Below are positions 1 to 64,000 of a stretch of DNA of 64,000 nucleotides, piece by piece. The position numbers were made by a program, and so were the translations under genes. Origin of the DNA: Saccharomonospora cyanea NA-134 (GTDB taxonomy: Bacteria > Actinomycetota > Actinomycetes > Mycobacteriales > Pseudonocardiaceae). The stretch lies in NCBI RefSeq assembly GCF_000244975.1, contig NZ_CM001440.1, positions 1 through 64,000 on the forward strand. Direction: 5' to 3'. Each line of letters begins with the position of its first letter. Positions within the stretch are counted from its first letter, which is position 1. The notes under the pieces are model-generated. The model was not told where the DNA came from. It was given only the letters and a program-made list of their open reading frames with translations, and did not search any database.

Positions 1-403
1 TGCGACACCGCCCCCTGTCTGCGGCTATCACGAAAGCCCGGCGAAGTCGGTCGAGGCCCCGGTCACCCGTTCGCAGAACACCACTGGCGACACGCCAAAG
101 CCCGTGATTTCCTTGCCATCACGCAAGCCTTGTGGCATCGCGCACGGCTTGTTAGCGTGCCCCTCCTCGGACTTCGACGAACCCACCGGGTCGCGAAGTG
201 TGGTCGCAGGGGTGGGAGACTCGTTCCGGGGCGAAACCATGATCCCGTGGGGTGGAGGGTCCGCGGGTCGCGCGTACATTGGTGCACAGTTGTGGACAAC
301 TATGTGGATACCTGCTGCGTACGCGGGTGGCCACACCGACCTGCCGTGACGCTCCGCCGAGCCGTCGAGGGGAGAAAGGTCGAGGGGAGGGGAGCGGAGC
401 AGC
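1..403. other. Intergenic region upstream of dnaA
   Basis: No gene can be supported here. rpmH, which often lies divergently left of dnaA in actinobacteria, is not visible and presumably starts further left. One perfect reverse-oriented DnaA box, TGTGGACAA at 291-299, sits about 105 bases before dnaA, followed closely by TGTGGATAC (303-311). This suits autoregulation of dnaA by its product. A purine-rich stretch (361-400) provides the ribosome-binding region. No clear -10/-35 pair could be assigned by eye. Confidence 0.6.
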
Positions 404-2146
404 GTGTCTGAGCATCAGCTGAATCTGGCTGTTGTCTGGGAGCAGGTTGTCGCGGAACTCTCCGACGGAACGTTGTCCCCGCAACAACGCGCCTGGATGC
501 GGGTGACCCGTCCCATCGGCCTCCTGGACGGCACGGCGCTGCTGGCCGCTCCGAGCGACTTCGCCAAGGAGGCCATCGAGCGCGCGCTGCGTGAACCCAT
601 CACCTCCGCACTGTCCCGGCACCTCGGTCGTGAGGTGTCCCTCGCAGTGAAGGTCGACACCGCCGAGAGCGCACCGCCTCCCCCACCTCCTCCGCCCGCA
701 CCGCCGAGCAACCCCGCGCCGTCCGTCACGCCGGTATCTCCTTCCGGCCACTACGGGCCGGGGCCCGTCGGCGCGCACCCGGAACGGCCACCGCTGCCGT
801 CGGGCGAGGACACCATCATCATTCCGGCGATCCGGCCCCGTACCGAGACCGTCGAGCCCCGGATCCCGGGGCTGACTCACCGCGCGCACCCACCGACGAT
901 GCCGTCGGCGCATCCGCCGCCCCGGCCCGGCGGGCCACCACAGCCGCCGGCTCCGCACCCCAAGCACTCCCCGGAGGGCGACGAGGGTGACGAGGAGGTC
1001 GACGAGGAGAGCGAGGCCCTGGCCGCGGTGCACGAGATCTGGCCTACCTTCTCGGGTCAGCCGATCGCCGGGCAGCCCTACACCGCTCCGGCCCAGCCGC
1101 AGACGTCGAAGACCAGACTGAACGAGAAGTACAACTTCGACACGTTCGTCATCGGTGCCTCCAACCGCTTCGCGCACGCGGCGGCCGTCGCCGTCGCGGA
1201 GGCGCCGTCACGGGCCTACAACCCGTTGTTCGTCTGGGGCGAGTCCGGCCTCGGCAAGACGCACCTTCTGCACGCGGTCGGACACTACGCGCAACGGCTG
1301 TTCCCGGGCATGCGGGTGCGATACGTGTCGACGGAGGAGTTCACCAACGACTTCATCAACTCGCTCCGCGACGACCGCAAGGTGGCGTTCCAGCGTCGCT
1401 ACCGCGACATCGACATCCTGCTGGTCGACGACATCCAGTTCCTGGAGGGCAAGGAAGGAACCCAGGAGGAGTTCTTCCACACCTTCAACACGCTGCACAA
1501 CGCGAACAAGCAGATCGTCGTGTCCTCCGACCGCCCGCCGAAGCGGCTGGAGACGCTGGAGGAGCGGCTGCGCACGCGGTTCGAGTGGGGCTTGATCACC
1601 GATATCCAGCCGCCGGAACTCGAGACCCGCATCGCGATCCTGCGTAAGAAGGCCGCTCAGGACCGCCTGGCCGTTCCGGGTGAGGTGCTGGAGTTCATCG
1701 CGGCCCGCATCGAGGCGAACATCCGCGAGCTCGAGGGCGCGCTGATCCGTGTGACGGCGTTCGCCTCGCTGAACCAGCAGCCGGTGGACGTGGGGCTCGC
1801 CGAGATAGTGCTTCGCGACCTCATTCCCACCGATTCCCAGGCACCCGAGATCAGTGCGTCGACGATCATGCGCGTGACTGCGGAGTTCTTCGACGTCACG
1901 ATGGACGATCTCTGCGGGCCCGGCAAGACCAAGGCCCTGGCCACGGCACGGCAGATCGCGATGTACCTGTGCCGGGAGCTCACCGACATGTCGTTGCCCC
2001 GGATCGGTCAGACCTTCGGTGGCCGTGACCACACCACGGTGATGCACGCGGACAAGAAGATCCGCAAGGAGATGGCGGAGCGGCGCCGCATCTACGACCA
2101 GGTGCAGGAGCTGACCTCCCGCATCAAGCAGTGCGCTCGCCAGTGA
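404..2146 (+). CDS. dnaA: Chromosomal replication initiator protein DnaA
   Basis: ATP-dependent initiator that binds DnaA boxes at oriC, melts the origin and recruits the helicase. The 580-residue protein shows the standard four domains: an N-terminal oligomerisation domain (about residues 1-85); a long proline-rich then acidic linker (about 86-240, with a run of eight prolines); the AAA+ core with Walker A GESGLGKT near 280 and Walker B DILLVDD near 340; and a C-terminal DNA-binding domain with the DnaA signature [11 protein letters not shown] near 540. The long linker makes it larger than mycobacterial DnaA. The GTG start at 404 follows a purine-rich GGAGCGGAG. It is the first gene of the conserved replication block, and DnaA boxes lie on both sides of it. 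Confidence 0.98.
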
Positions 2147-2283
2147 CGCCGTAGCACTTCCCCCTCTTCTCCGCGCTCGCGACGTGGTCGGGCGCGGATT
2201 CGTCGTCTTTTCACCTTCGTACGCGCGGTCCTGCGGTGCTCGCCTGCTTCGGCAGAAAAAAGCCCGCGTGCTGGTTTCCCGAG

Positions 2284-2658
2284 TTATCCACAGGGTTACT
2301 CGATCGAGTGTTACACATGTGGATGAAGACGCCGACAAGGGAAGACGCGTGTTTGTCCACAGTAGTCCACAGTCTTTCCACAGGTACTCCACAAGGTTGT
2401 CCACACTTGTGTCCACATCGAGGCTTCCGTCACTCGTTCCGGTGACAGGCACGTGTATGGGCGGTGCACAACCTGGGTATAACTCAGCCCAAATCTGTGG
2501 ATAGAGCTGTGGACAACTTGGCCGAGATGTGGATAGTTCGTTGTTGGCGCCCGTTCATCCACAGATGCCCCGAGTTGTCCACGGGCCCATCCCCAGGTTG
2601 TCCACACGCCGATGTGGCTAATGACCTGCGGCAACGGGCGTTATCCACACAATCCACA
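2284..2658. promoter_or_regulatory. DnaA-box cluster of oriC
   Basis: Forward boxes: TTATCCACA 2284-2292, TTGTCCACA 2353-2361, TAGTCCACA 2363-2371, CTTTCCACA 2374-2382, TACTCCACA 2385-2393, TTGTCCACA 2397-2405, GTGTCCACA 2409-2417, TCATCCACA 2555-2563, TTGTCCACG 2575-2583, TTGTCCACA 2598-2606, TTATCCACA 2641-2649 and CAATCCACA 2650-2658. Reverse boxes: TGTGGATGA 2319-2327, TGTGGATAG 2496-2504, TGTGGACAA 2508-2516 and TGTGGATAG 2528-2536. The six boxes from 2353 to 2417 all point the same way at 10-12 base spacing, about one helical turn, which would suit a continuous DnaA filament on one face of the DNA. Confidence 0.9.
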
Positions 2659-2659
2659 G

Positions 2660-2716
2660 CCCTTACTACTACGACTGCTTTTGTTCTTCTTCTGAGAAGA
2701 AAAGAAGAAAAACAGG
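2660..2716. other. A/T-enriched stretch in oriC, candidate DNA unwinding element
   Basis: A stretch strongly enriched in A and T with a pyrimidine run (TTGTTCTTCTTCT) directly followed by a purine run (GAGAAGAAAAGAAGAAAAA). The two runs can pair partly as an imperfect hairpin. It lies immediately after the last DnaA boxes (2641-2658), where an unwinding element would be expected. The role is inferred. Confidence 0.5.
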
Positions 2717-2757
2717 CTCGACGCGAAGTTGGGGACAACTCGCCGCCGGAGGGCTCC

Positions 2758-2787
2758 GAGAAGCTCCGAGAAGCTCCGAGAAGCTCC
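2758..2787. repeat. Three tandem copies of a 10-base repeat in oriC
   Basis: The unit GAGAAGCTCC occurs three times head to tail, and the sequence before it (GAGGGCTCC) looks like a decayed fourth copy. It lies between the A/T-rich stretch and dnaN and is not a DnaA box. Function unknown; it may be an iteron-like origin element or simple slippage. Confidence 0.85.
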
Positions 2788-2995
2788 GGGGAACCCGTGG
2801 CCCGAGGTGAGGCCGCAAGTCAGCACGCTCTACCGTGGAAGTCCACACGTCGGTGCGCTCGGTGGCCCACGACTGTTGGCCAGTGGCCAACGGGATCCGT
2901 CGCCGTGCGGACCCACAGACCTCGCCGGGAGTCATCCACCGGCGGTATGCGATCTCACGAGCTCCAACCGGCTCGGCTGTCGAAAGGATGGGCGC

Positions 2996-4123
2996 ATGAA
3001 GATCCGCGTCGAGCGCGACGGACTTGCCGATGCCGTCGCATGGGTGGCCCGGAGTCTGCCGTCGAGGCCGCCCGTTCCCGTGCTCGGTGGAGTCCTGCTC
3101 GACACGGGTGGCGGTACCGAGGCGCTGACCGTCTCCGGATTCGACTACGAGGTCTCGGCCACGGTCGGGGTGCCCGCCACCGTCTCCGACGAGGGCCGCA
3201 CGCTCGTGTCGGGCCGGTTGCTCGCCGACATCACCAAGTCGCTGCCCGCCAAACCCGTGGACATCGCGGTCGAAGGCGCTCGCGCCACCATCACCTGCGG
3301 AAACGCCCGGTTCAGCCTGCCGACCATGCCGGTGGAGGACTACCCGCAGCTCCCGGCACAGCCCGAACTCGCCGGGGAAGTGGCGGGCGACGCGTTCGCC
3401 CAGGCCGTCGCCCAGGTGGCGGTCGCGGCAGGCAAGGACGACACCCTGCCCATGCTCACCGGCATGCGCGTCGAGATCACCGGCACCACACTGACTCTCG
3501 TGGCCACCGACCGGTTCCGGCTGGCCATGCGCGAGTTCGACTGGCAGCCAGCCGAGGGCATCTCCGACTCCGCCGTGCTCGTGCCCGCACGGACGCTCGC
3601 CGACGCGGCCAAGTCTCTCGGCTCTGCCGGCACGAAGGTGCAGATCGGTCTCGCGGGCGGTGACGGTCTGCTCGGGCTTTCCGGCGGAGGCAAGTTCACC
3701 ACCACGCGCCTGCTCGACGCGGAGTTCCCGCCGTATCGGCAGCTCCTGCCGTCCGACCACTCCTCGCGGGCGATCCTGTACGTCCCCGCGCTCATCGAAG
3801 CGATCAAGCGCGTGTCGCTGGTCGCCGAACGGGGCACCCAGGTCAGGCTGGAGTTCGCCGACAACTCGCTGCGGCTCTCGGCAGGCGGTGACGACGAAGG
3901 CAGTGCGGAAGAGGAGCTTCCCGTCGACTACGAGGGGGAACCGGTGACCATCGCGTTCAACCCGACCTACCTCGTCGACGGCCTCGGCGCTCTGCACGCC
4001 GAGCGGGCCGAGTTGACGTTCACGACGCCGAACCGGCCCGCGTTGCTCAAGCCTGCCGACGAAAGCGGTGACGTCGTGCCCGGCTATCTCTACCTGTTGA
4101 TGCCGGTGCGGCTTCCCGGCTGA
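2996..4123 (+). CDS. dnaN: DNA polymerase III beta subunit (sliding clamp)
   Basis: The clamp encircles DNA as a dimer and tethers the replicative polymerase and many repair proteins. The 375-residue protein begins [10 protein letters not shown] and ends with a conserved-looking LYLLMPVRL, typical of beta clamps, with three repeated clamp folds over its length. ATG 2996 was chosen because AAAGGA lies 7 bases upstream (2983-2988) and the length matches the family. The longer open frame to the left runs through the origin and is not coding. It is separated from dnaA by oriC and followed 25 bases later by gnd. Confidence 0.97.
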
Positions 4124-4148
4124 GCAGCGGTACACCTGGAAGGGGAGC

Positions 4149-5051
4149 ATGCGAATGGCACAGCTTGGACTCGTCGGTCTGGGCAAGATGGGCTTCAACA
4201 TGCGGGAACGCCTTCGGGCGGCCGGCCACGAGGTGGTGGGCTACGACCGCAACACCGAGGTCAGCGACACCGCATCGTTGAAGGACCTGGTGTCGGCGCT
4301 CTCGGCGCCGCGGGTCGTCTGGGTGATGGTGCCCGCCGGCGAGCCGACCCGGCAGACCGTCGCCGAACTCGCGGAACTGCTCGACGAAGGCGACCTGGTG
4401 ATCGACGGTGGCAACTCCCGCTACACCGACGACACCCGCAACGCCGAACTGCTCGGCCGCCACGGGGTCGGCTACCTCGACGTCGGGGTCTCCGGCGGGG
4501 TGTGGGGCAAGGAGAACGGGTACGGCCTCATGGTCGGCGGCGACGAGGCCGACGTCGAACGCGCGATGCCGTTCTTCGACGCCCTCCGGCCCGAGGGACC
4601 ACGTGAGGAGGGCTTCGCCCACGCGGGCGGTGTCGGCGCCGGGCACTACGCGAAGATGGTGCACAACGGCATCGAGTACGGGCTCATGCAGGCCTACGCC
4701 GAGGGATTCGAGCTGCTCGACGCCTCGCAGGTCGTGCGGAACGTGCCCGCTGTGATCAAGGCGTGGCAGCGCGGCACCGTGGTGCGGTCGTGGTTGCTCG
4801 AACTACTGGTCCGCGCTCTGGAGGAGGACCCGGAACTGGACGACCTCGAGGGTTACGTCGAGGACTCCGGGGAAGGCCGCTGGACCCTGGAGGAGGCCAT
4901 CAACAACGCCGTTCCCGCCCCGGTGATCTCGGCGGCGTTGTTCGCGCGCTTCGCGTCGCGCCAGGAGGACTCGGCGGCGATGCGCGCCGTCGCGGCTCTC
5001 CGGGAACAGTTCGGTGGACACGCCGTCAAGACGAAGAAGGTATCCGGCTAG
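4149..5051 (+). CDS. gnd: 6-phosphogluconate dehydrogenase (decarboxylating), short GndA type
   Basis: Oxidative decarboxylation of 6-phosphogluconate to ribulose-5-phosphate in the pentose phosphate pathway. At 300 residues it belongs to the short class rather than the roughly 470-residue classical form. It has an N-terminal Rossmann motif GLGKMG (about residues 9-14), the substrate-binding segment DGGNSRY near 95, GVSGGVWG near 115, and the catalytic KMVHNGIEY near 172. The start is ATG 4149 after AAGGGGAGC; an in-frame ATG two codons later is possible. Position between dnaN and recF is conserved in Pseudonocardiaceae and some other actinobacteria. The stop codon directly abuts the recF start. 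Confidence 0.93.
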   Translation: MRMAQLGLVGLGKMGFNMRERLRAAGHEVVGYDRNTEVSDTASLKDLVSALSAPRVVWVMVPAGEPTRQTVAELAELLDEGDLVIDGGNSRYTDDTRNAELLGRHGVGYLDVGVSGGVWGKENGYGLMVGGDEADVERAMPFFDALRPEGPREEGFAHAGGVGAGHYAKMVHNGIEYGLMQAYAEGFELLDASQVVRNVPAVIKAWQRGTVVRSWLLELLVRALEEDPELDDLEGYVEDSGEGRWTLEEAINNAVPAPVISAALFARFASRQEDSAAMRAVAALREQFGGHAVKTKKVSG

Positions 5052-6221
5052 GTGTACCTGCGGCACCTCCAGGTGACCGACTTCCGGTCGTGGGAGCACG
5101 TCGATCTCCCGCTCGAGACCGGGCCCACGGTGCTGGTGGGCCCCAACGGGCGGGGAAAGACCAACCTGCTCGAAGCGGTCGGGTACGTCGCGACGCTCTC
5201 CTCGCACCGTGTCGCCACCGATGCCCCGCTGGTGAGGCACGGGTGCGAACGGGCCCTGGTGCGCGCGGCCGTGGTGAACGAGGGTCGAGAGCTCACCGTG
5301 GAGCTGGAGATCGCCCCGGGGCGGGCGAACCGGGCTCGGGTCAACCGCGGAGCCGTCGGCAAACCGCGGGAGATTCTGGGCATCCTGCGGACGGTGCTGT
5401 TCTCGCCCGAGGACCTGGCGCTCGTGCGAGGCGACCCTTCCGAGCGGCGACGGTTCCTCGACGAGTTGCTCGTGCAGCGGGCCCCGAGGTACGCGGGTGT
5501 GCGGTCGGAGTACGAACGGGTGTTGCGGCAGCGGAACGCGCTGCTGAAGAGCATGGGCAGACCCTCCTCCCGCCGTGGCCGCGGCGAGGAGGACCCCTAC
5601 GCGGCCTCGACGCTGCAGGTGTGGGACAACCACCTGGCGACGGCCGGCGCCGAGCTGCTGGCGGCACGGCTCAACCTCGTGGCCGACCTGGCGCCGTTCG
5701 TGGCCTCGGCCTACGCGGAGGTCGCGCCCGACTCACGTCCCGCTCTGATCTCCTACCGGTCGAGTCTCGGTACCGCGCTGCCGGAGGGCAGTGGCACCCC
5801 GGAAGGGCCGAGGGTGACGCGCGAGGAACTGGCGGAGGTTCTGCTGCGCGTGCTCGGGGAGTCGCGGGACGCGGAGCTGGAACGAGGCGTGAGTCTGGTG
5901 GGGCCGCACAGGGACGACCTCGACCTGGTGTTGGGCCAGGCTCCTGCGAAGGGCTACGCCAGCCACGGCGAGTCGTGGTCGTTCGCGTTGGCGCTCCGCC
6001 TGGCTTCGTACCAGCTCCTGCGCGGCGAGATGGGTGGGGAACCCGTCCTGTTGCTCGACGACGTGTTCGCCGAACTCGACACGCGGCGTCGTGCTCGGTT
6101 GGCCGACGTGGCCACGAAGGCCGAGCAGGTGCTGGTGACCGCCGCGGTGGAGGGTGACGTGCCTGCCGAGCTGGACGGCGTGCACTACCGCGTGTCGGAG
6201 GGCGAGGTGACCCGTGGCTGA
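5052..6221 (+). CDS. recF: DNA replication and repair protein RecF
   Basis: SMC/ABC-like ATPase that with RecO and RecR loads RecA at single-strand gaps. The 389-residue protein has Walker [10 protein letters not shown] near residues 33-41, a signature-type segment [13 protein letters not shown] near 305, and Walker [14 protein letters not shown] near 330-343, the RecF arrangement. The GTG start follows the gnd stop with no gap, so translation is probably coupled. Its last 8 bases overlap the start of the next gene. Confidence 0.96.
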
Positions 6222-7029
6222 TCTCGAGGAGTCCACACAACAAAACGTGACGGCCGATACGCGAGTTACCCACCGACCTGGGGATAAGTCTGTGGATAGT
6301 GTGGATAACTCAGGTAGCGCGTTACCACTCCGGGTAACGAAAGTCCCGGAAGGAGGAACGCATAGTCCTCTGGTGAGCGTTGTCGACGAAAGAACCCCCG
6401 AACGGCGCACAGAGCGTAACAGTGGGGCTGGGCCGAACGAGGCCGGGGGTCACTCCGCTCCGGCGGTCTCCCAGGGGCACGAAGGCAGTCATCCACAGGG
6501 CCGGGACCTGGCCAGGGCCGCGTTGCGCGCGGCGAAGGAACGCGCCGCGGCGCGGGGAACCGAGCCGGGCGCCCGCAGGCCGGGAACGGCGGGGGCGGCC
6601 GGAAGCCGCACGGTGCCCGGGCTGCCGGGGCAGAACCCCCGGCGGCGCCGCTGGTCGGGGCCGGGGGCGGACGAGCGGGATCCACAGCCGTTCGGTCGCC
6701 TGGTGTCGAGGATGTCGACGCAACTCGGCTGGACCACGCGGCTCGTGAACGGCCGGGTCTTCGGACAGTGGTCGGCCCTGGTGGGGGCGGAGGTCGCCGA
6801 ACACGCCCAGCCGGTGGCGTTGAACGACGGCGAGCTGACCGTGCGCGCGAGTTCCACCGCATGGGCCACCCAGTTGCGCTTGCTGCAACGGCAGCTCCTG
6901 GCAAGAATCGCAGCGGGCGTCGGAAACGGCGTGGTCACGAGGATGCGGATCCAGGGACCGACGGCCCCGAGTTGGCGAAAGGGGCCGCGGCACATTCCGG
7001 GAAGGGGCCCCCGCGACACCTACGGTTGA
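6214..7029 (+). CDS. dciA: DciA family protein (DUF721), helicase-operator-like
   Basis: DciA is the widespread bacterial replicative-helicase loader/operator that replaces DnaC in most phyla; the actinobacterial copy lies between recF and gyrB. The DUF721 core (about residues 150-245) begins near the segment FGRLVSRMS and contains the typical [14 protein letters not shown]. The N-terminal half is low-complexity and arginine/glycine-rich and contains an [19 protein letters not shown] helix seen in relatives. Start uncertain: GTG 6214 overlaps recF by 8 bases; GTG 6373 has AGGAGG upstream (6351-6356) but 16 bases away. The first 50 codons contain two DnaA-box sequences, so this stretch may be regulatory if the later start is used. 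Confidence 0.85.
6290..6307 (-). promoter_or_regulatory. Pair of abutting DnaA boxes in the 5' end of dciA
   Basis: TGTGGATAG (6290-6298) is followed directly by TGTGGATAA (6299-6307), two reverse-oriented DnaA boxes with no spacer. They are read in dciA as the codons for SVDSVDN. A similar pair occurs at 47940-47960. Binding is inferred from sequence only. Confidence 0.6.
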
Positions 7030-9283
<2,254 letters not shown>

Positions 9284-9348
9284 TCCGGGTTGCTGTCGAG
9301 TACCCGCGCGAAGCCAGACGTCCGACCGTGTGAAAGGAACTTCCAGCC

Positions 9349-11892
<2,544 letters not shown>

Positions 11893-11924
11893 TGGCTCGC
11901 GACAGACAGAGGGACTGACCGGTT

Positions 11925-12635
11925 GTGACACCACCTGACAACACCGAACAACGCGGCTCCGGTGGGGCGGACACCAGTACGGAGGAGGTTCCGCCGTGGC
12001 AGCGGGTGGCCAAGGACAGCTCGACAGCTCCGTCGGAGGGTGACGACGGAGCTACGCAGTGGCTACCGAGCCAGTCGAGTCAGGTGGGCGCCCAGCCGTC
12101 GGCGGCGGCACCGCCCCAGCAGGAGGCCGGTGCCGGGGAGCCCGTCTTCGCGCAGGGCGGCGCCGGTGGCCTGTTCGGCCAGGGCGGCGCCGGTGACCAG
12201 ACCCAGCAGGCGCGCGGTGCCGCGACAGCGGGCTCGACCCGGTCGGTGAGCGCGTTCCGCAGGCCGGGGCGAGGGCCGAGGAGGGCGAACCTCCAGGTCA
12301 AGCGCGTCGACCCGTGGTCGGTGCTGAAGCTGTCGCTCGTGCTCGGTGTGGCGCTGTTCTTCGTCTGGCTGGTGGCCGTCGGCGTGCTGTACATGGTGCT
12401 GGACGGCATGGGGGTGTGGGACAACCTCAACGGCACCTACACCTCGCTGGTGGCCAACGACGGGGCCGAAGGGGAACTGCTCATCACGGCGGGCACGGTG
12501 TTCGGCGCCGCGGCCATCGTGGGAGCGGTGAACATCGTGCTGATCTCGGCGTTGACCACGTTGGGAGCCTTCGTCTACAACGTGTGCGCCGGGCTCACCG
12601 GCGGGTTGGAGCTCACGCTGTCGGAACGGGAGTGA
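11925..12635 (+). CDS. DUF3566 membrane protein
   Basis: Conserved actinobacterial membrane protein found directly after gyrA (the Rv0007 position in mycobacteria); function unknown. About 110 N-terminal residues are polar and low in complexity (Q, S, A, G-rich). A DUF3566 domain follows with two membrane segments (about 135-157 and 190-215) separated by a short loop with the conserved LDGMGVWDNLN. Transmembrane plus disordered cytoplasmic tail architecture fits the family. GTG start 32 bases after gyrA, so it is probably part of the gyrBA transcript. Confidence 0.9.
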   Translation: MTPPDNTEQRGSGGADTSTEEVPPWQRVAKDSSTAPSEGDDGATQWLPSQSSQVGAQPSAAAPPQQEAGAGEPVFAQGGAGGLFGQGGAGDQTQQARGAATAGSTRSVSAFRRPGRGPRRANLQVKRVDPWSVLKLSLVLGVALFFVWLVAVGVLYMVLDGMGVWDNLNGTYTSLVANDGAEGELLITAGTVFGAAAIVGAVNIVLISALTTLGAFVYNVCAGLTGGLELTLSERE

Positions 12636-12684
12636 CCCCGGCGAAAGGGCGCTGATCGGCTTGAGGTAAGCTGTTCAGCGTTAC

Positions 12685-12758
12685 GGGCCCATAGCTCAGG
12701 CGGTTAGAGCGCTTCGCTGATAACGAAGAGGTCGGAGGTTCAAGTCCTCCTGGGCCCA
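12685..12758 (+). tRNA. tRNA-Ile (GAT)
   Basis: A complete 74-base cloverleaf: acceptor GGGCCCA pairs with TGGGCCC, anticodon GAT at 12719-12721 in the loop CTGATAA, T arm GGAGGTTCAAGTCCTCC, discriminator A at 12758. CCA is not encoded. It lies after the gyrA block, its usual place in actinobacteria, and a strong terminator follows. Confidence 0.97.
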
Positions 12759-12768
12759 CAGCAGATCA

Positions 12769-12805
12769 GGGGCGGTTGACTTGTACAGGTCAACCGCCCC
12801 TTTTT
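12769..12805 (+). terminator. Rho-independent terminator after tRNA-Ile
   Basis: A perfect 12-base stem, GGGGCGGTTGAC (12769-12780) with GTCAACCGCCCC (12789-12800), an 8-base loop, then TTTTT (12801-12805). It ends transcription of the tRNA and possibly of the upstream block. Confidence 0.95.
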
Positions 12806-12964
12806 GTCTGACCGGATCCGTCCCGCCGGAGTCTGAGCCGTCCGCTCTCGTTTCCGCTCCCAGCCGGAGAACTACTCCGTGGTTCCGTGGCTTCCGGTGT
12901 GCTCCCTCTCCTTCGTGGTCTTCCGCTGGTGGCGAGTGTTGCGAGCCCCCTCTCAATACAGATA

Positions 12965-12982
12965 TTTTAGCTTATGCTGAAA
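12965..12982. promoter_or_regulatory. Palindromic operator upstream of the MarR-like regulator
   Basis: TTTTAGC (12965-12971) and GCTGAAA (12976-12982) form a near-perfect inverted repeat around TTAT, in an A/T-rich patch 20 bases before the regulator's start codon. Position and symmetry suggest autoregulation. The binding protein is inferred. Confidence 0.6.
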
Positions 12983-13002
12983 CAACTGTAAGGAGAGTGT
13001 GC

Positions 13003-13476
13003 ATGGCCGAGCGGGAGACGTTGCTGGAGTGGGCGGAGCAGGTCTCGATGTACCTGGCACGCGATGGTGTGCCACCGATCGCCGGGCGGGTGCTGGGATG
13101 GTTGATGGTCTGTGACCCGCCGGAGCAGTCCGCAGGACAGATCAGCGCCGCCATCGGCGCCAGCCGAGCCTCGTTGACTTCGAACCTGCGGGTGCTGTCC
13201 AGCATGGGATTTCTGACCAGCAGAACCCGGCCGGGTGAGCGGACGGTCTACTACCGGATGGCGGAAGGCGCCTGGGCTGGCGTGGTCCGCAGGCAGCTCG
13301 CGAGCATCACCTCGTTCCTCGACATCACCGGCAGGGGGCTGGAGCTGGTCGGTCCGGACGGGGACCGGGCCGCGCGCGTTCGCGAGGCACACGCCACCTT
13401 CGAATGGATGGCTGGGGTGTTCGCCGACGCGCCACCGCCACCCGCCCCGGGCTCGGCAGACGGGGAGGCGGTATGA
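13003..13476 (+). CDS. MarR/GbsR-type winged-helix transcriptional regulator
   Basis: A 157-residue DNA-binding protein. Residues about 25-95 form a winged helix with recognition segment AAIGASRASLTSNLRVLSSMGFL followed by a wing RTRPGERTVYYRM; the C-terminal part is helical and ends in a proline-rich tail, as in GbsR/PadR-like regulators. ATG 13003 has AGGAG 7 bases upstream. Its stop overlaps the ATG of the FAD monooxygenase (ATGA), so the pair is translationally coupled. The regulator probably controls both genes through the palindrome at 12965-12982. The ligand is unknown and is presumably the monooxygenase substrate. Confidence 0.85.
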   Translation: MAERETLLEWAEQVSMYLARDGVPPIAGRVLGWLMVCDPPEQSAGQISAAIGASRASLTSNLRVLSSMGFLTSRTRPGERTVYYRMAEGAWAGVVRRQLASITSFLDITGRGLELVGPDGDRAARVREAHATFEWMAGVFADAPPPPAPGSADGEAV

Positions 13477-14627
13477 CCAGGGATGCGATCGTGGTCGGCG
13501 GCGGCATCGGCGGGCTGGCCGCCGCGTTGGCCCTGCACCGGATCGGCTGGCGTGCCACCGTGCTGGAGCGCGCCCCCGAGGCGGGTGAGATCGGCGCGGG
13601 GATGTCCCAGTCTCCCAACGCCCTGCGAGCGCTGGCCGAACTCGGTGTCGAAGAGCGGGCGCGGTCGGTCGGAGTGCCCACCCACGCCTCGGGCAACCTC
13701 CGGCTGCCCGACGGCCGCTACTTGCAACGCGCGTGGCCCAACGACACGACCGCGCTGGTGGCCTACCACCGGGCGGACCTGCATCGGACGCTCCTCGACG
13801 CGCTACCCGCAGGCTGGGTGCGCACCGGCTCAGAGGTCACCGCGATCCGGCAGGACGGCGACTCGGTGACGGTCGCGTGCGGTGAGACCGAACTGAGCGC
13901 CGAGCTGGTCGTCGCCGCGGACGGAATCCGCAGTACCGTCAGGGGACTGCTGTGGCCGGACGCACCGCCACCTCGTTTCCTGGGCCGCACCGCATGGCTG
14001 GGCATCGCCGAGATCGCCGACCTGCCCGGCAGCATGACGCTCGGCCCGGAAGGCTACTTCCTCATCCACCCGATCTCCCGAGGCCGTGCCTACTGGGCCC
14101 ACGTCGCCACCGCCGACGAGCCCGGTGTCCGCTACGCCGGGGAGAAGGCCGAGGTGGTCCGCAGGGTCGCCACCTGGCACGAGCCGATCCCGCAGTTGAT
14201 CGCCGCCACCCCGGACGAGCGGATCATTCACATCGACATCCACGACCTGGACCCGTTGCCGACCTACGTTCGAGGCCGGGTGGCGCTGCTGGGCGACGCC
14301 GCGCACGCGATGAGCCCGGATCGCGGTCAGGGCGCAGGGCAGTCGATCGAGGACGCCGTCGTGCTCGCCGCGGCCCTCGCCGACGAACCCACGATCGCCG
14401 CGGCCCTCGCCCGCTACGATACCGAGCGTCGCCCGCGAACCCAGGCCACCGCCAGGGGCGCCCGCGCGGACGGCCGACGCACCACCTCCAGAGCCGCGCA
14501 CCGGGTACTGGTGACCATGATCCGGCTGATGCCAGCGGCCCTGTGGCGCAAGGGCATCGCCCCGGAGGGCAACCCCACCTGGCGCTGGCAGCCACCCCAC
14601 CTGAGAGCACCGGACCGCCCTCACTGA
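13473..14627 (+). CDS. FAD-dependent aromatic-type monooxygenase
   Basis: Group A flavoprotein monooxygenase of the salicylate/p-hydroxybenzoate hydroxylase family (384 residues). The N terminus has the FAD-binding GGGIGGLAAA (about residues 8-17). The second FAD motif GRVALLGDAAHAMSP lies near 270, followed by GQGAGQSIEDA, both diagnostic of this family. Such enzymes use NAD(P)H and O2 to hydroxylate aromatic or polyketide-like substrates, or to inactivate antibiotics such as tetracycline or rifamycin; the substrate cannot be told from sequence. It overlaps the upstream regulator by 4 bases, forming an inducible two-gene detoxification or catabolic unit. Confidence 0.87.
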   Translation: MTRDAIVVGGGIGGLAAALALHRIGWRATVLERAPEAGEIGAGMSQSPNALRALAELGVEERARSVGVPTHASGNLRLPDGRYLQRAWPNDTTALVAYHRADLHRTLLDALPAGWVRTGSEVTAIRQDGDSVTVACGETELSAELVVAADGIRSTVRGLLWPDAPPPRFLGRTAWLGIAEIADLPGSMTLGPEGYFLIHPISRGRAYWAHVATADEPGVRYAGEKAEVVRRVATWHEPIPQLIAATPDERIIHIDIHDLDPLPTYVRGRVALLGDAAHAMSPDRGQGAGQSIEDAVVLAAALADEPTIAAALARYDTERRPRTQATARGARADGRRTTSRAAHRVLVTMIRLMPAALWRKGIAPEGNPTWRWQPPHLRAPDRPH

Positions 14628-14757
14628 GCCGGGCGTCGTCACGGGAAGCCGGCCGTCAGTCGCAGGCGTGATCCTGGCAGCGTTGCAGTTCAGGCGCATC
14701 CGCCGCGGGTAGTAGTCCCTCGGGACAGCTGGTGACCTGGGGCGAGGAGGTGGGGTG

Positions 14758-15174
14758 ATGGGAGCGGCCCGGCCGGACTTTCTGCTGCAGGCTTTCGTGG
14801 ACGCGGCGAACCAGATGGAGGACTTCGCCATGGGCGTCACGCTGAGCGTTTCGGGCGGAATCATCTCGGGCGATCTCGTGACGGCGCCACGATGGATGGA
14901 CGAGGTCGCCACGCTCGTGGAAATGGAAGGTTCGGAAGCCGCGTTTCACATCGCGAACGTGTACCGGGAACAGGCCGCCATCTACAAGAAAAGGGCCGCG
15001 CAGAATCGCGGAGAAGTGCACGGCGAGGTGACCTACATTCATCTGCGCGACACGCAATGGCTCACGCAGGACGGCCATCTCGGCCCGGAACCGGGAGTGC
15101 ATTGGCGAGGTCTGCTCACCGAGGTGTCCGGATGGGCGTTGGGGCGCCTCCCGCTACCCAGCATGCGTTACTGA
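14758..15174 (+). CDS. Small protein resembling gas-vesicle accessory protein GvpU (tentative)
   Basis: A 138-residue soluble protein with no signal peptide. The N-terminal segment FLLQAFVDAANQMEDF followed by GVTLSVSGGIISGDLVT resembles the start of GvpU-type proteins, in which a short beta unit follows an initial helix; the match is from memory and weak. No other gas-vesicle genes are present, so a vesicle role is unlikely and the gene is best treated as a conserved hypothetical. ATG 14758 is preferred over GTG 14755 because GAGGAGG (14744-14750) is 7 bases away. It is transcribed toward the convergent CsbD-like gene, with a parS site between them. Confidence 0.6.
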   Translation: MGAARPDFLLQAFVDAANQMEDFAMGVTLSVSGGIISGDLVTAPRWMDEVATLVEMEGSEAAFHIANVYREQAAIYKKRAAQNRGEVHGEVTYIHLRDTQWLTQDGHLGPEPGVHWRGLLTEVSGWALGRLPLPSMRY

Positions 15175-15185
15175 GTCACTTTCCG

Positions 15186-15201
15186 TGTTCCACGTGGAAC
15201 A
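15186..15201. promoter_or_regulatory. parS centromere site
   Basis: TGTTCCACGTGGAACA is a perfect 16-base palindrome and close to the ParB-binding consensus of actinobacteria (GTTTCACGTGRAAC). It lies in a short spacer between two convergent genes, about 12.5 kb right of oriC, where chromosomal parS sites cluster. ParB loading here is inferred. Confidence 0.85.
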
Positions 15202-15232
15202 GCCGAGATGGCCGGGGCCTCCACCTGCGGTT

Positions 15233-15466
15233 CTACTGCTGGCGACGCTCGCGGTTCTCGGCTTCCCGGGCTTCGCGCTGAGCCTGCTCGGCCTGCTCCT
15301 GCTTCGCGGCGGCCGTCTGCTGTGCGTTGCCCTTCTCCCGCTGCGCGCCGCCCTCGCGTTCCATCTCGTCGTTGCCGAGGAAGGTGCCCGCGGTTTCCTT
15401 CGCGCGTCCCTTGAGGTCCTCGACCGCGCCCTTGATGCCTTCTTGCTTGTCGCCGCCACCGGCCAT
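15233..15466 (-). CDS. CsbD-like stress protein
   Basis: A 77-residue, strongly hydrophilic, probably disordered/helical protein. The N-terminal KQEGIKGAVEDLKGRAKE matches the CsbD family (general-stress small proteins, molecular function unknown). The C-terminal half is a Glu/Gln/Arg/Ala-rich helix-forming tail. The ATG at 15466 has GGAGGAATT just upstream on the minus strand. It is divergent from the DLW-39 gene and convergent with the GvpU-like gene. Confidence 0.85.
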   Translation of the reverse strand: MAGGGDKQEGIKGAVEDLKGRAKETAGTFLGNDEMEREGGAQREKGNAQQTAAAKQEQAEQAQREAREAENRERRQQ

Positions 15467-15596
15467 GACAATTCCTCCCATTTCGTCCGTCTCCTGTCGC
15501 GAGCTACCCGTGAGGTGGACCGCGTAAACGCGGCCGCGGCGTGGTGCAGTAACATCACCTGTGCACGGTCAGCAGGTTGTCGAGGAGGGCTTCACC

Positions 15597-15788
15597 GTGA
15601 AGAAGCTGTTGGCACTCGCGGTTGTCGCGGGCGGCGTGTTCTTCCTGATCAAGCGCAACAGGGACGCGAAGGCCGAGGCGGACCTGTGGCGTGAAGCCAC
15701 CGCACCGACCGAGCGCCCGACGAACGGTGTCTCCCCGAACGGCAGCGCACCGGCGAAGGCTGGCTCGGACGCCGCGAGCAAGAACTGA
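15597..15788 (+). CDS. DLW-39 family small membrane protein
   Basis: A 63-residue protein with one N-terminal membrane segment (about residues 3-19, LLALAVVAGGVFFLIKR) and a polar tail containing the family signature DLWREAT. DLW-39 proteins are conserved in actinobacteria near gyrA and tRNA-Ala; function unknown. The GTG at 15597 has GAGGAGGG (15582-15589) 7 bases upstream, which decides the start. It is followed 33 bases later by tRNA-Ala. Confidence 0.88.
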   Translation: MKKLLALAVVAGGVFFLIKRNRDAKAEADLWREATAPTERPTNGVSPNGSAPAKAGSDAASKN

Positions 15789-15821
15789 AAGCTTTCCCGC
15801 GGGTGTTCTGACTCGCGGTCC

Positions 15822-15894
15822 GGGGCTGTAGCTCAATTGGTAGAGCGCCGCTTTTGCAAGGCGGAGGTCAGGGGTTCGATTCCCCTCAGCTCCA
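15822..15894 (+). tRNA. tRNA-Ala (TGC)
   Basis: A complete 73-base cloverleaf: acceptor GGGGCTG pairs with CAGCTCC, anticodon TGC at 15855-15857, T arm GGGGTTCGATTCCCC, discriminator A at 15894. An integrase remnant starts only 87 bases downstream, so the 3' end of this gene is the likely attachment site of an integrated element. Confidence 0.97.
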
Positions 15895-15980
15895 CAAGGT
15901 TTAACCAGGGAAAACCCCTCAGATTCTGCTCATGAGTTCCGAGGTCTGACAGTCATTGTGACTGCGAGCACCCTACGGAC

Positions 15981-16826
15981 ATGGCCAAGGCTGGGGGCGG
16001 GCGTAAGCGTTCGCGAGGTCAAGCACCGTCGGCCACCGGGTCGCCCGCCGGCCGGTGGCTACCCGCCACACGACTGCGTCGCAGTCGGCTGTGTGGTGAA
16101 GGAGTGTCTGCCGCACGAGTGCAAGCCGCTGGACAACGCAACGATCTCGAAGATTCACTTCATGCTGAGCGGGACGTTCTCGGCGGCCAAGCGGTGGGAC
16201 TGGATCGACTCGACCCCGGCGGAGGAGGCGAGGAAGCCGCGGCAGTCGGCGCCGCAGCCGGCACCGCCGAGCGCCGAGCAGGCGAGCTGGATCATCGAGG
16301 CGGCGTGGGAACAGGACGAGAGCTGGGGCACGCTCGTCTGGCTTGTCATGGTCACCGACATGCGCCGCGCCGAGGTGCTGGCGCTGCGTGAAGCGACGTC
16401 GACTTGGCCGGTGGCTACATCTCGGTACGCCGCAACTACGTCCGCGTCGGCGGCCGCTCTGTCGAGAAGCAGACAAAGACTCACCGCATGCGGCGGGTCT
16501 CTCTCGATCCGTCCACCGTTGAGGTCTTGCAGGAGCACCGCGAGCAGTACGAGGACGCGATGCGGCAGCTCGACGTCGAGCCGACCGACGAGGCGTTCCT
16601 GTTCTCGTATGAGCCGACCTTCAACCGCCCGTACGACCCGAGTGGAGTGACGCACCGCTACGCCCGCATGTGCGCCGGTCGCCTCGGCCACGCCGGCGGC
16701 GGAGCTACCACGTTGCGGGTCTATGCCGCGTGGGTCGGTGAGGCCGACCGGCGAGCCGCCCATATCCTCGGCGGCCGCCTTCGTCAGCCGAAGCCGTCAA
16801 CAGAGCCATGCAACGAAACACTTTGA
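15981..16826 (+). pseudogene. Degenerate tyrosine-recombinase integrase
   Basis: The remnant begins at ATG 15981 with MAKAGGGRKRSRGQ, a typical start of actinobacterial tRNA-targeting integrases, then shifts to another frame. That frame encodes HECKPLDNATISKIHFML and, further on, LVMVTDMRRAEVLAL, which carries the catalytic arginine box. A second frameshift near 16392 leads to DVDLAGGYISVRRNYVRV and the C-terminal GRLGHAGGGATTLRVYAAW with the nucleophilic tyrosine region. Between YARMCA and GRLGH the stretch of about 25-30 residues that normally carries the HxLRH box is missing. Intact relatives have about 390 residues. With two frameshifts and two deletions the enzyme cannot be active. Confidence 0.85.
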
Positions 16827-17486
16827 GGTCGTGCGCCGAATACCAGGTATGAATAGCTCCCGGTCGAAGAAGCCTCGTCGGCGGAGGTTTTCGACGAAGT
16901 CGTGGCACAGCTCAACGCACTGGATCGCGCTGTAAGGCAGGCTGGACCGCACCGGGTCCCACGCGTGCGATCAGTGACGCGCTGCCCGGCCAGCTCGGCG
17001 ACCTCCCCGGAGCCGACATCGCTCGTCTGCTGGGCATCCTGACCGACGAGGGTTTGCGGCTCGCCGTGCCGTTGGACCCCGGGGCGTTTGTCGTATGTGC
17101 GACTGTATGCAGCCCAGTTCGGCCGTATGCGGCGGTTGTGGGCCAGCGTTGCGGTGGCGGACCTTGGCGGCAAGGTGACGGCTGAAACACAAGGGGACGC
17201 CCTGCCAGTGTTTCAGCCGTTCTTGGTGACTGGTGCGACATAGCGAGTGTGGGAAGTGACAGGGCGATGGGGGTGTCACTCTGCTGTCACAGCTGCTTCC
17301 GCAGGTCAGGCTGGGCAGCGGCCAGTTGTTGCGGGTTCTGGCGTGCGAGCGCGGTTCTCCTGGTGCGATCTTGCCGCCGATAACGAGCGAGACCGGCTGG
17401 TGTGGGTGGCTCTGGGGCGTGTTCGGTGTTTGACTCGTGGGCGCAGGTGACGTGTCCGGCGACGGGCGAACTGGAAGGTGACTGGG
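16827..17486. other. Degenerate spacer inside the island
   Basis: No intact gene is visible. Two short stretches have protein-like composition but lie in different frames: about 16973-17090 (GQLGDLPGADIARLLGILTD) and about 17090-17243 (LYAAQFGRMRRLWASVAV, ending at TAG 17241). They look like one decayed gene with a frameshift, of unknown identity. A repeat GTGACA...TGTCAC occurs at 17254-17278. The last 250 bases hold nothing recognisable except the ribosome-binding GGAAGG (17473-17478) of the next gene. Confidence 0.5.
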
Positions 17487-18995
17487 GTGTCGGCGGCAGT
17501 CGAGGTGCAGGGGCCGGCGTGGTGCGAGCCTGGCCTGGACCTACGCGGTGGGCGTTATCCGCTGTCGGTGGAGGCGCCGGTGATGGCGATGGTGGACACG
17601 CTGGTGCCAGGTGTGTCGACGTTGACGCAGTTGGTGCGTTACTACGGGTTGTACTGGGCATTGTCCGGCTTCGCGGATGAAGAAGGTCTCGATCGCGCCG
17701 CGTGTCAGATGTTGGTGCGGCGTGCGGAAGTAGGGCTTGCGCTGGTGTCGCGAAAGCATGACACGCGGCGGCAGGCGCACGGCTTGGATCGGGTAAAAGC
17801 CCTCGTAGACCAGGGCACGGTCGATGGGGCAGCTGAGCTGGGTCGAGCTTCGTACTCGCCGCGACCATGGGGGTTCTGGTCCCAGTACGGCGGGCCCAGC
17901 ATGACGCTGGGCACGGTACGAGTGGATGGCGGTGCCTTGCGGCCGGGCCGGCATCCCTGTCCTCCGGTGGTGCTGCAGCTGTTCCAGCCGCTCCTGGACA
18001 TCGCTGTCAAGCGCAAGTCGCCTATGAACGCCGTCGAAGAGCTTGCCGTGCTCGCATTGGACACGCTGGCTACACCAGACCTGGGGCCACTCGGCGGGCT
18101 GTTCACCGCGACGCGTGCCGGAGTTCATGATCCGGACGAGTGGACCGGCGACGATCACACGCGCCGAGCCACGTTGCGGATTCTGGCGCGAGCCGTGCAA
18201 CTGTGTCCGGAAGCCGAGCGGTGGACCGATGCGCTTCACGCCTGTGTGGCGTACGGCGATGCCGTCAGCGCCGATCCGGTGCTGGCCGACGAGGAGCGCG
18301 CTCTCGCGTGGCGCGGCGTGTTGCTGCGGCATTGGTCTGTGGGTGCGTGGCGGCGGCTCTGGGCCGCCCTGGTGGATCAGGTTGTCCGCGTCTCGGGCTC
18401 GGTCGCCCGTGAGGACCTGTACGACTGGATCAGCAGCGAGGCGCCGGCGGGGACGGTGCGCGACTTCGTGGCGGACTTCCCGCGCACGGTGAACCAAAAC
18501 GGCCATCCACTGCCCGCGGAGCAGCAGGTCCGTGACGAGTGGACACCGGTGGAAGCCGACCTGGCCGTGCTCCTGCTTGGCGGGATCCGCCGAGACCAGC
18601 TATCCGGACACTGCTTGCTGGCCTTCCTGAACCGACGTTCCCGCGGACGAGGGCAATTCCTGGACCCGAGCTGGGTCGCCTACCGGCACCGTGAGCACAT
18701 CGACCGCCCCGTGGCGGAGCTCGCTCGCGCGTTCGTCGATGACATGCTCGCCCAGTCACGGCGGGTGGCCTTGCGAAAGATGAGAGTGGACAACGACGGC
18801 AGGATGACGTTGTTCAGTAAGCTGCACGAGCGCAACGGCCGTTATTTCGCCGACCGTGCCGAAGGTGCGAGCAATGTGGGGTTGCGCATCGAGCAGCTCG
18901 GAACCATGGCCGAGCAACTCGATCTCTTCACCACCGAGTCAGGCCAGTTGGCGGTCACCGCGTGCGGCGTCGAATGGTTGGCGCTACCCAAATGA
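17487..18995 (+). CDS. Hypothetical protein, first gene of a two-gene unit with a PLD-motif protein
   Basis: A 502-residue protein I do not recognise. It has no signal peptide, no membrane segment and no Walker or HxK motif that I can see. The N-terminal third contains the hydrophobic segment TQLVRYYGLYWALSGFADE and the positively charged LVRRAEVGLALVSRKHD. The middle is mainly helical in character, and the C-terminal part (TLFSKLHERNGRYFADRA near 440, then LRIEQLGTMAEQLDLF) looks like a compact helical domain. The start GTG 17487 has GGAAGG 8 bases upstream; GTG 17478 is an alternative. The stop overlaps the next ATG (ATGA), so the two proteins are probably made together and may form a complex. 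It lies in the tRNA-Ala island, a typical setting for defence genes. Confidence 0.8.
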   Translation: MSAAVEVQGPAWCEPGLDLRGGRYPLSVEAPVMAMVDTLVPGVSTLTQLVRYYGLYWALSGFADEEGLDRAACQMLVRRAEVGLALVSRKHDTRRQAHGLDRVKALVDQGTVDGAAELGRASYSPRPWGFWSQYGGPSMTLGTVRVDGGALRPGRHPCPPVVLQLFQPLLDIAVKRKSPMNAVEELAVLALDTLATPDLGPLGGLFTATRAGVHDPDEWTGDDHTRRATLRILARAVQLCPEAERWTDALHACVAYGDAVSADPVLADEERALAWRGVLLRHWSVGAWRRLWAALVDQVVRVSGSVAREDLYDWISSEAPAGTVRDFVADFPRTVNQNGHPLPAEQQVRDEWTPVEADLAVLLLGGIRRDQLSGHCLLAFLNRRSRGRGQFLDPSWVAYRHREHIDRPVAELARAFVDDMLAQSRRVALRKMRVDNDGRMTLFSKLHERNGRYFADRAEGASNVGLRIEQLGTMAEQLDLFTTESGQLAVTACGVEWLALPK

Positions 18996-21598
18996 GCGAG
19001 GCGCGCTACGAATTCCACTCACCACTCACACTGCTGCGGCAGTGGCGCGATCGCAATGACGGCGCACCACTGCGGGAAGTGCTGATCACCGGCTACACGC
19101 TGGACCTGGTTTTCCTGGAACGGCACTGTGTGTCCACCGCACGGGCGTTGGGCGCCCGGATCACGGTGCTCGGCGACGCCCACCAAGCTGTGCACGATCC
19201 GGTCGACGTGCGGCACGCTGGTCGCACCTACCAGCACGGCTACGCCCACTGCGGCGGCGCGTTTCACCCCAAGCTCGTGATCCTCGCGGGCGACGACGAG
19301 GTATGGGCGGCGATCGGATCCGGTAATCCCACCATGTCTGGCTGGGGCCACAATCACGAACTCTGGCTCGTACTCCGTGCCTCCCGAGGCCCCGGACCGG
19401 TGGCGCTGCGCGATCTGGCCGGCTGGCTTGCCGACCTACCACAAGTGGTGGCCATGCCGTCGTGGATCGCCGAGACCCTCGAGCATGTCGGCCATACGAT
19501 CGCCCCAGCCGAGACCGATGGCTCGCTACCTCGCCTGCGGGTGTTCGGCAACCTTCGGCGGAGCCTGATCGAGCAGCTACCGGCGACACCCGTGGCGTCG
19601 TTACGAATGACGGCGCCGTTCTTCGACGCCCAGGCTGCTGCGGTGCAGGCCTTGATCGCACGGTTCGCCCCCGACCAGGTCACGCTTGCCGTGCAACCCA
19701 ATCTTTCCCAGTACGACGGCCGCGCACTCGACCACGCCAGCGCCGCCGTGCCCCGAACAGAGTTCCGGTTCCTGGGAGAGGACCGCACCCGGCACGGCAA
19801 ACTGGTCGAATGGACCGCCAACGGCGATACCACGGCGCTGGTCGGCAGCGCGAACCTCAGTGCCGCGGCTATGCTCACCACCACTGCCGCAGGCGGCAAC
19901 TGCGAGCTGGTGGTGTCCTATTCGGTGGCGGGCAGCCTCCTGCCCGACGGCGCGCGCGTCGGCCGAGCCGCGCTCGTCACCCGCAACACCATCCCCGCAG
20001 AACCTTCTGATGCCCGTGCTGCCGCCCTGACCGTGTTCGGCGCTCGCCGCTTACCTGATCTGATCAGGGTGGAGCTGGCCACTACCACACGCCAGCCGAT
20101 CACCATCGAAACTTCACCAGATGGCACCCCCGACACCTGGATACCGGCGCACGTCGTCACCGCCGACGCCAGCACACCCATGACCGTCGAGTTCCGGGTG
20201 CCTGAACAGCTCGGCGGAGCTGTGCGCGCCTGGGCCAACGTTTCCGGCACTCGCATCATCTCCCCGGTTGTCTTCCTCACCGACACCAACCGCTGCCTCC
20301 CCCGCGATGAGCGCCCGGACCAGCCCAAACTCATCCGCAACTACGAACTTGACGAGGTGATCACTGACCCAGTGCTGGCCAGCCGATTTAGCGCCGACTT
20401 TCTCCGCCTACTCAGCCAGATCAAAGAACGCCGTGCCCCGGTAGCGCCGCTGTCGAAAAACATAGCCGTCAAGTCCAGTGCAGTGGGTGACGATCGATGG
20501 AGCATATGGCTGGACCGCGTCGAACGAACCCTTGGGCCGTCGCTGACCAACCTCGTGTTCCCCGGTGTGGTCATTACCCTCCCCGCCGACACTGCAACAG
20601 GCTGGACCGTCGGCCCCGAAGCCGACGAAACTGAACTCGCCGACGACGAAACCGACGAGATCCTCGACGACCTCGCTACCGACAGCCCCACCACGAGCGC
20701 CCCGCTCGTGCCGCCATCCCAACGCCAGAAGTGGCGCACCACGATGCGCCGACTCTGCCACGCCGTCCACAGCGAACCACCGCCGCCGCTCGAAATGCGC
20801 ATGACTGTTGCCCGTCTCTACGTCGACCTGCTCGCTGCCGGCATCTGGGGAACCGACCAGACCTGGCGTGCAGATCTCCGCGACATCATCCGATCGCTCT
20901 CACCATCCGACGACGAATGCCGCACAACACCCAGCCAGGCGCTGAGTTTCATGAGCTCACTCACCGCCGTCTGCCTCACCCTGTTGTGCCAGGACGCCAA
21001 CCTGCACGGCGGCACCGAACACGATCTCATCGCGAAGGCCGCATGGAACAGCGCCCGCGAATGGGTGCCTTTCGCCGAACCCGAACTCGTCGAGAACTAC
21101 CTTTATCTCCCCAACCAGCCCTACGCGCGAGTCGCGAGCCACGCCGAGGTCACTGCCCTTATCGAGCTCGCTACCGCCGCGGCGGACGATCCCCACGCCG
21201 AACTCCGTGCTGCCTTCGAAAACGAAGGACTGGCCGTCCAACACATCGACAGAGTTTGGGTAGCCGACGGCCAGTTCCACAACCCGCGCCGTATCGCCGC
21301 CCGTATCGCCACCCTCGCTGGCCCGCATTGTGTGGTGCTCGCCCGCAACGACCGCAGAGCAAGCCTCATCCTGCGGGAGAACGCCACCGTGGTGATTGCC
21401 GAATCCACAGCACCGCGTTGGAGGACCTACCGCCTCACTCCACTAGGCACACCACTTTCCCTGCTCGCCGGTGACGAAGGACTTCCGAGTACCCGCTGCA
21501 CCCATCCACTCCAACCGGTGCCTGACCACGTCCGCAACCTGGCCCACAACGCGCAGGTCAACCTTCCACATCTGATGGCCGCTCTCCACGCCAAGTGA
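18992..21598 (+). CDS. Large protein with two PLD-superfamily HxK/GSxN motifs, possible nuclease
   Basis: An 868-residue protein. Two half-sites of the phospholipase D fold are visible: His92-x-Lys94 followed by GSGN (109-112), and His268-x-Lys270 followed by GSAN (285-288). The usual Asp five residues after the Lys is absent in both (Ala and Thr instead), as in some nuclease-type members. The first 330 residues are therefore probably a bilobal PLD catalytic domain acting on DNA or RNA phosphodiesters. A beta-rich region follows (about 340-430). An acidic linker (TELADDETDEILDDLATD, near 550) precedes a C-terminal domain of about 290 residues that I cannot assign. No helicase, methylase or ATPase motif was seen. 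ATG 18992 overlaps the upstream stop. A restriction or abortive-infection role is inference. Confidence 0.8.
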   Translation: MSEARYEFHSPLTLLRQWRDRNDGAPLREVLITGYTLDLVFLERHCVSTARALGARITVLGDAHQAVHDPVDVRHAGRTYQHGYAHCGGAFHPKLVILAGDDEVWAAIGSGNPTMSGWGHNHELWLVLRASRGPGPVALRDLAGWLADLPQVVAMPSWIAETLEHVGHTIAPAETDGSLPRLRVFGNLRRSLIEQLPATPVASLRMTAPFFDAQAAAVQALIARFAPDQVTLAVQPNLSQYDGRALDHASAAVPRTEFRFLGEDRTRHGKLVEWTANGDTTALVGSANLSAAAMLTTTAAGGNCELVVSYSVAGSLLPDGARVGRAALVTRNTIPAEPSDARAAALTVFGARRLPDLIRVELATTTRQPITIETSPDGTPDTWIPAHVVTADASTPMTVEFRVPEQLGGAVRAWANVSGTRIISPVVFLTDTNRCLPRDERPDQPKLIRNYELDEVITDPVLASRFSADFLRLLSQIKERRAPVAPLSKNIAVKSSAVGDDRWSIWLDRVERTLGPSLTNLVFPGVVITLPADTATGWTVGPEADETELADDETDEILDDLATDSPTTSAPLVPPSQRQKWRTTMRRLCHAVHSEPPPPLEMRMTVARLYVDLLAAGIWGTDQTWRADLRDIIRSLSPSDDECRTTPSQALSFMSSLTAVCLTLLCQDANLHGGTEHDLIAKAAWNSAREWVPFAEPELVENYLYLPNQPYARVASHAEVTALIELATAAADDPHAELRAAFENEGLAVQHIDRVWVADGQFHNPRRIAARIATLAGPHCVVLARNDRRASLILRENATVVIAESTAPRWRTYRLTPLGTPLSLLAGDEGLPSTRCTHPLQPVPDHVRNLAHNAQVNLPHLMAALHAK

Positions 21599-21795
21599 TA
21601 TCGATCTTGAGAGTGCCTTCGTTCGCCGGATGCGGCGGGCGTGGGGCCAGGCGTCGCGTGAGGTCGGTGTGTTGCTCCTCGAAGGCGATGGGGCTGCAAA
21701 TGCGAACACTGAGCGACACAGAGATGGGACCGGCCAGAGAATGGTCGGCCCCGTCCCCCACCACTGTATGTGGCGGACGTTGCGGGCGGTTGCCC

Positions 21796-22045
21796 TTATT
21801 CGTTTCTATCGCGCCACTGGCCTCGGCTCCACCAGCTGTCGGTGTCGGGCAACACCTGCCCTTGCGTGGCGGCCAGCAACGCCACGGCGAGCGCGCAACT
21901 GCGCTGGGTTCAAACCTGCGTTGGCGGGTATCCCGTTGAATTCCAGTTCGCCTTTCTTGTGGACGCGCGCCTAGGACTCTCCCCGGATAATCCATGCCTC
22001 GTCGATGGGGTGCCGCTCCGACAACTCCGATACGAACGTCGTCAT
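21796..22045 (-). pseudogene. Broken small gene of unknown function
   Basis: Read on the minus strand from ATG 22045 the frame gives MTTFVSELSERHPIDEAWII, meets an in-frame TAG after 24 codons, then continues with protein-like sequence (HKKGELEFNGIPANAG). After a frameshift it ends with LAVALLAATQGQVLPDTDSW and a run of polar residues before TAA at 21796. The three pieces would join into a single protein of about 85 residues. Identity unknown. The nonsense codon plus frameshift indicate a dead gene. Confidence 0.45.
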
Positions 22046-22194
22046 GGTCGAGCACAGTAGAGGAGTTTGGGCGAGCCGCTTATCAGCGGCGTGTGATCCG
22101 CAGCGATGGATGCCGGTTTCCGATGGTCATTTTGGTCTGCTGACGTCGAGCAAGAACGGTCTGATATTGGTACTGGGACTGAATTCGGAGGCTT

Positions 22195-22385
22195 CACGTC
22201 GCAGCTCCGCCATCAGCGAGTGGCGGCCGCCGCGATCCTTTCGCCTGGTCCACGCGCTCGGGAGCCACCTGGTCGGCGGGCACCACCTTCGCGTACTGAC
22301 TACCGTCGGCGTGCACGAGGGTTCTCGCCGAGGATTCACCGTCGCCGACCTCGTTCCAAACCCTTTCGTCCCAGGGGTTCAGCAG
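22195..22385 (-). pseudogene. Fragment resembling the N-terminal part of an aminoglycoside phosphotransferase (tentative)
   Basis: On the minus strand one frame reads NPWDERVWNEVGDGESSART followed by LVHADGSQYAKVVPADQV, which resembles the beginning of APH(3')-type kinases, where a G-x-S strand precedes the ATP-binding lysine. There is no start codon in a suitable place, and the frame stops after about 60 residues, before any catalytic H-G-D motif. If the identification is right this is a dead resistance-gene fragment. The call rests on short similarity recalled by eye. Confidence 0.3.
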
Positions 22386-22581
22386 TGCAGGTGCGGCTCA
22401 TGCGCTCGGACTCGTTCTCCCGCGTTGAGCTCGTTGCCGCCGTCGGGTGGGTTCGCCAGGCGGGTGCACCGAAATCTCGTGCGAGAGCCTGGGCGCGTCG
22501 TGAGGGGTTGCATGGCGTGGGCGGATGCCTAGGGGATGACCCAGCGGCGGCGGCCCGCACTGTCCTGGGCCCCGAGTGTCG

Positions 22582-23229
22582 TCACGCCCCGCGGTGCGCG
22601 CTCGTTGCCCCTGACGGTCGTAGGCCGGGCTGGGTAACGAGTGCGTCCCAGCTGCCCATGGCGGCGTCGACGATGGTGTGTGCCTGTGTGCGGGTGCAGC
22701 CGTCGCGGGCCTGGATGGAGATGCCGTGCAGCACGGTCTGCACGTAGAGCGCGGCCCCGGCCGCGTCTAGACCCGCGGGCACGTCGCCGTCGGCGATGCC
22801 GCGTTCGATGCGAGCCTCGATCTTGGCCCGGTCACGGTTGCGGCGTTCGGCGAGTGCGCGGCCGACGTCATCATGGGCCGCGCCGAGATTGAGTGCGGAG
22901 AGCACGATCATGCAGCCCGGCGGTGTCGTCGGGTCCGTGTAGGCGTCGGCGTTGCCGCGCAGGAGTGCCTCGATGGCAGTGCGGGTGGGCGTGAGGGCGA
23001 GTGCGTGGTCGGTGGGCGTGGTGCCGGGAGCGTCGTAGAGCTCGATGGCCTCGTCGAAGAGCTCGTTCTTGGAGCCGAACGCGGCGTACAGGCTCGTGGG
23101 GGTAATGCCGAGCTCCTGGGTGAGCATCGCCACCGACACACCCTCGTAACCGCGACGCCAGAACAGTTTCATCGCCGTGCGTAGCGCCGCGTCGCGATCG
23201 AAGGCGCGTGGGCGGCCTCGTGTCGCCAT
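22582..23229 (-). CDS. TetR family transcriptional repressor
   Basis: A 215-residue regulator. The N-terminal helix-turn-helix (about residues 10-55) contains AALRTAMKLFWRRGYEGVS and the recognition helix TPTSLYAAFGSKNELF; the remainder is the helical ligand-binding domain, with a Cys in TTPPGCMIV as in TetR_C-like subgroups. It is divergent from the dehydrogenase/SMR operon, and a perfect 13-base-arm palindrome lies between them, so it most likely represses both directions until an inducer binds. The ligand may be a toxic carbonyl or cationic compound, judging from the regulated genes. Confidence 0.9.
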   Translation of the reverse strand: MATRGRPRAFDRDAALRTAMKLFWRRGYEGVSVAMLTQELGITPTSLYAAFGSKNELFDEAIELYDAPGTTPTDHALALTPTRTAIEALLRGNADAYTDPTTPPGCMIVLSALNLGAAHDDVGRALAERRNRDRAKIEARIERGIADGDVPAGLDAAGAALYVQTVLHGISIQARDGCTRTQAHTIVDAAMGSWDALVTQPGLRPSGATSAHRGA

Positions 23230-23279
23230 CTGGGTGAGCCTCCTTGCTTGTCGTCGGCAACGTACCTTGCTTATTCGAG

Positions 23280-23315
23280 AGCGATCACTACATAATATCC
23301 AATGTAGTGATCGCT
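23280..23315. promoter_or_regulatory. TetR operator, perfect inverted repeat
   Basis: AGCGATCACTACA (23280-23292) and TGTAGTGATCGCT (23303-23315) are perfect inverted arms around TAATATCCAA. The spacer and flanks are A/T-rich, so the operator overlaps the likely divergent promoters. The inner arms ATCACTACA/TGTAGTGAT are typical TetR half-sites. Confidence 0.85.
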
Positions 23316-23351
23316 ACAGAATTCAAGAAGGTCATGGATGTGGAGGACGCG

Positions 23352-24092
23352 ATGGGCCCGTTGACTGGTAAGACCGCCCTGGTCACCGGAGGTAGCCGGG
23401 GAATCGGGGCGGCGATAGCGGCACGCTTGGCCGGCGACGGTGCCCGCGTGGCGCTGACCTACCGTTCGTCTCCGGACCGGGCGACCGGCGTGGTGGAGAG
23501 GATCAAGGCGGACGGCGGCACGGCGATCGCCGTGCCGGCCGCCATGGAGGACCCGCAGCAGGTTCGGGACGCCGTCGCAGCGACGGTGGAGGCATACGGC
23601 GGGCTGGACGTCGTGGTGAATAACGCCGGCGCCTTCCCCACCGGCGTCATCGACGAGTTGACCCTGGCCGACTTCGAGCATGCCGTGGCGATCCATGTCC
23701 GGGCCGTGTTCGCAGCCGTGCACGCCGCGCTGCCGACCATGGGCGCGGGCGGCAGGATCATCAGTATCGGGAGCAGCCTCGTCGAGCGGGTGCCCGGTCC
23801 CGGGATCAGCCTGTATGCGATGAGCAAGTCCGCCCTGGTCGGGTTCACCAAGGGCCTGGCCCGCGACCTGGGCCCGCGTGGGATCACCGCCGTCGTCGTC
23901 CATCCCGGGTCGACGGACACCGAGATGAACCCGGCCGATGCGCCCGAGGCCGAGGCCGAGCGTGCGATGACCGCGCTGGGGCGCTATGCCACCACTGACG
24001 ACATCGCCGCGCTTGTCGCGTACCTCGCCGGGCCGGGTGGTGCCTACATCACTGGCACCACGATCACCGTCGACGGCGGAGCCACGGCATGA
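23352..24092 (+). CDS. Short-chain dehydrogenase/reductase
   Basis: NAD(P)-dependent SDR of classical length (246 residues). It has the cofactor motif TGGSRGIG (residues 12-19), NNAG in VVVNNAGAFPTG, the catalytic Ser in ISIGSSL and the YxxxK motif as YAMSK, and ends with GTTITVDGG. The residue after the second strand (TYRSS) suggests NADPH preference. ATG 23352 was chosen for the family-typical start; GGAGGA ends 4 bases before it. ATG 23334 is an alternative. The substrate is unknown. The stop overlaps the first SMR gene (ATGA), so reduction and efflux are co-regulated by the TetR. Confidence 0.9.
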   Translation: MGPLTGKTALVTGGSRGIGAAIAARLAGDGARVALTYRSSPDRATGVVERIKADGGTAIAVPAAMEDPQQVRDAVAATVEAYGGLDVVVNNAGAFPTGVIDELTLADFEHAVAIHVRAVFAAVHAALPTMGAGGRIISIGSSLVERVPGPGISLYAMSKSALVGFTKGLARDLGPRGITAVVVHPGSTDTEMNPADAPEAEAERAMTALGRYATTDDIAALVAYLAGPGGAYITGTTITVDGGATA

Positions 24093-24511
24093 GTCCCGGA
24101 GAGAGCCGTCGACCACAGGCGCCTCGTGTCGTGGTCGCGGCTTGGAGTCTGGTTCTGGCGGCCGCGGGGCTGGAGATCTTCTGGGCGCTCGCGCTGACTG
24201 CGTCCGAGGGCCTGAGGCATGCGGGCTGGGCAGTTCTTGGAATCGCGATCGCGATCGCGAGCCTGATCATGCTCACTCGCGCGCTGCGGATACTGCCGCT
24301 GGGCACCGCCTACACCGTGTGGGTCGGCCTTGGTGCGGTCGGTGTCGCCGCCGCCGGTGCGCTCGTCCTGGACGAGCCACTTACCTGGCCCCGGGCAGCC
24401 TGTCTGGCCCTGATCATCGGCGGCGTCGTCGGACTCGCTAGGACCGACACCCCGCGGAAACCAAGGCAACAGACCGCCGTGCGGATCGAGGGCGGGGGTG
24501 GTGGGGGCTGA
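24089..24511 (+). CDS. Small multidrug resistance (SMR) transporter, first of a pair
   Basis: A 140-residue inner-membrane exporter with four helices. The first has the essential Glu in GLEIFWALAL (near residue 28) and the third the conserved LGTAYTVWVGLGAVG. It has extra tails: about 17 polar residues at the N terminus and a basic, glycine-ending C terminus, longer than the usual 105-110. Paired SMR genes usually encode heterodimers (EbrAB, YkkCD-like). It overlaps both neighbours by 1-4 bases. Likely substrate: cationic or guanidinium-type compounds. Confidence 0.9.
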   Translation: MSPGESRRPQAPRVVVAAWSLVLAAAGLEIFWALALTASEGLRHAGWAVLGIAIAIASLIMLTRALRILPLGTAYTVWVGLGAVGVAAAGALVLDEPLTWPRAACLALIIGGVVGLARTDTPRKPRQQTAVRIEGGGGGG

Positions 24512-24828
24512 TGGCCTGGGCACTCCTAATCCTCGCCGGGCTGTTAGAGATCGCCTGGTCGTACGCCTTGAAGAAGGCCGAGGGACTGCGCGAACCCGGC
24601 TGGGGCATCACCGGGATCACGCTGGCGATTTTGAGCCTGGTCCTGCTGTCACTCGCACTCCGGGAACTGCCGGTCGGAACCGCCTACGCGGTGTGGGTGG
24701 GCATCGGTGCCGTCGGCGTCGCCCTCACCGGCATCATCGCTTTCGGTGACAGGGCCACGCCACCACGCCTGGCCCTCCTCGCCGCGATCCTCGCCGGCAT
24801 CGTCGGCCTCAACCTCCTCGGCGGTTGA
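24511..24828 (+). CDS. SMR transporter, second of a pair
   Basis: A 105-residue four-helix exporter with LAGLLEIAWSYALKKAEG at the N terminus (essential Glu at residue 13) and VGTAYAVWVGIGAVG in helix 3. The helix 1 pattern with W and K resembles the SugE/Gdx guanidinium-exporter branch, while EmrE-type members have a different spacing. The start ATG overlaps the previous stop (TGATG), so the two subunits are probably produced in equal amounts as a heterodimer. Confidence 0.9.
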   Translation: MAWALLILAGLLEIAWSYALKKAEGLREPGWGITGITLAILSLVLLSLALRELPVGTAYAVWVGIGAVGVALTGIIAFGDRATPPRLALLAAILAGIVGLNLLGG

Positions 24829-25005
24829 TGTGGCCGTGAACGGTCGAGACCGCGGGCGGGCGTCCCAGGTGAAGCTGGGTTCATCGCCGACATAGAGGCT
24901 CACCCGCTTGCCAGGGCACCCCGCGGTGTCGCGTTCGTTTCGGCCGTCACGCCGCGGGTAGCTCGTACGAAAGCACTCGGCCAGCGAGGAGAGCCTGGAG
25001 GCGTC

Positions 25006-25230
25006 ATGGGATCGAATCCGGACCGTCCCTTGCGGGACGACGACATGCAGACCGTCGGTGGAGGTGGCTCCGGGCCGGGAGGCCGGGGCCAGGACGCCGA
25101 CAGCACCGACCGTGGTGACGACACCGACGTGCGGGACGCGGACGCCGACGCGAAAGACGCCGATACCGACGCGCAGGACGCCGACAGCGACGCGCAGGAC
25201 GCGGACAGCACGGACTCGCGAGATGCGTGA
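25006..25230 (+). CDS. Short acidic repeat peptide, possible precursor peptide
   Basis: A 74-residue peptide of extreme composition. The N-terminal third (NPDRPLRDDDMQTVGGGGS, then GPGGRGQ) could be a leader ending in a glycine-rich hinge. The rest is a run of DAD/DSD/DTD-type units (for example DADTDAQDADSDAQDADST), about one third Asp, with no aromatic, Cys or hydrophobic residues. It is certainly disordered. ATG 25006 follows GGAGG with a 4-base gap. It ends 9 bases before the JmjC oxygenase gene, which suggests it is the substrate or partner of that enzyme. The RiPP-precursor idea is inference; a metal-binding or regulatory peptide is the alternative. Confidence 0.7.
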   Translation: MGSNPDRPLRDDDMQTVGGGGSGPGGRGQDADSTDRGDDTDVRDADADAKDADTDAQDADSDAQDADSTDSRDA

Positions 25231-25239
25231 GGGTTAGCC

Positions 25240-26400
25240 GTGGCTGGGGCCCTTGAGCGGTGCGTCGGTGACGTCGGCCAGTTCGCCGACGAGGTGTGGG
25301 GTAAACGGGCCTTGGTGCACGGGCCGACCGTGGACGGGTTCGAGGACCTGCTGAGCCTCGACGGTGTGGACGAGCTGCTGACGGAGCATTCGTTGCGCAG
25401 TCCGGCCTTCCGGCTCGTCCGGGAAGGCCGGACGTTGCCGCTGTCGGACTACACGCGCACGGCTCGGATCGGCGGCACACCGGTGACCGGCGTCGCGGAC
25501 CCGGCACGGATACTGGCCGCGGTCGAGGGCGGCGCCACTCTGGTGTTGCAGGGGCTCCACCGGTACTGGCCCCCGCTGGCAGGCTTCTTCCGGGAGCTGG
25601 AACTCAGCCTCGGCCATCCCTGCCAGGTGAACGCCTACGTGACGCCTCCCGGCGCGCAGGGGCTACGGCCACATTCCGATCGGCACGACGTCTTCGTGCT
25701 GCAGGCGTTCGGGTCGAAGTCGTGGCAGGTGTGGCCCGCTCCGGGTGAGGGAGCCGAGGCGGACCGAGGCGCTGAGGACGTCGAGCTGGAACCGGGTACG
25801 GCCCTCTACCTGCCGACGGGCACTCGACATGCGGCCCGAGCGCAACACGACGTCTCCGGGCATCTCACCGTCGGGATACATCCGGCGCGGTGGCGGGACC
25901 TGCTGGAAGCCGCCGTCACACGAGTGCTCGACGATCCGGCGTGGACATCGCCACTGCCGGTGCGATACCACCGGCAGCGGGATTCGGTGGTCAACGAGCT
26001 CGGACGCCACCTCAAGCAGCTGGGCGCCCAGCTGATGGCGACGGATCCGTCCGATCCGGTGGAGGAACGCGTCGAGCGCTTCCTCACGTCCCGGCCGCCG
26101 ATGCTGCGCGGAGGGCTTTCCGACCGCCTCCGGCTGTCCACGATGGACGACTCCGCTCGGGTGCGCAGGCGTCCGGGCTCGGTGTGCGAGCTCCGTGCCG
26201 GTGGGGCCGGAGTTCTGCGGGTCCTTCTCGGTGATCGGGAGCTGCGGGTCCCGGACCGGCTCGAACCGGCGATCCGCGAGATCGCCGCGAGCGACGGCCT
26301 CACCGTTCGGGAGCTCGCCGACCATCTCGACCCGACCAGCCGCCTGGTCCTCGTACGGCGCCTCGTGCGGGAAGGTCTGCTCGAGGTCGTGGATGCCTAG
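25240..26400 (+). CDS. JmjC-domain cupin oxygenase (ROX/YcfD-like)
   Basis: Fe(II)/2-oxoglutarate-dependent protein hydroxylase of the bacterial ribosomal-oxygenase type (386 residues). The double-stranded beta-helix shows the iron triad His145-x-Asp147 (LRPHSDRHDVFVLQ) and His197 (PTGTRHAARA); GSKSWQVW follows the first strand as in YcfD-like enzymes. The C-terminal 100 residues look like the winged-helix domain of this family (VRELADHLDPTSRLVLVRRL). ROX enzymes hydroxylate Arg or His of ribosomal proteins, but here the gene follows an acidic repeat peptide, so another target is possible. GTG 25240 has GAGGG 6 bases upstream. It overlaps the next gene by 8 bases. Confidence 0.88.
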   Translation: MAGALERCVGDVGQFADEVWGKRALVHGPTVDGFEDLLSLDGVDELLTEHSLRSPAFRLVREGRTLPLSDYTRTARIGGTPVTGVADPARILAAVEGGATLVLQGLHRYWPPLAGFFRELELSLGHPCQVNAYVTPPGAQGLRPHSDRHDVFVLQAFGSKSWQVWPAPGEGAEADRGAEDVELEPGTALYLPTGTRHAARAQHDVSGHLTVGIHPARWRDLLEAAVTRVLDDPAWTSPLPVRYHRQRDSVVNELGRHLKQLGAQLMATDPSDPVEERVERFLTSRPPMLRGGLSDRLRLSTMDDSARVRRRPGSVCELRAGGAGVLRVLLGDRELRVPDRLEPAIREIAASDGLTVRELADHLDPTSRLVLVRRLVREGLLEVVDA

Positions 26401-27307
26401 ACCGCTGTCCCGATGCCGAGCCCTCAGCGTGGATCTGCACGAGTCGCTGCATGGCACCGCCTCCACGGTACGCAGGTGGGTGCTGATCGAGGAGCCTGGT
26501 CCGTGGGGGCCGGACGCGCTGCGCGACAACCGCCTGGACCCGGAGCTGATGTCACGAATACGCGAGATGGTTCGCCCGCTGCGCCTGCGGGTGGTCCTCA
26601 TTCGCCGGGTGCACCGCCGCAGGGGAGCGAGCCCAGAGCGTCGACGGTGCCTTCTCGCCTGGACAGGATCCAAGGGCGGATGGGTCGAGGAAGCGGTGCT
26701 CGACGCCCCCGAGCAGGTACTGGAGCTGGACTTGGAGGCGCTCTCACACGGGCGTTCGCCGGGGTTGCGCAAGGTCGCCCACCCGCTCTACCTCGTCTGC
26801 ACCCACGGGTCCCACGACCCGTGCTGCGCCGAACAGGGGCGACCGGTGGCGCGGGCGCTGGCCGACGGTCTCCCGCAGCAGACGTGGGAGGTCTCCCACA
26901 TCGGCGGGGACCGGTTCGCCGCCAACATCCTCGTCCTTCCCCAGGGCCTCTACTACGGGCGCGTACCTCCGGAAGCCGCCGTCTCCCTGGCCCGAACGCA
27001 CGAGCGTGGGGAGGTCGAGGTGCGGTACCTCAGAGGGCGCACCGCATACGACTTCGGCGTGCAGGCAGCGGAATGTCTCCTGCGGAGGCGGACGGGCATC
27101 CGCGGGATCGACGACCTGCCGCTGCGGTCCGCGCGCAGAGAAGGGGACGAGACCGAAGCGGTTTTCACGGCCCCGCAGGGAGGCCGCTACCGCGTGCGGG
27201 TGCGCACCACGGCCGACTCCATCGACCGAGCACTCACGTGTCACGCACGGCGTCCGTCCGCTCCGCCTGAGCACGAGCTCGTGGAGTGGCACCTGGAAAC
27301 GGCCTGA
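26393..27307 (+). CDS. Sucrase/ferredoxin-like family protein
   Basis: A thioredoxin-fold, probably [2Fe-2S]-binding protein of the Sucraseferredoxin-like family (304 residues). The N terminus has the family pattern with Cys near residue 8, GTASTVRRWVLIEEPGPWG and DAL; the C-terminal half has VCTHGSHDPCCAEQGRP near 136, whose cysteines would bind the cluster, followed by EVSHIGGDRFAANILVLP. Members are of unknown function but are expected to carry electrons. The ATG lies inside the end of the JmjC gene (8-base overlap), so the two are coupled. This suggests a joint role, possibly as reductant or as a partner in modifying the peptide at 25006. Confidence 0.88.
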   Translation: MPRPLSRCRALSVDLHESLHGTASTVRRWVLIEEPGPWGPDALRDNRLDPELMSRIREMVRPLRLRVVLIRRVHRRRGASPERRRCLLAWTGSKGGWVEEAVLDAPEQVLELDLEALSHGRSPGLRKVAHPLYLVCTHGSHDPCCAEQGRPVARALADGLPQQTWEVSHIGGDRFAANILVLPQGLYYGRVPPEAAVSLARTHERGEVEVRYLRGRTAYDFGVQAAECLLRRRTGIRGIDDLPLRSARREGDETEAVFTAPQGGRYRVRVRTTADSIDRALTCHARRPSAPPEHELVEWHLETA

Positions 27308-27350
27308 CCGCGATGGCCACGCGGCCACGCCAGCCGTGTCACCGCGGGGC

Positions 27351-28346
27351 TCAGCGCTGGACCGGGTCGCCTCCGGCGCTGAGGAACGCCTCCAGTTCAG
27401 CGGGCGTGGGGGCGGCCTCCCAGTCGCCCGCCATCGTGCACATCACGGCCCCGCACGCGTTCGCGCGGACGAGTTTCTCCTCGACGCTCCGCCCCTGGAC
27501 GTCGCCGCTGAGGTAACCGGCCACGAACGCGTCTCCCGCACCGACGGTGTCGACCACGTCGACGCGGTGCCCCGGAGCGTGGACGACGGAGCCGTCGGCG
27601 TATGCCGACGCACCGTCGGCGCCCCGCTTCACGACGATCTCGCGCGCTCCGGTGGGATCGAGTGCGCGGGCGAGCGCGCCGATCTCCTCGTCTCCCGGGG
27701 CCGAGCCCGGCTCGGGACCGTCCCCGGCCCCGCCGGGGACCACGTGCGCGAGCTCGTCGGGGGAACCGAACAGGAGGTCCGCCTCCGCGGCGAGCTCACC
27801 GAGCACCTCCGCGGCGACGTGGGCGGGAGCGAGCGTGGAGCGGTAGTTCACGTCGAAGCTCACGCGCACCCCGGCCTCCCGCGCCCGCCGCACCACGGAT
27901 AGACACGCCTCGCGCGCGGAATCCGACAGCAGCGGAGTGATGCCCGTGAGGTGCACGAGCCCGGCACTCTCGACGAGACCCGCGGGCACGTCCGTCGCGG
28001 TCAACCGCGAACCGGCGGAGCCGGCACGGTAGTAGTACACCCGTGCGGTCCCCGGTCCCGTGAGCTCCTTGAGCATGAGGCCCGTCGCCGCGTCGGGGTC
28101 GAGGTGGGCACGCACGTCGACGCCCTCACCCCGGATCTCACGCACGACACGCCTGCCCAGCGAGTCGTCGCCGACACGTCCGATCCAGGTGACCGGCACA
28201 CCGAGGCGGCTCAGGCTGACGGCGACGTTCGTTTCGGCGCCGCCGATCCCCACGTGCATCTCGGACACGTGGGCGAGCGAACCGATCCGCCCTCCGGTGA
28301 GCAGGCCCATCGTCTCGCCGAGGGTGAGGACCCTGGGGGCCGTCAT
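27351..28346 (-). CDS. kdgK: 2-keto-3-deoxygluconate kinase (PfkB family)
   Basis: Phosphorylates 2-keto-3-deoxygluconate to KDPG. The 331-residue protein starts with the KDG-kinase-like LTLGETMGLLT, has the sugar-binding GGAETNVAVSLSRLG near 38 and the PfkB signature VDVVDTVGAGDAFVAGYL near 275 with the catalytic Asp. ATG 28346 overlaps the eda stop (ATGA), which fixes the start and couples the two. It is the last gene of the uronate operon and converges with the sucrase/ferredoxin-like gene. Confidence 0.88.
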   Translation of the reverse strand: MTAPRVLTLGETMGLLTGGRIGSLAHVSEMHVGIGGAETNVAVSLSRLGVPVTWIGRVGDDSLGRRVVREIRGEGVDVRAHLDPDAATGLMLKELTGPGTARVYYYRAGSAGSRLTATDVPAGLVESAGLVHLTGITPLLSDSAREACLSVVRRAREAGVRVSFDVNYRSTLAPAHVAAEVLGELAAEADLLFGSPDELAHVVPGGAGDGPEPGSAPGDEEIGALARALDPTGAREIVVKRGADGASAYADGSVVHAPGHRVDVVDTVGAGDAFVAGYLSGDVQGRSVEEKLVRANACGAVMCTMAGDWEAAPTPAELEAFLSAGGDPVQR

Positions 28347-28990
28347 TCGGCTCCACTCCCCGTGCACACCTCGACGAACCGGCGCGCTCGCGCCGCGAGG
28401 GCGGCGAGCTCACCGCCTGCGAGCGCGTCTCCGAGGAGCGGGCCGCCGACGCTCACCGCCGCCGCACCGGCGGAGAGCCAGGCCCGCGCCGCTTCGAGGT
28501 CCACTCCTCCGGACGGGATGACGGCGAGGTCGGGGAACGGTCCGCGCAGGTCCTTGAGGTAGCCGGTGCCCACCTGGCCGGCCGGGAACAACTTCACCGC
28601 GGGGACTCCACGGTTCCACGTGGAGTGCAGCTCGGTGGGGGTGAGCCCACCGGGGACGACGGCGATGTCGAGAGCGAGGGCGCGGTCGACGACGGGGAGG
28701 TCGGAGACCGGGGTGACGAGGTAGTGGGCTCCCCCGTCGACGGCGGCGTCGACGTCGTCCGGACGCGTCACGGTGCCGATCCCGATGTCGGCCGTCGCCC
28801 CGTACCGTTCGACGAGTCCGGGCAGCGCGGCGAACGTTCCGGGAGTCGTGAGGGTGAGTTCGAAACTCCGCACACCCGCCTCGACCATGGTGTCGATCAC
28901 CGGCACGTAGTCCTCCGCGCGCTCACCTCGGATGACGACGACGAGACGCGAGGCGGCGGTCCGCTGCGGCAGTGTCTGGCGCTGGCTCAT
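28343..28990 (-). CDS. eda: KDPG aldolase (2-keto-3-deoxy-6-phosphogluconate aldolase)
   Basis: Cleaves KDPG to pyruvate and glyceraldehyde-3-phosphate. The 215-residue TIM-barrel protein has RLVVVIRGE near residue 15, the catalytic Glu region SFELTLTTPG, GIGTVTRPDDVDAA and the Schiff-base lysine in VPAVKLFPAG near 130, with the phosphate-binding PSGGVDLE downstream. It overlaps kdgK and follows manD by 18 bases, so these enzymes of consecutive steps are made from one transcript. Confidence 0.92.
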   Translation of the reverse strand: MSQRQTLPQRTAASRLVVVIRGERAEDYVPVIDTMVEAGVRSFELTLTTPGTFAALPGLVERYGATADIGIGTVTRPDDVDAAVDGGAHYLVTPVSDLPVVDRALALDIAVVPGGLTPTELHSTWNRGVPAVKLFPAGQVGTGYLKDLRGPFPDLAVIPSGGVDLEAARAWLSAGAAAVSVGGPLLGDALAGGELAALAARARRFVEVCTGSGAE

Positions 28991-29008
28991 GCTGTCCGTC
29001 CTCTCGAC

Positions 29009-30253
29009 TCACCAGTCGTGCACGGTGCCGTCCAGCAGGCGGTTCACCGGGAGGTAGGCGGCGGTGTAGGGGTGGCGGGTGGCGAGGTCCTCGTCGAGTT
29101 CCGCACCGAGGCCCGGGGTGTCGCCGGGGTGGAGGAAACCACGGTCGAACGTGTACGAGGTGCGGAACACCTCGAGCGTGAGGTCGCTGTGCGGCATGTA
29201 CTCCTGGATGCCGAAGTTGTGGATCGCCAGGTCGATGTGGAGCGCGGCCGCCATGCCGATCGGCGAGACGTCGGTGGGACCGTGGATGCCCGAACGGATC
29301 CCGTAGACGGCGGCGAAGTCGAGCAGCTTCTTCATCCCCGTGACACCGCCGGTGTGCGTGGGGGCCGAACGCACGTAGTCGATGAGCCGTTCGGTGATGA
29401 GCGTCTGGTAGTCGTACACGGAGTTGAAGACCTCACCCGTGGCCAGTGGCGTGGTGCTGTGCTGCCGGATCAGCCGGAACGCCTGCTGGTCCTCGCCGGG
29501 GGTGGCGTCCTCCAGCCAGAAGAGGTCGTACGGTTCGAGGGACTTCGCGAGGCGTGCCGCCTCGATCGGGGACAGGCGGTGGTGACTGTCGTGGAGCAGT
29601 CGCAGCTCGGGCCCGAACTCCTCCCGCACCTTCTCGAAGATCGACGGAACGTGCCGCAGGTACGCGGGCGTGTCCCAGTCCTCCTCCTCGGGCCGGGTGG
29701 CGGCACTTCCGTCGGCGGCACGGTGCGCGGGTTCGTAGTCGTACTTCTCGCCGGGCTTCGCCGTCGCCGAAACGCCGTACACGGAGTCGAGCCCCGGGAC
29801 ACCCGTCTGGATACGGACCGCGGTGTAGCCCTCGGCCACGTACCCGCGGATCGCCTGGGCCAGTGCGGCGTAGTCGTTGCCGGAGGCGTGCGCGTAGACG
29901 CGGAGCTTCTCGCGGCTCGCCCCACCGAGCAGCTGGTAGAGCGGGACGCCCGCCTTCTTCGCCTTGATGTCCCACAGCGCCATGTCGACGGCGGCGATCG
30001 CGGCCATCGTCACGGGACCGCGCCGCCAGTACGCGCCGCGGTACAGGTACTGCCACGTGTCCTCGATCCGGTCCTCGTCCCGGCCGACGAGGGTGCTCGC
30101 GAGGTGGTCCCGCAGGTACGACGCGACGGCGAGTTCGCGCCCGTTGAGCGTCGCGTCGCCCCAGCCGACGACACCGTCGGAGGTGACGATCTTGAGGGTG
30201 ACGAAGTTGCGTCCGGGGCTCGTGACGATGACGTCGACGGTCGAGATGCTCAC
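29009..30253 (-). CDS. manD: D-mannonate dehydratase, enolase-superfamily ManD type
   Basis: Dehydrates D-mannonate (some members D-gluconate) to 2-keto-3-deoxygluconate. The 414-residue protein has the ManD/RspA capping domain, with [19 protein letters not shown] near 72-90 and [16 protein letters not shown], and barrel metal ligands in [20 protein letters not shown] and [22 protein letters not shown] lies near 315 and the C terminus closes with LLDGTVHDW. It differs from the UxuA family, which has another fold. GTG 30253 was chosen because the protein then begins [18 protein letters not shown] as in ManD. Clustering with uxuB, kdgK and eda favours mannonate as substrate. Confidence 0.9.
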
Positions 30254-30326
30254 GGGACTCGCTTCCTTCCGGGGCGGTGGGGCCGGTGGTGAGTGTCGGG
30301 AGTGGACGGTTTCGGGCCGGTGCGGA

Positions 30327-31727
30327 TCAGACCGCGTTGCGCGGGTCCTTGAGGTCACGCCCGGCGACCTCAGGCATGAGGAACGTCGCGATGAGCGGGC
30401 AGACCGTGAAGATCCCGAGCATGATCGCGATCGGAATCCACGACCCGGTCGTCGCGGCGACCCAGGCGGCCACGACGACGGGACCGAGCCCGGTGGCGAC
30501 CATCGCGGCGATCTCCCGGATGACTCCGGTGGCGGTGTACCGGTGCCGGGAGCCGAAGAGCTCGGGCAGCGTGAGGTTCTCCAGCGAGGCGAGCGCCATG
30601 ACGGACACGTTGTGCATGACGATGTAGCCGACGAACACCTGCGGCACGTCCGCTCCGGCGATCGCCATCATGGTCGGCACGATGAGGACGAGCGAGATGA
30701 CGCTCATGACCTGGTACATGCGACGGCGGCCGAACCGGTCGCCGAGTGCGCCGACGATCGGCACCGTGAGGAACGCGCACAGGGAGGAGACGATCACGAC
30801 GTTCGTGCCCACCGAGGCGGACATCGCGAGCGTGACGGTGATGAACGACACCATGTAGGTCTGCAGGATCCCCGAGTTGCCCGCCTGCCCGAAGCGTAGG
30901 AGGAACGCGGGCACGAACGCGCGCCACTTGTTCTGTTCGAGCGCCTCCAGCATCCGGGTGTCGTTCTCCCGCTCCGCCTTCGCCCGGATCTCGTCCGTCG
31001 TGAGCGCGACGCCGTCGTCGACGTGGGTGCTCTCCTCGAACACGGGGCTCTCCTTGAGCCGGACGCGGACCCACACCGCGAAGAGCAGGATCACGGCGCT
31101 GCCGAGGAACGGGATGCGCCATCCCCAGGAGAGGAGCTGTTCCTCGGAAAGAGTGGCGACGAGGACGCCCCAGATCGCCGAGGCTCCGAGCGTGCCGCAG
31201 TTCGTGCCGAGGGCGACGAGCGAGGCGATGATGCCACGGCGTTTGGTCGGTGCGTACTCGGCGAGCATGACACCGGCTCCGGAGATCTCCGCGCCGGCTC
31301 CGAATCCCTGTACGAGGCGGAGCACCACGAGAAGGATGGGGGCGAGGATGCCGATCTCGTGGGCCGTCGGCAGGGCGCCGATGAGTGTCGTCGCCCCGCC
31401 CATGAGGGCGATCGTGATGAAGAGGACCTTGGTGCGACCCACCCGGTCACCCAGGCGTCCGAAGTACCAGGCACCGGCGGGGCGGGCGATGTAGCCGACC
31501 GCGTACGTCGCCATCGCGGAGACCACCGCGAGCGCGGGGCTCTCCCCGACGAAGAAGAGCTGACCGAAGACGAGTCCGGCCGCGAGGGAGTACAGCTGGA
31601 AGTCCATGAACTCGAGCGCGGTGCCGAGCCAACCGGACATCGCGGCGCGGGTGAGGTCACCGGTGCTGCGCTGGGCGGGGCCGTCCTTCGTGGTGCCCGT
31701 CTCGGGCGGCGGTGCTGAAGTGGACAT
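30327..31727 (-). CDS. MFS transporter of the metabolite:H+ symporter (MHS) type
   Basis: A 466-residue inner-membrane protein with about 12 helices. The MFS loop 2-3 signature [13 protein letters not shown] is near 90 and its half-repeat [12 protein letters not shown] near 330. The N terminus resembles shikimate/alpha-ketoglutarate-type MHS carriers ([23 protein letters not shown]). Position inside the uronate operon suggests import of a hexuronate or hexonate such as gulonate, glucuronate or idonate. No periplasmic binding protein is present, consistent with a secondary carrier. Confidence 0.9.
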
Positions 31728-31787
31728 CGTTGTTCCTTCGTCGGGGTGGCACCCTCGTCGGTGCCGTCGGTCGGGGAGAGGGCGGGC

Positions 31788-32801
31788 TCAGAACTCGATG
31801 AGGACCTTGCAGGAGGACGCGGAGTCCCTCGCGGTCTCGAACGCCTTCACGGCCTCGGTCGCGGGGAGGACGTGTGTGACGACCTGGGAGATCGAGGGGT
31901 TGGCCGCGAGCATGTCCACCGCCTCGTCGATCTCCGTCGAGAAGCGGAACGTGCCGCGCAGCTGCACCTCCTTCGACACGAGCGGGGCGAGATTCACGCC
32001 GATCGTCGTGTCGGCGAGCATTCCCACCTGCACGACGACACCGGCGAAAGCCGCCGAGGTGATCGCCTGGGTGAGCGACACGGGTGCCGCCGAACACTCG
32101 AACACGACGGGGTACGCGGCCGCCGGGACGTCGTCGGTCCCGACGAGGAAGGTCTCGTGGGCGCCGAGGGCGCGGGCCCGCGCGAGGGCGGGCTCCTGGA
32201 TGTCCCCCACGGCCACGTGCTCGACACCTCGGGCGAGCAGTGCCGCGACGACGAGGAGGCCGATGGGACCGGCGCCGAGAACGAGGGCGCGGTCGCCGAG
32301 ACTCCCGCGGTCGTCACCCGCGACCGTGAGGGCGTGCAGCGCCACGCCGAGGGGCTCGGCCAGCGCCGCGTCCCGCAGCGACAGCCCGTCGGGCAACCCG
32401 CGGAGCATGTGCTTCTCGACGATCACGTACTCCGCCGCGGCACCCTGGCGGTGGGGCAGGTTCGCGGCGCTGCCGAGGTAGTCGCCCCCAGGCCACAGGT
32501 GGGGGCGGTCCGAGATCCTCTCCACCGGGGCGCCGTACCGCGCGGGGTGCACCGTCACCGGGGTTCCCGTCGCCCACTCCCCGCTCGGGTCCGCCTCGAC
32601 GGTCGCGGAGAGCTCGTGCCCCGGGGTGAAGGGCTCGCGCACGAGGTTCTCCCCGTTCTTGCCGTGGAAGTAGTAGTGCAGGTCCGAGCCGCAGATGCCC
32701 ACGTAACGCACGCGCAGCAGCACCTCGCCCTCGCCGGGTTCTCCGACGGCGACGTCTTCGAGACGCATGTCCTCGGCACCGTGGATGAACAGGCTTTTCA
32801 T
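31788..32801 (-). CDS. Zinc-type alcohol dehydrogenase, L-idonate/L-gulonate 5-dehydrogenase family
   Basis: A 337-residue medium-chain dehydrogenase. Catalytic zinc ligands Cys37 (GICGSDLHYY) and His62/Glu63 (TPGHE) are present, as is the NAD motif GAGPIGLLVVAAL near 170. The four structural-zinc cysteines are absent: after VHPARYGAP the chain goes directly to DRPHLWPGGDYLGSA. The latter motif is typical of idonate 5-dehydrogenase-like enzymes. Because fructuronate reductase and ManD are neighbours, L-gulonate to D-fructuronate is a plausible reaction; L-idonate to 5-ketogluconate is the other family activity. The choice cannot be made from sequence. Confidence 0.85.
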   Translation of the reverse strand: MKSLFIHGAEDMRLEDVAVGEPGEGEVLLRVRYVGICGSDLHYYFHGKNGENLVREPFTPGHELSATVEADPSGEWATGTPVTVHPARYGAPVERISDRPHLWPGGDYLGSAANLPHRQGAAAEYVIVEKHMLRGLPDGLSLRDAALAEPLGVALHALTVAGDDRGSLGDRALVLGAGPIGLLVVAALLARGVEHVAVGDIQEPALARARALGAHETFLVGTDDVPAAAYPVVFECSAAPVSLTQAITSAAFAGVVVQVGMLADTTIGVNLAPLVSKEVQLRGTFRFSTEIDEAVDMLAANPSISQVVTHVLPATEAVKAFETARDSASSCKVLIEF

Positions 32802-32821
32802 CGGTGATCAGCTCCCGGTGG

Positions 32822-34297
32822 TCAGCGGGCGGAGGCGACGTCGGCGGCCGCGGCTCGCACACCGTCGCGGGTGATGAGGGTGAGCAGGTCGGCCACCCGG
32901 GCCGTGAAGGCTTCCTGTTCGGCCAGGGCGTCCGGGAAGAAGCCGCCGCCCATGATTCGGCGCACGTGGTCGAGCACCGTCACGGCACCGTCGACGGCCG
33001 AGGCGAGCCGGTCACGTGCGGGCTCGACGATGCGCGCGGAGAGCGGGTCCGGGGTGAAGCCCACAGGCGGGGCCACGCAAGCGATCCAGGCGGCGGTGCA
33101 CAGCGCGAGGTGGTGGGGCATGCGCCCGCGCCGGAGGTGGAAGAGCGCGGCGTCGGGGATGCGCTGGAGGAGCTTCTGCGATCCGTCGGTGCCCACCTGG
33201 GTGGTGGCGTGCCCGATGAGCGGGTTGCGCCACCGGTCGTCGAGCTGGGACACGTACGCCTCGGCGTCGAACCCGGTGGGCGGGGTGAACGTCGGGAGGT
33301 AGTCGTCGGTGATCCCGCCGAGAACCGCCTCGCGCACGAAGTCCTGGCCCCACGCGACGTCGATCGTCGGCGCACCGGAGAGGACGCCGAGGTAGGCGAT
33401 GAGCGAGTGCGAGCCGTTGAGCAGCCGCAGCTTCACCATCTCGTACGCCTCGAGCTCGTCGGAGAAGGTCGCTCCCGCCGAATCCCAGGCGGGGCGGCCG
33501 CCTGCGAAGTCGTCCTCGAGAACCCACATCGTGAAGTCCTCGGCGGGAACGGGGCAGAGGTCCTTCACGCCGAGCAGGTCCGCGACGAGGCGCGTGTGTT
33601 CGGTGGTGGTCTTCGGCACGATCCGGTCGACCATCGCGCCCGGGAACGACACCGAGGATGAGACGAAGGCCAGGACGTCGTCGCTCACCCCGGCGGCCTG
33701 CAGGAACTCCTCGACCACGGCGCGGGTGACGTCACCGGAGGACTGGAGGTTGTCACAGGAGAGGACGGCGAACCCCTCGCCCGAGGCGGCCCGTTTCTCG
33801 AGGCCACGGGCGATCATCCCGACGGCGGTGCGCGGCGTGGAGCCGGCAGCGAGGTCGGCGGCGACGCCCGCGTGGTCGAGCGCCAGGCGGCCGGTCACGG
33901 GGTCACGGGTGTACCCGACCTCGGAAATGGTGAGCGTGACGATGCGGTGGGCCGGGTCCGCGATCGCGTCCACGACCGCCTGAGGGTCCTGGGCGGCCAC
34001 GCCGGTGTCGCGGTGGACGTCGACGACGCCCGCCTCGGTACCGTGCTCGGTGAGCTGGAGGATCGAGTAGACGTTGTCCTGGGCCCTCATGGGGGCGACG
34101 ATGCGGTCCGACGAGAACGCGAAGCCGCGGATGCCCCAGTTCCCGCCCGCGGCGGCCATCGCCTGCGCGGTGTAGACGGCACCGTGTGCGCGATGGAAGT
34201 TGCCCAGGCCGAGGTGGACGATCCCCGTCCGGTCAGGTGCGGAAGCCCCGATGAGCGACCCCGCGGGCACGTTCATCCGGCCGAGTGGCTGTGTCAT
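32822..34297 (-). CDS. uxuB: D-fructuronate reductase / mannitol dehydrogenase family
   Basis: NAD-dependent long-chain polyol dehydrogenase (491 residues) reducing D-fructuronate to D-mannonate. It begins with GIVHLGLGNFHRAHGAVY (cofactor-binding, about residues 25-42), has LTISEVGYTRDP near 125, LSCDNLQSSGD near 175 (a family signature) and the catalytic Lys in EMVKLRLLNGSHSLIAYLG near 290. Mannitol 2-dehydrogenase and tagaturonate reductase are relatives, but ManD, KdgK and Eda in the same operon favour fructuronate. It is the first gene of the operon, divergent from iclR. Confidence 0.88.
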   Translation of the reverse strand: MTQPLGRMNVPAGSLIGASAPDRTGIVHLGLGNFHRAHGAVYTAQAMAAAGGNWGIRGFAFSSDRIVAPMRAQDNVYSILQLTEHGTEAGVVDVHRDTGVAAQDPQAVVDAIADPAHRIVTLTISEVGYTRDPVTGRLALDHAGVAADLAAGSTPRTAVGMIARGLEKRAASGEGFAVLSCDNLQSSGDVTRAVVEEFLQAAGVSDDVLAFVSSSVSFPGAMVDRIVPKTTTEHTRLVADLLGVKDLCPVPAEDFTMWVLEDDFAGGRPAWDSAGATFSDELEAYEMVKLRLLNGSHSLIAYLGVLSGAPTIDVAWGQDFVREAVLGGITDDYLPTFTPPTGFDAEAYVSQLDDRWRNPLIGHATTQVGTDGSQKLLQRIPDAALFHLRRGRMPHHLALCTAAWIACVAPPVGFTPDPLSARIVEPARDRLASAVDGAVTVLDHVRRIMGGGFFPDALAEQEAFTARVADLLTLITRDGVRAAAADVASAR

Positions 34298-34433
34298 GAC
34301 GTCGTTGTCCTTCCGCGACGCACAGGCTGCGGCCCACAGTGTTTCGCATTATGAACCGCTCGTTTTGTATGTCAGAACACAAGCTAAACTCACGTTCAGC
34401 GCGATGCAAGATCGATCGAAGGACAATGGAGTC
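34298..34433. promoter_or_regulatory. Divergent control region of the uronate operon and iclR
   Basis: A 136-base spacer between the divergent uxuB and iclR starts, with an A/T-rich core (34341-34390). An imperfect inverted repeat GTTTTG-TATGT-CAGAAC (34362-34378) and a second element GTTTCGCATTATGAAC (34341-34356) are candidate IclR operators, resembling the TTATGAAAC-type half-sites of KdgR-like regulators. AAGGA (34419-34423) serves iclR. Binding is inferred. Confidence 0.55.
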
Positions 34434-35225
34434 ATGGAGACCGAACCCACATCGGACACACCACCCGTCACCAGCCTCGATCGCGCCCTCCTCGTGCTCG
34501 AGACGGTCGCGACCGCGGGCCCCGAGGGACTCCCACTCGGCGAGATAGCGGCACGCACGGGCATCAACAAGGGATCGGTCCACCGGTTGCTCCGCGGTCT
34601 CGCGTACCGCGAATACGTGACGCGCGACGGCGAGGACCGCAACTACGTCCTCGGCGAGGCACTCCGACGGATCGTGCGGACCTTCGGGGCGGGTGACAAC
34701 CTCCCCCTGCTCTTCCGGCCGCTGCTGCTCGAACTCTCGCGCCGTACGGAGGAACTGGTCCACCTCGGAGTACTCGACGGACGCCGCGTCGTCTATCTCG
34801 ACAAGATCGAGCCGGAACGTTCCGTCCGGGTGTGGTCACGCGTCGGCCGTCGCGCGCACATCGCGACCACGGCGCTCGGGCGCGCGCTCGTCGCCTCGGC
34901 ACCCCCGAGTGACTCGCTCATGACCAGCTACGTCGAGGAAGCGGACCCCGACCACGAGCACCCCACGCTCGACCGACGTTTCCGCGACGCGGTCGACGCC
35001 GCGCGCACCCTCGGGTGGGCGATCGAGAACCAGGAGAACGAGTCCGGTATCGCCTGCGTCGGGATCGCCCTCACCTCCACGACCTCACAGGACGTCGCGA
35101 TCAGTGTCACCGGCCCCGCCGAACGCATGACGCCCGAACGTCTCGCCGAGATCGGCGCGCTGCTGCGCAAGCTCGCCGGCGACCTCGCGCCGGAGGAGTA
35201 CACGCTCGCCCCGGCCACGGGCTGA
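34434..35225 (+). CDS. IclR family regulator of the uronate operon
   Basis: A 263-residue regulator with an N-terminal winged helix (about residues 20-75, ALLVLETVATAGPEG and GEIAARTGINKGSVHRLL) and the C-terminal IclR effector domain (LGVLDGRRVVYLDKIEP near 115, GRALVASAPPSD near 150, GIACVGIAL near 210). IclR proteins of this kind (KdgR-like) usually repress sugar-acid operons and release DNA on binding KDG or a related acid. Divergent orientation to uxuB supports this. ATG 34434 is chosen; ATG 34404 in the same frame is possible. Confidence 0.9.
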   Translation: METEPTSDTPPVTSLDRALLVLETVATAGPEGLPLGEIAARTGINKGSVHRLLRGLAYREYVTRDGEDRNYVLGEALRRIVRTFGAGDNLPLLFRPLLLELSRRTEELVHLGVLDGRRVVYLDKIEPERSVRVWSRVGRRAHIATTALGRALVASAPPSDSLMTSYVEEADPDHEHPTLDRRFRDAVDAARTLGWAIENQENESGIACVGIALTSTTSQDVAISVTGPAERMTPERLAEIGALLRKLAGDLAPEEYTLAPATG

Positions 35226-35287
35226 TCCTGCACGACGCCACGGTGCGGCCCCACGGTGTTGGTTCGGACCATGGCAGGATCTCACCG

Positions 35288-36031
35288 GTGAAGGTGACGA
35301 CCCGAGCGGCAGGCAACCTTGTCGGTGTTGGCCTCGCGGGCTTCATGGTGTGGGCCGTCGCCGTCGAGGCGGCGATGCCGTCCTGGTTCGATCCCGACGA
35401 CTCCTGCCCAGGTGCCACGGGTGTCGAGAGGAGTTACTTTCCCCCGAGTGCGACGTGTGTCCATGGGGACGGCCGCGTTGTCGACCACATCTCCCGGCCC
35501 GAGACCGTCGTTCTGGCGATCGTCTTCGTGCTTCTGGCGGCCGTGGTCGTGACCGGGCTGGCGGTGCTCGGGTGGCGGCTGCTACGGCATGACCAGGCGG
35601 ATCTCGGGAAGCCGAAGCCGAAACGGCCCGCACTCCATGTGCTGGGTGCGGCGTTGCTGGGAGTCGTCGCCGGCGCGGTCGCCCGTGCCGCCGTCATCCT
35701 CGCCTCTCTCACGGCCGGTCCACCCGGTGGTGCCACCGCCTTCGTCGCCGTCGCCCTGTGGGCCATCGGCGTGGCGAGTGCCCTGGACAGGGCTGTCGGA
35801 CCCGGCCGGGGAGGAAGCAGCGGTTCGTACCGACGTGGGACGGCCCTCGTGCTCGCCGGTGCCACTGCGCTGCTCGTCCTGGTGGTCGTGACATGGGACG
35901 AGTACGCGGAACACAACACCCTGCTCGGCCCCGCGTGGGCGATCGCGGCGGGCGCGGGCGTGTTCGCGCTCCTGGCGGCAGTCCAGTGGATTCGGTGGCC
36001 GGTCCGCCGCCGGAGTGCCCGTACCGTCTGA
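35288..36031 (+). CDS. Membrane protein of unknown function
   Basis: A 247-residue protein with an N-terminal membrane segment (about residues 8-28), an extracytoplasmic loop with two cysteines (DSCPGATGVE and ATCVHGDGR) that could form a disulfide, and then four more hydrophobic segments (about 80-102, 120-140, 150-170 and 190-235). The short C-terminal tail is basic. GTG 35288 is taken as start, with AGGAT about 10 bases upstream. I do not recognise the family; no enzymatic motif is visible. Confidence 0.7.
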   Translation: MKVTTRAAGNLVGVGLAGFMVWAVAVEAAMPSWFDPDDSCPGATGVERSYFPPSATCVHGDGRVVDHISRPETVVLAIVFVLLAAVVVTGLAVLGWRLLRHDQADLGKPKPKRPALHVLGAALLGVVAGAVARAAVILASLTAGPPGGATAFVAVALWAIGVASALDRAVGPGRGGSSGSYRRGTALVLAGATALLVLVVVTWDEYAEHNTLLGPAWAIAAGAGVFALLAAVQWIRWPVRRRSARTV

Positions 36032-36169
36032 CCGGCCGACGCCGGGGTACTCGGACTCGTCCACGGGATCCGGAAAAGTTCGGACGGCGATGTCGAGAAT
36101 CCGCGACGGGCTCCGTCCCCGTGGTGAACGCGACCACAATGGGTCGCATCAGCACGAGGAGAGAACACC

Positions 36170-36573
36170 ATGGCCAAGTACCTGTTGCTCAAGCACTACC
36201 GCGGTGCTCCGGCTTCGGTCAACGACGTGCCGATGGAGCAGTGGACGCCGGAGGAGGTCTCGGCCCACGTGCGGTACATGAACGACTTCGCGGCCCGGCT
36301 CGAACGGACCGGTGAGTTCGTCGACAGCCAGGCGCTCGCCCCCGAGGGCACGTGGGTCCGGTACGACGGTGAGGGCCGCCCACCGGTCACCGACGGCCCG
36401 TTCGCGGAGACCAAGGACCTCATCGCAGGCTGGATGGTGATCGACGTCGACAGCTACGAGCGCGCCGTCGAGCTGGCCGGGGAGTTGTCGGCCGCCCCCG
36501 GGGCGGGCGGCAAGCCGGTCCACGAATGGTTGGAGGTGCGCCCGTTCCTGACCACGTCCCCCACGGTGACCGA

Positions 36574-36577
<4 letters not shown>
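36170..36577 (+). CDS. YciI-like (YCII/DGPF domain) protein
   Basis: A 135-residue dimeric alpha/beta-barrel protein of the DGPF/YCII family. It shows MAKYLLLKHYRG at the start, a conserved central ERTGEFVDSQALAPEGTWV and TDGPFAETKDLIAGWMVIDVDS, where the DGPF motif names the family. These proteins are regularly encoded directly upstream of SigJ/DUF6596-type sigma factors. The final GTGA overlap with the sigma gene confirms coupling here. The biochemical role is unknown; a ligand-binding or sensing role is suspected. Confidence 0.9.
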
Positions 36578-37719
<1,142 letters not shown>

Positions 37720-37923
37720 CCCGCGGTTCTCGGTTTTCCACGACCCCGCGCCGGCTCGCCGGTCGCTGTGCTCGGAGGCCGACACGGCCAGGAGGTGGGT
37801 GACTCTGCCAGGTGTTCTTCGGGACGAATTCGAGCCGGAAAATTCTCGGGGCGAGGTGTCGAACTCGGCCCTGCCCGTTCGACGTGGTGATGACAGGACA
37901 GCCGACATGCCGAGGAGCAACCG

Positions 37924-38499
37924 ATGCGCACCCTGATCGCTACTTCGTTCGTCTCGCTGGACGGCGTCGTCGAGGCGCCGGGCGGAGAAGCCGGCTACCG
38001 CAACGCCGGCTGGACCGTCGACACCGTCGAGTTCGACCCGGCCGCGTACGAGATCAAGGCCCGCGAGCAGGAGGAGTCCACGGCGATGCTGCTGGGTCGG
38101 GTCAGCTACCAGGCTTTCGCGCCGGTGTGGCCGGGCATGACCGAGGAGTTCGCCGCCTACAACGCGATGCCGAAGTACGTCGTGTCGACCACGCTGCGGG
38201 AACAGGACCTGGTGTCCGACTGGGGCGAGATCAGCATCCTCCGCTCACTGGACGACGTCGCCGCGCTCAAGGAGACCGAGGGCGGGCCGATCATCGTTCA
38301 CGGAAGCGCCACCCTGAACCGCCACCTCTCCGACGCCGGCTTGATCGACCGTTACCACCTGTTGGTCTTCCCGGTCCTGCTCGGCGCGGGAAAGCGGCTT
38401 TTCAGCGACACCGACAAGGACAAGCAGCGGCTCGAACTCGTCGAGAGCGAGTCCTACGGCAACGGAGTCCAGAAGCTGGTCTACGACGTGGTCCGTTGA
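37924..38499 (+). CDS. Dihydrofolate reductase family protein (RibD C-terminal fold)
   Basis: A 191-residue protein of the RibD_C/DHFR-like superfamily, beginning MRTLIATSFVSLDGVVEAPG. It contains MLLGRVSYQAFAPVWPG near 55 and the NADPH-binding PIIVHGSATLNRHL near 120, followed by YHLLVFPVLLGAGKRLF. Such proteins are NADPH-dependent reductases of unknown substrate; folate reduction is unlikely for this subgroup. GAGGAGC just before the ATG decides the start. It is not clearly in an operon. Confidence 0.9.
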   Translation: MRTLIATSFVSLDGVVEAPGGEAGYRNAGWTVDTVEFDPAAYEIKAREQEESTAMLLGRVSYQAFAPVWPGMTEEFAAYNAMPKYVVSTTLREQDLVSDWGEISILRSLDDVAALKETEGGPIIVHGSATLNRHLSDAGLIDRYHLLVFPVLLGAGKRLFSDTDKDKQRLELVESESYGNGVQKLVYDVVR

Positions 38500-38559
38500 C
38501 CGGAGCCGCCGGGGCGGTCCGTTGCGACCGACCCCGGCACCGGGCGTTCGTGGTGCGCG

Positions 38560-39012
38560 TCAGCTCACCGCCTGGCGGACGAGGGCCGCGATGCGCTCCT
38601 CGACCTCGGCCGTCACCTCGGTCAGGGCGAAGGAGGTGGACCACATCGCGCCGTCGTCGAGCCTCGCCGCGTCGTTGAAGCCGAGAGTCGCGTAGCGCGC
38701 CTTGAACTTCGCCGCGCTCTGGAAGAAGCAGACGACCTTGCCGTCCAGGGTGTAGGCCGGCATCCCGTACCAGAGCTTCGGCGCGAGCGTGGGGGCGTTG
38801 GCCTTGACGATGGCGTGTACGCGTTCGGCGATAACCCGGTCGGAGTCGGCCATCTCGGCGATCTTCGCGAGCACGTCCCGTTCCGCTTCCGCCGCCTTGT
38901 CCGCGCGGGACCTACGGCGGGCTTCCTTCTTCTTCTCCTCGGCGTGTTCCTTCATCGCGGCCCGTTCCTCGGCCGTGAATCCCTCGTACGCGCTGGTTTC
39001 GGTGCGGCTCAT
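38560..39012 (-). CDS. DUF1801 domain protein
   Basis: A 150-residue protein with a charged helical N terminus (about residues 1-50, Lys/Glu/Arg-rich, coiled-coil-like) followed by a DUF1801/YdhG-like domain: [19 protein letters not shown] near 68, [19 protein letters not shown] near 84, and [18 protein letters not shown] at the end. Relatives include proteins called iron chaperone (frataxin-like fold), but the function is not established. Its ATG overlaps the stop of a small upstream frame (ATGA). Confidence 0.85.
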
Positions 39013-39200
39013 CGTCGGTCCCCTTCGGTGATCGTGGCTTGCGCGGTCCTGGCCGGGTTCTCCGTGCTGGTCGGTGCGGTGTCGGCGGGTGGCGTCGTGG
39101 TGTCGGTGGCGTCGGGCCGACGCCGGGCGGACGAGTCGACGTAGCCCTCAGCGTTGTCCCGGGCGAGTGCGGCGAGCATGCCGGACAGGTGGTGGCACAT
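39009..39200 (-). CDS. Possible small protein upstream of the DUF1801 gene
   Basis: A 63-residue frame from ATG 39200 ([20 protein letters not shown] at the start, then a Thr/Pro/Ala-rich tail). Its TGA overlaps the ATG of the DUF1801 gene in the usual ATGA manner, which is the main reason to consider it real. Upstream, a still shorter frame MTSSDTVASTDTP ends in TGA overlapping this ATG. No family is recognised and no good ribosome-binding site is visible, so it may be an artefact. Confidence 0.35.
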
Positions 39201-39307
39201 CAGGGTGTGTCCGTGGAGGCGACGGTGTCGGAAGAGGTCATGGCAGGAACGCTAGGCGCGCCTGCGCAGGCGGTGCTTCTCGATTCCTGACCGGTTGCCT
39301 CCGGGAG

Positions 39308-40486
39308 TCACACGGGCTCGGCGGTCCGGCTCGGCCGCCCCGTGTACAGGCGGTGCAGGACGAGTTCCAGCGGGCCACGGGTGAAGCGTCGCAGCCACAG
39401 TGAGGCCAGGGTCATGAACAGTGCGCTCACCGCGGCCCAGGCCCCGATCACCCACCACGGCCTGGCGTCCGAGAGTGCCGTCGCGAGCCCGAACCCCCAG
39501 CCGTAGCAGAGCACGCTGCACACGAGGTTCTGGAACACGTAGCACGACATGGCCGCGCGGCCCGTCGCGACGAGTCCGCGCCGGAGCACGCCACCACCGC
39601 GGGATCGCCGAGCGATCTCCACGACGGCGGCGAGAAGCCCGAAGGCGACGATCGGCGGGAGGAGGTAGCGGTCGACGAAGAACCACTCCGGGCCCGCGAA
39701 GGCGGTCACCAGGTTCAGCGGAAGACCCACGCCGACTCCCGCCACCAGCATGCGACGCCGGACGCGAGCACCCCGCTCGGAGTCCTCGAACGTGCCCGCG
39801 CGCAGCACTTCGATCCCGGCGAGGAACAACATCGTGGACAACGGGATGATGATGACCAGTTCGCTGCGGAAGTACGCGGCCTCCTCGATGCGGGCGACGA
39901 CCTGTTCGGCCCAGCTCGCCGAGCCGTACAGGTGCCTGCCGGTGTCGGTGTCCTCGGCGCTGAGCGAGAGCTGACCGGCATGCGCGGCCAACGTCAGCAG
40001 CCCGACCAGCGCCACGTGCACCACGCCCGCCAGTGCCAGCCAGCCGCGTCGCATCCGGTCACTGCGGGACACCAGGAACGCCACGTGCACCGACACGAGC
40101 GCGTAACCCGTGAGCACGTCGAACTCGAAGATCAGCAGGTAGTGGACCAGGCCCTCGAACAACAGCAGTGTCGCCCGCAGCAGGTACCGGCCGGGCCAGC
40201 GCCGCCCCCTGCGCAGCGCTGAGCGGTACTGCAGTTCGAGACCCACACCGAACAGGATGGACAGTAGTGCGAGGAACTTCCCGTTCGACAGTGTCAGTAG
40301 AAGGGTTCCGACGACGCCGGAGTCCTCCCCTGCGTCCGTGGACACCCAGCCGAACGCTCCCCGCGGGTCCGTGAAGATCCAGATGTTGGTGCCGAGGGTG
40401 CCGAGGATCGCTACGCCACGTGCGAGGTCGAGCGCGTCGATGCGTTGTCCACCGGGTGTCGCGGTGTTGTGTCGTCCGTCGTTCAC
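39308..40486 (-). CDS. DUF418 family membrane protein
   Basis: A 392-residue protein with about 9-10 membrane segments. The start RIDALDLARGVAILGTLGTNIW and SNGKFLALLSILFGVGLELQY are characteristic of the DUF1624/DUF418 acyltransferase-3-like membrane family. The C-terminal DUF418 part runs from about 240 to 385, with GRAAMSCYVFQNLVCSVLCYG. It probably transfers an acyl or similar group to a surface component, but no substrate is known. It is a single gene with a short spacer to the response regulator. Confidence 0.88.
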   Translation of the reverse strand: MNDGRHNTATPGGQRIDALDLARGVAILGTLGTNIWIFTDPRGAFGWVSTDAGEDSGVVGTLLLTLSNGKFLALLSILFGVGLELQYRSALRRGRRWPGRYLLRATLLLFEGLVHYLLIFEFDVLTGYALVSVHVAFLVSRSDRMRRGWLALAGVVHVALVGLLTLAAHAGQLSLSAEDTDTGRHLYGSASWAEQVVARIEEAAYFRSELVIIIPLSTMLFLAGIEVLRAGTFEDSERGARVRRRMLVAGVGVGLPLNLVTAFAGPEWFFVDRYLLPPIVAFGLLAAVVEIARRSRGGGVLRRGLVATGRAAMSCYVFQNLVCSVLCYGWGFGLATALSDARPWWVIGAWAAVSALFMTLASLWLRRFTRGPLELVLHRLYTGRPSRTAEPV

Positions 40487-40556
40487 AGTGCGGTCAGGCT
40501 AGGGAGCTCGCCGTCCGCGCGGCTCCACTCGCGGGTGGAGATCCGGGTGGAGATCG

Positions 40557-41198
40557 TCAGTCGTCCACGAGACCGGCGTGGTAGGCGTAGCGCACGGCGT
40601 CGGCGCGGTTCCGCGCGCCGATCTTGGCGAACGCGTTGTTGATGTGGGTCTTCACGGTGGTCTGGGCGATGTGGAGTCTGCGAGCGATGTCGCGGTTGGA
40701 CAGACCGGCGCCGATGAGTGCGAGCACTTCCCGTTCCCTCGCCGTCAGAGCCTCCGGACTCACGTCGGGCCGGGGCCGCTGTGTCAGGGCTGCCACCAGT
40801 CGATGTGACACGTCGGCGGTGAAGGTGGCCTGCCCGGCGACCACGGCCCTCAGGGCGGCGTGGATCTCGACACGGCCCGCGTCCTTCGTCAGGTATCCGC
40901 GCGCTCCCGCGGTGAGTGCCGCGCGGATGGAGTCGTCGTCGGAGTAGGTGGTCAGCACGAGCACAGCCACCCCGGGATGCCTGGAGCGCACCTCCCTGGT
41001 CGTGGCGACCCCGTCGAGAACCGGCATGCGCAGATCCATGAGGACCACGTCGCATGCCTTGCGCCCGAGCACGTCGAGCACTCCTCGTCCGTCGGCGGCC
41101 TGTCCGACCACGGTGACGTCGTCCATGAGCTCCAGCAACGCGACCAACCCCTCGCGCACGAGCTGCTGGTCGTCGGCGACGACGACGCGGATGCTCAT
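40557..41198 (-). CDS. NarL/LuxR-type response regulator
   Basis: A 213-residue two-component regulator. The receiver domain has the acidic pocket DD (9-10), phospho-acceptor Asp55 (VVLMDLRMP) and Lys in GYLTKDAG near 105. The C-terminal LuxR helix-turn-helix (about 148-205) contains LTAREREVLALIGAGLSNRD and TVKTHINNAFAKIGARNRA. ATG 41198 overlaps the stop of the sensor kinase (ATGA). The signal and target genes are unknown; autoregulation of the MerR-kinase-regulator operon is plausible. Confidence 0.95.
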   Translation of the reverse strand: MSIRVVVADDQQLVREGLVALLELMDDVTVVGQAADGRGVLDVLGRKACDVVLMDLRMPVLDGVATTREVRSRHPGVAVLVLTTYSDDDSIRAALTAGARGYLTKDAGRVEIHAALRAVVAGQATFTADVSHRLVAALTQRPRPDVSPEALTAREREVLALIGAGLSNRDIARRLHIAQTTVKTHINNAFAKIGARNRADAVRYAYHAGLVDD

Positions 41199-42370
41199 CC
41201 GGGTTCGACCTCCAGCGCGGGTTCGTCGGCGAGCCGGGCGGGGACGACGGCGGTGACCGACCAACCGTCGCCGTCGGGACCTGCCGTCAACGTTCCGCCG
41301 CAGAGGGCGAGCCGTTCGGCCATGCCGGTGAGGCCGAAACCGGTCCCGGTGCCGCGCGTGGGCGTGTTCCCCGCCGGGTTGCGCACCACCACCCGGACGG
41401 CCGTGTCGGTGTGGTCGAGGGTGACCGTGATCGGTGTTCCCCGCGCGTGCTTCGCGGCGTTGGTCAGGGCTTCGCGAACGGCGCCGAGCAGGGCCACCGT
41501 CGCGGCGGACGGTACCGGTCGCGGTGGTCCGGACCGGCGCAGGGTCGCGGGCACGCCGTGGTCACGACCGAAGCCGTCGACGAGCTCGGCGATCGCGTCG
41601 GGGAGGGCGGGCACGTCACGGCGCAACGCCGACACCGCCTCCCGTGCCTCGGTGAGCCCGTCGGTGGCGAGTTTGCGACACCGGCGTACCCGATCCAGCG
41701 CCGACGCCGGGTCCCTGCCCGCCTCCAACTCCGCCTCGGCGACCTCCAACTGGACGCGCAGGGCACCCAGGGAGTGGGCGAGGACGTCGTGGATCTCCCG
41801 TGCGATGCGCGTACGTTCGTCCAGCGCCGCCGCGCGGGCGTGTTCGCTGCGCGCCAGGCGGGTCTGTTCCAGAAGCAGTGCCGTCTGGTGGGCGCGAAGC
41901 TGGTACTGCCTGCGGTTGATCCCGATCAACAGCATCACCACCACGACGAGCGCCGTGGACACGAGCGTGCCGACGTCTGCGCCCACGAGCAGCCCCGACA
42001 CCGTGGCGATGGCGAGGTTGGTCCCGCCCACCGCCACTATCGTGCGCGTCGCGGGTGCCGGGTGGGAGGCGTAGACCCCGAGGGCCATCGCCGACACCAC
42101 GAACACGGCCAGCTCACCCGTCACCAGCGCCACCGACGCGAGCAGTGAGCCCACTGCCAGGGAACTCGCCGCCGTGCGGGGTAGACGCGGAGACAGCACG
42201 ACGAACGCCAGCCAGCACGCGAACGCGCCGACGAGCGCCGCCCCCACCCAGAAAGGTGGCCCGGCCAGCAGGATCTCCGCCAGCGCCCACCCGAACAGCA
42301 GCAGCGTCAGCCCCTCCGCGACCCACCACGACCGCCCGTGGTGGTCCATGAAGTTCGACGGCGCCACCAC
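41195..42370 (-). CDS. Sensor histidine kinase, HisKA_3 (NarX/DesK-like) family
   Basis: A 391-residue membrane kinase. The N-terminal sensor part has about five to six hydrophobic segments (residues 20-165) with no large extracellular domain, so it may sense membrane state or a lipophilic signal. The phospho-acceptor His is in AREIHDVLAHSLG near residue 195. The HATPase domain has VREALTNAAKHARG near 290 and GTGFGLTGMAERL near 345. GTG 42370 is chosen over the upstream GTG 42400: GAGGGAG ends 7 bases before it, and it begins 1 base after the MerR stop. Confidence 0.92.
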   Translation of the reverse strand: MVAPSNFMDHHGRSWWVAEGLTLLLFGWALAEILLAGPPFWVGAALVGAFACWLAFVVLSPRLPRTAASSLAVGSLLASVALVTGELAVFVVSAMALGVYASHPAPATRTIVAVGGTNLAIATVSGLLVGADVGTLVSTALVVVVMLLIGINRRQYQLRAHQTALLLEQTRLARSEHARAAALDERTRIAREIHDVLAHSLGALRVQLEVAEAELEAGRDPASALDRVRRCRKLATDGLTEAREAVSALRRDVPALPDAIAELVDGFGRDHGVPATLRRSGPPRPVPSAATVALLGAVREALTNAAKHARGTPITVTLDHTDTAVRVVVRNPAGNTPTRGTGTGFGLTGMAERLALCGGTLTAGPDGDGWSVTAVVPARLADEPALEVEPG

Positions 42371-42371
42371 T

Positions 42372-43157
42372 TCAGTGCTCCCTCGCCGGGGTCCGCCCAC
42401 GTTCGGCCGTGCCGGTCACGCTCCCGCCGTCACCTTGCTCGCCGGCGTCGTCCCTCGCCTCGGACAGGTAGGTGTGCAGCAGCGCGGACGCTTCGAGCAG
42501 CGCCGTGGCCCTGCGGTTCACCTCGTCGGTGCGGGTGGCCACAGCCGCGAGCAACGCCTCCGTACTTCCGGTCTGCCGCAGCGCGTCGAGCACGGGACCG
42601 ATCCGGGGCAACGGGTACCGCACCTGGCGCAGCATGTGGATCATCTGCGCTTCACGCACGTCGGTGGGGGAGAACACCCGGTACCGCGTGCCCTTCTCGC
42701 GGCGGGGCTTCAGGAGACCCTCGGTCTCCCACACGCGCAGAGCGGAGGTGCGTACGCCGAGGTGACGCGCCACGTCACCGATACGCAGGTCGGTGTGCGG
42801 GGGAGGTGCGGCGTCCTGCCGCGCGACAGCCTCCAGCGCCTCGGCCATCTCCTTCAGCGAGCGGCGTGTCTCGTGCAGGTCGGCGTGGACGGCGTCCAGC
42901 AACGCCAGCACGAGGTTCCGGTCACCGGCGTTGGCCGCGGCCATGAGCTCCTGCGCGGCCTGTGGGCCGGCACCCACCACGAGCGCGCGGTAGGTCAGCA
43001 GCGCGTCCCTGTGGCGCTGGGAGAACACCCGGTAGCCCGTCGGGGTGCGTGGGGCCGGAGGCAGGATGCCCGCGTCGGCGTAGTTGCGGATCTGCTGTGT
43101 CGAGACACCGGCGGCGCGGGCGAGGTCCACCGGCCGCAGCGCTCGCTGTCCCACCAT
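42372..43157 (-). CDS. MerR family regulator with two MerR-type DNA-binding domains
   Basis: A 261-residue regulator with two separate MerR winged-helix domains: residues about 6-70 (RPVDLARAAGVSTQQIRNYA and PPAPRTPTGYRVFSQRH) and about 122-190 (RIGDVARHLGVRTSALRVWE and KPRREKGTRYRVFSPTDVRE). They are joined by a helical segment; a short helical tail follows the second. Most MerR proteins have one such domain and dimerise; two in one chain would give a different binding geometry. It is co-transcribed with the kinase and response regulator, 1 base apart. Confidence 0.88.
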   Translation of the reverse strand: MVGQRALRPVDLARAAGVSTQQIRNYADAGILPPAPRTPTGYRVFSQRHRDALLTYRALVVGAGPQAAQELMAAANAGDRNLVLALLDAVHADLHETRRSLKEMAEALEAVARQDAAPPPHTDLRIGDVARHLGVRTSALRVWETEGLLKPRREKGTRYRVFSPTDVREAQMIHMLRQVRYPLPRIGPVLDALRQTGSTEALLAAVATRTDEVNRRATALLEASALLHTYLSEARDDAGEQGDGGSVTGTAERGRTPAREH

Positions 43158-43315
43158 CCCGTTCCCCCTCGCCCCGTCCGCAAGCCGAGCACCGGAGAAA
43201 GTATCAACAGAAGTTCAATGCCGGACCTGAAGGCGCGGGGACGCCGGGAGGCGGGGCGGTCGTTCCGCCGCGTGAACGGTGTCCGTATTCGTCGGCCGAT
43301 GGGCGCGAAAGCCGG

Positions 43316-43432
43316 CTAAAGCACGTTGATCAATACGGTCAGCAGTATCGAGAGCAGCAACGAAAGCGCGATCATCCACAGGCATCCGAGGCGTCCACCG
43401 AGCACTCTGACCTCGGTGTTTCCGAAGCGCAT
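43316..43432 (-). CDS. Very small membrane protein
   Basis: A 38-residue protein: a basic N terminus (MRFGNTEVRVLGGRLGCLW), then one hydrophobic segment (MIALSLLLSILLTVLINVL). The GCL-x-M-I-x-S-x-LLS-x-LLT-x-L-x-N pattern is shared by many small actinobacterial membrane proteins that are usually left unnamed; this match is from memory. No strong ribosome-binding site is visible. It is divergent from the WGxxGxxG-type gene. Confidence 0.5.
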   Translation of the reverse strand: MRFGNTEVRVLGGRLGCLWMIALSLLLSILLTVLINVL

Positions 43433-43568
43433 GGCCCCGGTGTTGCCGAGCCCGTCCTTCGGGAAACATTTCCGCGCGAACTGCCGCCTTCCTGTTTGAA
43501 GCCTCCGTCCGGTGCTATGGACCACGGTGAAGGAAAGAGACCGACGCGGAGAAACGAAGGTGCAGGCC

Positions 43569-43823
43569 ATGCGTACTCGGCGAACGGTGGCCGCGGCCGC
43601 GGCCGCGCTGCTCGTTCCACTGGCCGGAGGGGCGTTCGCCCATGCCGACACCGGGCGGGAGGGCACTCTCGCCCAGCAGCAGCAACAGCAGGAGGAGGTC
43701 GACACCGACAGCGACTGGGAGTGGATCGGCATTTTCGGTCTGCTCGGCCTGCTCGGCCTCGTCCCCCGCAGGCGCACCACGGAGCGCACCGCCCACGAGC
43801 CGGGCCGGGGAGCTCGCCCCTAG
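43569..43823 (+). CDS. Small exported WGxxGxxG-like protein
   Basis: An 84-residue protein with a signal peptide (about residues 1-25, RTRRTVAAAAAALLVPLAGG then AHA as a likely cleavage site). A short glutamine-rich stretch (six Gln) and acidic residues precede DWEWIGIFGLLGLLGLVPRR, a variant of the WGxxGxxGxxG pattern of small secreted actinobacterial proteins. The basic residues after it recall a sorting tail. Function unknown. ATG 43569 is favoured because the signal peptide then starts correctly. Confidence 0.65.
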   Translation: MRTRRTVAAAAAALLVPLAGGAFAHADTGREGTLAQQQQQQEEVDTDSDWEWIGIFGLLGLLGLVPRRRTTERTAHEPGRGARP

Positions 43824-43892
43824 GCACGTGAGAACGATCTGACACCCAGCGGCCACGGTTGCGCCGTTCACGTCTGGTTCACTGTGCGAGTT

Positions 43893-44435
43893 ATGCGCAC
43901 AAGCCTTGTCGTGATCGGTTCGGCCGTGGCCGCGTTCGTGGTCGGTTGCGCCCAGCCGCAGTCGGAGAGTCAGCCGGAAGCCGAGGAGCGATCCCCGAGC
44001 ACAGCAACAGCGTCCTCGTCGGTGGTGTTGCCGCCGGAGCCCGAGCCGGAGAACGAGGGGGAGTGTCCCTACCTCGACACCGAGTTCGTGGCCCAGACCA
44101 ACGGCCAGCGGGTCGGCAGTGTCAGGACGTCGGTGGACGAGCCGCACCCGACGTGTTTCTTCTACCGCCCCGACGGTGATGTCCAGCTCACCGTGCGGGT
44201 GTACGTGGGGGAGGAGGACGTGGCGAGGGCGTTGGTCGACGCCGCCGCCCCCGTGGCGACGTCGAACCCCACCTCGCAACCCACCGGCTGGGAGGGGGGC
44301 TACGAATCACGTGACGACGGCGCGGTCTACGCCGTCTCGAAAGGGGGAAACGCCGTCATCGTGACCACCAATCAGCAACAGAGCGTGAAGGCGCGCACGG
44401 TGGTGACCGAGGCCATCACCAGGCTCGGGATCTGA
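43893..44435 (+). CDS. DUF2020-type lipoprotein
   Basis: A 180-residue exported lipoprotein. The signal peptide ends in the lipobox FVVGCAQP (Cys near residue 19), followed by a Ser/Glu/Pro-rich linker and a folded domain of about 115 residues with two cysteines (CPYLD and TCFFYRPDG) likely to form a disulfide; the arrangement matches DUF2020. It is anchored outside the membrane; role unknown. ATG 43893 gives a standard signal peptide; GTG 43884 would add three residues. Confidence 0.82.
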   Translation: MRTSLVVIGSAVAAFVVGCAQPQSESQPEAEERSPSTATASSSVVLPPEPEPENEGECPYLDTEFVAQTNGQRVGSVRTSVDEPHPTCFFYRPDGDVQLTVRVYVGEEDVARALVDAAAPVATSNPTSQPTGWEGGYESRDDGAVYAVSKGGNAVIVTTNQQQSVKARTVVTEAITRLGI

Positions 44436-44616
44436 GAGTGACGGCAGGACACCGCTGCGTGCAGCCCAATTTGATCTTGTATTAGGGTTACGCGCACGCG
44501 CAGGCACACCAAGAAAGGCAAGTCCCTACCGGGTTACCGGCTACACGGGAGCGTGCCGAAGCCGCGATGCGGCCCTGCGACCGAATCGTGGAATCAGACT
44601 GTGAAGGATGAGATCC

Positions 44617-45060
44617 GTGGCTGACACCCTCAAGGAAATCCTGCTCGACCCCAGCCGTCGCCCGACCGTGGTGACCGACCTCCAGACCCTGATCGACGAG
44701 GAGGTCGCGGCCAAGGGCGGTTTCTCGGGCACCGCCATCAAGACCGGCTACGCGGCCGTCAAGAAGATCAAGCCGGGCATCATCGGCGCTGCGGTGGAGA
44801 GCCTGCTGGACGAGTTCGTCGCCGCCCTCGAGCCGATCTACGCCGACTTCAAGGCGAGCGGCGCGAGCGACTTCGGTTCGTACCTGCCCACCCGGCCGGA
44901 CGCCGCCGACGCGCTGTTGTCGGTGACCGACGCCCGCGCTGAGAAGAGCGACCGCGACAGCATCAAGAAGGTCTACAGCAAGCTGCGCCCGAAGGGTAAG
45001 GAGAACGTCGAGGAGGCTCTGCCGCGCCTCGGCAAGCTGATCGACAAGCACGCCGCCTGA
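44617..45060 (+). CDS. DUF6918-like conserved actinobacterial protein
   Basis: A 147-residue, mainly helical soluble protein with no signal peptide (ADTLKEILLDPSRRPTVV at the start, YAAVKKIKPGIIGAAVESLL near 45, and a basic tail KVYSKLRPKGKENVEEALP). Homologues of unknown function are common in actinobacteria. GTG 44617 is preferred because AAGGA (44604-44608) lies 8 bases upstream; ATG 44608 has no room for a ribosome-binding site. A strong terminator follows. It converges with cwsA. Confidence 0.8.
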   Translation: MADTLKEILLDPSRRPTVVTDLQTLIDEEVAAKGGFSGTAIKTGYAAVKKIKPGIIGAAVESLLDEFVAALEPIYADFKASGASDFGSYLPTRPDAADALLSVTDARAEKSDRDSIKKVYSKLRPKGKENVEEALPRLGKLIDKHAA

Positions 45061-45079
45061 TCGGCCACGGCGTAACGAC

Positions 45080-45118
45080 TCGACCCCCGGGGCAGCGCGA
45101 GCTGTCTTCGGGGGTCGA
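45080..45118. terminator. Bidirectional terminator between convergent genes
   Basis: TCGACCCCCG (45080-45089) pairs perfectly with CGGGGGTCGA (45109-45118) around a 19-base loop, between the convergent DUF6918-like and CwsA genes. No T tract follows, so the strength is uncertain, but position and symmetry support the call. Confidence 0.7.
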
Positions 45119-45143
45119 ATCGTGTGGCCGGCCGCACGGCGCG

Positions 45144-45818
45144 TCAGCTCTTGGTCGGCTTGCCCGTCTGCGTGGCCTTCGTCTTGCTCGAAGTCGGCTT
45201 CTGCTCGGACGCCGACTCCTGGGTCGGGACCTTCGCGGACTCGGAGGCCGCGGGCGTGCTGGGCGGGGTGGGGCTGTCGGTGCTGCGCGGTGGCACCGGT
45301 GCGATGGCCGGTTCCTCCCGCTGTGACCGCATCGCGTAGGTGGCGGCACCGGCCAGAGCCGCCAGCCCCAGCAGCCAGGGCCACCTGCGCGTCTTGCGCT
45401 TGCCCACTCCGTGCTTGGACACGGCCTTCGCCTCCGAGATGGCGGCCTTGAACTCCTTCTTCGCCGCGCGGAAGTCGCGTTTGGCCTTGCGGCGCGAATG
45501 ACCCGCCGCCTTCGCGGCCTTGATGGCTGCCTTCCTGGCCTTGCGGCCCGGTGCGCGCAGCTCCTCCCGCCGCACCTCGGCGATGGCGCGGGCGTCCTTC
45601 GCGCTGCGCATGGCTTCCTTCCGGGTCTGTGCGGCTCTGCGAGCAAGCTCCTTGCGGGCGACCTCGGTGCTTTCGCTCAACCGCTGTTCCGCGACCTGCG
45701 CGGCCTGCGCCGCCACGTCGGCGCTCGCCCTCCCGATCTCGAGGGCGCGTTCCCGGAACGTGCGCGCGCCGGTGCTGGCTTCGCCTAATGCCTGGGTGGT
45801 TCGACCCTTCTGTCCCAT
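45144..45818 (-). CDS. cwsA: CwsA-like cell-wall synthesis protein
   Basis: A 224-residue protein with a long, highly basic, alanine-rich helical cytoplasmic part (about residues 1-145, many Lys/Arg), one membrane segment (about 150-168, WLLGLAALAGAATYAM) and a Ser/Thr/Pro/Lys-rich outer tail. Position divergent to ppiA and near crgA is that of mycobacterial cwsA (Rv0008c), whose product interacts with CrgA and Wag31 in division and polar growth. Sequence is poorly conserved in this family, so the name rests mostly on synteny and topology. The chain is longer than the mycobacterial form (about 145). Confidence 0.75.
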   Translation of the reverse strand: MGQKGRTTQALGEASTGARTFRERALEIGRASADVAAQAAQVAEQRLSESTEVARKELARRAAQTRKEAMRSAKDARAIAEVRREELRAPGRKARKAAIKAAKAAGHSRRKAKRDFRAAKKEFKAAISEAKAVSKHGVGKRKTRRWPWLLGLAALAGAATYAMRSQREEPAIAPVPPRSTDSPTPPSTPAASESAKVPTQESASEQKPTSSKTKATQTGKPTKS

Positions 45819-45909
45819 CGGCCTCACCTCGTCATTCGTTGGTCCGTGTGGCTCGTGCGCCTGCAGCTCATCCTGCCCCTTTCCCGCCGATCGCGCCGTG
45901 GATGGCACG

Positions 45910-46467
45910 ATGAATCGCGTGACTGACAGCAACGCAACCCCCAGTGGCGGGAAGATCAAGGCCACTCTGCACACCAACCGAGGCGACATCCACCTGGTAC
46001 TTTTCCCGGACCACGCGCCGAAGACGGTCGCGAACTTCACCGGTCTGGCCGAAGGCACGAAGGAGTACACCCAGCCGAACGCCAGGGGTGAGAAGTCCGG
46101 TCCGTTCTACGACGGCAGCATCTTCCACCGGGTGATCGACGGCTTCATGATCCAGGGCGGGGACCCCACGGGCACCGGCCGTGGCGGCCCGGGCTACAAG
46201 TTCGGCGACGAGTTCCACCCCGAGCTCCAGTTCAACCGGCCGTATCTGCTGGCCATGGCGAACGCGGGCCCGGCCACGAACGGATCGCAGTTCTTCATCA
46301 CCGTGGCTCCCACGCCGCACCTGAACTTCAAGCACACGATCTTCGGTGAGGTGGCCGACCAGGAGTCGCGCGACGTCGTCGACGCCATCGCCCGCACCGC
46401 CACCGGCCCGGCCGACAAGCCGCTGGAGGACGTCGTCATCGAGCGCGTCACCGTCGAACGCGGCTGA
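45910..46467 (+). CDS. ppiA: Peptidyl-prolyl cis-trans isomerase, cyclophilin type
   Basis: Cytoplasmic cyclophilin (185 residues) that speeds proline isomerisation. Core motifs are present: TLHTNRGDIHLVLFPDHAPK near 20, FHRVIDGFMIQGGDPTGTGRGGPGYKF near 80 (active-site Arg and Gln), LAMANAGPATNGSQFFITV near 120 and HLNFKHTIFGEV near 145. It lacks a signal peptide, like mycobacterial PpiA. ATG 45910 is used; GTG 45919 is an alternative. It is the first of the conserved ppiA-rhomboid pair, divergent from cwsA. Confidence 0.95.
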   Translation: MNRVTDSNATPSGGKIKATLHTNRGDIHLVLFPDHAPKTVANFTGLAEGTKEYTQPNARGEKSGPFYDGSIFHRVIDGFMIQGGDPTGTGRGGPGYKFGDEFHPELQFNRPYLLAMANAGPATNGSQFFITVAPTPHLNFKHTIFGEVADQESRDVVDAIARTATGPADKPLEDVVIERVTVERG

Positions 46468-46586
46468 AAGGTGCCCGGCACCAGGTAGGTTGGTGGTGGG
46501 CCACGCGCTCCTCGGCCGTGTGCGCGTGGTGACCGACCATGTCGTGGACGGACGCCGACCGTGAGCGCAGGAGTGTCGACAGCACT

Positions 46587-47540
46587 GTGACCGAGCCCCC
46601 CACCCCCCCGCCGTACGGTCAGCCACCGCAGCAGGCGGCTCTGCCGGGCTGCTGGTGGCATCCGGCAAGGCAGACCGGCCTGCGCTGTGTGCGCTGTGAC
46701 CGGCCCGCGTGTCCCGACTGTCTGCGTGAGGCGTCGGTCGGGTACCAGTGCATCGACTGCGTGACCTCGGCGCAGCAACACCATCGCGCCCGGTCGGCGG
46801 CCTACCGCAGGGCCGGTCTCGGTTCACGCACCGTGGCGGGGGCGAGGGTTCCACAACGGGTCGTGGTCGTTCCGCTGTTGATCGCGGTCAACGTGATCGT
46901 CTATGCGCTCACGGTCTTCCAGGCACGCGACGTGATGAGCAACCACAACTCGCCCGTCTTCAACGACGGAGTGCTGTGGCCGGAGGTCGTCGTCCTGTTC
47001 GACGAGTGGTGGCGGCTGCTCACCTCCGGCTTCCTGCACTACGGCCTCCTTCACCTGGCCATGAACATGCTGGCCCTGTGGGTGCTCGGCCGGGACCTGG
47101 AGATGTTGCTCGGCCGGGTCCGGTTCCTGGCCGTCTACTTCCTGTCGATGTTCGCGGGCGGGGCGGCCGTGTTCGTGTTCGGTGATCCCGCGACCGGGAC
47201 GGCGGGCGCCTCGGGCGCGATCTACGGGCTGATGGGGGCGATCCTCGTCGCGGTGCTGCGCCTGCGGCTGAATCCCACGACGGCGATCGGGATCATCGTG
47301 CTGAACGTGATCATCAGCGTGTCGATCCCGAACATCTCGCTGCTCGGGCACCTCGGCGGCCTGGTCGCCGGTGCCGTGGCGATGGTGGCGATGGTGTACG
47401 CGCCGGAGAAGAACCGGGCCGCCTACCAGGCGGGAGCTCTGGCGATCGTGGCGGTGGCGCTCGTCGGGCTCGTCGTCTACCGCGACGCCCAGCTCGCCGA
47501 CCAGGTGTGTGGGGCCTACCCGGCGTTGTGCGGGGCCTGA
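46587..47540 (+). CDS. Rhomboid family intramembrane serine protease with N-terminal zinc-binding motif
   Basis: A 317-residue membrane protease. Six to seven helices follow a short N-terminal part in which CWWHP, CVRCDRPACPDC and CIDC form a B-box-like zinc site (about residues 20-60). The rhomboid core has the oxyanion Asn in HLAMNMLALW, the nucleophile Ser209 in GTAGASGAIYG and the partner His255 in LLGHLGGLVAG. GTG 46587 gives the family-typical start; ATG 46539 upstream is possible. The zinc module suggests regulated or targeted substrate selection. Its last 25 bases overlap the converging PH-like gene tail to tail. Confidence 0.93.
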   Translation: MTEPPTPPPYGQPPQQAALPGCWWHPARQTGLRCVRCDRPACPDCLREASVGYQCIDCVTSAQQHHRARSAAYRRAGLGSRTVAGARVPQRVVVVPLLIAVNVIVYALTVFQARDVMSNHNSPVFNDGVLWPEVVVLFDEWWRLLTSGFLHYGLLHLAMNMLALWVLGRDLEMLLGRVRFLAVYFLSMFAGGAAVFVFGDPATGTAGASGAIYGLMGAILVAVLRLRLNPTTAIGIIVLNVIISVSIPNISLLGHLGGLVAGAVAMVAMVYAPEKNRAAYQAGALAIVAVALVGLVVYRDAQLADQVCGAYPALCGA

Positions 47541-47959
47541 CGCAGCCGCAGGAGCTCGTCGTACACGTCCCGCGGATCGGTGCCGAGTTCCACCCACCCG
47601 AGTACGGTGAGCCGGTCGTCGGCGTCGAATTCGACGGTCTCGGCGTCCCGGCCGTACCGCTTGGTCGTGGCGAGGCGCACGGTGACCTCGGACCACGGGA
47701 GCGATCGGGTGCCGCCGAGGGTGCGCAGGCGCACGCCGTGGCTGTCTGCGGCGAGACGGGGACGCACCACGGTCCCGTGCAGTGACAGGGCTGCGAACGC
47801 GGCCGTCACCACGCCGAGCAGTAGTGTGCCCGGTCGGTCGCCGGAGAGGGCGGTCCAGGCGAGCGCGCCGGCCGCCGCCACTGTGAGAGCCCAGCCGACA
47901 CCGACGAGTCCGGGCTTCGGAGCCCAGCCTCGTACCGAGTTATCCACAGAGTTATCCAC
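47516..47959 (-). CDS. PH-domain-like membrane protein (Rv0010c-type)
   Basis: A 147-residue protein with two hydrophobic segments (about residues 17-37 and 44-62) followed by a bacterial PH-like domain (LRTLGGTRSLPWSEVTVRL onward). Position between ppiA/rhomboid and crgA is that of mycobacterial Rv0010c; function unknown. GTG 47959 is used as start; the first codons (VDNSVDNS) are formed by two DnaA-box sequences, so a later start such as GTG 47947 is also possible. Confidence 0.85.
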   Translation of the reverse strand: MDNSVDNSVRGWAPKPGLVGVGWALTVAAAGALAWTALSGDRPGTLLLGVVTAAFAALSLHGTVVRPRLAADSHGVRLRTLGGTRSLPWSEVTVRLATTKRYGRDAETVEFDADDRLTVLGWVELGTDPRDVYDELLRLRQAPHNAG

Positions 47960-47960
47960 A
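47940..47960 (+). promoter_or_regulatory. Two DnaA boxes at the start of the PH-like gene
   Basis: TTATCCACA at 47940-47948 and at 47952-47960, same orientation, 12 bases apart, covering the start codon of the PH-like gene. The arrangement mirrors the phased boxes of oriC, 45 kb away, and could place this gene and its neighbour crgA under DnaA control, or titrate DnaA. Binding is inferred. Confidence 0.6.
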
Positions 47961-47994
47961 GTGGGGATGAATTACATCTCTGTGTTTCGCCTGG

Positions 47995-48261
47995 TCAACG
48001 CCACCGCATGGTCATCAGCAGGCCGGTGATCATGAGGGCGAAGCCGATCGCGAAGTTCCAGGCGTCGAGCTCGGCCATGAAGTCGATCTTGTGGCCCGCG
48101 AGGTAGTTGACGACGAGCCACGCGAGGCCGAGCAGCATCAACCCGAACATCACGACCTTGTAGACCGGATGCGAAGGGCCCGCCGCGCGGACCTTGACCG
48201 GTGTGCGGCGATTCGTCGGCGGCGTGTACGCCGTCTTCTTGCGAACCTTGGACTTGGGCAT
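47995..48261 (-). CDS. crgA: Cell division protein CrgA
   Basis: An 88-residue two-helix membrane protein. It starts MPKSKVRKKTAYTPP (conserved basic start), has membrane segments at about 36-54 (VVMFGLMLLGLAWLVVNYL) and 67-86, joined by the short loop AGHKIDFMAELDAWN. CrgA coordinates FtsZ/FtsI and CwsA at the septum in actinobacteria. Neighbourhood is that of mycobacterial Rv0011c. Confidence 0.95.
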   Translation of the reverse strand: MPKSKVRKKTAYTPPTNRRTPVKVRAAGPSHPVYKVVMFGLMLLGLAWLVVNYLAGHKIDFMAELDAWNFAIGFALMITGLLMTMRWR

Positions 48262-48415
48262 CGGAGTCCTCGCGTGCTGTGGGGCAAAATGATCGGCAGT
48301 GCGCAACTGCCACTTTCTCAACACGTTAACGTAATCGGGCAGGCGTCAGAACCGGGGAGCGAGCGCCGGTCAGCAGATTGTGATGACCTTGCGCACTCGC
48401 GCGAGAGGAGCCCGC

Positions 48416-49654
48416 TTGTCGAGGTACGAGGACCCGGAGACCCGTGAGATCGCCGCGCCCTCCCGAGGCCGGTTGCCCCGAGTTCCCCCCGACGACACCT
48501 CACCCGAGGGAACGCGCCGTGGTCAGCTGCACCCGCCGCGTCGCTCTCACCCGCAGGAGCGGGTCCAGGGGAGGCTGCCGCGACCTGGGGCGGAGCCGGG
48601 ACGCGGCAGACCGCAGCGTCCCGCGGGACCACCACGGCCGGAGCGGATTCCGCAGGCTCCTCGCCCGGCCGAGCGCACGCAGATGGTGGAACCGCTGGCC
48701 GACGCCCCGACCCGGCCGGTGATGCCACCGGTCGCCCGGCGGCAGGCCCGGCCCGAGCCGGTACCGCCTTCCGAACCCGACGAGGCGCCGCCCGAGTCGG
48801 ACGCACCGGAAGACCCGCCGGAGGAGCCTCCCGCCCCGAAGGCCCGGCCCGGCAGGGGTGGGGGTGGAAGGGCCCGCGCGGCCGTGCGGACCTTCGGGGA
48901 AATCCTCATCACGCTCGGCATCGTGGTGCTGCTGTTCGTGGTGTACGAGCTGTGGGTCACCAACCTCATGTCCCAGGAACTCCAGCGCGACGCCAGCGCC
49001 GATCTCGACCAGCGCTGGTCGCAGCAGCGCGAGATGCACACCGACCCCATGGACGGTGAGGCGTTCGCGCGCATGTACATCCCGTCGTTCGGCGTCGACT
49101 GGAACTTCACGATCCAGCAGGGTGTGGACGCCGCGACCCTGGAGATTGGGCCGGGTCACTACAAGAAGACGGCCATGCCGGGTGAGCCCGGAAACTTCGC
49201 CGTCGCGGGGCACCGCGTGGGCAAGGGAGCGCCGTTCAACGACCTGGACCTGCTCGGCTCGTGCGACGCGGTGGTGATCGAGACCGTCGACACCTTCTTC
49301 GTCTACCGGGTGCTGCCCATGAGTGACGAGGTGCAGGGCTGGGCGCAGGGCAAGGGCGGGGACCCGCGGTGTGAGGGAGTGCGGCCACTGACCGAGCTCG
49401 ACCCCGCCTACGGCGAGACGGTGGGCCGCCGCATCGTGTTGCCGACGCGCGGTGACGCGGTCGCGCCCGTGCCGTACCAGGCCGACTCCACGCTGCCGGA
49501 GGAGCAGCAGGTCGAGCTGCTGACCCTCACCACCTGCCATCCGCGGTTCTCCGACCGCGAGCGCATGATCATCCACGGGGTGCTGACGCACGTGTACGAG
49601 AAGGAAGCGGGCGCGACCTACGACCAACTGCTGAAGGAGATCGGGGAGGTCTGA
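48416..49654 (+). CDS. Class E sortase
   Basis: Membrane-anchored transpeptidase that links LAxTG-type proteins to the cell wall. After about 155 Arg/Pro-rich cytoplasmic residues comes one membrane segment (LITLGIVVLLFVVYELWV, about residues 165-185) and the catalytic domain: His266 (AVAGHRV), nucleophile Cys374 (LTLTTCHPRFSDRER) and Arg381 or 383 downstream. The TTG at 48416 is favoured because GAGAGGAG (48403-48410) lies 5 bases upstream; GTG 48380 is an alternative. It is divergent from crgA, in the conserved Rv0012-like position. No obvious sorting-signal substrate is encoded in this window. Confidence 0.9.
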   Translation: MSRYEDPETREIAAPSRGRLPRVPPDDTSPEGTRRGQLHPPRRSHPQERVQGRLPRPGAEPGRGRPQRPAGPPRPERIPQAPRPAERTQMVEPLADAPTRPVMPPVARRQARPEPVPPSEPDEAPPESDAPEDPPEEPPAPKARPGRGGGGRARAAVRTFGEILITLGIVVLLFVVYELWVTNLMSQELQRDASADLDQRWSQQREMHTDPMDGEAFARMYIPSFGVDWNFTIQQGVDAATLEIGPGHYKKTAMPGEPGNFAVAGHRVGKGAPFNDLDLLGSCDAVVIETVDTFFVYRVLPMSDEVQGWAQGKGGDPRCEGVRPLTELDPAYGETVGRRIVLPTRGDAVAPVPYQADSTLPEEQQVELLTLTTCHPRFSDRERMIIHGVLTHVYEKEAGATYDQLLKEIGEV

Positions 49655-49812
49655 TGTACGGCTGGATCTGGCGGCACCTGCCGGGCCCGCTGGTGGTGCG
49701 GATCGGCCTGGCCGCGGCCCTCGTCCTGGGCGTCGTGGCGCTGCTGATGTTCGTCGTGTTCCCGTGGGCGGAGCCCCTGCTGCCGTTCAACGACGTCGCT
49801 GTCGAAGGCTGA
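49654..49812 (+). CDS. Small conserved membrane protein downstream of sortase E
   Basis: A 52-residue protein (MYGWIWRHLPGPLVVRIG at the start, one membrane segment about 18-38, then FPWAEPLLPFNDVAVEG). The same kind of protein, with an AEPLLPFxDV ending, is common between the sortase-type gene and trpG in actinobacteria. ATG 49654 overlaps the sortase stop (TGATG), with GGGGAGG just upstream. Function unknown; it may be a sortase partner. Confidence 0.8.
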   Translation: MYGWIWRHLPGPLVVRIGLAAALVLGVVALLMFVVFPWAEPLLPFNDVAVEG

Positions 49813-49834
49813 CCCCGCCCGGCGTGTCCGCAGG

Positions 49835-50611
49835 CTAGCGACGCGTGTCCGCGGTTTCCGTACGCCGTTCGATCAACGCGTCGATGCCGTCGAGCAGCAG
49901 GTCGAGGCCGAACCTGAAGTCGGTGTCCTGGTCGTACCACTCGGCACTGCCCGCGACGAAGGCCTGGCTGTCGACCGCGCGTGCCAGCGCCGGGTACGAC
50001 TCCTCGTCCACGAGTTCGGCCAGCAACTCCCCGTAGATCGTCGAGCTGGCGGGCAACTGGCTGTCGGCGTTGCCCGCCGGGGCCAGTGCGGTGATCAGTG
50101 ACGCCTGGTTCAGCGCGTAACCGCTCAGCGTCGTGGCGATGCCGACCTTCTCGCCCTCGCTGAGCGGCGTGTCGGCCAACGCGAGAAGCAGGCGGTCGAG
50201 CCAGCGCAGCCCACGTGGGCCCATCGGTGGCCCGGTGTGCGCGATGGCCAGTGCCCAGGGCCGGGCGACGAGGAGTTCGACGTTGGCCTTCGTCCACACG
50301 TACAGGTATTCCCGGCACGGCAGGTCGTCGAGGGCCGGAGGCTCCTCCGACACCGCGTCGAGCATGGCGAGCAGCAGTTCGTCCTTGCTGCCGACGTAGC
50401 GGTAGAGCGACATCGGGGCCACCCCGAGTCGGGAGGCGACGCTGTTCATCGACACCGCTCCGAGGCCGTCGGCATCGGCGATCTCCACGGCGGCCGCGAT
50501 GATCCGGGCCAGGTCGAGGCTGGGTTTCGGTCCCCGGCGGGAGGCGGCCTCGCGCCCCCACATCCGGGCGACGACCGGGGGGAGGTCCGGCCGAGCGTGT
50601 TCGTCCGCCAT
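49835..50611 (-). CDS. TetR family regulator of the ABC exporter
   Basis: A 258-residue repressor. The DNA-binding domain follows a 27-residue basic/proline N-terminal part (about residues 28-80: ARIIAAAVEIADADGLGA, then SRLGVAPMSLYRYVGSKDEL), and a TetR_C-type helical domain fills the remainder (ARPWALAIAHTGPPMGP near 115). It is divergent from the ABC ATPase/permease pair; a 43-base symmetrical operator lies between. Regulators of this subgroup often control drug exporters and respond to the exported compound. Confidence 0.92.
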   Translation of the reverse strand: MADEHARPDLPPVVARMWGREAASRRGPKPSLDLARIIAAAVEIADADGLGAVSMNSVASRLGVAPMSLYRYVGSKDELLLAMLDAVSEEPPALDDLPCREYLYVWTKANVELLVARPWALAIAHTGPPMGPRGLRWLDRLLLALADTPLSEGEKVGIATTLSGYALNQASLITALAPAGNADSQLPASSTIYGELLAELVDEESYPALARAVDSQAFVAGSAEWYDQDTDFRFGLDLLLDGIDALIERRTETADTRR

Positions 50612-50688
50612 GCGTCTCCTTCGCCTGTCCGTTCGTTTCTCACCCTATGTGCCGTGTCGGAGCCTTCTTGACCAGGCTCCCGAAATCT

Positions 50689-50731
50689 GCGTATGGTTTA
50701 CATCGTAGGACATACACTGTAATTGATACGC
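50689..50731. promoter_or_regulatory. Symmetrical TetR operator overlapping the ABC promoter
   Basis: GCGTAT (50689-50694) pairs with ATACGC (50726-50731), and TTACA (50698-50702) with TGTAA (50718-50722), all exactly about the same centre (50710). TTTACA (50697-50702) with TAATTG (50720-50725), 17 bases apart, also forms a plausible -35/-10 pair. The repressor would therefore cover the promoter. Confidence 0.75.
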
Positions 50732-50745
50732 AATTTGGAGGGGGC

Positions 50746-51675
50746 ATGTCACCACCGGCGATCGAGGCCCGGGGCATTCGCAGGAGCTTCCAGGGCCGTC
50801 CGGTACTGAACGGGCTGGACCTCACGGTGCCCACCGGCACCCTGCTGGCCCTGCTCGGACCCAACGGATCAGGCAAAACGACCACCGTCCGCATCCTCAC
50901 CACGCTGCTGAACCCGGACAGCGGTACAGCCCGCGTCGGTGGTCACGACGTGCGCACGGAGCCCGCCGCTGTCCGCCGTGCCATCGGCCTCACCGCGCAA
51001 CAGGCCAGCGTGGACGAACTCCTCACCGGGCGGGAGAACCTGGAGTTGTTCGCCGGTCTGAACCACCTCGGCCGGAAGGCGTCCCGCCGCCGGGCGTCCG
51101 AACTGCTCGAACAGTTCCGGCTCACCGACGCCGCCGACCGCAGGGCGGGGGACTACTCCGGCGGTATGCGACGCCGCCTCGACCTGGCCGTGAGCATGGT
51201 CGCCGCACCCCGGATCCTGTTCCTCGACGAGCCCACCACCGGGCTCGACCCGCGCAGCAGGGCGGACCTGTGGGACGTAGTCCGGGATCTCGTGCGAGCC
51301 GGAACGACGATCCTGCTGACCACGCAGTACCTGGACGAGGCCGATCAACTCGCCGACCGGGTGGCCATCATCGGCGACGGCCGCGTCGTGGAGGAGGACA
51401 CCCCGAGCGGCCTCAAGCGTCGGGTCGGCACGGAACGGCTCCACGTGACCATGGCTCGACCGGAACACTCACTCGCGGCCGTGACGCTCCAGCCCGGTGC
51501 CCACCTCGATCCCGAGACCGGCGAGGTGGTGGTCGCACTGCGCGACCCGGACCACCTGCGGCAGGTGCTCGACGACTTCCATCGGGCGGGTTTTCCGGTG
51601 GCGTCCGTGTCACTCGCGGCTCCCACCCTCGACGACGTGTTCTTCCAGCTGACGGACAAGGAGCCGGTGGCATGA
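50746..51675 (+). CDS. ABC transporter ATP-binding protein (DrrA-like exporter)
   Basis: A 309-residue ATPase of the DrrA/daunorubicin-resistance type. Walker A is GPNGSGKTT near residue 41, the Q-loop lies near 88, the signature YSGGMRRRLDLA near 140, Walker B ILFLDEPTTGLDP near 162, and the H-loop equivalent TQYLDEADQLADR (Gln replaces the usual His, as in DrrA-like proteins). The C-terminal 90 residues are the DUF4162-like extension. ATG 50746 follows TGGAGGGGG. The ATGA overlap with the permease means equal production. Confidence 0.93.
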   Translation: MSPPAIEARGIRRSFQGRPVLNGLDLTVPTGTLLALLGPNGSGKTTTVRILTTLLNPDSGTARVGGHDVRTEPAAVRRAIGLTAQQASVDELLTGRENLELFAGLNHLGRKASRRRASELLEQFRLTDAADRRAGDYSGGMRRRLDLAVSMVAAPRILFLDEPTTGLDPRSRADLWDVVRDLVRAGTTILLTTQYLDEADQLADRVAIIGDGRVVEEDTPSGLKRRVGTERLHVTMARPEHSLAAVTLQPGAHLDPETGEVVVALRDPDHLRQVLDDFHRAGFPVASVSLAAPTLDDVFFQLTDKEPVA

Positions 51676-52463
51676 CGGTCCAGACCAACACCGCCCACGG
51701 GAGCCGGGTCGACGAGTTGGTGCTGCTCACCCAGCGTGCGTTGCGCCGGGAGTTCCGGCAGGTCGACGGCCTGATCGTCGGCGTGGCGTTGCCGATCGTG
51801 CTCATGTGCGCCATGGTCGGCGTCTTCGGCCGCGCCATCGACACCGGGACGGCGTTGACGTACGTCGACTACGTGACGCCCGCTGTCATGCTGCTGTGTG
51901 CGGGCTACGGGGCCGCCACCACCGGCGTCGGCATGACCGAGGATCGCAGGCTGGGGCTCACGCAGCGCTTCAGGACGTTGCCGATCGCGGGATGGGGACT
52001 GCCGGCCAGCCAGGTGGTGGCCTCCGTGTTGCGTAACGTCTGCGCCACCGGACTCGCGGTCGTCGCGGCGCTGGTGCTGGGCTTCCGGCCCTCTGCCGAC
52101 CTCGTGGACTGGTTGCTCGTCCTCGCCGTCGTCGTCGGCTACGTCGTCACCGTCGCGTGGTGGTCGGTGGTGTGGGGCCTGCTGGTGAAGAGTGTGCAGG
52201 CCGCGGGGGCGTTCTCGTTCGTCGTGCTGTTCCTGCCGTACGTTTCGAGCGCCTTCGTGCCCGTCGAGTCGTTGCCGGGATTCCTGCAGGGGTTCGCCGA
52301 GTACCAGCCGACCACACCGCTCGTGGAGTTGTTGCGTGGCCTTCTGCTGGGGCTGCCGGTGGCCGACGGCACGGCGTGGGCCGTGGTGGCATGGCTGGTC
52401 GGCGGGAGTGTGGTGGCCGTTCCGTTGGCCGCCGTGTTGTTCCGCCGGCGCGGTCTGGGCTGA
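51672..52463 (+). CDS. ABC-2 type permease (DrrB-like)
   Basis: A 263-residue membrane protein with six helices and the ABC-2 pattern TQRALRREFRQVDGL near residue 20, FLPYVSSAFVPVESLPGFLQ near 190 and ending with a charged RRRGLG. With the preceding ATPase it would form an A2B2 exporter of amphipathic drugs or lipids. The start overlaps the ATPase stop. It is 24 bases before trpG but belongs with the TetR-regulated unit. Confidence 0.92.
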   Translation: MTVQTNTAHGSRVDELVLLTQRALRREFRQVDGLIVGVALPIVLMCAMVGVFGRAIDTGTALTYVDYVTPAVMLLCAGYGAATTGVGMTEDRRLGLTQRFRTLPIAGWGLPASQVVASVLRNVCATGLAVVAALVLGFRPSADLVDWLLVLAVVVGYVVTVAWWSVVWGLLVKSVQAAGAFSFVVLFLPYVSSAFVPVESLPGFLQGFAEYQPTTPLVELLRGLLLGLPVADGTAWAVVAWLVGGSVVAVPLAAVLFRRRGLG

Positions 52464-52487
52464 AACCGCACGACGTAGGCTGATTCC

Positions 52488-53138
52488 ATGCAGCACATGC
52501 GCGTACTCGTCGTCGACAACTACGACAGCTTCGTCTACAACCTGGTGCAGTACCTCGCCCAGCTCGGCGCGGAGTGCACGGTGTGGCGCAACGACGTCGT
52601 GGACGTCGACGACGTGGCGAAGTTCGACGGTGTGCTGGTGTCGCCCGGGCCGGGGACGCCGGAGAAGGCCGGCCGCAGCGTCGAAGTGGTGCGGCGTTGC
52701 GCGGCCGAGTCGGTGCCGATGCTCGGCGTCTGCCTCGGTCACCAGGCCATCGGTGTCGCGTGGGGAGCGACGGTCGACCGTGCGCCCGAGCTGCTGCACG
52801 GCAAGACCAGCGAGGTGGAACACCACGGCGCGGGTGTGCTCGCGGGGCTGCCGAGCCCTTTCACCGCGACCCGCTACCACTCGCTCACGGTGCTTCCCGA
52901 GACCATCCCGGACGATTTCGAGATCACCGGGCGGACCGCGTCGGGTGTGGTGATGGGCATGCGGCACCGGGAACTGCCCATCGAGGGGGTGCAGTTCCAT
53001 CCTGAGTCCGTACTCACCCAGGGCGGGCACCGGATGCTGGCCAACTGGATGGCCTCGGCAGGACATCCCGTCCGCGAACAACTGGTCGACGAACTGGAGC
53101 AGGCCACGCGCGCGGTGCAGCGAGCGGCTATGGCGTAG
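52488..53138 (+). CDS. trpG: Aminodeoxychorismate/anthranilate synthase glutaminase component
   Basis: Class I glutamine amidotransferase (216 residues) supplying ammonia for p-aminobenzoate or anthranilate synthesis. It has the start VVDNYDSFVYNLVQYL, oxyanion motif VSPGPGTP, nucleophile Cys82 (LGVCLGHQAIG), and His171/Glu173 (QFHPES). The gene sits next to the pknB block as in mycobacteria (Rv0013, trpG/pabA), usually without an adjacent synthase subunit, so it may serve both pathways. ATG 52488 and ATG 52497 are both possible starts. Confidence 0.93.
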   Translation: MQHMRVLVVDNYDSFVYNLVQYLAQLGAECTVWRNDVVDVDDVAKFDGVLVSPGPGTPEKAGRSVEVVRRCAAESVPMLGVCLGHQAIGVAWGATVDRAPELLHGKTSEVEHHGAGVLAGLPSPFTATRYHSLTVLPETIPDDFEITGRTASGVVMGMRHRELPIEGVQFHPESVLTQGGHRMLANWMASAGHPVREQLVDELEQATRAVQRAAMA

Positions 53139-53174
53139 ACCACAGCACGTGGTGTCGCGGCGTAGTATCTCCGT

Positions 53175-54011
53175 GTGCGCAGACTCGTCGCCGTGTCGAA
53201 GCGTTACCTGCGCGGTTCGGCCGTGCTCGACCGTGTGGACCTCGATCTCCCTCCCGGTGAGGTCGTGGGAGTCCTGGGAGCGAACGGCAGCGGCAAGTCG
53301 ACTCTGCTCCGGATCGCCGCCGGGATGGTGCGTCCGTCGTCGGGGCGGGTCAGTGGCCGGGTCGTGGTCGGTTACCTGCCCGACCGGTTCCCCGCCGATC
53401 TCCGGCTGTCCGCCCTCGGTTATCTGGAGCACATGGGCCGTATCGGCGGGTTGAGTACCCGGGTGGCCCGTCGGCGTGCCGGCGAGCTGATGGAACGGCT
53501 GGCCCTGGTGGGCGGACCCAGGACCCCGCTGCGTGAGCTGTCGAAGGGCAACGCCCAGAAGGTCGGGCTCGCCCAGGCCCTGTTGACCGAGCCGGACCTG
53601 CTCGTCCTCGACGAGCCCTTCTCCGGCCTCGACGGTCCCGCACACGGGCTCGTGACAGAGGTGGTCACGGAGACTCGCCGGCGCGGTGCCGCGGTCCTGG
53701 TCACCGAGCATCGCCCCGACCGGGTCACGGGGCTCGCAACGCGGGTGTTCCGGCTCGCCGACGGGCGCCTGAACCCGGTGGACGTGGAGTCGGGCCGCCG
53801 CGGCACCGGGTCCGCGCACATCGTTCTGACCGGCAGTTCGGTGGACGAATGGAGGGACGGCGACATCGTGCTGTCGGTCGCGACGGAGGGTGTGGAGCCG
53901 AGGAACCGCCTGACGTTGACCGTCTCCGACGCCCACTGCGACACCGTGCTGCTGCGGGCACTGCGTCGCGGAGCTTCCGTACAGCGGGTGGAACGGCGGA
54001 CCTCCGGATGA
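53175..54011 (+). CDS. ABC transporter ATP-binding protein of unknown substrate
   Basis: A 278-residue ATPase: Walker A GANGSGKST near residue 36, signature LSKGNAQKVGLAQAL near 120, Walker B LLVLDEPFSGLDG near 140 and switch His in VTEHRPDR. The N-terminal part is short and the C-terminal 90 residues form a small beta domain (IVLTGSSVDEWRDGDI onward). GTG 53175 lies 36 bases after trpG. It overlaps the next membrane gene (ATGA), so the pair is an exporter-like unit. It is common between trpG and pknB only in some actinobacteria; substrate unknown. Confidence 0.88.
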   Translation: MRRLVAVSKRYLRGSAVLDRVDLDLPPGEVVGVLGANGSGKSTLLRIAAGMVRPSSGRVSGRVVVGYLPDRFPADLRLSALGYLEHMGRIGGLSTRVARRRAGELMERLALVGGPRTPLRELSKGNAQKVGLAQALLTEPDLLVLDEPFSGLDGPAHGLVTEVVTETRRRGAAVLVTEHRPDRVTGLATRVFRLADGRLNPVDVESGRRGTGSAHIVLTGSSVDEWRDGDIVLSVATEGVEPRNRLTLTVSDAHCDTVLLRALRRGASVQRVERRTSG

Positions 54012-54646
54012 TCGCGGTCACGCGCTACCACCTGGCCCTGCTGTTCGCCTCGCAGCGCTACCTTCCGCCCCTTCTTGCCTTCCTCGCCCTGCTCGCCGTG
54101 CTCTACACCAGTGCGAACGCGCCCGTGGCGCCGGAGTTCGCCGTGAGCGCCGGAGGGCTCGTCGTCGTGTCGTGTTGGCTGACCGTGGCGGTCGTGGACA
54201 TCGAGGATCCGGTACACCGCCTGGTCACGCTCGCCCACGCGCGCGGCTCGGTGGCGGTGGTCGCAGGTGTGGTCACGGGAGTGCTCGTCGTGTGCGCCGG
54301 ATGCACCGCGCTCTCGATGGGGTGGGCCGGGCTACTGCACGGCGGGATCGCCGGAGACGAGCTACTGCTCGGCGCCGGAGCCCACCTGGCGGCCACGTGC
54401 ACGGGTGTCGCCGCAGGCCTGCCCTGTTCCCGATTCGTGCTGCCGAGGATCGGTTACACGGTCATCGCCGCGCTGGTGGTCATCGGCATCGTGTTCTTCG
54501 TCCGGTGGATCCCGCTGGTGAACCCCATGTTGCGCGCGCTGGGAACCTCCAGTGACGCAGGCCATACCGTGTTCGTCGCGGTCGTCACGTCGGCCGTCGC
54601 GCTCCTGGTGAGCGCGGCGTCCACGGCCTTCGTCTCCCGGCGCTGA
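54008..54646 (+). CDS. Membrane partner of the preceding ABC ATPase
   Basis: A 212-residue protein with six hydrophobic segments (starting near 15, 45, 80, 110, 135 and 170) and short charged loops; no family is recognised. The ATG overlaps the ATPase stop, and with six helices it would make a homodimeric ABC-2-like permease. A strong terminator follows, isolating it from the convergent pknB. Confidence 0.8.
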   Translation: MIAVTRYHLALLFASQRYLPPLLAFLALLAVLYTSANAPVAPEFAVSAGGLVVVSCWLTVAVVDIEDPVHRLVTLAHARGSVAVVAGVVTGVLVVCAGCTALSMGWAGLLHGGIAGDELLLGAGAHLAATCTGVAAGLPCSRFVLPRIGYTVIAALVVIGIVFFVRWIPLVNPMLRALGTSSDAGHTVFVAVVTSAVALLVSAASTAFVSRR

Positions 54647-54671
54647 AGTCCGCACGCGTGCAGGACACGAA

Positions 54672-54712
54672 AAGGCCACCTTCTCGCGGTGACTACCGGA
54701 GAAGGTGGCCTT
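54672..54712. terminator. Bidirectional terminator before pknB
   Basis: AAGGCCACCTTCTC (54672-54685) pairs perfectly with GAGAAGGTGGCCTT (54699-54712) over 14 bases with a 13-base loop. The ends are A and T rich in each direction. It lies between the convergent ABC membrane gene and pknB and serves both. Confidence 0.93.
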
Positions 54713-54734
54713 CTTCCGTCGGTGTTCGCGCCTA

Positions 54735-56720
54735 CTAGGGGAATCCCGGGAAATCGCTGTCGTCGTCCGAAGGCTCCGTCGAGCCTTCGTCGTCGGCTCC
54801 GATGATGATCGTGATCTTCTGGTCCCTGGTGATCGAGCTACCCGCGGCCGGGTTGGTGCCGATCACCTTGCCCACCATGTCGGAGTCGGACGTTGTCTGG
54901 GTCTGCTCGGAGGCGGAGCCGGTCCAGCCCCGGTCCTTCAGCGCGCTGACCGCTTCCTCCAACGTCAGGCCCGTGAGGTCGGGGACCTCGATCTTGGACT
55001 GCGAGCCGTTGGAGACGTCCAGCGTGACCTGCGATCCTTCCTTCACGTTGCCGCCGTTCGGCTTCTGCGACACCACGGTGCCTGCCGGATCCTCGTGGTC
55101 GACATCGTTACGCAGGACGACGAGCCCCAGACCCTCGAGGGTGGCCTTGGCCTCCTCGTAGGACTTGCCCGTCATGTCCGGCACTTCGACCTGCTCCGGC
55201 TCCTTGCCGACCTTGATGGAAATGGAGTGCCCCTGCTCCACCTTCTTGCCGGGCGTGGGGTTCTGCTCCACGACCCTGCTGTACATGTTCTCGTCCTCGA
55301 CCTCGACGTACTCGACGTCCGGGTCCAGGGTGAGGTTGGCCTTCTCCAGCTCCGCTTGGGCGGCCTCGCGCGACAGGCCAACCAGGTCGGGAACCTCGAC
55401 CTTGTCGGGAGCGACGCCCACCCGGAGCACGATCTCGGTGTCCAGCGCCACCTCGCGGCCAGCCGGGGGTGCGGTGCCGATGACCTTGTCGATCTGGTCG
55501 TCGGTGCACTGCGGCTCACCGGACGGCGGGTTGTCGTGGCAGACGATCTTCTCGATCTTGATGTTCTGGAAACCCGCCGTGTTCAGTTGTTGCCTGGCCT
55601 GCTCGAACTGCACGTCTGTGACGTCGGGTATGGCCTTCTGCTCAGGGGCGGTCTTGAACCCGCCGTTGATCCACGTGATGAAGGCCACGGCCCCGAGAGC
55701 GAGGACGGTGAGTGCGGCAGCGAGGAGACCCCGCCGCCTGCGCCGCTTCCTCGCGTCGTCCTCGGCGTCGTAGACGGAAGCCTCGTAGTCGTCGACGGGC
55801 TCCGGTTGCCGCGGCGCGTTCAACACCTGGGTGCGCTCGTCCTCGACCGCCACGGCGCCCACCATCGGAGCGGACGGCCGCTGTCCCGAGAGGATACGGA
55901 CGAGATCCGAACGCAGCTCCGCGGCCGACTGGTAGCGCTCGCCGGTGCTCTTGGCCAGCGCCTTCAACACCACGGCGTCCAGCTCCGGGCTCACCGACGG
56001 GTTCGACTCCGACGGCGAGCGGGGCGCCTCCCGCACGTGCTGGTAGGCCACCGCGACCGGCGAGTCACCGGTGAACGGCGGCTCGCCCGTGACGAGTTCG
56101 TACAGCACACACCCGGCGGAGTAGACGTCCGACCGGGCGTCCACCGTCTCACCCCGGGCCTGCTCCGGCGACAGGTACTGGGCTGTGCCGATCACCGCGG
56201 CCGTCTGCGTCATCGCCGCCTGCCCGTCGTGCACGGCGCGGGCGATGCCGAAGTCCATGACCTTCACCGCACCACTGCGGGTGATCATGACGTTCGCGGG
56301 TTTGACGTCGCGGTGGATGATGCCGTGGCGGTGGGAGAAGTCGAGCGCGGCGGAAACGTCGGCCATGACCTCCATGGCGCGCTTCTGCGGCATCGGGCCC
56401 TCGGTCTTCACGATGTCGCGAAGCGTCCTGCCCTCGACGTACTCCATGACGATGTAGGGCAGGGGACCGTACTCGGTCTCGGCCTCCCCGGTGTCGTACA
56501 CGGCCACGATCGCCGGGTGGTTCAGGGCCGCGGCGTTCTGCGCCTCCCTGCGGAAGCGCTCCTGGAACATGGGGTCGCGGGCGAGGTCGGCACGCAGGAT
56601 CTTCACGGCCACCTCGCGGCCGAGTCGAATGTCGTGACCGTGGTGGACCTCGGACATACCGCCGTAGCCGAGTGTGTCACCCAGCTCGTAGCGGTTAGAG
56701 AGCAGTCGGGGTGCGCTCAT
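54735..56720 (-). CDS. pknB: Serine/threonine protein kinase PknB with PASTA repeats
   Basis: Membrane kinase (661 residues) controlling cell-wall synthesis and division. The kinase domain (about 11-275) has the glycine loop LGYGGMSEV, Lys40 (VAVKIL), IIHRDVKPANVM near 137 and DFGIA near 155. The activation-loop MTQTAAVIGTAQYLSPEQ keeps both threonines phosphorylated in mycobacterial PknB. One membrane segment (about 330-350) leads to four extracellular PASTA domains (each about 65 residues, KVEVPDLVG-type starts) that bind peptidoglycan. ATG 56720 is the start; the tail is acidic. pknA lies upstream after a 120-base spacer. Confidence 0.96.
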   Translation of the reverse strand: MSAPRLLSNRYELGDTLGYGGMSEVHHGHDIRLGREVAVKILRADLARDPMFQERFRREAQNAAALNHPAIVAVYDTGEAETEYGPLPYIVMEYVEGRTLRDIVKTEGPMPQKRAMEVMADVSAALDFSHRHGIIHRDVKPANVMITRSGAVKVMDFGIARAVHDGQAAMTQTAAVIGTAQYLSPEQARGETVDARSDVYSAGCVLYELVTGEPPFTGDSPVAVAYQHVREAPRSPSESNPSVSPELDAVVLKALAKSTGERYQSAAELRSDLVRILSGQRPSAPMVGAVAVEDERTQVLNAPRQPEPVDDYEASVYDAEDDARKRRRRRGLLAAALTVLALGAVAFITWINGGFKTAPEQKAIPDVTDVQFEQARQQLNTAGFQNIKIEKIVCHDNPPSGEPQCTDDQIDKVIGTAPPAGREVALDTEIVLRVGVAPDKVEVPDLVGLSREAAQAELEKANLTLDPDVEYVEVEDENMYSRVVEQNPTPGKKVEQGHSISIKVGKEPEQVEVPDMTGKSYEEAKATLEGLGLVVLRNDVDHEDPAGTVVSQKPNGGNVKEGSQVTLDVSNGSQSKIEVPDLTGLTLEEAVSALKDRGWTGSASEQTQTTSDSDMVGKVIGTNPAAGSSITRDQKITIIIGADDEGSTEPSDDDSDFPGFP

Positions 56721-56840
56721 AGCTCGGTGCCGTCCCATTCACTCGGTCTTCTACTCACGTCCGGCCCGGGGCCGGAACGTGTCGCCAGTGCCTTGTGGCC
56801 AACGACATTCACCTGTGGTTCTCCATCGGGAATGTGCTCA

Positions 56841-58040
56841 TCATGCCTTGTCCGCGCCTCCGTCGGGTGAGTCGACACCGGCGTGCGACCAGCCGGTGCC
56901 CATCGGCACCCGGGACTCGCCGTCGGAGTCGTCGCTCCACACGGTGAGGGCGAGTACCAGCACGACGACGAGCAGCAGGAGTGCCGACGCCACGGCCAGC
57001 AACGTCCACGCGGGAGCGCGCCGTCGGGGCTGCCCCATCGCCATCGGTGGGGGAACCGGCGCCATGGACGGACGCGAACCCGGCCCGACGGGGCCGGAGC
57101 CCGGTGCCTGCGGCGCCAACACCATCGGCGCACTCTGCGGGGGATGTGCGCTCGGATGTACCGGATGCGTGAGGTAGCCGGCGGCGGCGAGCCCCGACGG
57201 TGGGGGGAGGGGTTGGCCCGCCCGTACGGCCGCGACGGCGCCTGCGAACTCGCCACCGTTGGCGTAGCGCTGCCGCGGGTCCTTCACGAGCGTAGCTTCG
57301 ATGACGGCGCGAGCGCCCGGAGGCACGTCCGGCGGCAGCGGCGGTGCCAGGTCCCTGATGTGCATCATCGCCACGCTCACGGCGTGTTCCGACAGGAACG
57401 GCCGGTGGCCCGCCAGGCACTCGTACCCGCACACGGCGAGTGAGTACACGTCGCTGGCGGGTTCCGCGTCGTGCCCGAGCGCCTGCTCGGGGGCGATGTA
57501 GTGGGCCGTGCCCATCACCATGCCGGAGCGGGTCACGGGTGCCGCGTCGGCGGCCTTGGCGATGCCGAAGTCGGTGAGTTTCACCACGCCGGTGGGTGTG
57601 ACCAGGATGTTTCCCGGTTTCACGTCACGGTGCACGAGGCCGCGCTCGTGTGCTGCCTGGAGTGCGCGGCCCGCCTGTTCGAGGATGTCGAGCGTCCGCT
57701 CCGGAGCCAGCCGCCCTTCCCGCGCGAGGATCGCCGCCAGCGGCTCGCCCTGGACGAGTTCCATGACGAGGTACGCGATCGACCCGTCGCCGGTCTCGGT
57801 CTCGCCGTAGTCGTGGACGGCCGCGATCCCGTGGTGGTTCAGCGACGCCGTGGTGCGCGCCTCGGTCCGGAACCTGTGCAGGAACTCGGCGTCGCCGGAC
57901 AGCTCCGCCTTGAGGATCTTCACGGCCACGGTGCGGTCGAGCCGGGTGTCGCTGGCCTGCCACACCTCGCCCATCCCGCCGACCGCGATGCGGCCTTCGA
58001 GTCGGTAGCGCTGCGCGAGCAGCTGCCCGGACGACAGCAT
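56841..58040 (-). CDS. pknA: Serine/threonine protein kinase PknA
   Basis: Membrane kinase (399 residues) partner of PknB in growth and division. The kinase domain (about 12-275) has [10 protein letters not shown], Lys41 ([10 protein letters not shown]), [14 protein letters not shown] near 140 and LTDFGIAKA near 158. A proline/methionine-rich juxtamembrane segment (about 285-345), one membrane helix (about 350-372) and a short outer tail follow. Unlike PknB it has no PASTA domain. It starts 3 bases after the pbpA stop, so the operon order is fhaB-pstP-rodA-pbpA-pknA-(pknB). Confidence 0.95.
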
Positions 58041-58043
58041 GAC

Positions 58044-59513
58044 TCAGCCACCTCCGAGCGCGGCGGCGATGGTCGCGCGTCCGATCTCGGCGGCCACCTT
58101 GCCACCCGTCGCGGCGAGACCGTGGTCGCCGCCCGACTCGACGATGACGGCCACGGCGATCCTGGGGTCGTCGTGCGGGGCGAAGGCGGTGTACCAGGCG
58201 TGGGGCGGGGTGGCCTTCGGGTCGGTGCCGTGCTCGGCCGTCCCCGTCTTCGATGCGATCTTCAGAGCCGGGTCCTTGCCGCCGCCCTGCGTGTTGCCCT
58301 CGGAGGCGATCATCATGTCGGTGAGCACCTCGGCGTTGGCCGCGGACATCGCTGCGTCACCGGTGAGTTCCTCCGGGGAGAACTCCTCGATCTCCGACAG
58401 GTCGGGAGCGAGCAACTGCTTGACGAGCCGCGGCTTCATGGCGACACCGTCGTTGGCGACCGTGGAGGCGAGCAACGCGACCTGCAGCGGGGTCATGCGG
58501 ACGTCCCGCTGGCCGATGCCGCTCTGGTACAGCGCCGCATCGCTCTCCATCTCCCCGAGGTCGGAGGGCACGACGCTCATCGGGACGGTGAGGCCGTCCA
58601 TGCCGACACCGAAGTCGGCGGCGATCTCCCGCAGTTTCTCGGCACCCAGTTCGGCCGCCAGCACGGAGTACGCGGTGTTGCAGGAGTAGGCCAGCGCGTC
58701 CTTCAGCGTCGTGCCGGGACAGACCTGGCCGTTGAAGTTCTCCAGCGTGGTGGATGTGCCCGGCAGCGTGACCTCGGGTGCGTTGGTGACCTCGGTGTCC
58801 GCCGTGGCCCCGTTCTCCAGGGCCGCTGCCGTCATCAAGATCTTGAACGTGGAGCCCGGCGGGTACGTCTCCCTGATCGCCCGGTTCAACATCGGGTTGT
58901 CCGAGTCGTCGTTGTAGGCCTTCCACGCCGCCTGCTGTTTCTCCGTGTCGTGGGAGGCCAGCTTGCCCGGGTCGTACGACGGGGTGGACACCATGGCGAG
59001 GATGTCACCGGTCTTCGGGTCGAGTGCCACGACGGCACCCTTGTACCCGCGATCGGTCATCATCTTGTACGCCGTCTCCTGCACGGCGGGCTTCACGGTG
59101 AGCCGGACGTTGCCGCCACGCGGGTCCCGGCCCGTGATCATGTCGCTGAGCCGCCGCACGAGCAGGCGCGAGTCGGAGCCGTTGAGGAACTCGTCGTAGG
59201 CCCCTTCGAGGCCACCCGCGCCGTAGATCACGGAGTAGTAGCCGGTGACCGGCGCGTACATCGGCCCGTTGAGGTAGGTGCGGCGGTAGTTGTACAAGCT
59301 GTCGGTGGGCTTGACACCTGCGAGGACCTGGCCGGCGTCGTCCGAGGTGATCTTGCCGCGCTCGCGTGAGTACTCGTCGTACAGCACGCGGGTGTTGCGA
59401 CCGTCGGTGCGGTAGTCGTCGGCCTTCACGACCTGGACGTACGTGGAGTTGGCGAGCAGCATGGCCATCATCACCATCATGGCGATGCCGACCTTGCGCA
59501 GCGGTGTGTTCAC
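58044..59513 (-). CDS. pbpA: Penicillin-binding protein 2 (PbpA-type transpeptidase)
   Basis: Class B D,D-transpeptidase (489 residues) partnering RodA. It has an N-terminal membrane anchor (about residues 7-25), a non-catalytic dimerisation domain, and the transpeptidase domain with catalytic SxxK in YPPGSTFKI near 220, SxN as SCNTAY near 280 and KTG as ASKTGTAEH near 425. GTG 59513 overlaps the rodA stop (GTGA). Confidence 0.95.
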   Translation of the reverse strand: MNTPLRKVGIAMMVMMAMLLANSTYVQVVKADDYRTDGRNTRVLYDEYSRERGKITSDDAGQVLAGVKPTDSLYNYRRTYLNGPMYAPVTGYYSVIYGAGGLEGAYDEFLNGSDSRLLVRRLSDMITGRDPRGGNVRLTVKPAVQETAYKMMTDRGYKGAVVALDPKTGDILAMVSTPSYDPGKLASHDTEKQQAAWKAYNDDSDNPMLNRAIRETYPPGSTFKILMTAAALENGATADTEVTNAPEVTLPGTSTTLENFNGQVCPGTTLKDALAYSCNTAYSVLAAELGAEKLREIAADFGVGMDGLTVPMSVVPSDLGEMESDAALYQSGIGQRDVRMTPLQVALLASTVANDGVAMKPRLVKQLLAPDLSEIEEFSPEELTGDAAMSAANAEVLTDMMIASEGNTQGGGKDPALKIASKTGTAEHGTDPKATPPHAWYTAFAPHDDPRIAVAVIVESGGDHGLAATGGKVAAEIGRATIAAALGGG

Positions 59514-61024
59514 GGATGCCTCCCCCCTTCATACGGGTGGGCCGGCCCGGCCGGGCCCGAGTCGGCCGGTGGGCGCTGCACCATCACCGTGTGCGCTTCG
59601 GCCAGCGGGGCCTTGGGCATGGGCTTGGGCTTGGCCGGCTGCTGCGGCCTCCTCGCGGCGTCGGAGATGCGGAGGAGCAGAGCGACCAGCATGTAGTTTG
59701 CCAGCAGCGACGAGCCCCCAGCCGAGAGGAACGGCGTGGTGACGCCCGTCATCGGGATCAGCTTCGTCACACCACCGATGATCACGAAGAGCTGCATCAC
59801 GATCGCGAACGACAGGCCGCCGCCGAGCAGCTTGCCGAACGTGTCCCGCACCGCGAGCGCGCTGCGCATGCCGCGCATGGCCAGCAGCAGGTAGACGAGC
59901 AGGATCGCGGACAGCCCCACGAGCCCGAGTTCCTCACCGAGCGCGGCGCTGATGAAGTCGGTGTGCGACTCGGGCACCACGTCGGGCCTGCCGAGCCCGA
60001 GGCCGGTGCCGAACATGCCGCCGGTTCCGAGGCCGAAGAGGCCCTGCGCGATCTGGTAGCCGCCGCCGAGGTCGTGGTAGGTCTCCAGCGGGTCGATCCA
60101 GTTCGCCACCCGCTGCTGCACGTGGGTGAACAGCGAGTACGCGATGATGCCGCCGACCGAGAACATGCTCAGCCCGAGCACGACCCAGATGATGCGTTCG
60201 GTGGCGACGTACAGCATCACGAGCACGATGCCGAAGAACAGCAGCGCCGTTCCCAGGTCCTTTTCGAAGACCAGGATGCCGAGGCAGACGACGGCCGCGA
60301 TGATGATCGGCCCGAGATCGCGTGCTCGCGGTAGTTCCACGCCGAGCACGCGCTTGCCCGCGGTCATGAACAGATCCCGCTTCGACACCAGGAAGGAGGC
60401 GAAGAAGATCATCAGCAGGATCTTGGCGAACTCACCGGGCTGGATCGAGAAGCCCGGAAGCTTCAGCCACACCTTCGCGCCGTTGACCTCGGACATCGAA
60501 CTGGGCAGCACTGCGGGCAGCGCGAGCGCCACGATGCCCACGAGCCCGCACGTGTAGGCGTAGCGCGTGAGTTTCCGGTGGTCGGAGACCACGATCAGGA
60601 TGCCGAGGAAGAACGCCAGCGCGACGACGGTGAACAGCACCTGGCGCGGCGCGTAGCTCGCGGCCTCCTCGCCCCGGGCGAGCGCCATGCGGGCCTCGGC
60701 GAGGTCGATCCGGTGGATCATCACGAGGCCGAGACCGTTGAGCAACGCCACACACGGCAGGATCAGCGGGTCCGCGTACGGCGCCCACCGCCGCACGGCC
60801 AGGTGAGCGACGCTGAAGATGGCGAGGTAGGCCAGCCCGTACCACACCACCGACCACGACAGCTCCTCCTCCTGGTTCGCCTGCACGAGGACGAAAGCGG
60901 AGGTGACGATGAACGCCGAGAACGCGAGCATGACGAGTTCGGTGCCGCGTCTCTTCGGCAGCTCACGTGGCGGGTTCGTGGTGTACTGAGCTGCCGCGCT
61001 GGGGGTACCTGCGGGCTGAGCCAT
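59510..61024 (-). CDS. rodA: Peptidoglycan glycosyltransferase RodA (SEDS family)
   Basis: SEDS membrane glycosyltransferase (504 residues, about 12 helices) polymerising lipid II together with PbpA. Family marks are the segment WLKLPGFSIQPGEFAKILLMIFFA near 155, FEKDLGTALLFFGIVLVMLYVA near 250 (with the catalytic Asp), and GLGLGRPDVVPESHTDFISAALGEELG near 345, followed by GGSSLLANY near 445. It overlaps neighbours by 1 and 4 bases in the operon. The C-terminal tail is proline-rich and may be a phosphorylation target. Confidence 0.96.
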   Translation of the reverse strand: MAQPAGTPSAAAQYTTNPPRELPKRRGTELVMLAFSAFIVTSAFVLVQANQEEELSWSVVWYGLAYLAIFSVAHLAVRRWAPYADPLILPCVALLNGLGLVMIHRIDLAEARMALARGEEAASYAPRQVLFTVVALAFFLGILIVVSDHRKLTRYAYTCGLVGIVALALPAVLPSSMSEVNGAKVWLKLPGFSIQPGEFAKILLMIFFASFLVSKRDLFMTAGKRVLGVELPRARDLGPIIIAAVVCLGILVFEKDLGTALLFFGIVLVMLYVATERIIWVVLGLSMFSVGGIIAYSLFTHVQQRVANWIDPLETYHDLGGGYQIAQGLFGLGTGGMFGTGLGLGRPDVVPESHTDFISAALGEELGLVGLSAILLVYLLLAMRGMRSALAVRDTFGKLLGGGLSFAIVMQLFVIIGGVTKLIPMTGVTTPFLSAGGSSLLANYMLVALLLRISDAARRPQQPAKPKPMPKAPLAEAHTVMVQRPPADSGPAGPAHPYEGGRHP

Positions 61025-62457
61025 CAGTTACCGCCCGAGCTGGGCGCCGGGCGGCAGTCCACACCCGGACGCTGGCCGCCCTCGTCCCGTCCCGCGGTCG
61101 TGTCGGTCGGTTCCGTCGAGTTCGAACCCGGCTCCGCGCCCTCGGACGCCTCCCGCGACGCTCCGCCCTGCTCCACGCCGCCGAGCCCACCGCCCTGCGC
61201 CTGGTCGGACTCGTCGTCGCAGATCTCGAGGAGGTTGTTGCGGCGCAGCGTGTTGATGTACTGACGCGACTCCTCCAGGCCGTCGCGCTTCACACCGTTG
61301 TTCACGGCGGCGCGAGCGTCCTGCTGGAGGTCCTGCAGGCGAAGCGGTTCACACAGCGACGCCTCGGGCGGGCACGAACCCTCGGCCTTCTTCTGCAGGT
61401 CGAAACCGAGGATGCTGCCCGGAACACCCTGGTAGACCACGACCTCGTTGTTCTCGTCGACGCCGACGTAGTACTGCCGCAGAACGAAGTACCTGGTGGC
61501 GAACGCTGCCGCGGCCAGCAGCACGAGAGCGAGTCCGAACGCCAGCAGCAGGCGGACCCGCTTACGCCGTTTGGCTTTTGGGTCGGGTTGCGTCTCCAGT
61601 TGCTCGGTCGTCTGGGGCTGCGGTGGTGGAGGTGGCGGCGCGGTGAGCGCGCGTGCCCGAGCGGCCGGGGAGTCGCCCTGCGGGCCCTCGTCGGAGCCGT
61701 CACCGGCAGCGCCGCCCACGATGGGGGCGTCCTCACCGAAGTCGACGTCCACGACGTCGGCGACGATCACCGTGACGTTGTCGGTGCCGCCGCCCTTCAG
61801 CGCCAACTCGATCATCCGGTCGGCGCACTCCTGGGGGTCGGGAATGCGCAGCGCCTCGGCGAGTGTCTCGTTGCTCACCATGCCCGAAAGGCCGTCGGAG
61901 CACAGCAGGTAACGGTCGCCCGCGCGGGCCTCCCGCACCGTGACGCTCGGTTCGACCTCGTGCCCGGTGAGAGCCTTCAGCAGCAGCGAGCGCTGGGGAT
62001 GGGTGGCGGCCTCCTCCTCGGTGATCCGCCCCTGTTCCAGCAGTTCGTTGACGAAGCTGTCGTCGCGGGTGATCTGTGAGAACTGCCCGTTTCTGAGCAG
62101 GTAGGCGCGCGAGTCGCCGACATGCACCAGCCCGAGCCGCGAGCCGGAGAACAACACCGCTGTCAGGGTGGTGCCCATGCCGTCGAGGTCGGGGTCGTTG
62201 GCCACCAGTTCGGAGATGGCCTGGTTCCCCTGGTTGACGGCCTCGCGCAGTTGGGTGACCAGGTCGTCGCCAGGCTCGTCGTCATCGAGATGTGCCAAGG
62301 AGGCGATGACGACCTTGCTGGCCACCTCACCGGCGGCGTGGCCGCCCATGCCGTCGGCCAGGGCGAGCAGGCGAGGGCCGGCGTACACGGAGTCCTGGTT
62401 GTTGGAACGGACCAGGCCCCGGTCACTGCGGGCCGCGTAGCGTAGGACGAGAGTCAT
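61024..62457 (-). CDS. pstP: PP2C-family protein phosphatase PstP
   Basis: Membrane Ser/Thr phosphatase (477 residues) reversing PknA/PknB phosphorylation. The PP2C domain (about 1-240) has YAARSDRGLVRSNNQDSVYA, the metal-binding ADGMGGHAAGEVAS near 36, GDSRAYLLRNG near 118, SDGLSGMVSNETL near 185 and GGTDNVTVIVADV near 220. A Pro-rich linker, one membrane helix (about 305-325) and a Gln/Asp/Ser-rich extracellular tail follow. It overlaps fhaB (ATGA) and rodA (TGATG). Confidence 0.96.
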   Translation of the reverse strand: MTLVLRYAARSDRGLVRSNNQDSVYAGPRLLALADGMGGHAAGEVASKVVIASLAHLDDDEPGDDLVTQLREAVNQGNQAISELVANDPDLDGMGTTLTAVLFSGSRLGLVHVGDSRAYLLRNGQFSQITRDDSFVNELLEQGRITEEEAATHPQRSLLLKALTGHEVEPSVTVREARAGDRYLLCSDGLSGMVSNETLAEALRIPDPQECADRMIELALKGGGTDNVTVIVADVVDVDFGEDAPIVGGAAGDGSDEGPQGDSPAARARALTAPPPPPPQPQTTEQLETQPDPKAKRRKRVRLLLAFGLALVLLAAAAFATRYFVLRQYYVGVDENNEVVVYQGVPGSILGFDLQKKAEGSCPPEASLCEPLRLQDLQQDARAAVNNGVKRDGLEESRQYINTLRRNNLLEICDDESDQAQGGGLGGVEQGGASREASEGAEPGSNSTEPTDTTAGRDEGGQRPGVDCRPAPSSGGN

Positions 62458-62924
62458 GGGCGAAGCTCGATCACCGTCTTGCCTATCCGGATGGGGACGC
62501 CGAGTGGGACTTTCAAGGGTGCAGTGACCTTAGCCCGCCCCAGGAAGGTGCCGTTGGTCGAGCCCAGATCTTCGACATACCACTCGTCACCGCGTAACGA
62601 CAGGCGTGCGTGCCGTGTCGAGGCGTAGTCGTCGTCGAGGACCAGGGTCGAGTCGTCGGCCCGCCCGAGCAGGATCGGTCTGCCGTCGAGGGCGATGCGC
62701 GTACCGGCGAGCGCCCCGTGGGTGACCACCAGTTGCCGGGGCAGCTTGTTCCTGCCCAGTAGTGGCTTCTTCTCTTTCTTCCCGCGGCGGAGGCTGGGCA
62801 GGTTGACCCGCAGCCCCGACGCCGCGTAGAGGTCCGAGCGCACCACGCGCAACGCGGCGAACACGAACATCCAGAGCAGGACGAGGAATCCCACTCTGGT
62901 GAGTTGTACGACCAGCTCCGGCAC
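62454..62924 (-). CDS. fhaB: FHA-domain protein FhaB (FipA)
   Basis: A 156-residue membrane-anchored phosphothreonine reader. One N-terminal membrane helix (about 8-26) is followed by a basic linker and the FHA domain: LLGRADDSTLVLDDDYASTRHARLS near 85-110 and VEDLGSTNGTFLGRAKV near 120. FhaB links kinases to the divisome (FtsZ/FtsQ) in mycobacteria. GTG 62924 is chosen because the protein then starts in register with FhaB relatives; a TTG at 62957 would extend it by 11 residues. Confidence 0.93.
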   Translation of the reverse strand: MPELVVQLTRVGFLVLLWMFVFAALRVVRSDLYAASGLRVNLPSLRRGKKEKKPLLGRNKLPRQLVVTHGALAGTRIALDGRPILLGRADDSTLVLDDDYASTRHARLSLRGDEWYVEDLGSTNGTFLGRAKVTAPLKVPLGVPIRIGKTVIELRP

Positions 62925-63116
62925 CTGTTGTGTCAGCTCCCGCTTTCTCGCGCCCAACCCCTGGCGCCCACCGTCGTTCGACCGCCAGGCGTTCGACTGT
63001 CGTCGGCTCCACAGGTCCCCCGCATGGCCGCCATTATGCGGGACACGCGTGTGGTCCCCGTGCGGGACGCCGAAGTTCGTCGGCTGTCGGTCGGCTGTCG
63101 GTCAGCTCGGTCGGAC

Positions 63117-64000
63117 TCAGCCCTGGGTACGGAACACCAACGAGGAGTGGCCCACCCTGATCACGTCGCCGTCGGCGAGCTGCCAGGTCTGCACCGGGGT
63201 GCCGTTCACCGTGGTGCCGTTGGTGGAGCCGATGTCGGCCAGCGTGGCGCTCTGCCCGTCCCACGTGATCTCGAGGTGGCGTCGGGAGACCCCGGTGTCC
63301 GGAAGCCGGAAGTCGGCGTCCTGGCCCCGGCCGATGACGTTGCCGCCCTGCTTCAGCGAGTAGGTGCGGTTGGAGCCGTCGTCGAGCTGCAGGATGGCGC
63401 TGAGCTGACGGTTGCCACCCGGAGGCATGCCGCCGGGATAGCCGCCCTGCTGTCCGTAGGGGTCCCCACCCGGTGCGGGAGCCTGTGCGGGGTAACCGGC
63501 GGGCGGGCTCGGCGGAGCCGCGTATCCCTGGTCGTAACCCGGCTGACCCGCGGGCGGCTGGCCGTAGCCGCCGGGCTGGCCGTAGCCCTGGTCGTAGCCG
63601 CCGGGCTGGCCGTAGCCCTGGTCGTAACCCTGCTGACCGTAACCCTGGTCATAGCCCTGCTGGCCATAGCCCTGGTCGTAGCCGCCGGGCTGGCCGTAGC
63701 CCTGGTCGTAACCCTGCTGACCGTAACCCTGGTCATAGCCCTGCTGGCCATAGCCCTGGTCGTAGCCGCCTTGCTGGCCATAGCCCTGGTCGTAACCGGG
63801 CTGTCCCTGTCCGTAGCCGTACTGACCCTGCTGGCCGTACGGGTCACCCTGGTCGTATTGGCCGTAGCCGCCGGGCTGGCTCATTGGTCGGTCTCCTGCG
63901 TCGCTCATTGGTGCCGACCGCGCGAAAGTCCCGGCGTCGCTTGCCTTGACGTCCGGGTCGACGGTCGAGCGGGTTCTGAACTTTCCAGTATGCAGCGCCT
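63117..64000 (-). CDS. fhaA: FhaA, DUF3662/FHA-domain protein, 5' end outside the window
   Basis: The frame is open from its stop at 63117 to the right edge (64000). The last codons before the edge read [20 protein letters not shown], which fits the end of a DUF3662 domain. The ATG at 63908 is therefore internal and not the start. A very long Gly/Tyr/Gln/Pro linker of GYDQGYGQ repeats (about 63500-63890 in DNA) connects to the C-terminal FHA domain ([25 protein letters not shown], then [11 protein letters not shown]). FhaA is phosphorylated by PknA/B and binds MviN in mycobacteria. It is the first gene of the block, separated from fhaB by 192 bases. Confidence 0.9.
63601..63768 (-). repeat. 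84-base exact tandem duplication inside fhaA
   Basis: Positions 63601-63684 and 63685-63768 are identical by base-by-base comparison: 84 bases, 28 residues, each made of GYDQGYGQ-type sub-repeats of 9-10 residues. Further partial copies flank them. The array lies in the flexible linker. Its copy number is expected to vary between strains and may be misassembled. Confidence 0.9.

Follow-up and report, generated by a model that had tools for sequence, protein, structure and literature searches.

A mobile two-gene module related to ZacA-ZacB of Azaca, probably a defence nuclease, in a tRNA-Ala island of Saccharomonospora cyanea

A coupled gene pair in a tRNA-Ala island

The window, i.e., the whole 64,000-nucleotide stretch of Saccharomonospora cyanea NA-134 DNA that was analysed, contains downstream of a tRNA-Ala gene two overlapping open reading frames, referred to below as genes A and B. 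The features of the locus are as follows.

15822..15895, + strand: tRNA-Ala with anticodon TGC, bordering the insert on its left
15909..24919, no strand assigned: insert of ~9.0 kb carrying the pair, missing from two same-genus genomes
15958..16826, + strand: decayed stretch with two overlapping frames, Pfam-negative, that was earlier taken for an integrase
17487..18995, + strand: gene A, GTG start, 502 aa, N-terminus resembling ZacA, with PGxSTxTxxRYY
18992..21598, + strand: gene B, 868 aa, PLD-superfamily protein, ZacB homologue by profile comparison
18992..18995, + strand: 4-base overlap (ATGA) between the end of A and the start of B
19265..19360, + strand: first PLD half-site of B, with H92, K94, G109-S110-G111-N112, N121 and E123
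19793..19906, + strand: second PLD half-site of B, with H268, K270, G285-S286-A287-N288, N303 and E305
22582..24828, mixed strands: further cargo, a TetR regulator (-), a short-chain dehydrogenase (+) and two small multidrug resistance-family proteins (+)

The coordinates of both frames and their ATGA overlap agree with those given in an earlier note made from the sequence of the window alone, and an overlap of at least one base is present in 25 of the 29 A-B pairs measured. Since a genome of another genus (G069) carries full-length, stop-free versions of both genes (62% identity for A and 60% for B), the pair is more than a chance arrangement of open frames. The ~560 residues that follow the PLD part of B contain no recognised domain.

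The tRNA-Ala island proposed in the same note is real: two of the seven same-genus genomes compared lack the insert cleanly. Alignment with G632 jumps from window position 15908 to 24920, with 38 unaligned bases in between, and alignment with G637 jumps from 15899 to 24972. Different DNA occupies this site in the remaining five genomes. A right-border copy of the tRNA end was sought with up to 3 mismatches and not found, and no convincing direct repeats were seen among 20 of 48 families listed. The “dead integrase” assigned to positions 15958-16826 was not confirmed, the two fragments having no Pfam match at E ≤ 0.01. At the same tRNA, G639 contains DNA that is 81-85% identical to two parts of this stretch.

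Active site of B and relationship to known systems

Defining for the PLD superfamily is a pair of half-sites that each contain HxK, S and N, together with an acidic residue further downstream. All these elements are found in B, with the motifs placed exactly where they had been read before, and in all 36 aligned full-length B proteins H, K, S, N and E are conserved at either half-site. The usual Asp is indeed missing; both half-sites nevertheless look complete from their sequence, because they are followed by conserved N121/E123 and N303/E305 (the additional asparagines are present in 34 and 35 of 36 proteins, respectively, and each glutamate in 36 of 36). Pfam PLDc_2 matches window B with 29.2 bits (cut-off 27). 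The active site is also intact in nine out of ten further family-level B copies; the tenth is truncated where its contig ends. Conservation does not extend to a subgroup of five genomes from one genus, where the pair is still open, A is shortened and B has lost both catalytic sites.

The PLD active site is shared by B with DISARM DrmC, NgoFVII, Dpd and BrxL-HKD. DrmC, put forward earlier as a comparison, does not turn out to be the nearest relative: the best NCBIfam DrmC score is 15.1 bits against a cut-off of 133, and the NgoFVII Pfam model gives 17.8 bits (cut-off 23.8). DISARM combines DrmA/DrmB helicase and DUF1998 genes with a methylase. An origin from DISARM was rejected on the basis of the sub-threshold DrmC score and the absence of a DISARM helicase near the window pair. 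Indeed, no helicase match and no frame with Walker A and B motifs was found in window positions 5001-34000. One B relative is located divergently to DrmD-DrmMI. In PDC-M27, a multi-gene PADLOC candidate, the PDC-M27B model is matched by 19 of 19 B members, and in window B the match spans 36 residues around the first HxK; no PDC-M27 model is matched by any A member at E ≤ 10, so A does not retrieve the partner proteins of PDC-M27, nor is there a helicase match beside the window pair.

Azaca was reportedly described by Millman et al. in 2022 as a three-gene system, ZacA-ZacB-ZacC. Judged by profile comparison, B is clearly homologous to ZacB: the PADLOC ZacB model scores 43.3 bits with window B and matches 18 of 19 B family members (best E 3.2e-17), and hhalign aligns the B family with ZacB over 439 columns (prob 99.1, E 1e-18). 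The statement that the first protein matches nothing holds for the single sequence, since window A itself has no match to the PADLOC ZacA model, but not for its family, nine of whose 20 members do match (best E 1.8e-5). ZacA is presumably DUF6361. When the A family was aligned with ZacA by hhalign, 83 of 514 columns were covered (prob 89, E 2.3e-6); a smaller, first A profile gave a weak result (prob 17.8, E 0.0014). Against four ZacA sequences the A profile yielded E values of 2.8e-7, 3.2e-6, 0.0082 and 0.02, of which the last two barely surpass the lowest value obtained from 1000 shuffles (0.043). The apparent resemblance of A to ZacA is limited to its N-terminus (~80 residues). No non-defence family was found to include A or B, while both are related to Azaca, a described defence system.

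In the three canonical Azaca loci that were read, the gene order is the same as in the pair. Their ZacB proteins are 608-618 aa long (three complete copies), compared to 868 aa for B, and can be aligned over about the first half of B; ZacA has 398-413 aa, compared to 502 aa for A, and can be aligned at the N-terminus only. The protein in the ZacC position of these loci was called a helicase by eye and blast, without a ZacC model. With the three ZacC-position proteins as tblastn queries, ZacC was not found in window positions 5001-34000 or around the 24 other pairs, apart from local helicase-motif matches at four of the latter. One could suppose that the pair is ordinary Azaca, as its ZacA/ZacB relationship and gene order would allow, and that it has lost ZacC or relies on a ZacC encoded at another genomic site; proteins matching parts of the ZacC profile do occur in 8 of 16 genomes, that of S. 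cyanea among them. However, these matches span 38-207 of 1019 profile positions, as expected of generic helicases, and together with the lack of ZacC around the 25 pairs they make such an origin very doubtful. Further, ZacA proteins from three canonical Azaca loci of the same phylum match the PADLOC model much more strongly (E 1e-74 to 1e-134), and the pair therefore looks like a separate branch and not like the product of recent ZacC loss.

A and B stay together across phyla

Conservation of the pair as a pair, on which the earlier reading depended, was borne out by several counts. Gene A is present in 12 of 298 order-level genomes and B adjoins it in all 12. Proteins encoded beside distant B copies were A homologues in 20 of 20 cases tested (19 loci), from Actinomycetota, Pseudomonadota, Bacteroidota, Myxococcota and Halobacteria; the Pseudomonadota, Bacteroidota and archaeal pairs come from plasmid records picked for a B match, and Myxococcota is represented by one contig. 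In separate counts, A accompanies B in six of six genomes with B, at 12 of 12 loci in a further check, and at 20 of 22 places, the last number including five dead copies and five places already counted elsewhere. Distances between A proteins and between B proteins are correlated (r = 0.96, 35 pairs; none of 2000 permutations was equally high). The pair is a real family whose two members stay together across phyla. A constant third gene beside the pairs was sought and none was found. When the PDB was searched by sequence, neither A and B nor their two family profiles found a significant relative; one chance-level match was returned (E 0.21).

No intact B without A was seen among the copies inspected, and in the four order-level genomes that have B without A, all B copies are broken or at a contig edge. 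This pattern, the translational coupling of the two genes, and the association of a shortened A with a catalytically dead B in one genus would suit an abortive, toxin-antitoxin-like unit, in which B is a toxic phosphodiesterase that inhibitor A frees upon infection. Yet any obligate complex would give the same pattern, and A, at ~500 aa, is large for an inhibitor; we consider such a unit improbable.

Defence neighbours and a possible mode of action

Among the copies inspected, many have defence genes beside them (raw adjacency); the neighbourhoods cover 9 of 14 records of one search and a selection of the records of others. Adjoining systems include type I and type III RM, BrxC, DrmD-DrmMI, kinase/DruE, Zorya and Qat-like genes. 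In Myroides the pair is embedded in a type I RM operon, where it separates S from R; elsewhere it is ~50 bp or less from BrxC (L052), a DrmD-like helicase (L028) or a type III Mod gene (L042), and in one case it follows a Zorya set by ~350 bp. At L028 and L056 an SNF2 helicase and a partner of 659-778 aa are found beside the pair. A query-set search matched helicase genes near 11 of 25 pair loci, and gave no match at the other 14, the window and three Streptomyces plasmids among them. L048, one of these 14, contains a DruE-like stretch. Streptomyces plasmids that carry the pair include CP146838.

The tight linkage and the 11 helicase-associated loci suggest that the pair could be an accessory nuclease module that uses the helicase and target recognition of translocase-based systems (type I/III RM, BREX, DISARM, Zorya, Druantia), lone copies being stranded. 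The partner system, however, changes from locus to locus, the 14 loci lack a helicase match, no defence neighbour is annotated for three plasmid relatives (L127, L128 and L129), and a fourth (L121) has just a UvrD-type helicase ~3.4 kb away. Strict dependence on a partner thus seems rather unlikely. It could also be argued that the genes serve conjugation, competition or lipid metabolism and are linked to defence genes passively, as several copies are on plasmids near transfer genes and the window copy itself has no recognised defence gene adjoining it. Such a role is hardly credible given the homology of B to ZacB, the many unrelated defence systems around other copies, the absence of A or B relatives from viral contigs and of B relatives from the phage collection, and the lack of a long hydrophobic segment in either protein.

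On balance we lean, by a little, towards a mobile two-gene defence module that descends from the ZacA-ZacB half of Azaca or has a common ancestor with it. The pair would still be best read, as first proposed, as a compact system for defence or nucleic-acid processing. It is probably a defence nuclease, an Azaca-type variant with two genes and no helicase, sometimes joined to larger systems. In its listing in PMC10952713 Azaca is assigned a PLD-like domain, and papers that list the system give its mechanism as unknown. In the proposed module, A and B may form a complex in which A, via its ZacA-like N-terminus, would sense invading or damaged nucleic acid and hold B back; activated B would then cut DNA (or RNA) through the phosphohistidine chemistry of PLD nucleases. 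PLD chemistry fits lipids or other phosphodiesters too, which counts against the nuclease reading. Unlike in Azaca, a motor step would either be dispensable or fall to a neighbouring system's helicase.

A tentative extension would make the pair, which occurs in at least four bacterial phyla and in one halophilic archaeon, a portable immune cassette of sensor and nuclease that works without its own motor. Time and again it would have become attached to, or inserted in, unrelated translocase systems (type I/III RM, BREX, DISARM, Zorya and Druantia), which would share it as a backup effector. If the pair does dock onto many systems, immune mechanisms that are otherwise unrelated would have an effector in common. 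As a helicase-free relative it isolates the putative sensor-nuclease half of Azaca, so that two genes suffice for testing what ZacA and ZacB do. The catalytically dead yet open pairs of one genus are not explained by a pure nuclease reading; being naturally dead and still conserved, they are a built-in control for the role of the catalytic site.

A coupled gene pair in a variable insert

The genome that holds the window is a single contig of 5.41 Mb. The two coupled genes that an earlier note had claimed in a tRNA-Ala island were recovered: both frames are open, they share an ATGA overlap, and the PLD motifs are as it described.

17487-18995: gene A, a protein of 502 aa
18992-21598: gene B, a PLD-motif protein of 868 aa with two HxK...GSxN half-sites
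Other cargo of the insert: a TetR regulator, a dehydrogenase and two small multidrug resistance-family proteins

The claimed tRNA-Ala island was likewise borne out, the pair lying within 15909-24919, a stretch that is absent from two of the seven same-genus genomes compared. In one (G632), window positions 15908 and 24920 are separated by 38 unaligned bases; in the other (G637), similarity jumps from 15899 to 24972. The other five carry different DNA after tRNA-Ala. Just one genome among 12 from the genus carries the pair, and third-position GC of A and B (78% and 76%) is well under that of gyrA (92%), which fits import. The neighbouring fragments taken for a dead integrase had no Pfam match, and that assignment was not confirmed.

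The DNA after tRNA-Ala (15896-49000) is highly variable among seven relatives within the genus. Long similarity restarts at window coordinates 24.9, 24.9, 35.3, 39.4, 43.9 and 46.6 kb in six of them and never restarts within the DNA compared in the seventh. Since the restart points differ, the region looks like a genomic hotspot. A second variable spot lies between tRNA-Ile and 14.6 kb (12802-14643), where none of the seven relatives compared had DNA similarity above the cut.

Conservation and joint inheritance of A and B

The pair is conserved elsewhere. A survey of 298 order-level genomes gave 16 with B and 12 with A, and the two genes are adjacent in all 12 genomes with A; this count includes G289, where B leaves its contig and its remaining half lies on a second one. 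Four genomes have B without A: B is broken into two frames where its contig ends (G163), has an internal loss (G192), or is reduced to about its last 320 residues with one stop (G215 and G223). In the phylum-level set (346 genomes) the B profile matched six, and A adjoins B in each. In the family-level set (297 genomes) the A profile matched at 22 places, spread over 21 genomes; at 20 of them A is followed by B, the remaining two being short A fragments. Plasmid records with B similarity numbered 14, plus more retrieved with distant B queries; plasmid genera with the pair are Streptomyces, Mycobacterium, Miltoncostaea, Polaromonas, Roseovarius, Sphingopyxis, Sphingobium, Roseomonas, Rhizobium, Undibacterium, Myroides, Prevotella and the haloarchaeon Halobaculum. 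The Anaeromyxobacter pair was found in genome contigs.

Distant candidates, 20 proteins at 19 loci, were compared with a profile built from 20 actinobacterial A sequences. In the first pass, 16 candidates gave E <1e-3, L029 gave about 1e-3 and L129 0.02, and neither L117 piece gave a match; none of 208 other neighbouring proteins, used as a control, reached E < 1. In the second round, values obtained prior to inclusion in the profile were 1e-39 (L029), 2e-16 and 2e-10 (L117a and L117b) and 4e-9 (L129), the best negative being 0.08. At L117 (Roseomonas, 6410-7959) the annotation divides the homologue between two frames, one of 405 aa and one of 107 aa. At further loci outside the profiles, including those of Cupriavidus (L130), Novosphingobium (L131) and Rhizobium (L132), A and B were adjacent in 12 of 12. 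The order is reversed to B-A in four records (L118, L127, L128 and L132).

An overlap of at least one base was present in 25 of 29 measured pairs, with some start codons chosen by us. Pairwise distances of A and of B correlated at 0.96 over 35 pairs (permutation maximum 0.32), the incomplete L053, L061, L117 and L128 and the duplicate L051 being omitted. This shows that A and B are inherited jointly; it is not evidence of contact.

The PLD active site of B

The PLD residues are conserved: H92, K94, S110, N112 and E123, together with H268, K270, S286, N288 and E305, are invariant across the B alignment, in all 36 of its 36 proteins (L051, a duplicate, was kept out of it, as were L053, L054, L055, L058, L059, L060 and L061, which are broken or incomplete). 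All ten residues are also present in nine of ten extra family-level copies, the tenth (L135) ending with its contig after the first half-site. The Novosphingobium B keeps all ten, and that of Cupriavidus has S replaced by T in the first half-site. The earlier note was right that the usual Asp is absent from the half-sites. Nuc and other PLD nucleases rely on these H, K and N residues plus a downstream Glu; the missing Asp is thus no sign of inactivity in B, which keeps E123 and E305.

In five genomes of genus g297 (L149-L153), B has neither catalytic site: HKSNE/HKSNE has become LRSDG or similar, and the second HxK region is deleted. A is shortened, and both frames are open in the parts covered, which for B means only about the first half. 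It is possible that these are pseudoenzyme pairs retained for a non-catalytic role.

Relationship to Azaca and neighbouring defence genes

The PADLOC model of ZacB, from the three-gene defence system Azaca (ZacA, ZacB and the helicase ZacC), matched the window B with 43.3 bits and 18 of 19 B family members. With the ZacA model, nine of the 20 A members gave a match, at best 1.8e-5, the window A not among them. This model was positive in 7 of 346 genomes. Four of the seven were read: three have consecutive genes for ZacA, ZacB and a helicase-like product of roughly 1045-1101 aa, and in the fourth the contig ends after the start of ZacB. Compared with four ZacB sequences, the family-wide B profile gave probability 99.1 and E 1e-18, with 439 columns aligned. 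The A profile, set against four ZacA sequences, gave 89.1 and 2.3e-6 over 83 N-terminal columns, and a smaller A profile just 17.8 and 0.0014. With hmmsearch, the A profile scored the four ZacA at 2.8e-7, 3.2e-6, 0.0082 and 0.02 (best of 1000 shuffled ZacA, 0.043). In the reverse direction, a ZacA profile picked out this N-terminal part in 13 of the 20 A members with weak E values (0.015 to 0.35), and matched neither the window A nor any of 1000 shuffled A. Judged by these profile matches, B is a relative of ZacB, and A is probably a relative of ZacA whose remainder has diverged past recognition. The DNA surrounding 25 pairs yielded no ZacC, less certainly at L053, L062 and L029, whose stretches are short or run up to the end of a contig. 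Local helicase-motif matches alone were seen at L028, L056, L061 and L095, and no helicase was found in window 5001-34000.

Azaca has been given a PLD-like domain (PMC10952713) and placed among systems of unknown mechanism (PMC12926258), and PLD/HKD nucleases occur in YprA and BREX systems (PMC12458937 and PMC12839542); the available portions of these four papers contain no account of the A-B pair. Nor was a published account among the matches listed, which leave subscription literature largely uncovered and do not establish absence from print.

Coupling, shared inheritance, a conserved two-half-site PLD and mobility are established for the pair; a dedicated motor was not found. We propose that A and B would form a complex in which A may serve as sensor and restraint and B as nuclease, with a putative role in defence. 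That B is instead a toxin and A its inhibitor appears quite improbable.

Many pairs stand near defence genes. Neighbours include type III Mod and Res (L042), type I M-S-R with RhuM and a PD-T4-6-type kinase (L027), a DrmD-like helicase (L028), BrxC/PglY (L052), a divergent DrmD-DrmMI about 0.8 kb away (L061), a kinase-DruE-like protein (L050), a partial GajA match (L062), a weak Nhi/AbiO-like match (L048), Zorya (L116), type I S and R genes on both sides (L119), DNA methylases about 2 kb away (L120) and AbiEii genes (L122 and L123). L117 has what we take to be Qat-like genes, with the split A about 1 kb on. CATRA, CHAT or NACHT genes lie near three Streptomyces copies, and helicase, AAA, patatin or Sir2 genes, of uncertain significance, near L118, L124 and L125. 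PADLOC matched six of ten neighbouring proteins at E <= 1e-5 and left four unmatched (L053, L063 and L093-L096 were left out). Defence queries matched at three of nine later loci: a kinase and type I R (L159), an SNF2 protein (L161) and a methylase (L163). No clear defence neighbour was annotated at L045, L047, L121, L126, L127, L128, L129 and L132, and in the window no such gene was recognised. This nearness is an association rather than a tested enrichment. It bears on a further reading, that the pair is an accessory nuclease attached to translocase-type systems, which we consider unlikely. This reading and that of a restrained toxin make distinct, simple predictions.

At L028 (12680-18087) and L056 (28-5321), an SNF2/DrmD-like helicase followed by a partner of 659-778 aa lies beside the pair, the two partners being 35% identical; the L028 helicase itself matched the B profile weakly (0.007). 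Near the pairs of L055 (14009-17083) and L056 (14383-17514), a separate protein, about 1024-1043 aa long, was also picked up by the B profile (E 4.5e-7 and 4.2e-4) and is apparently another PLD-containing protein.
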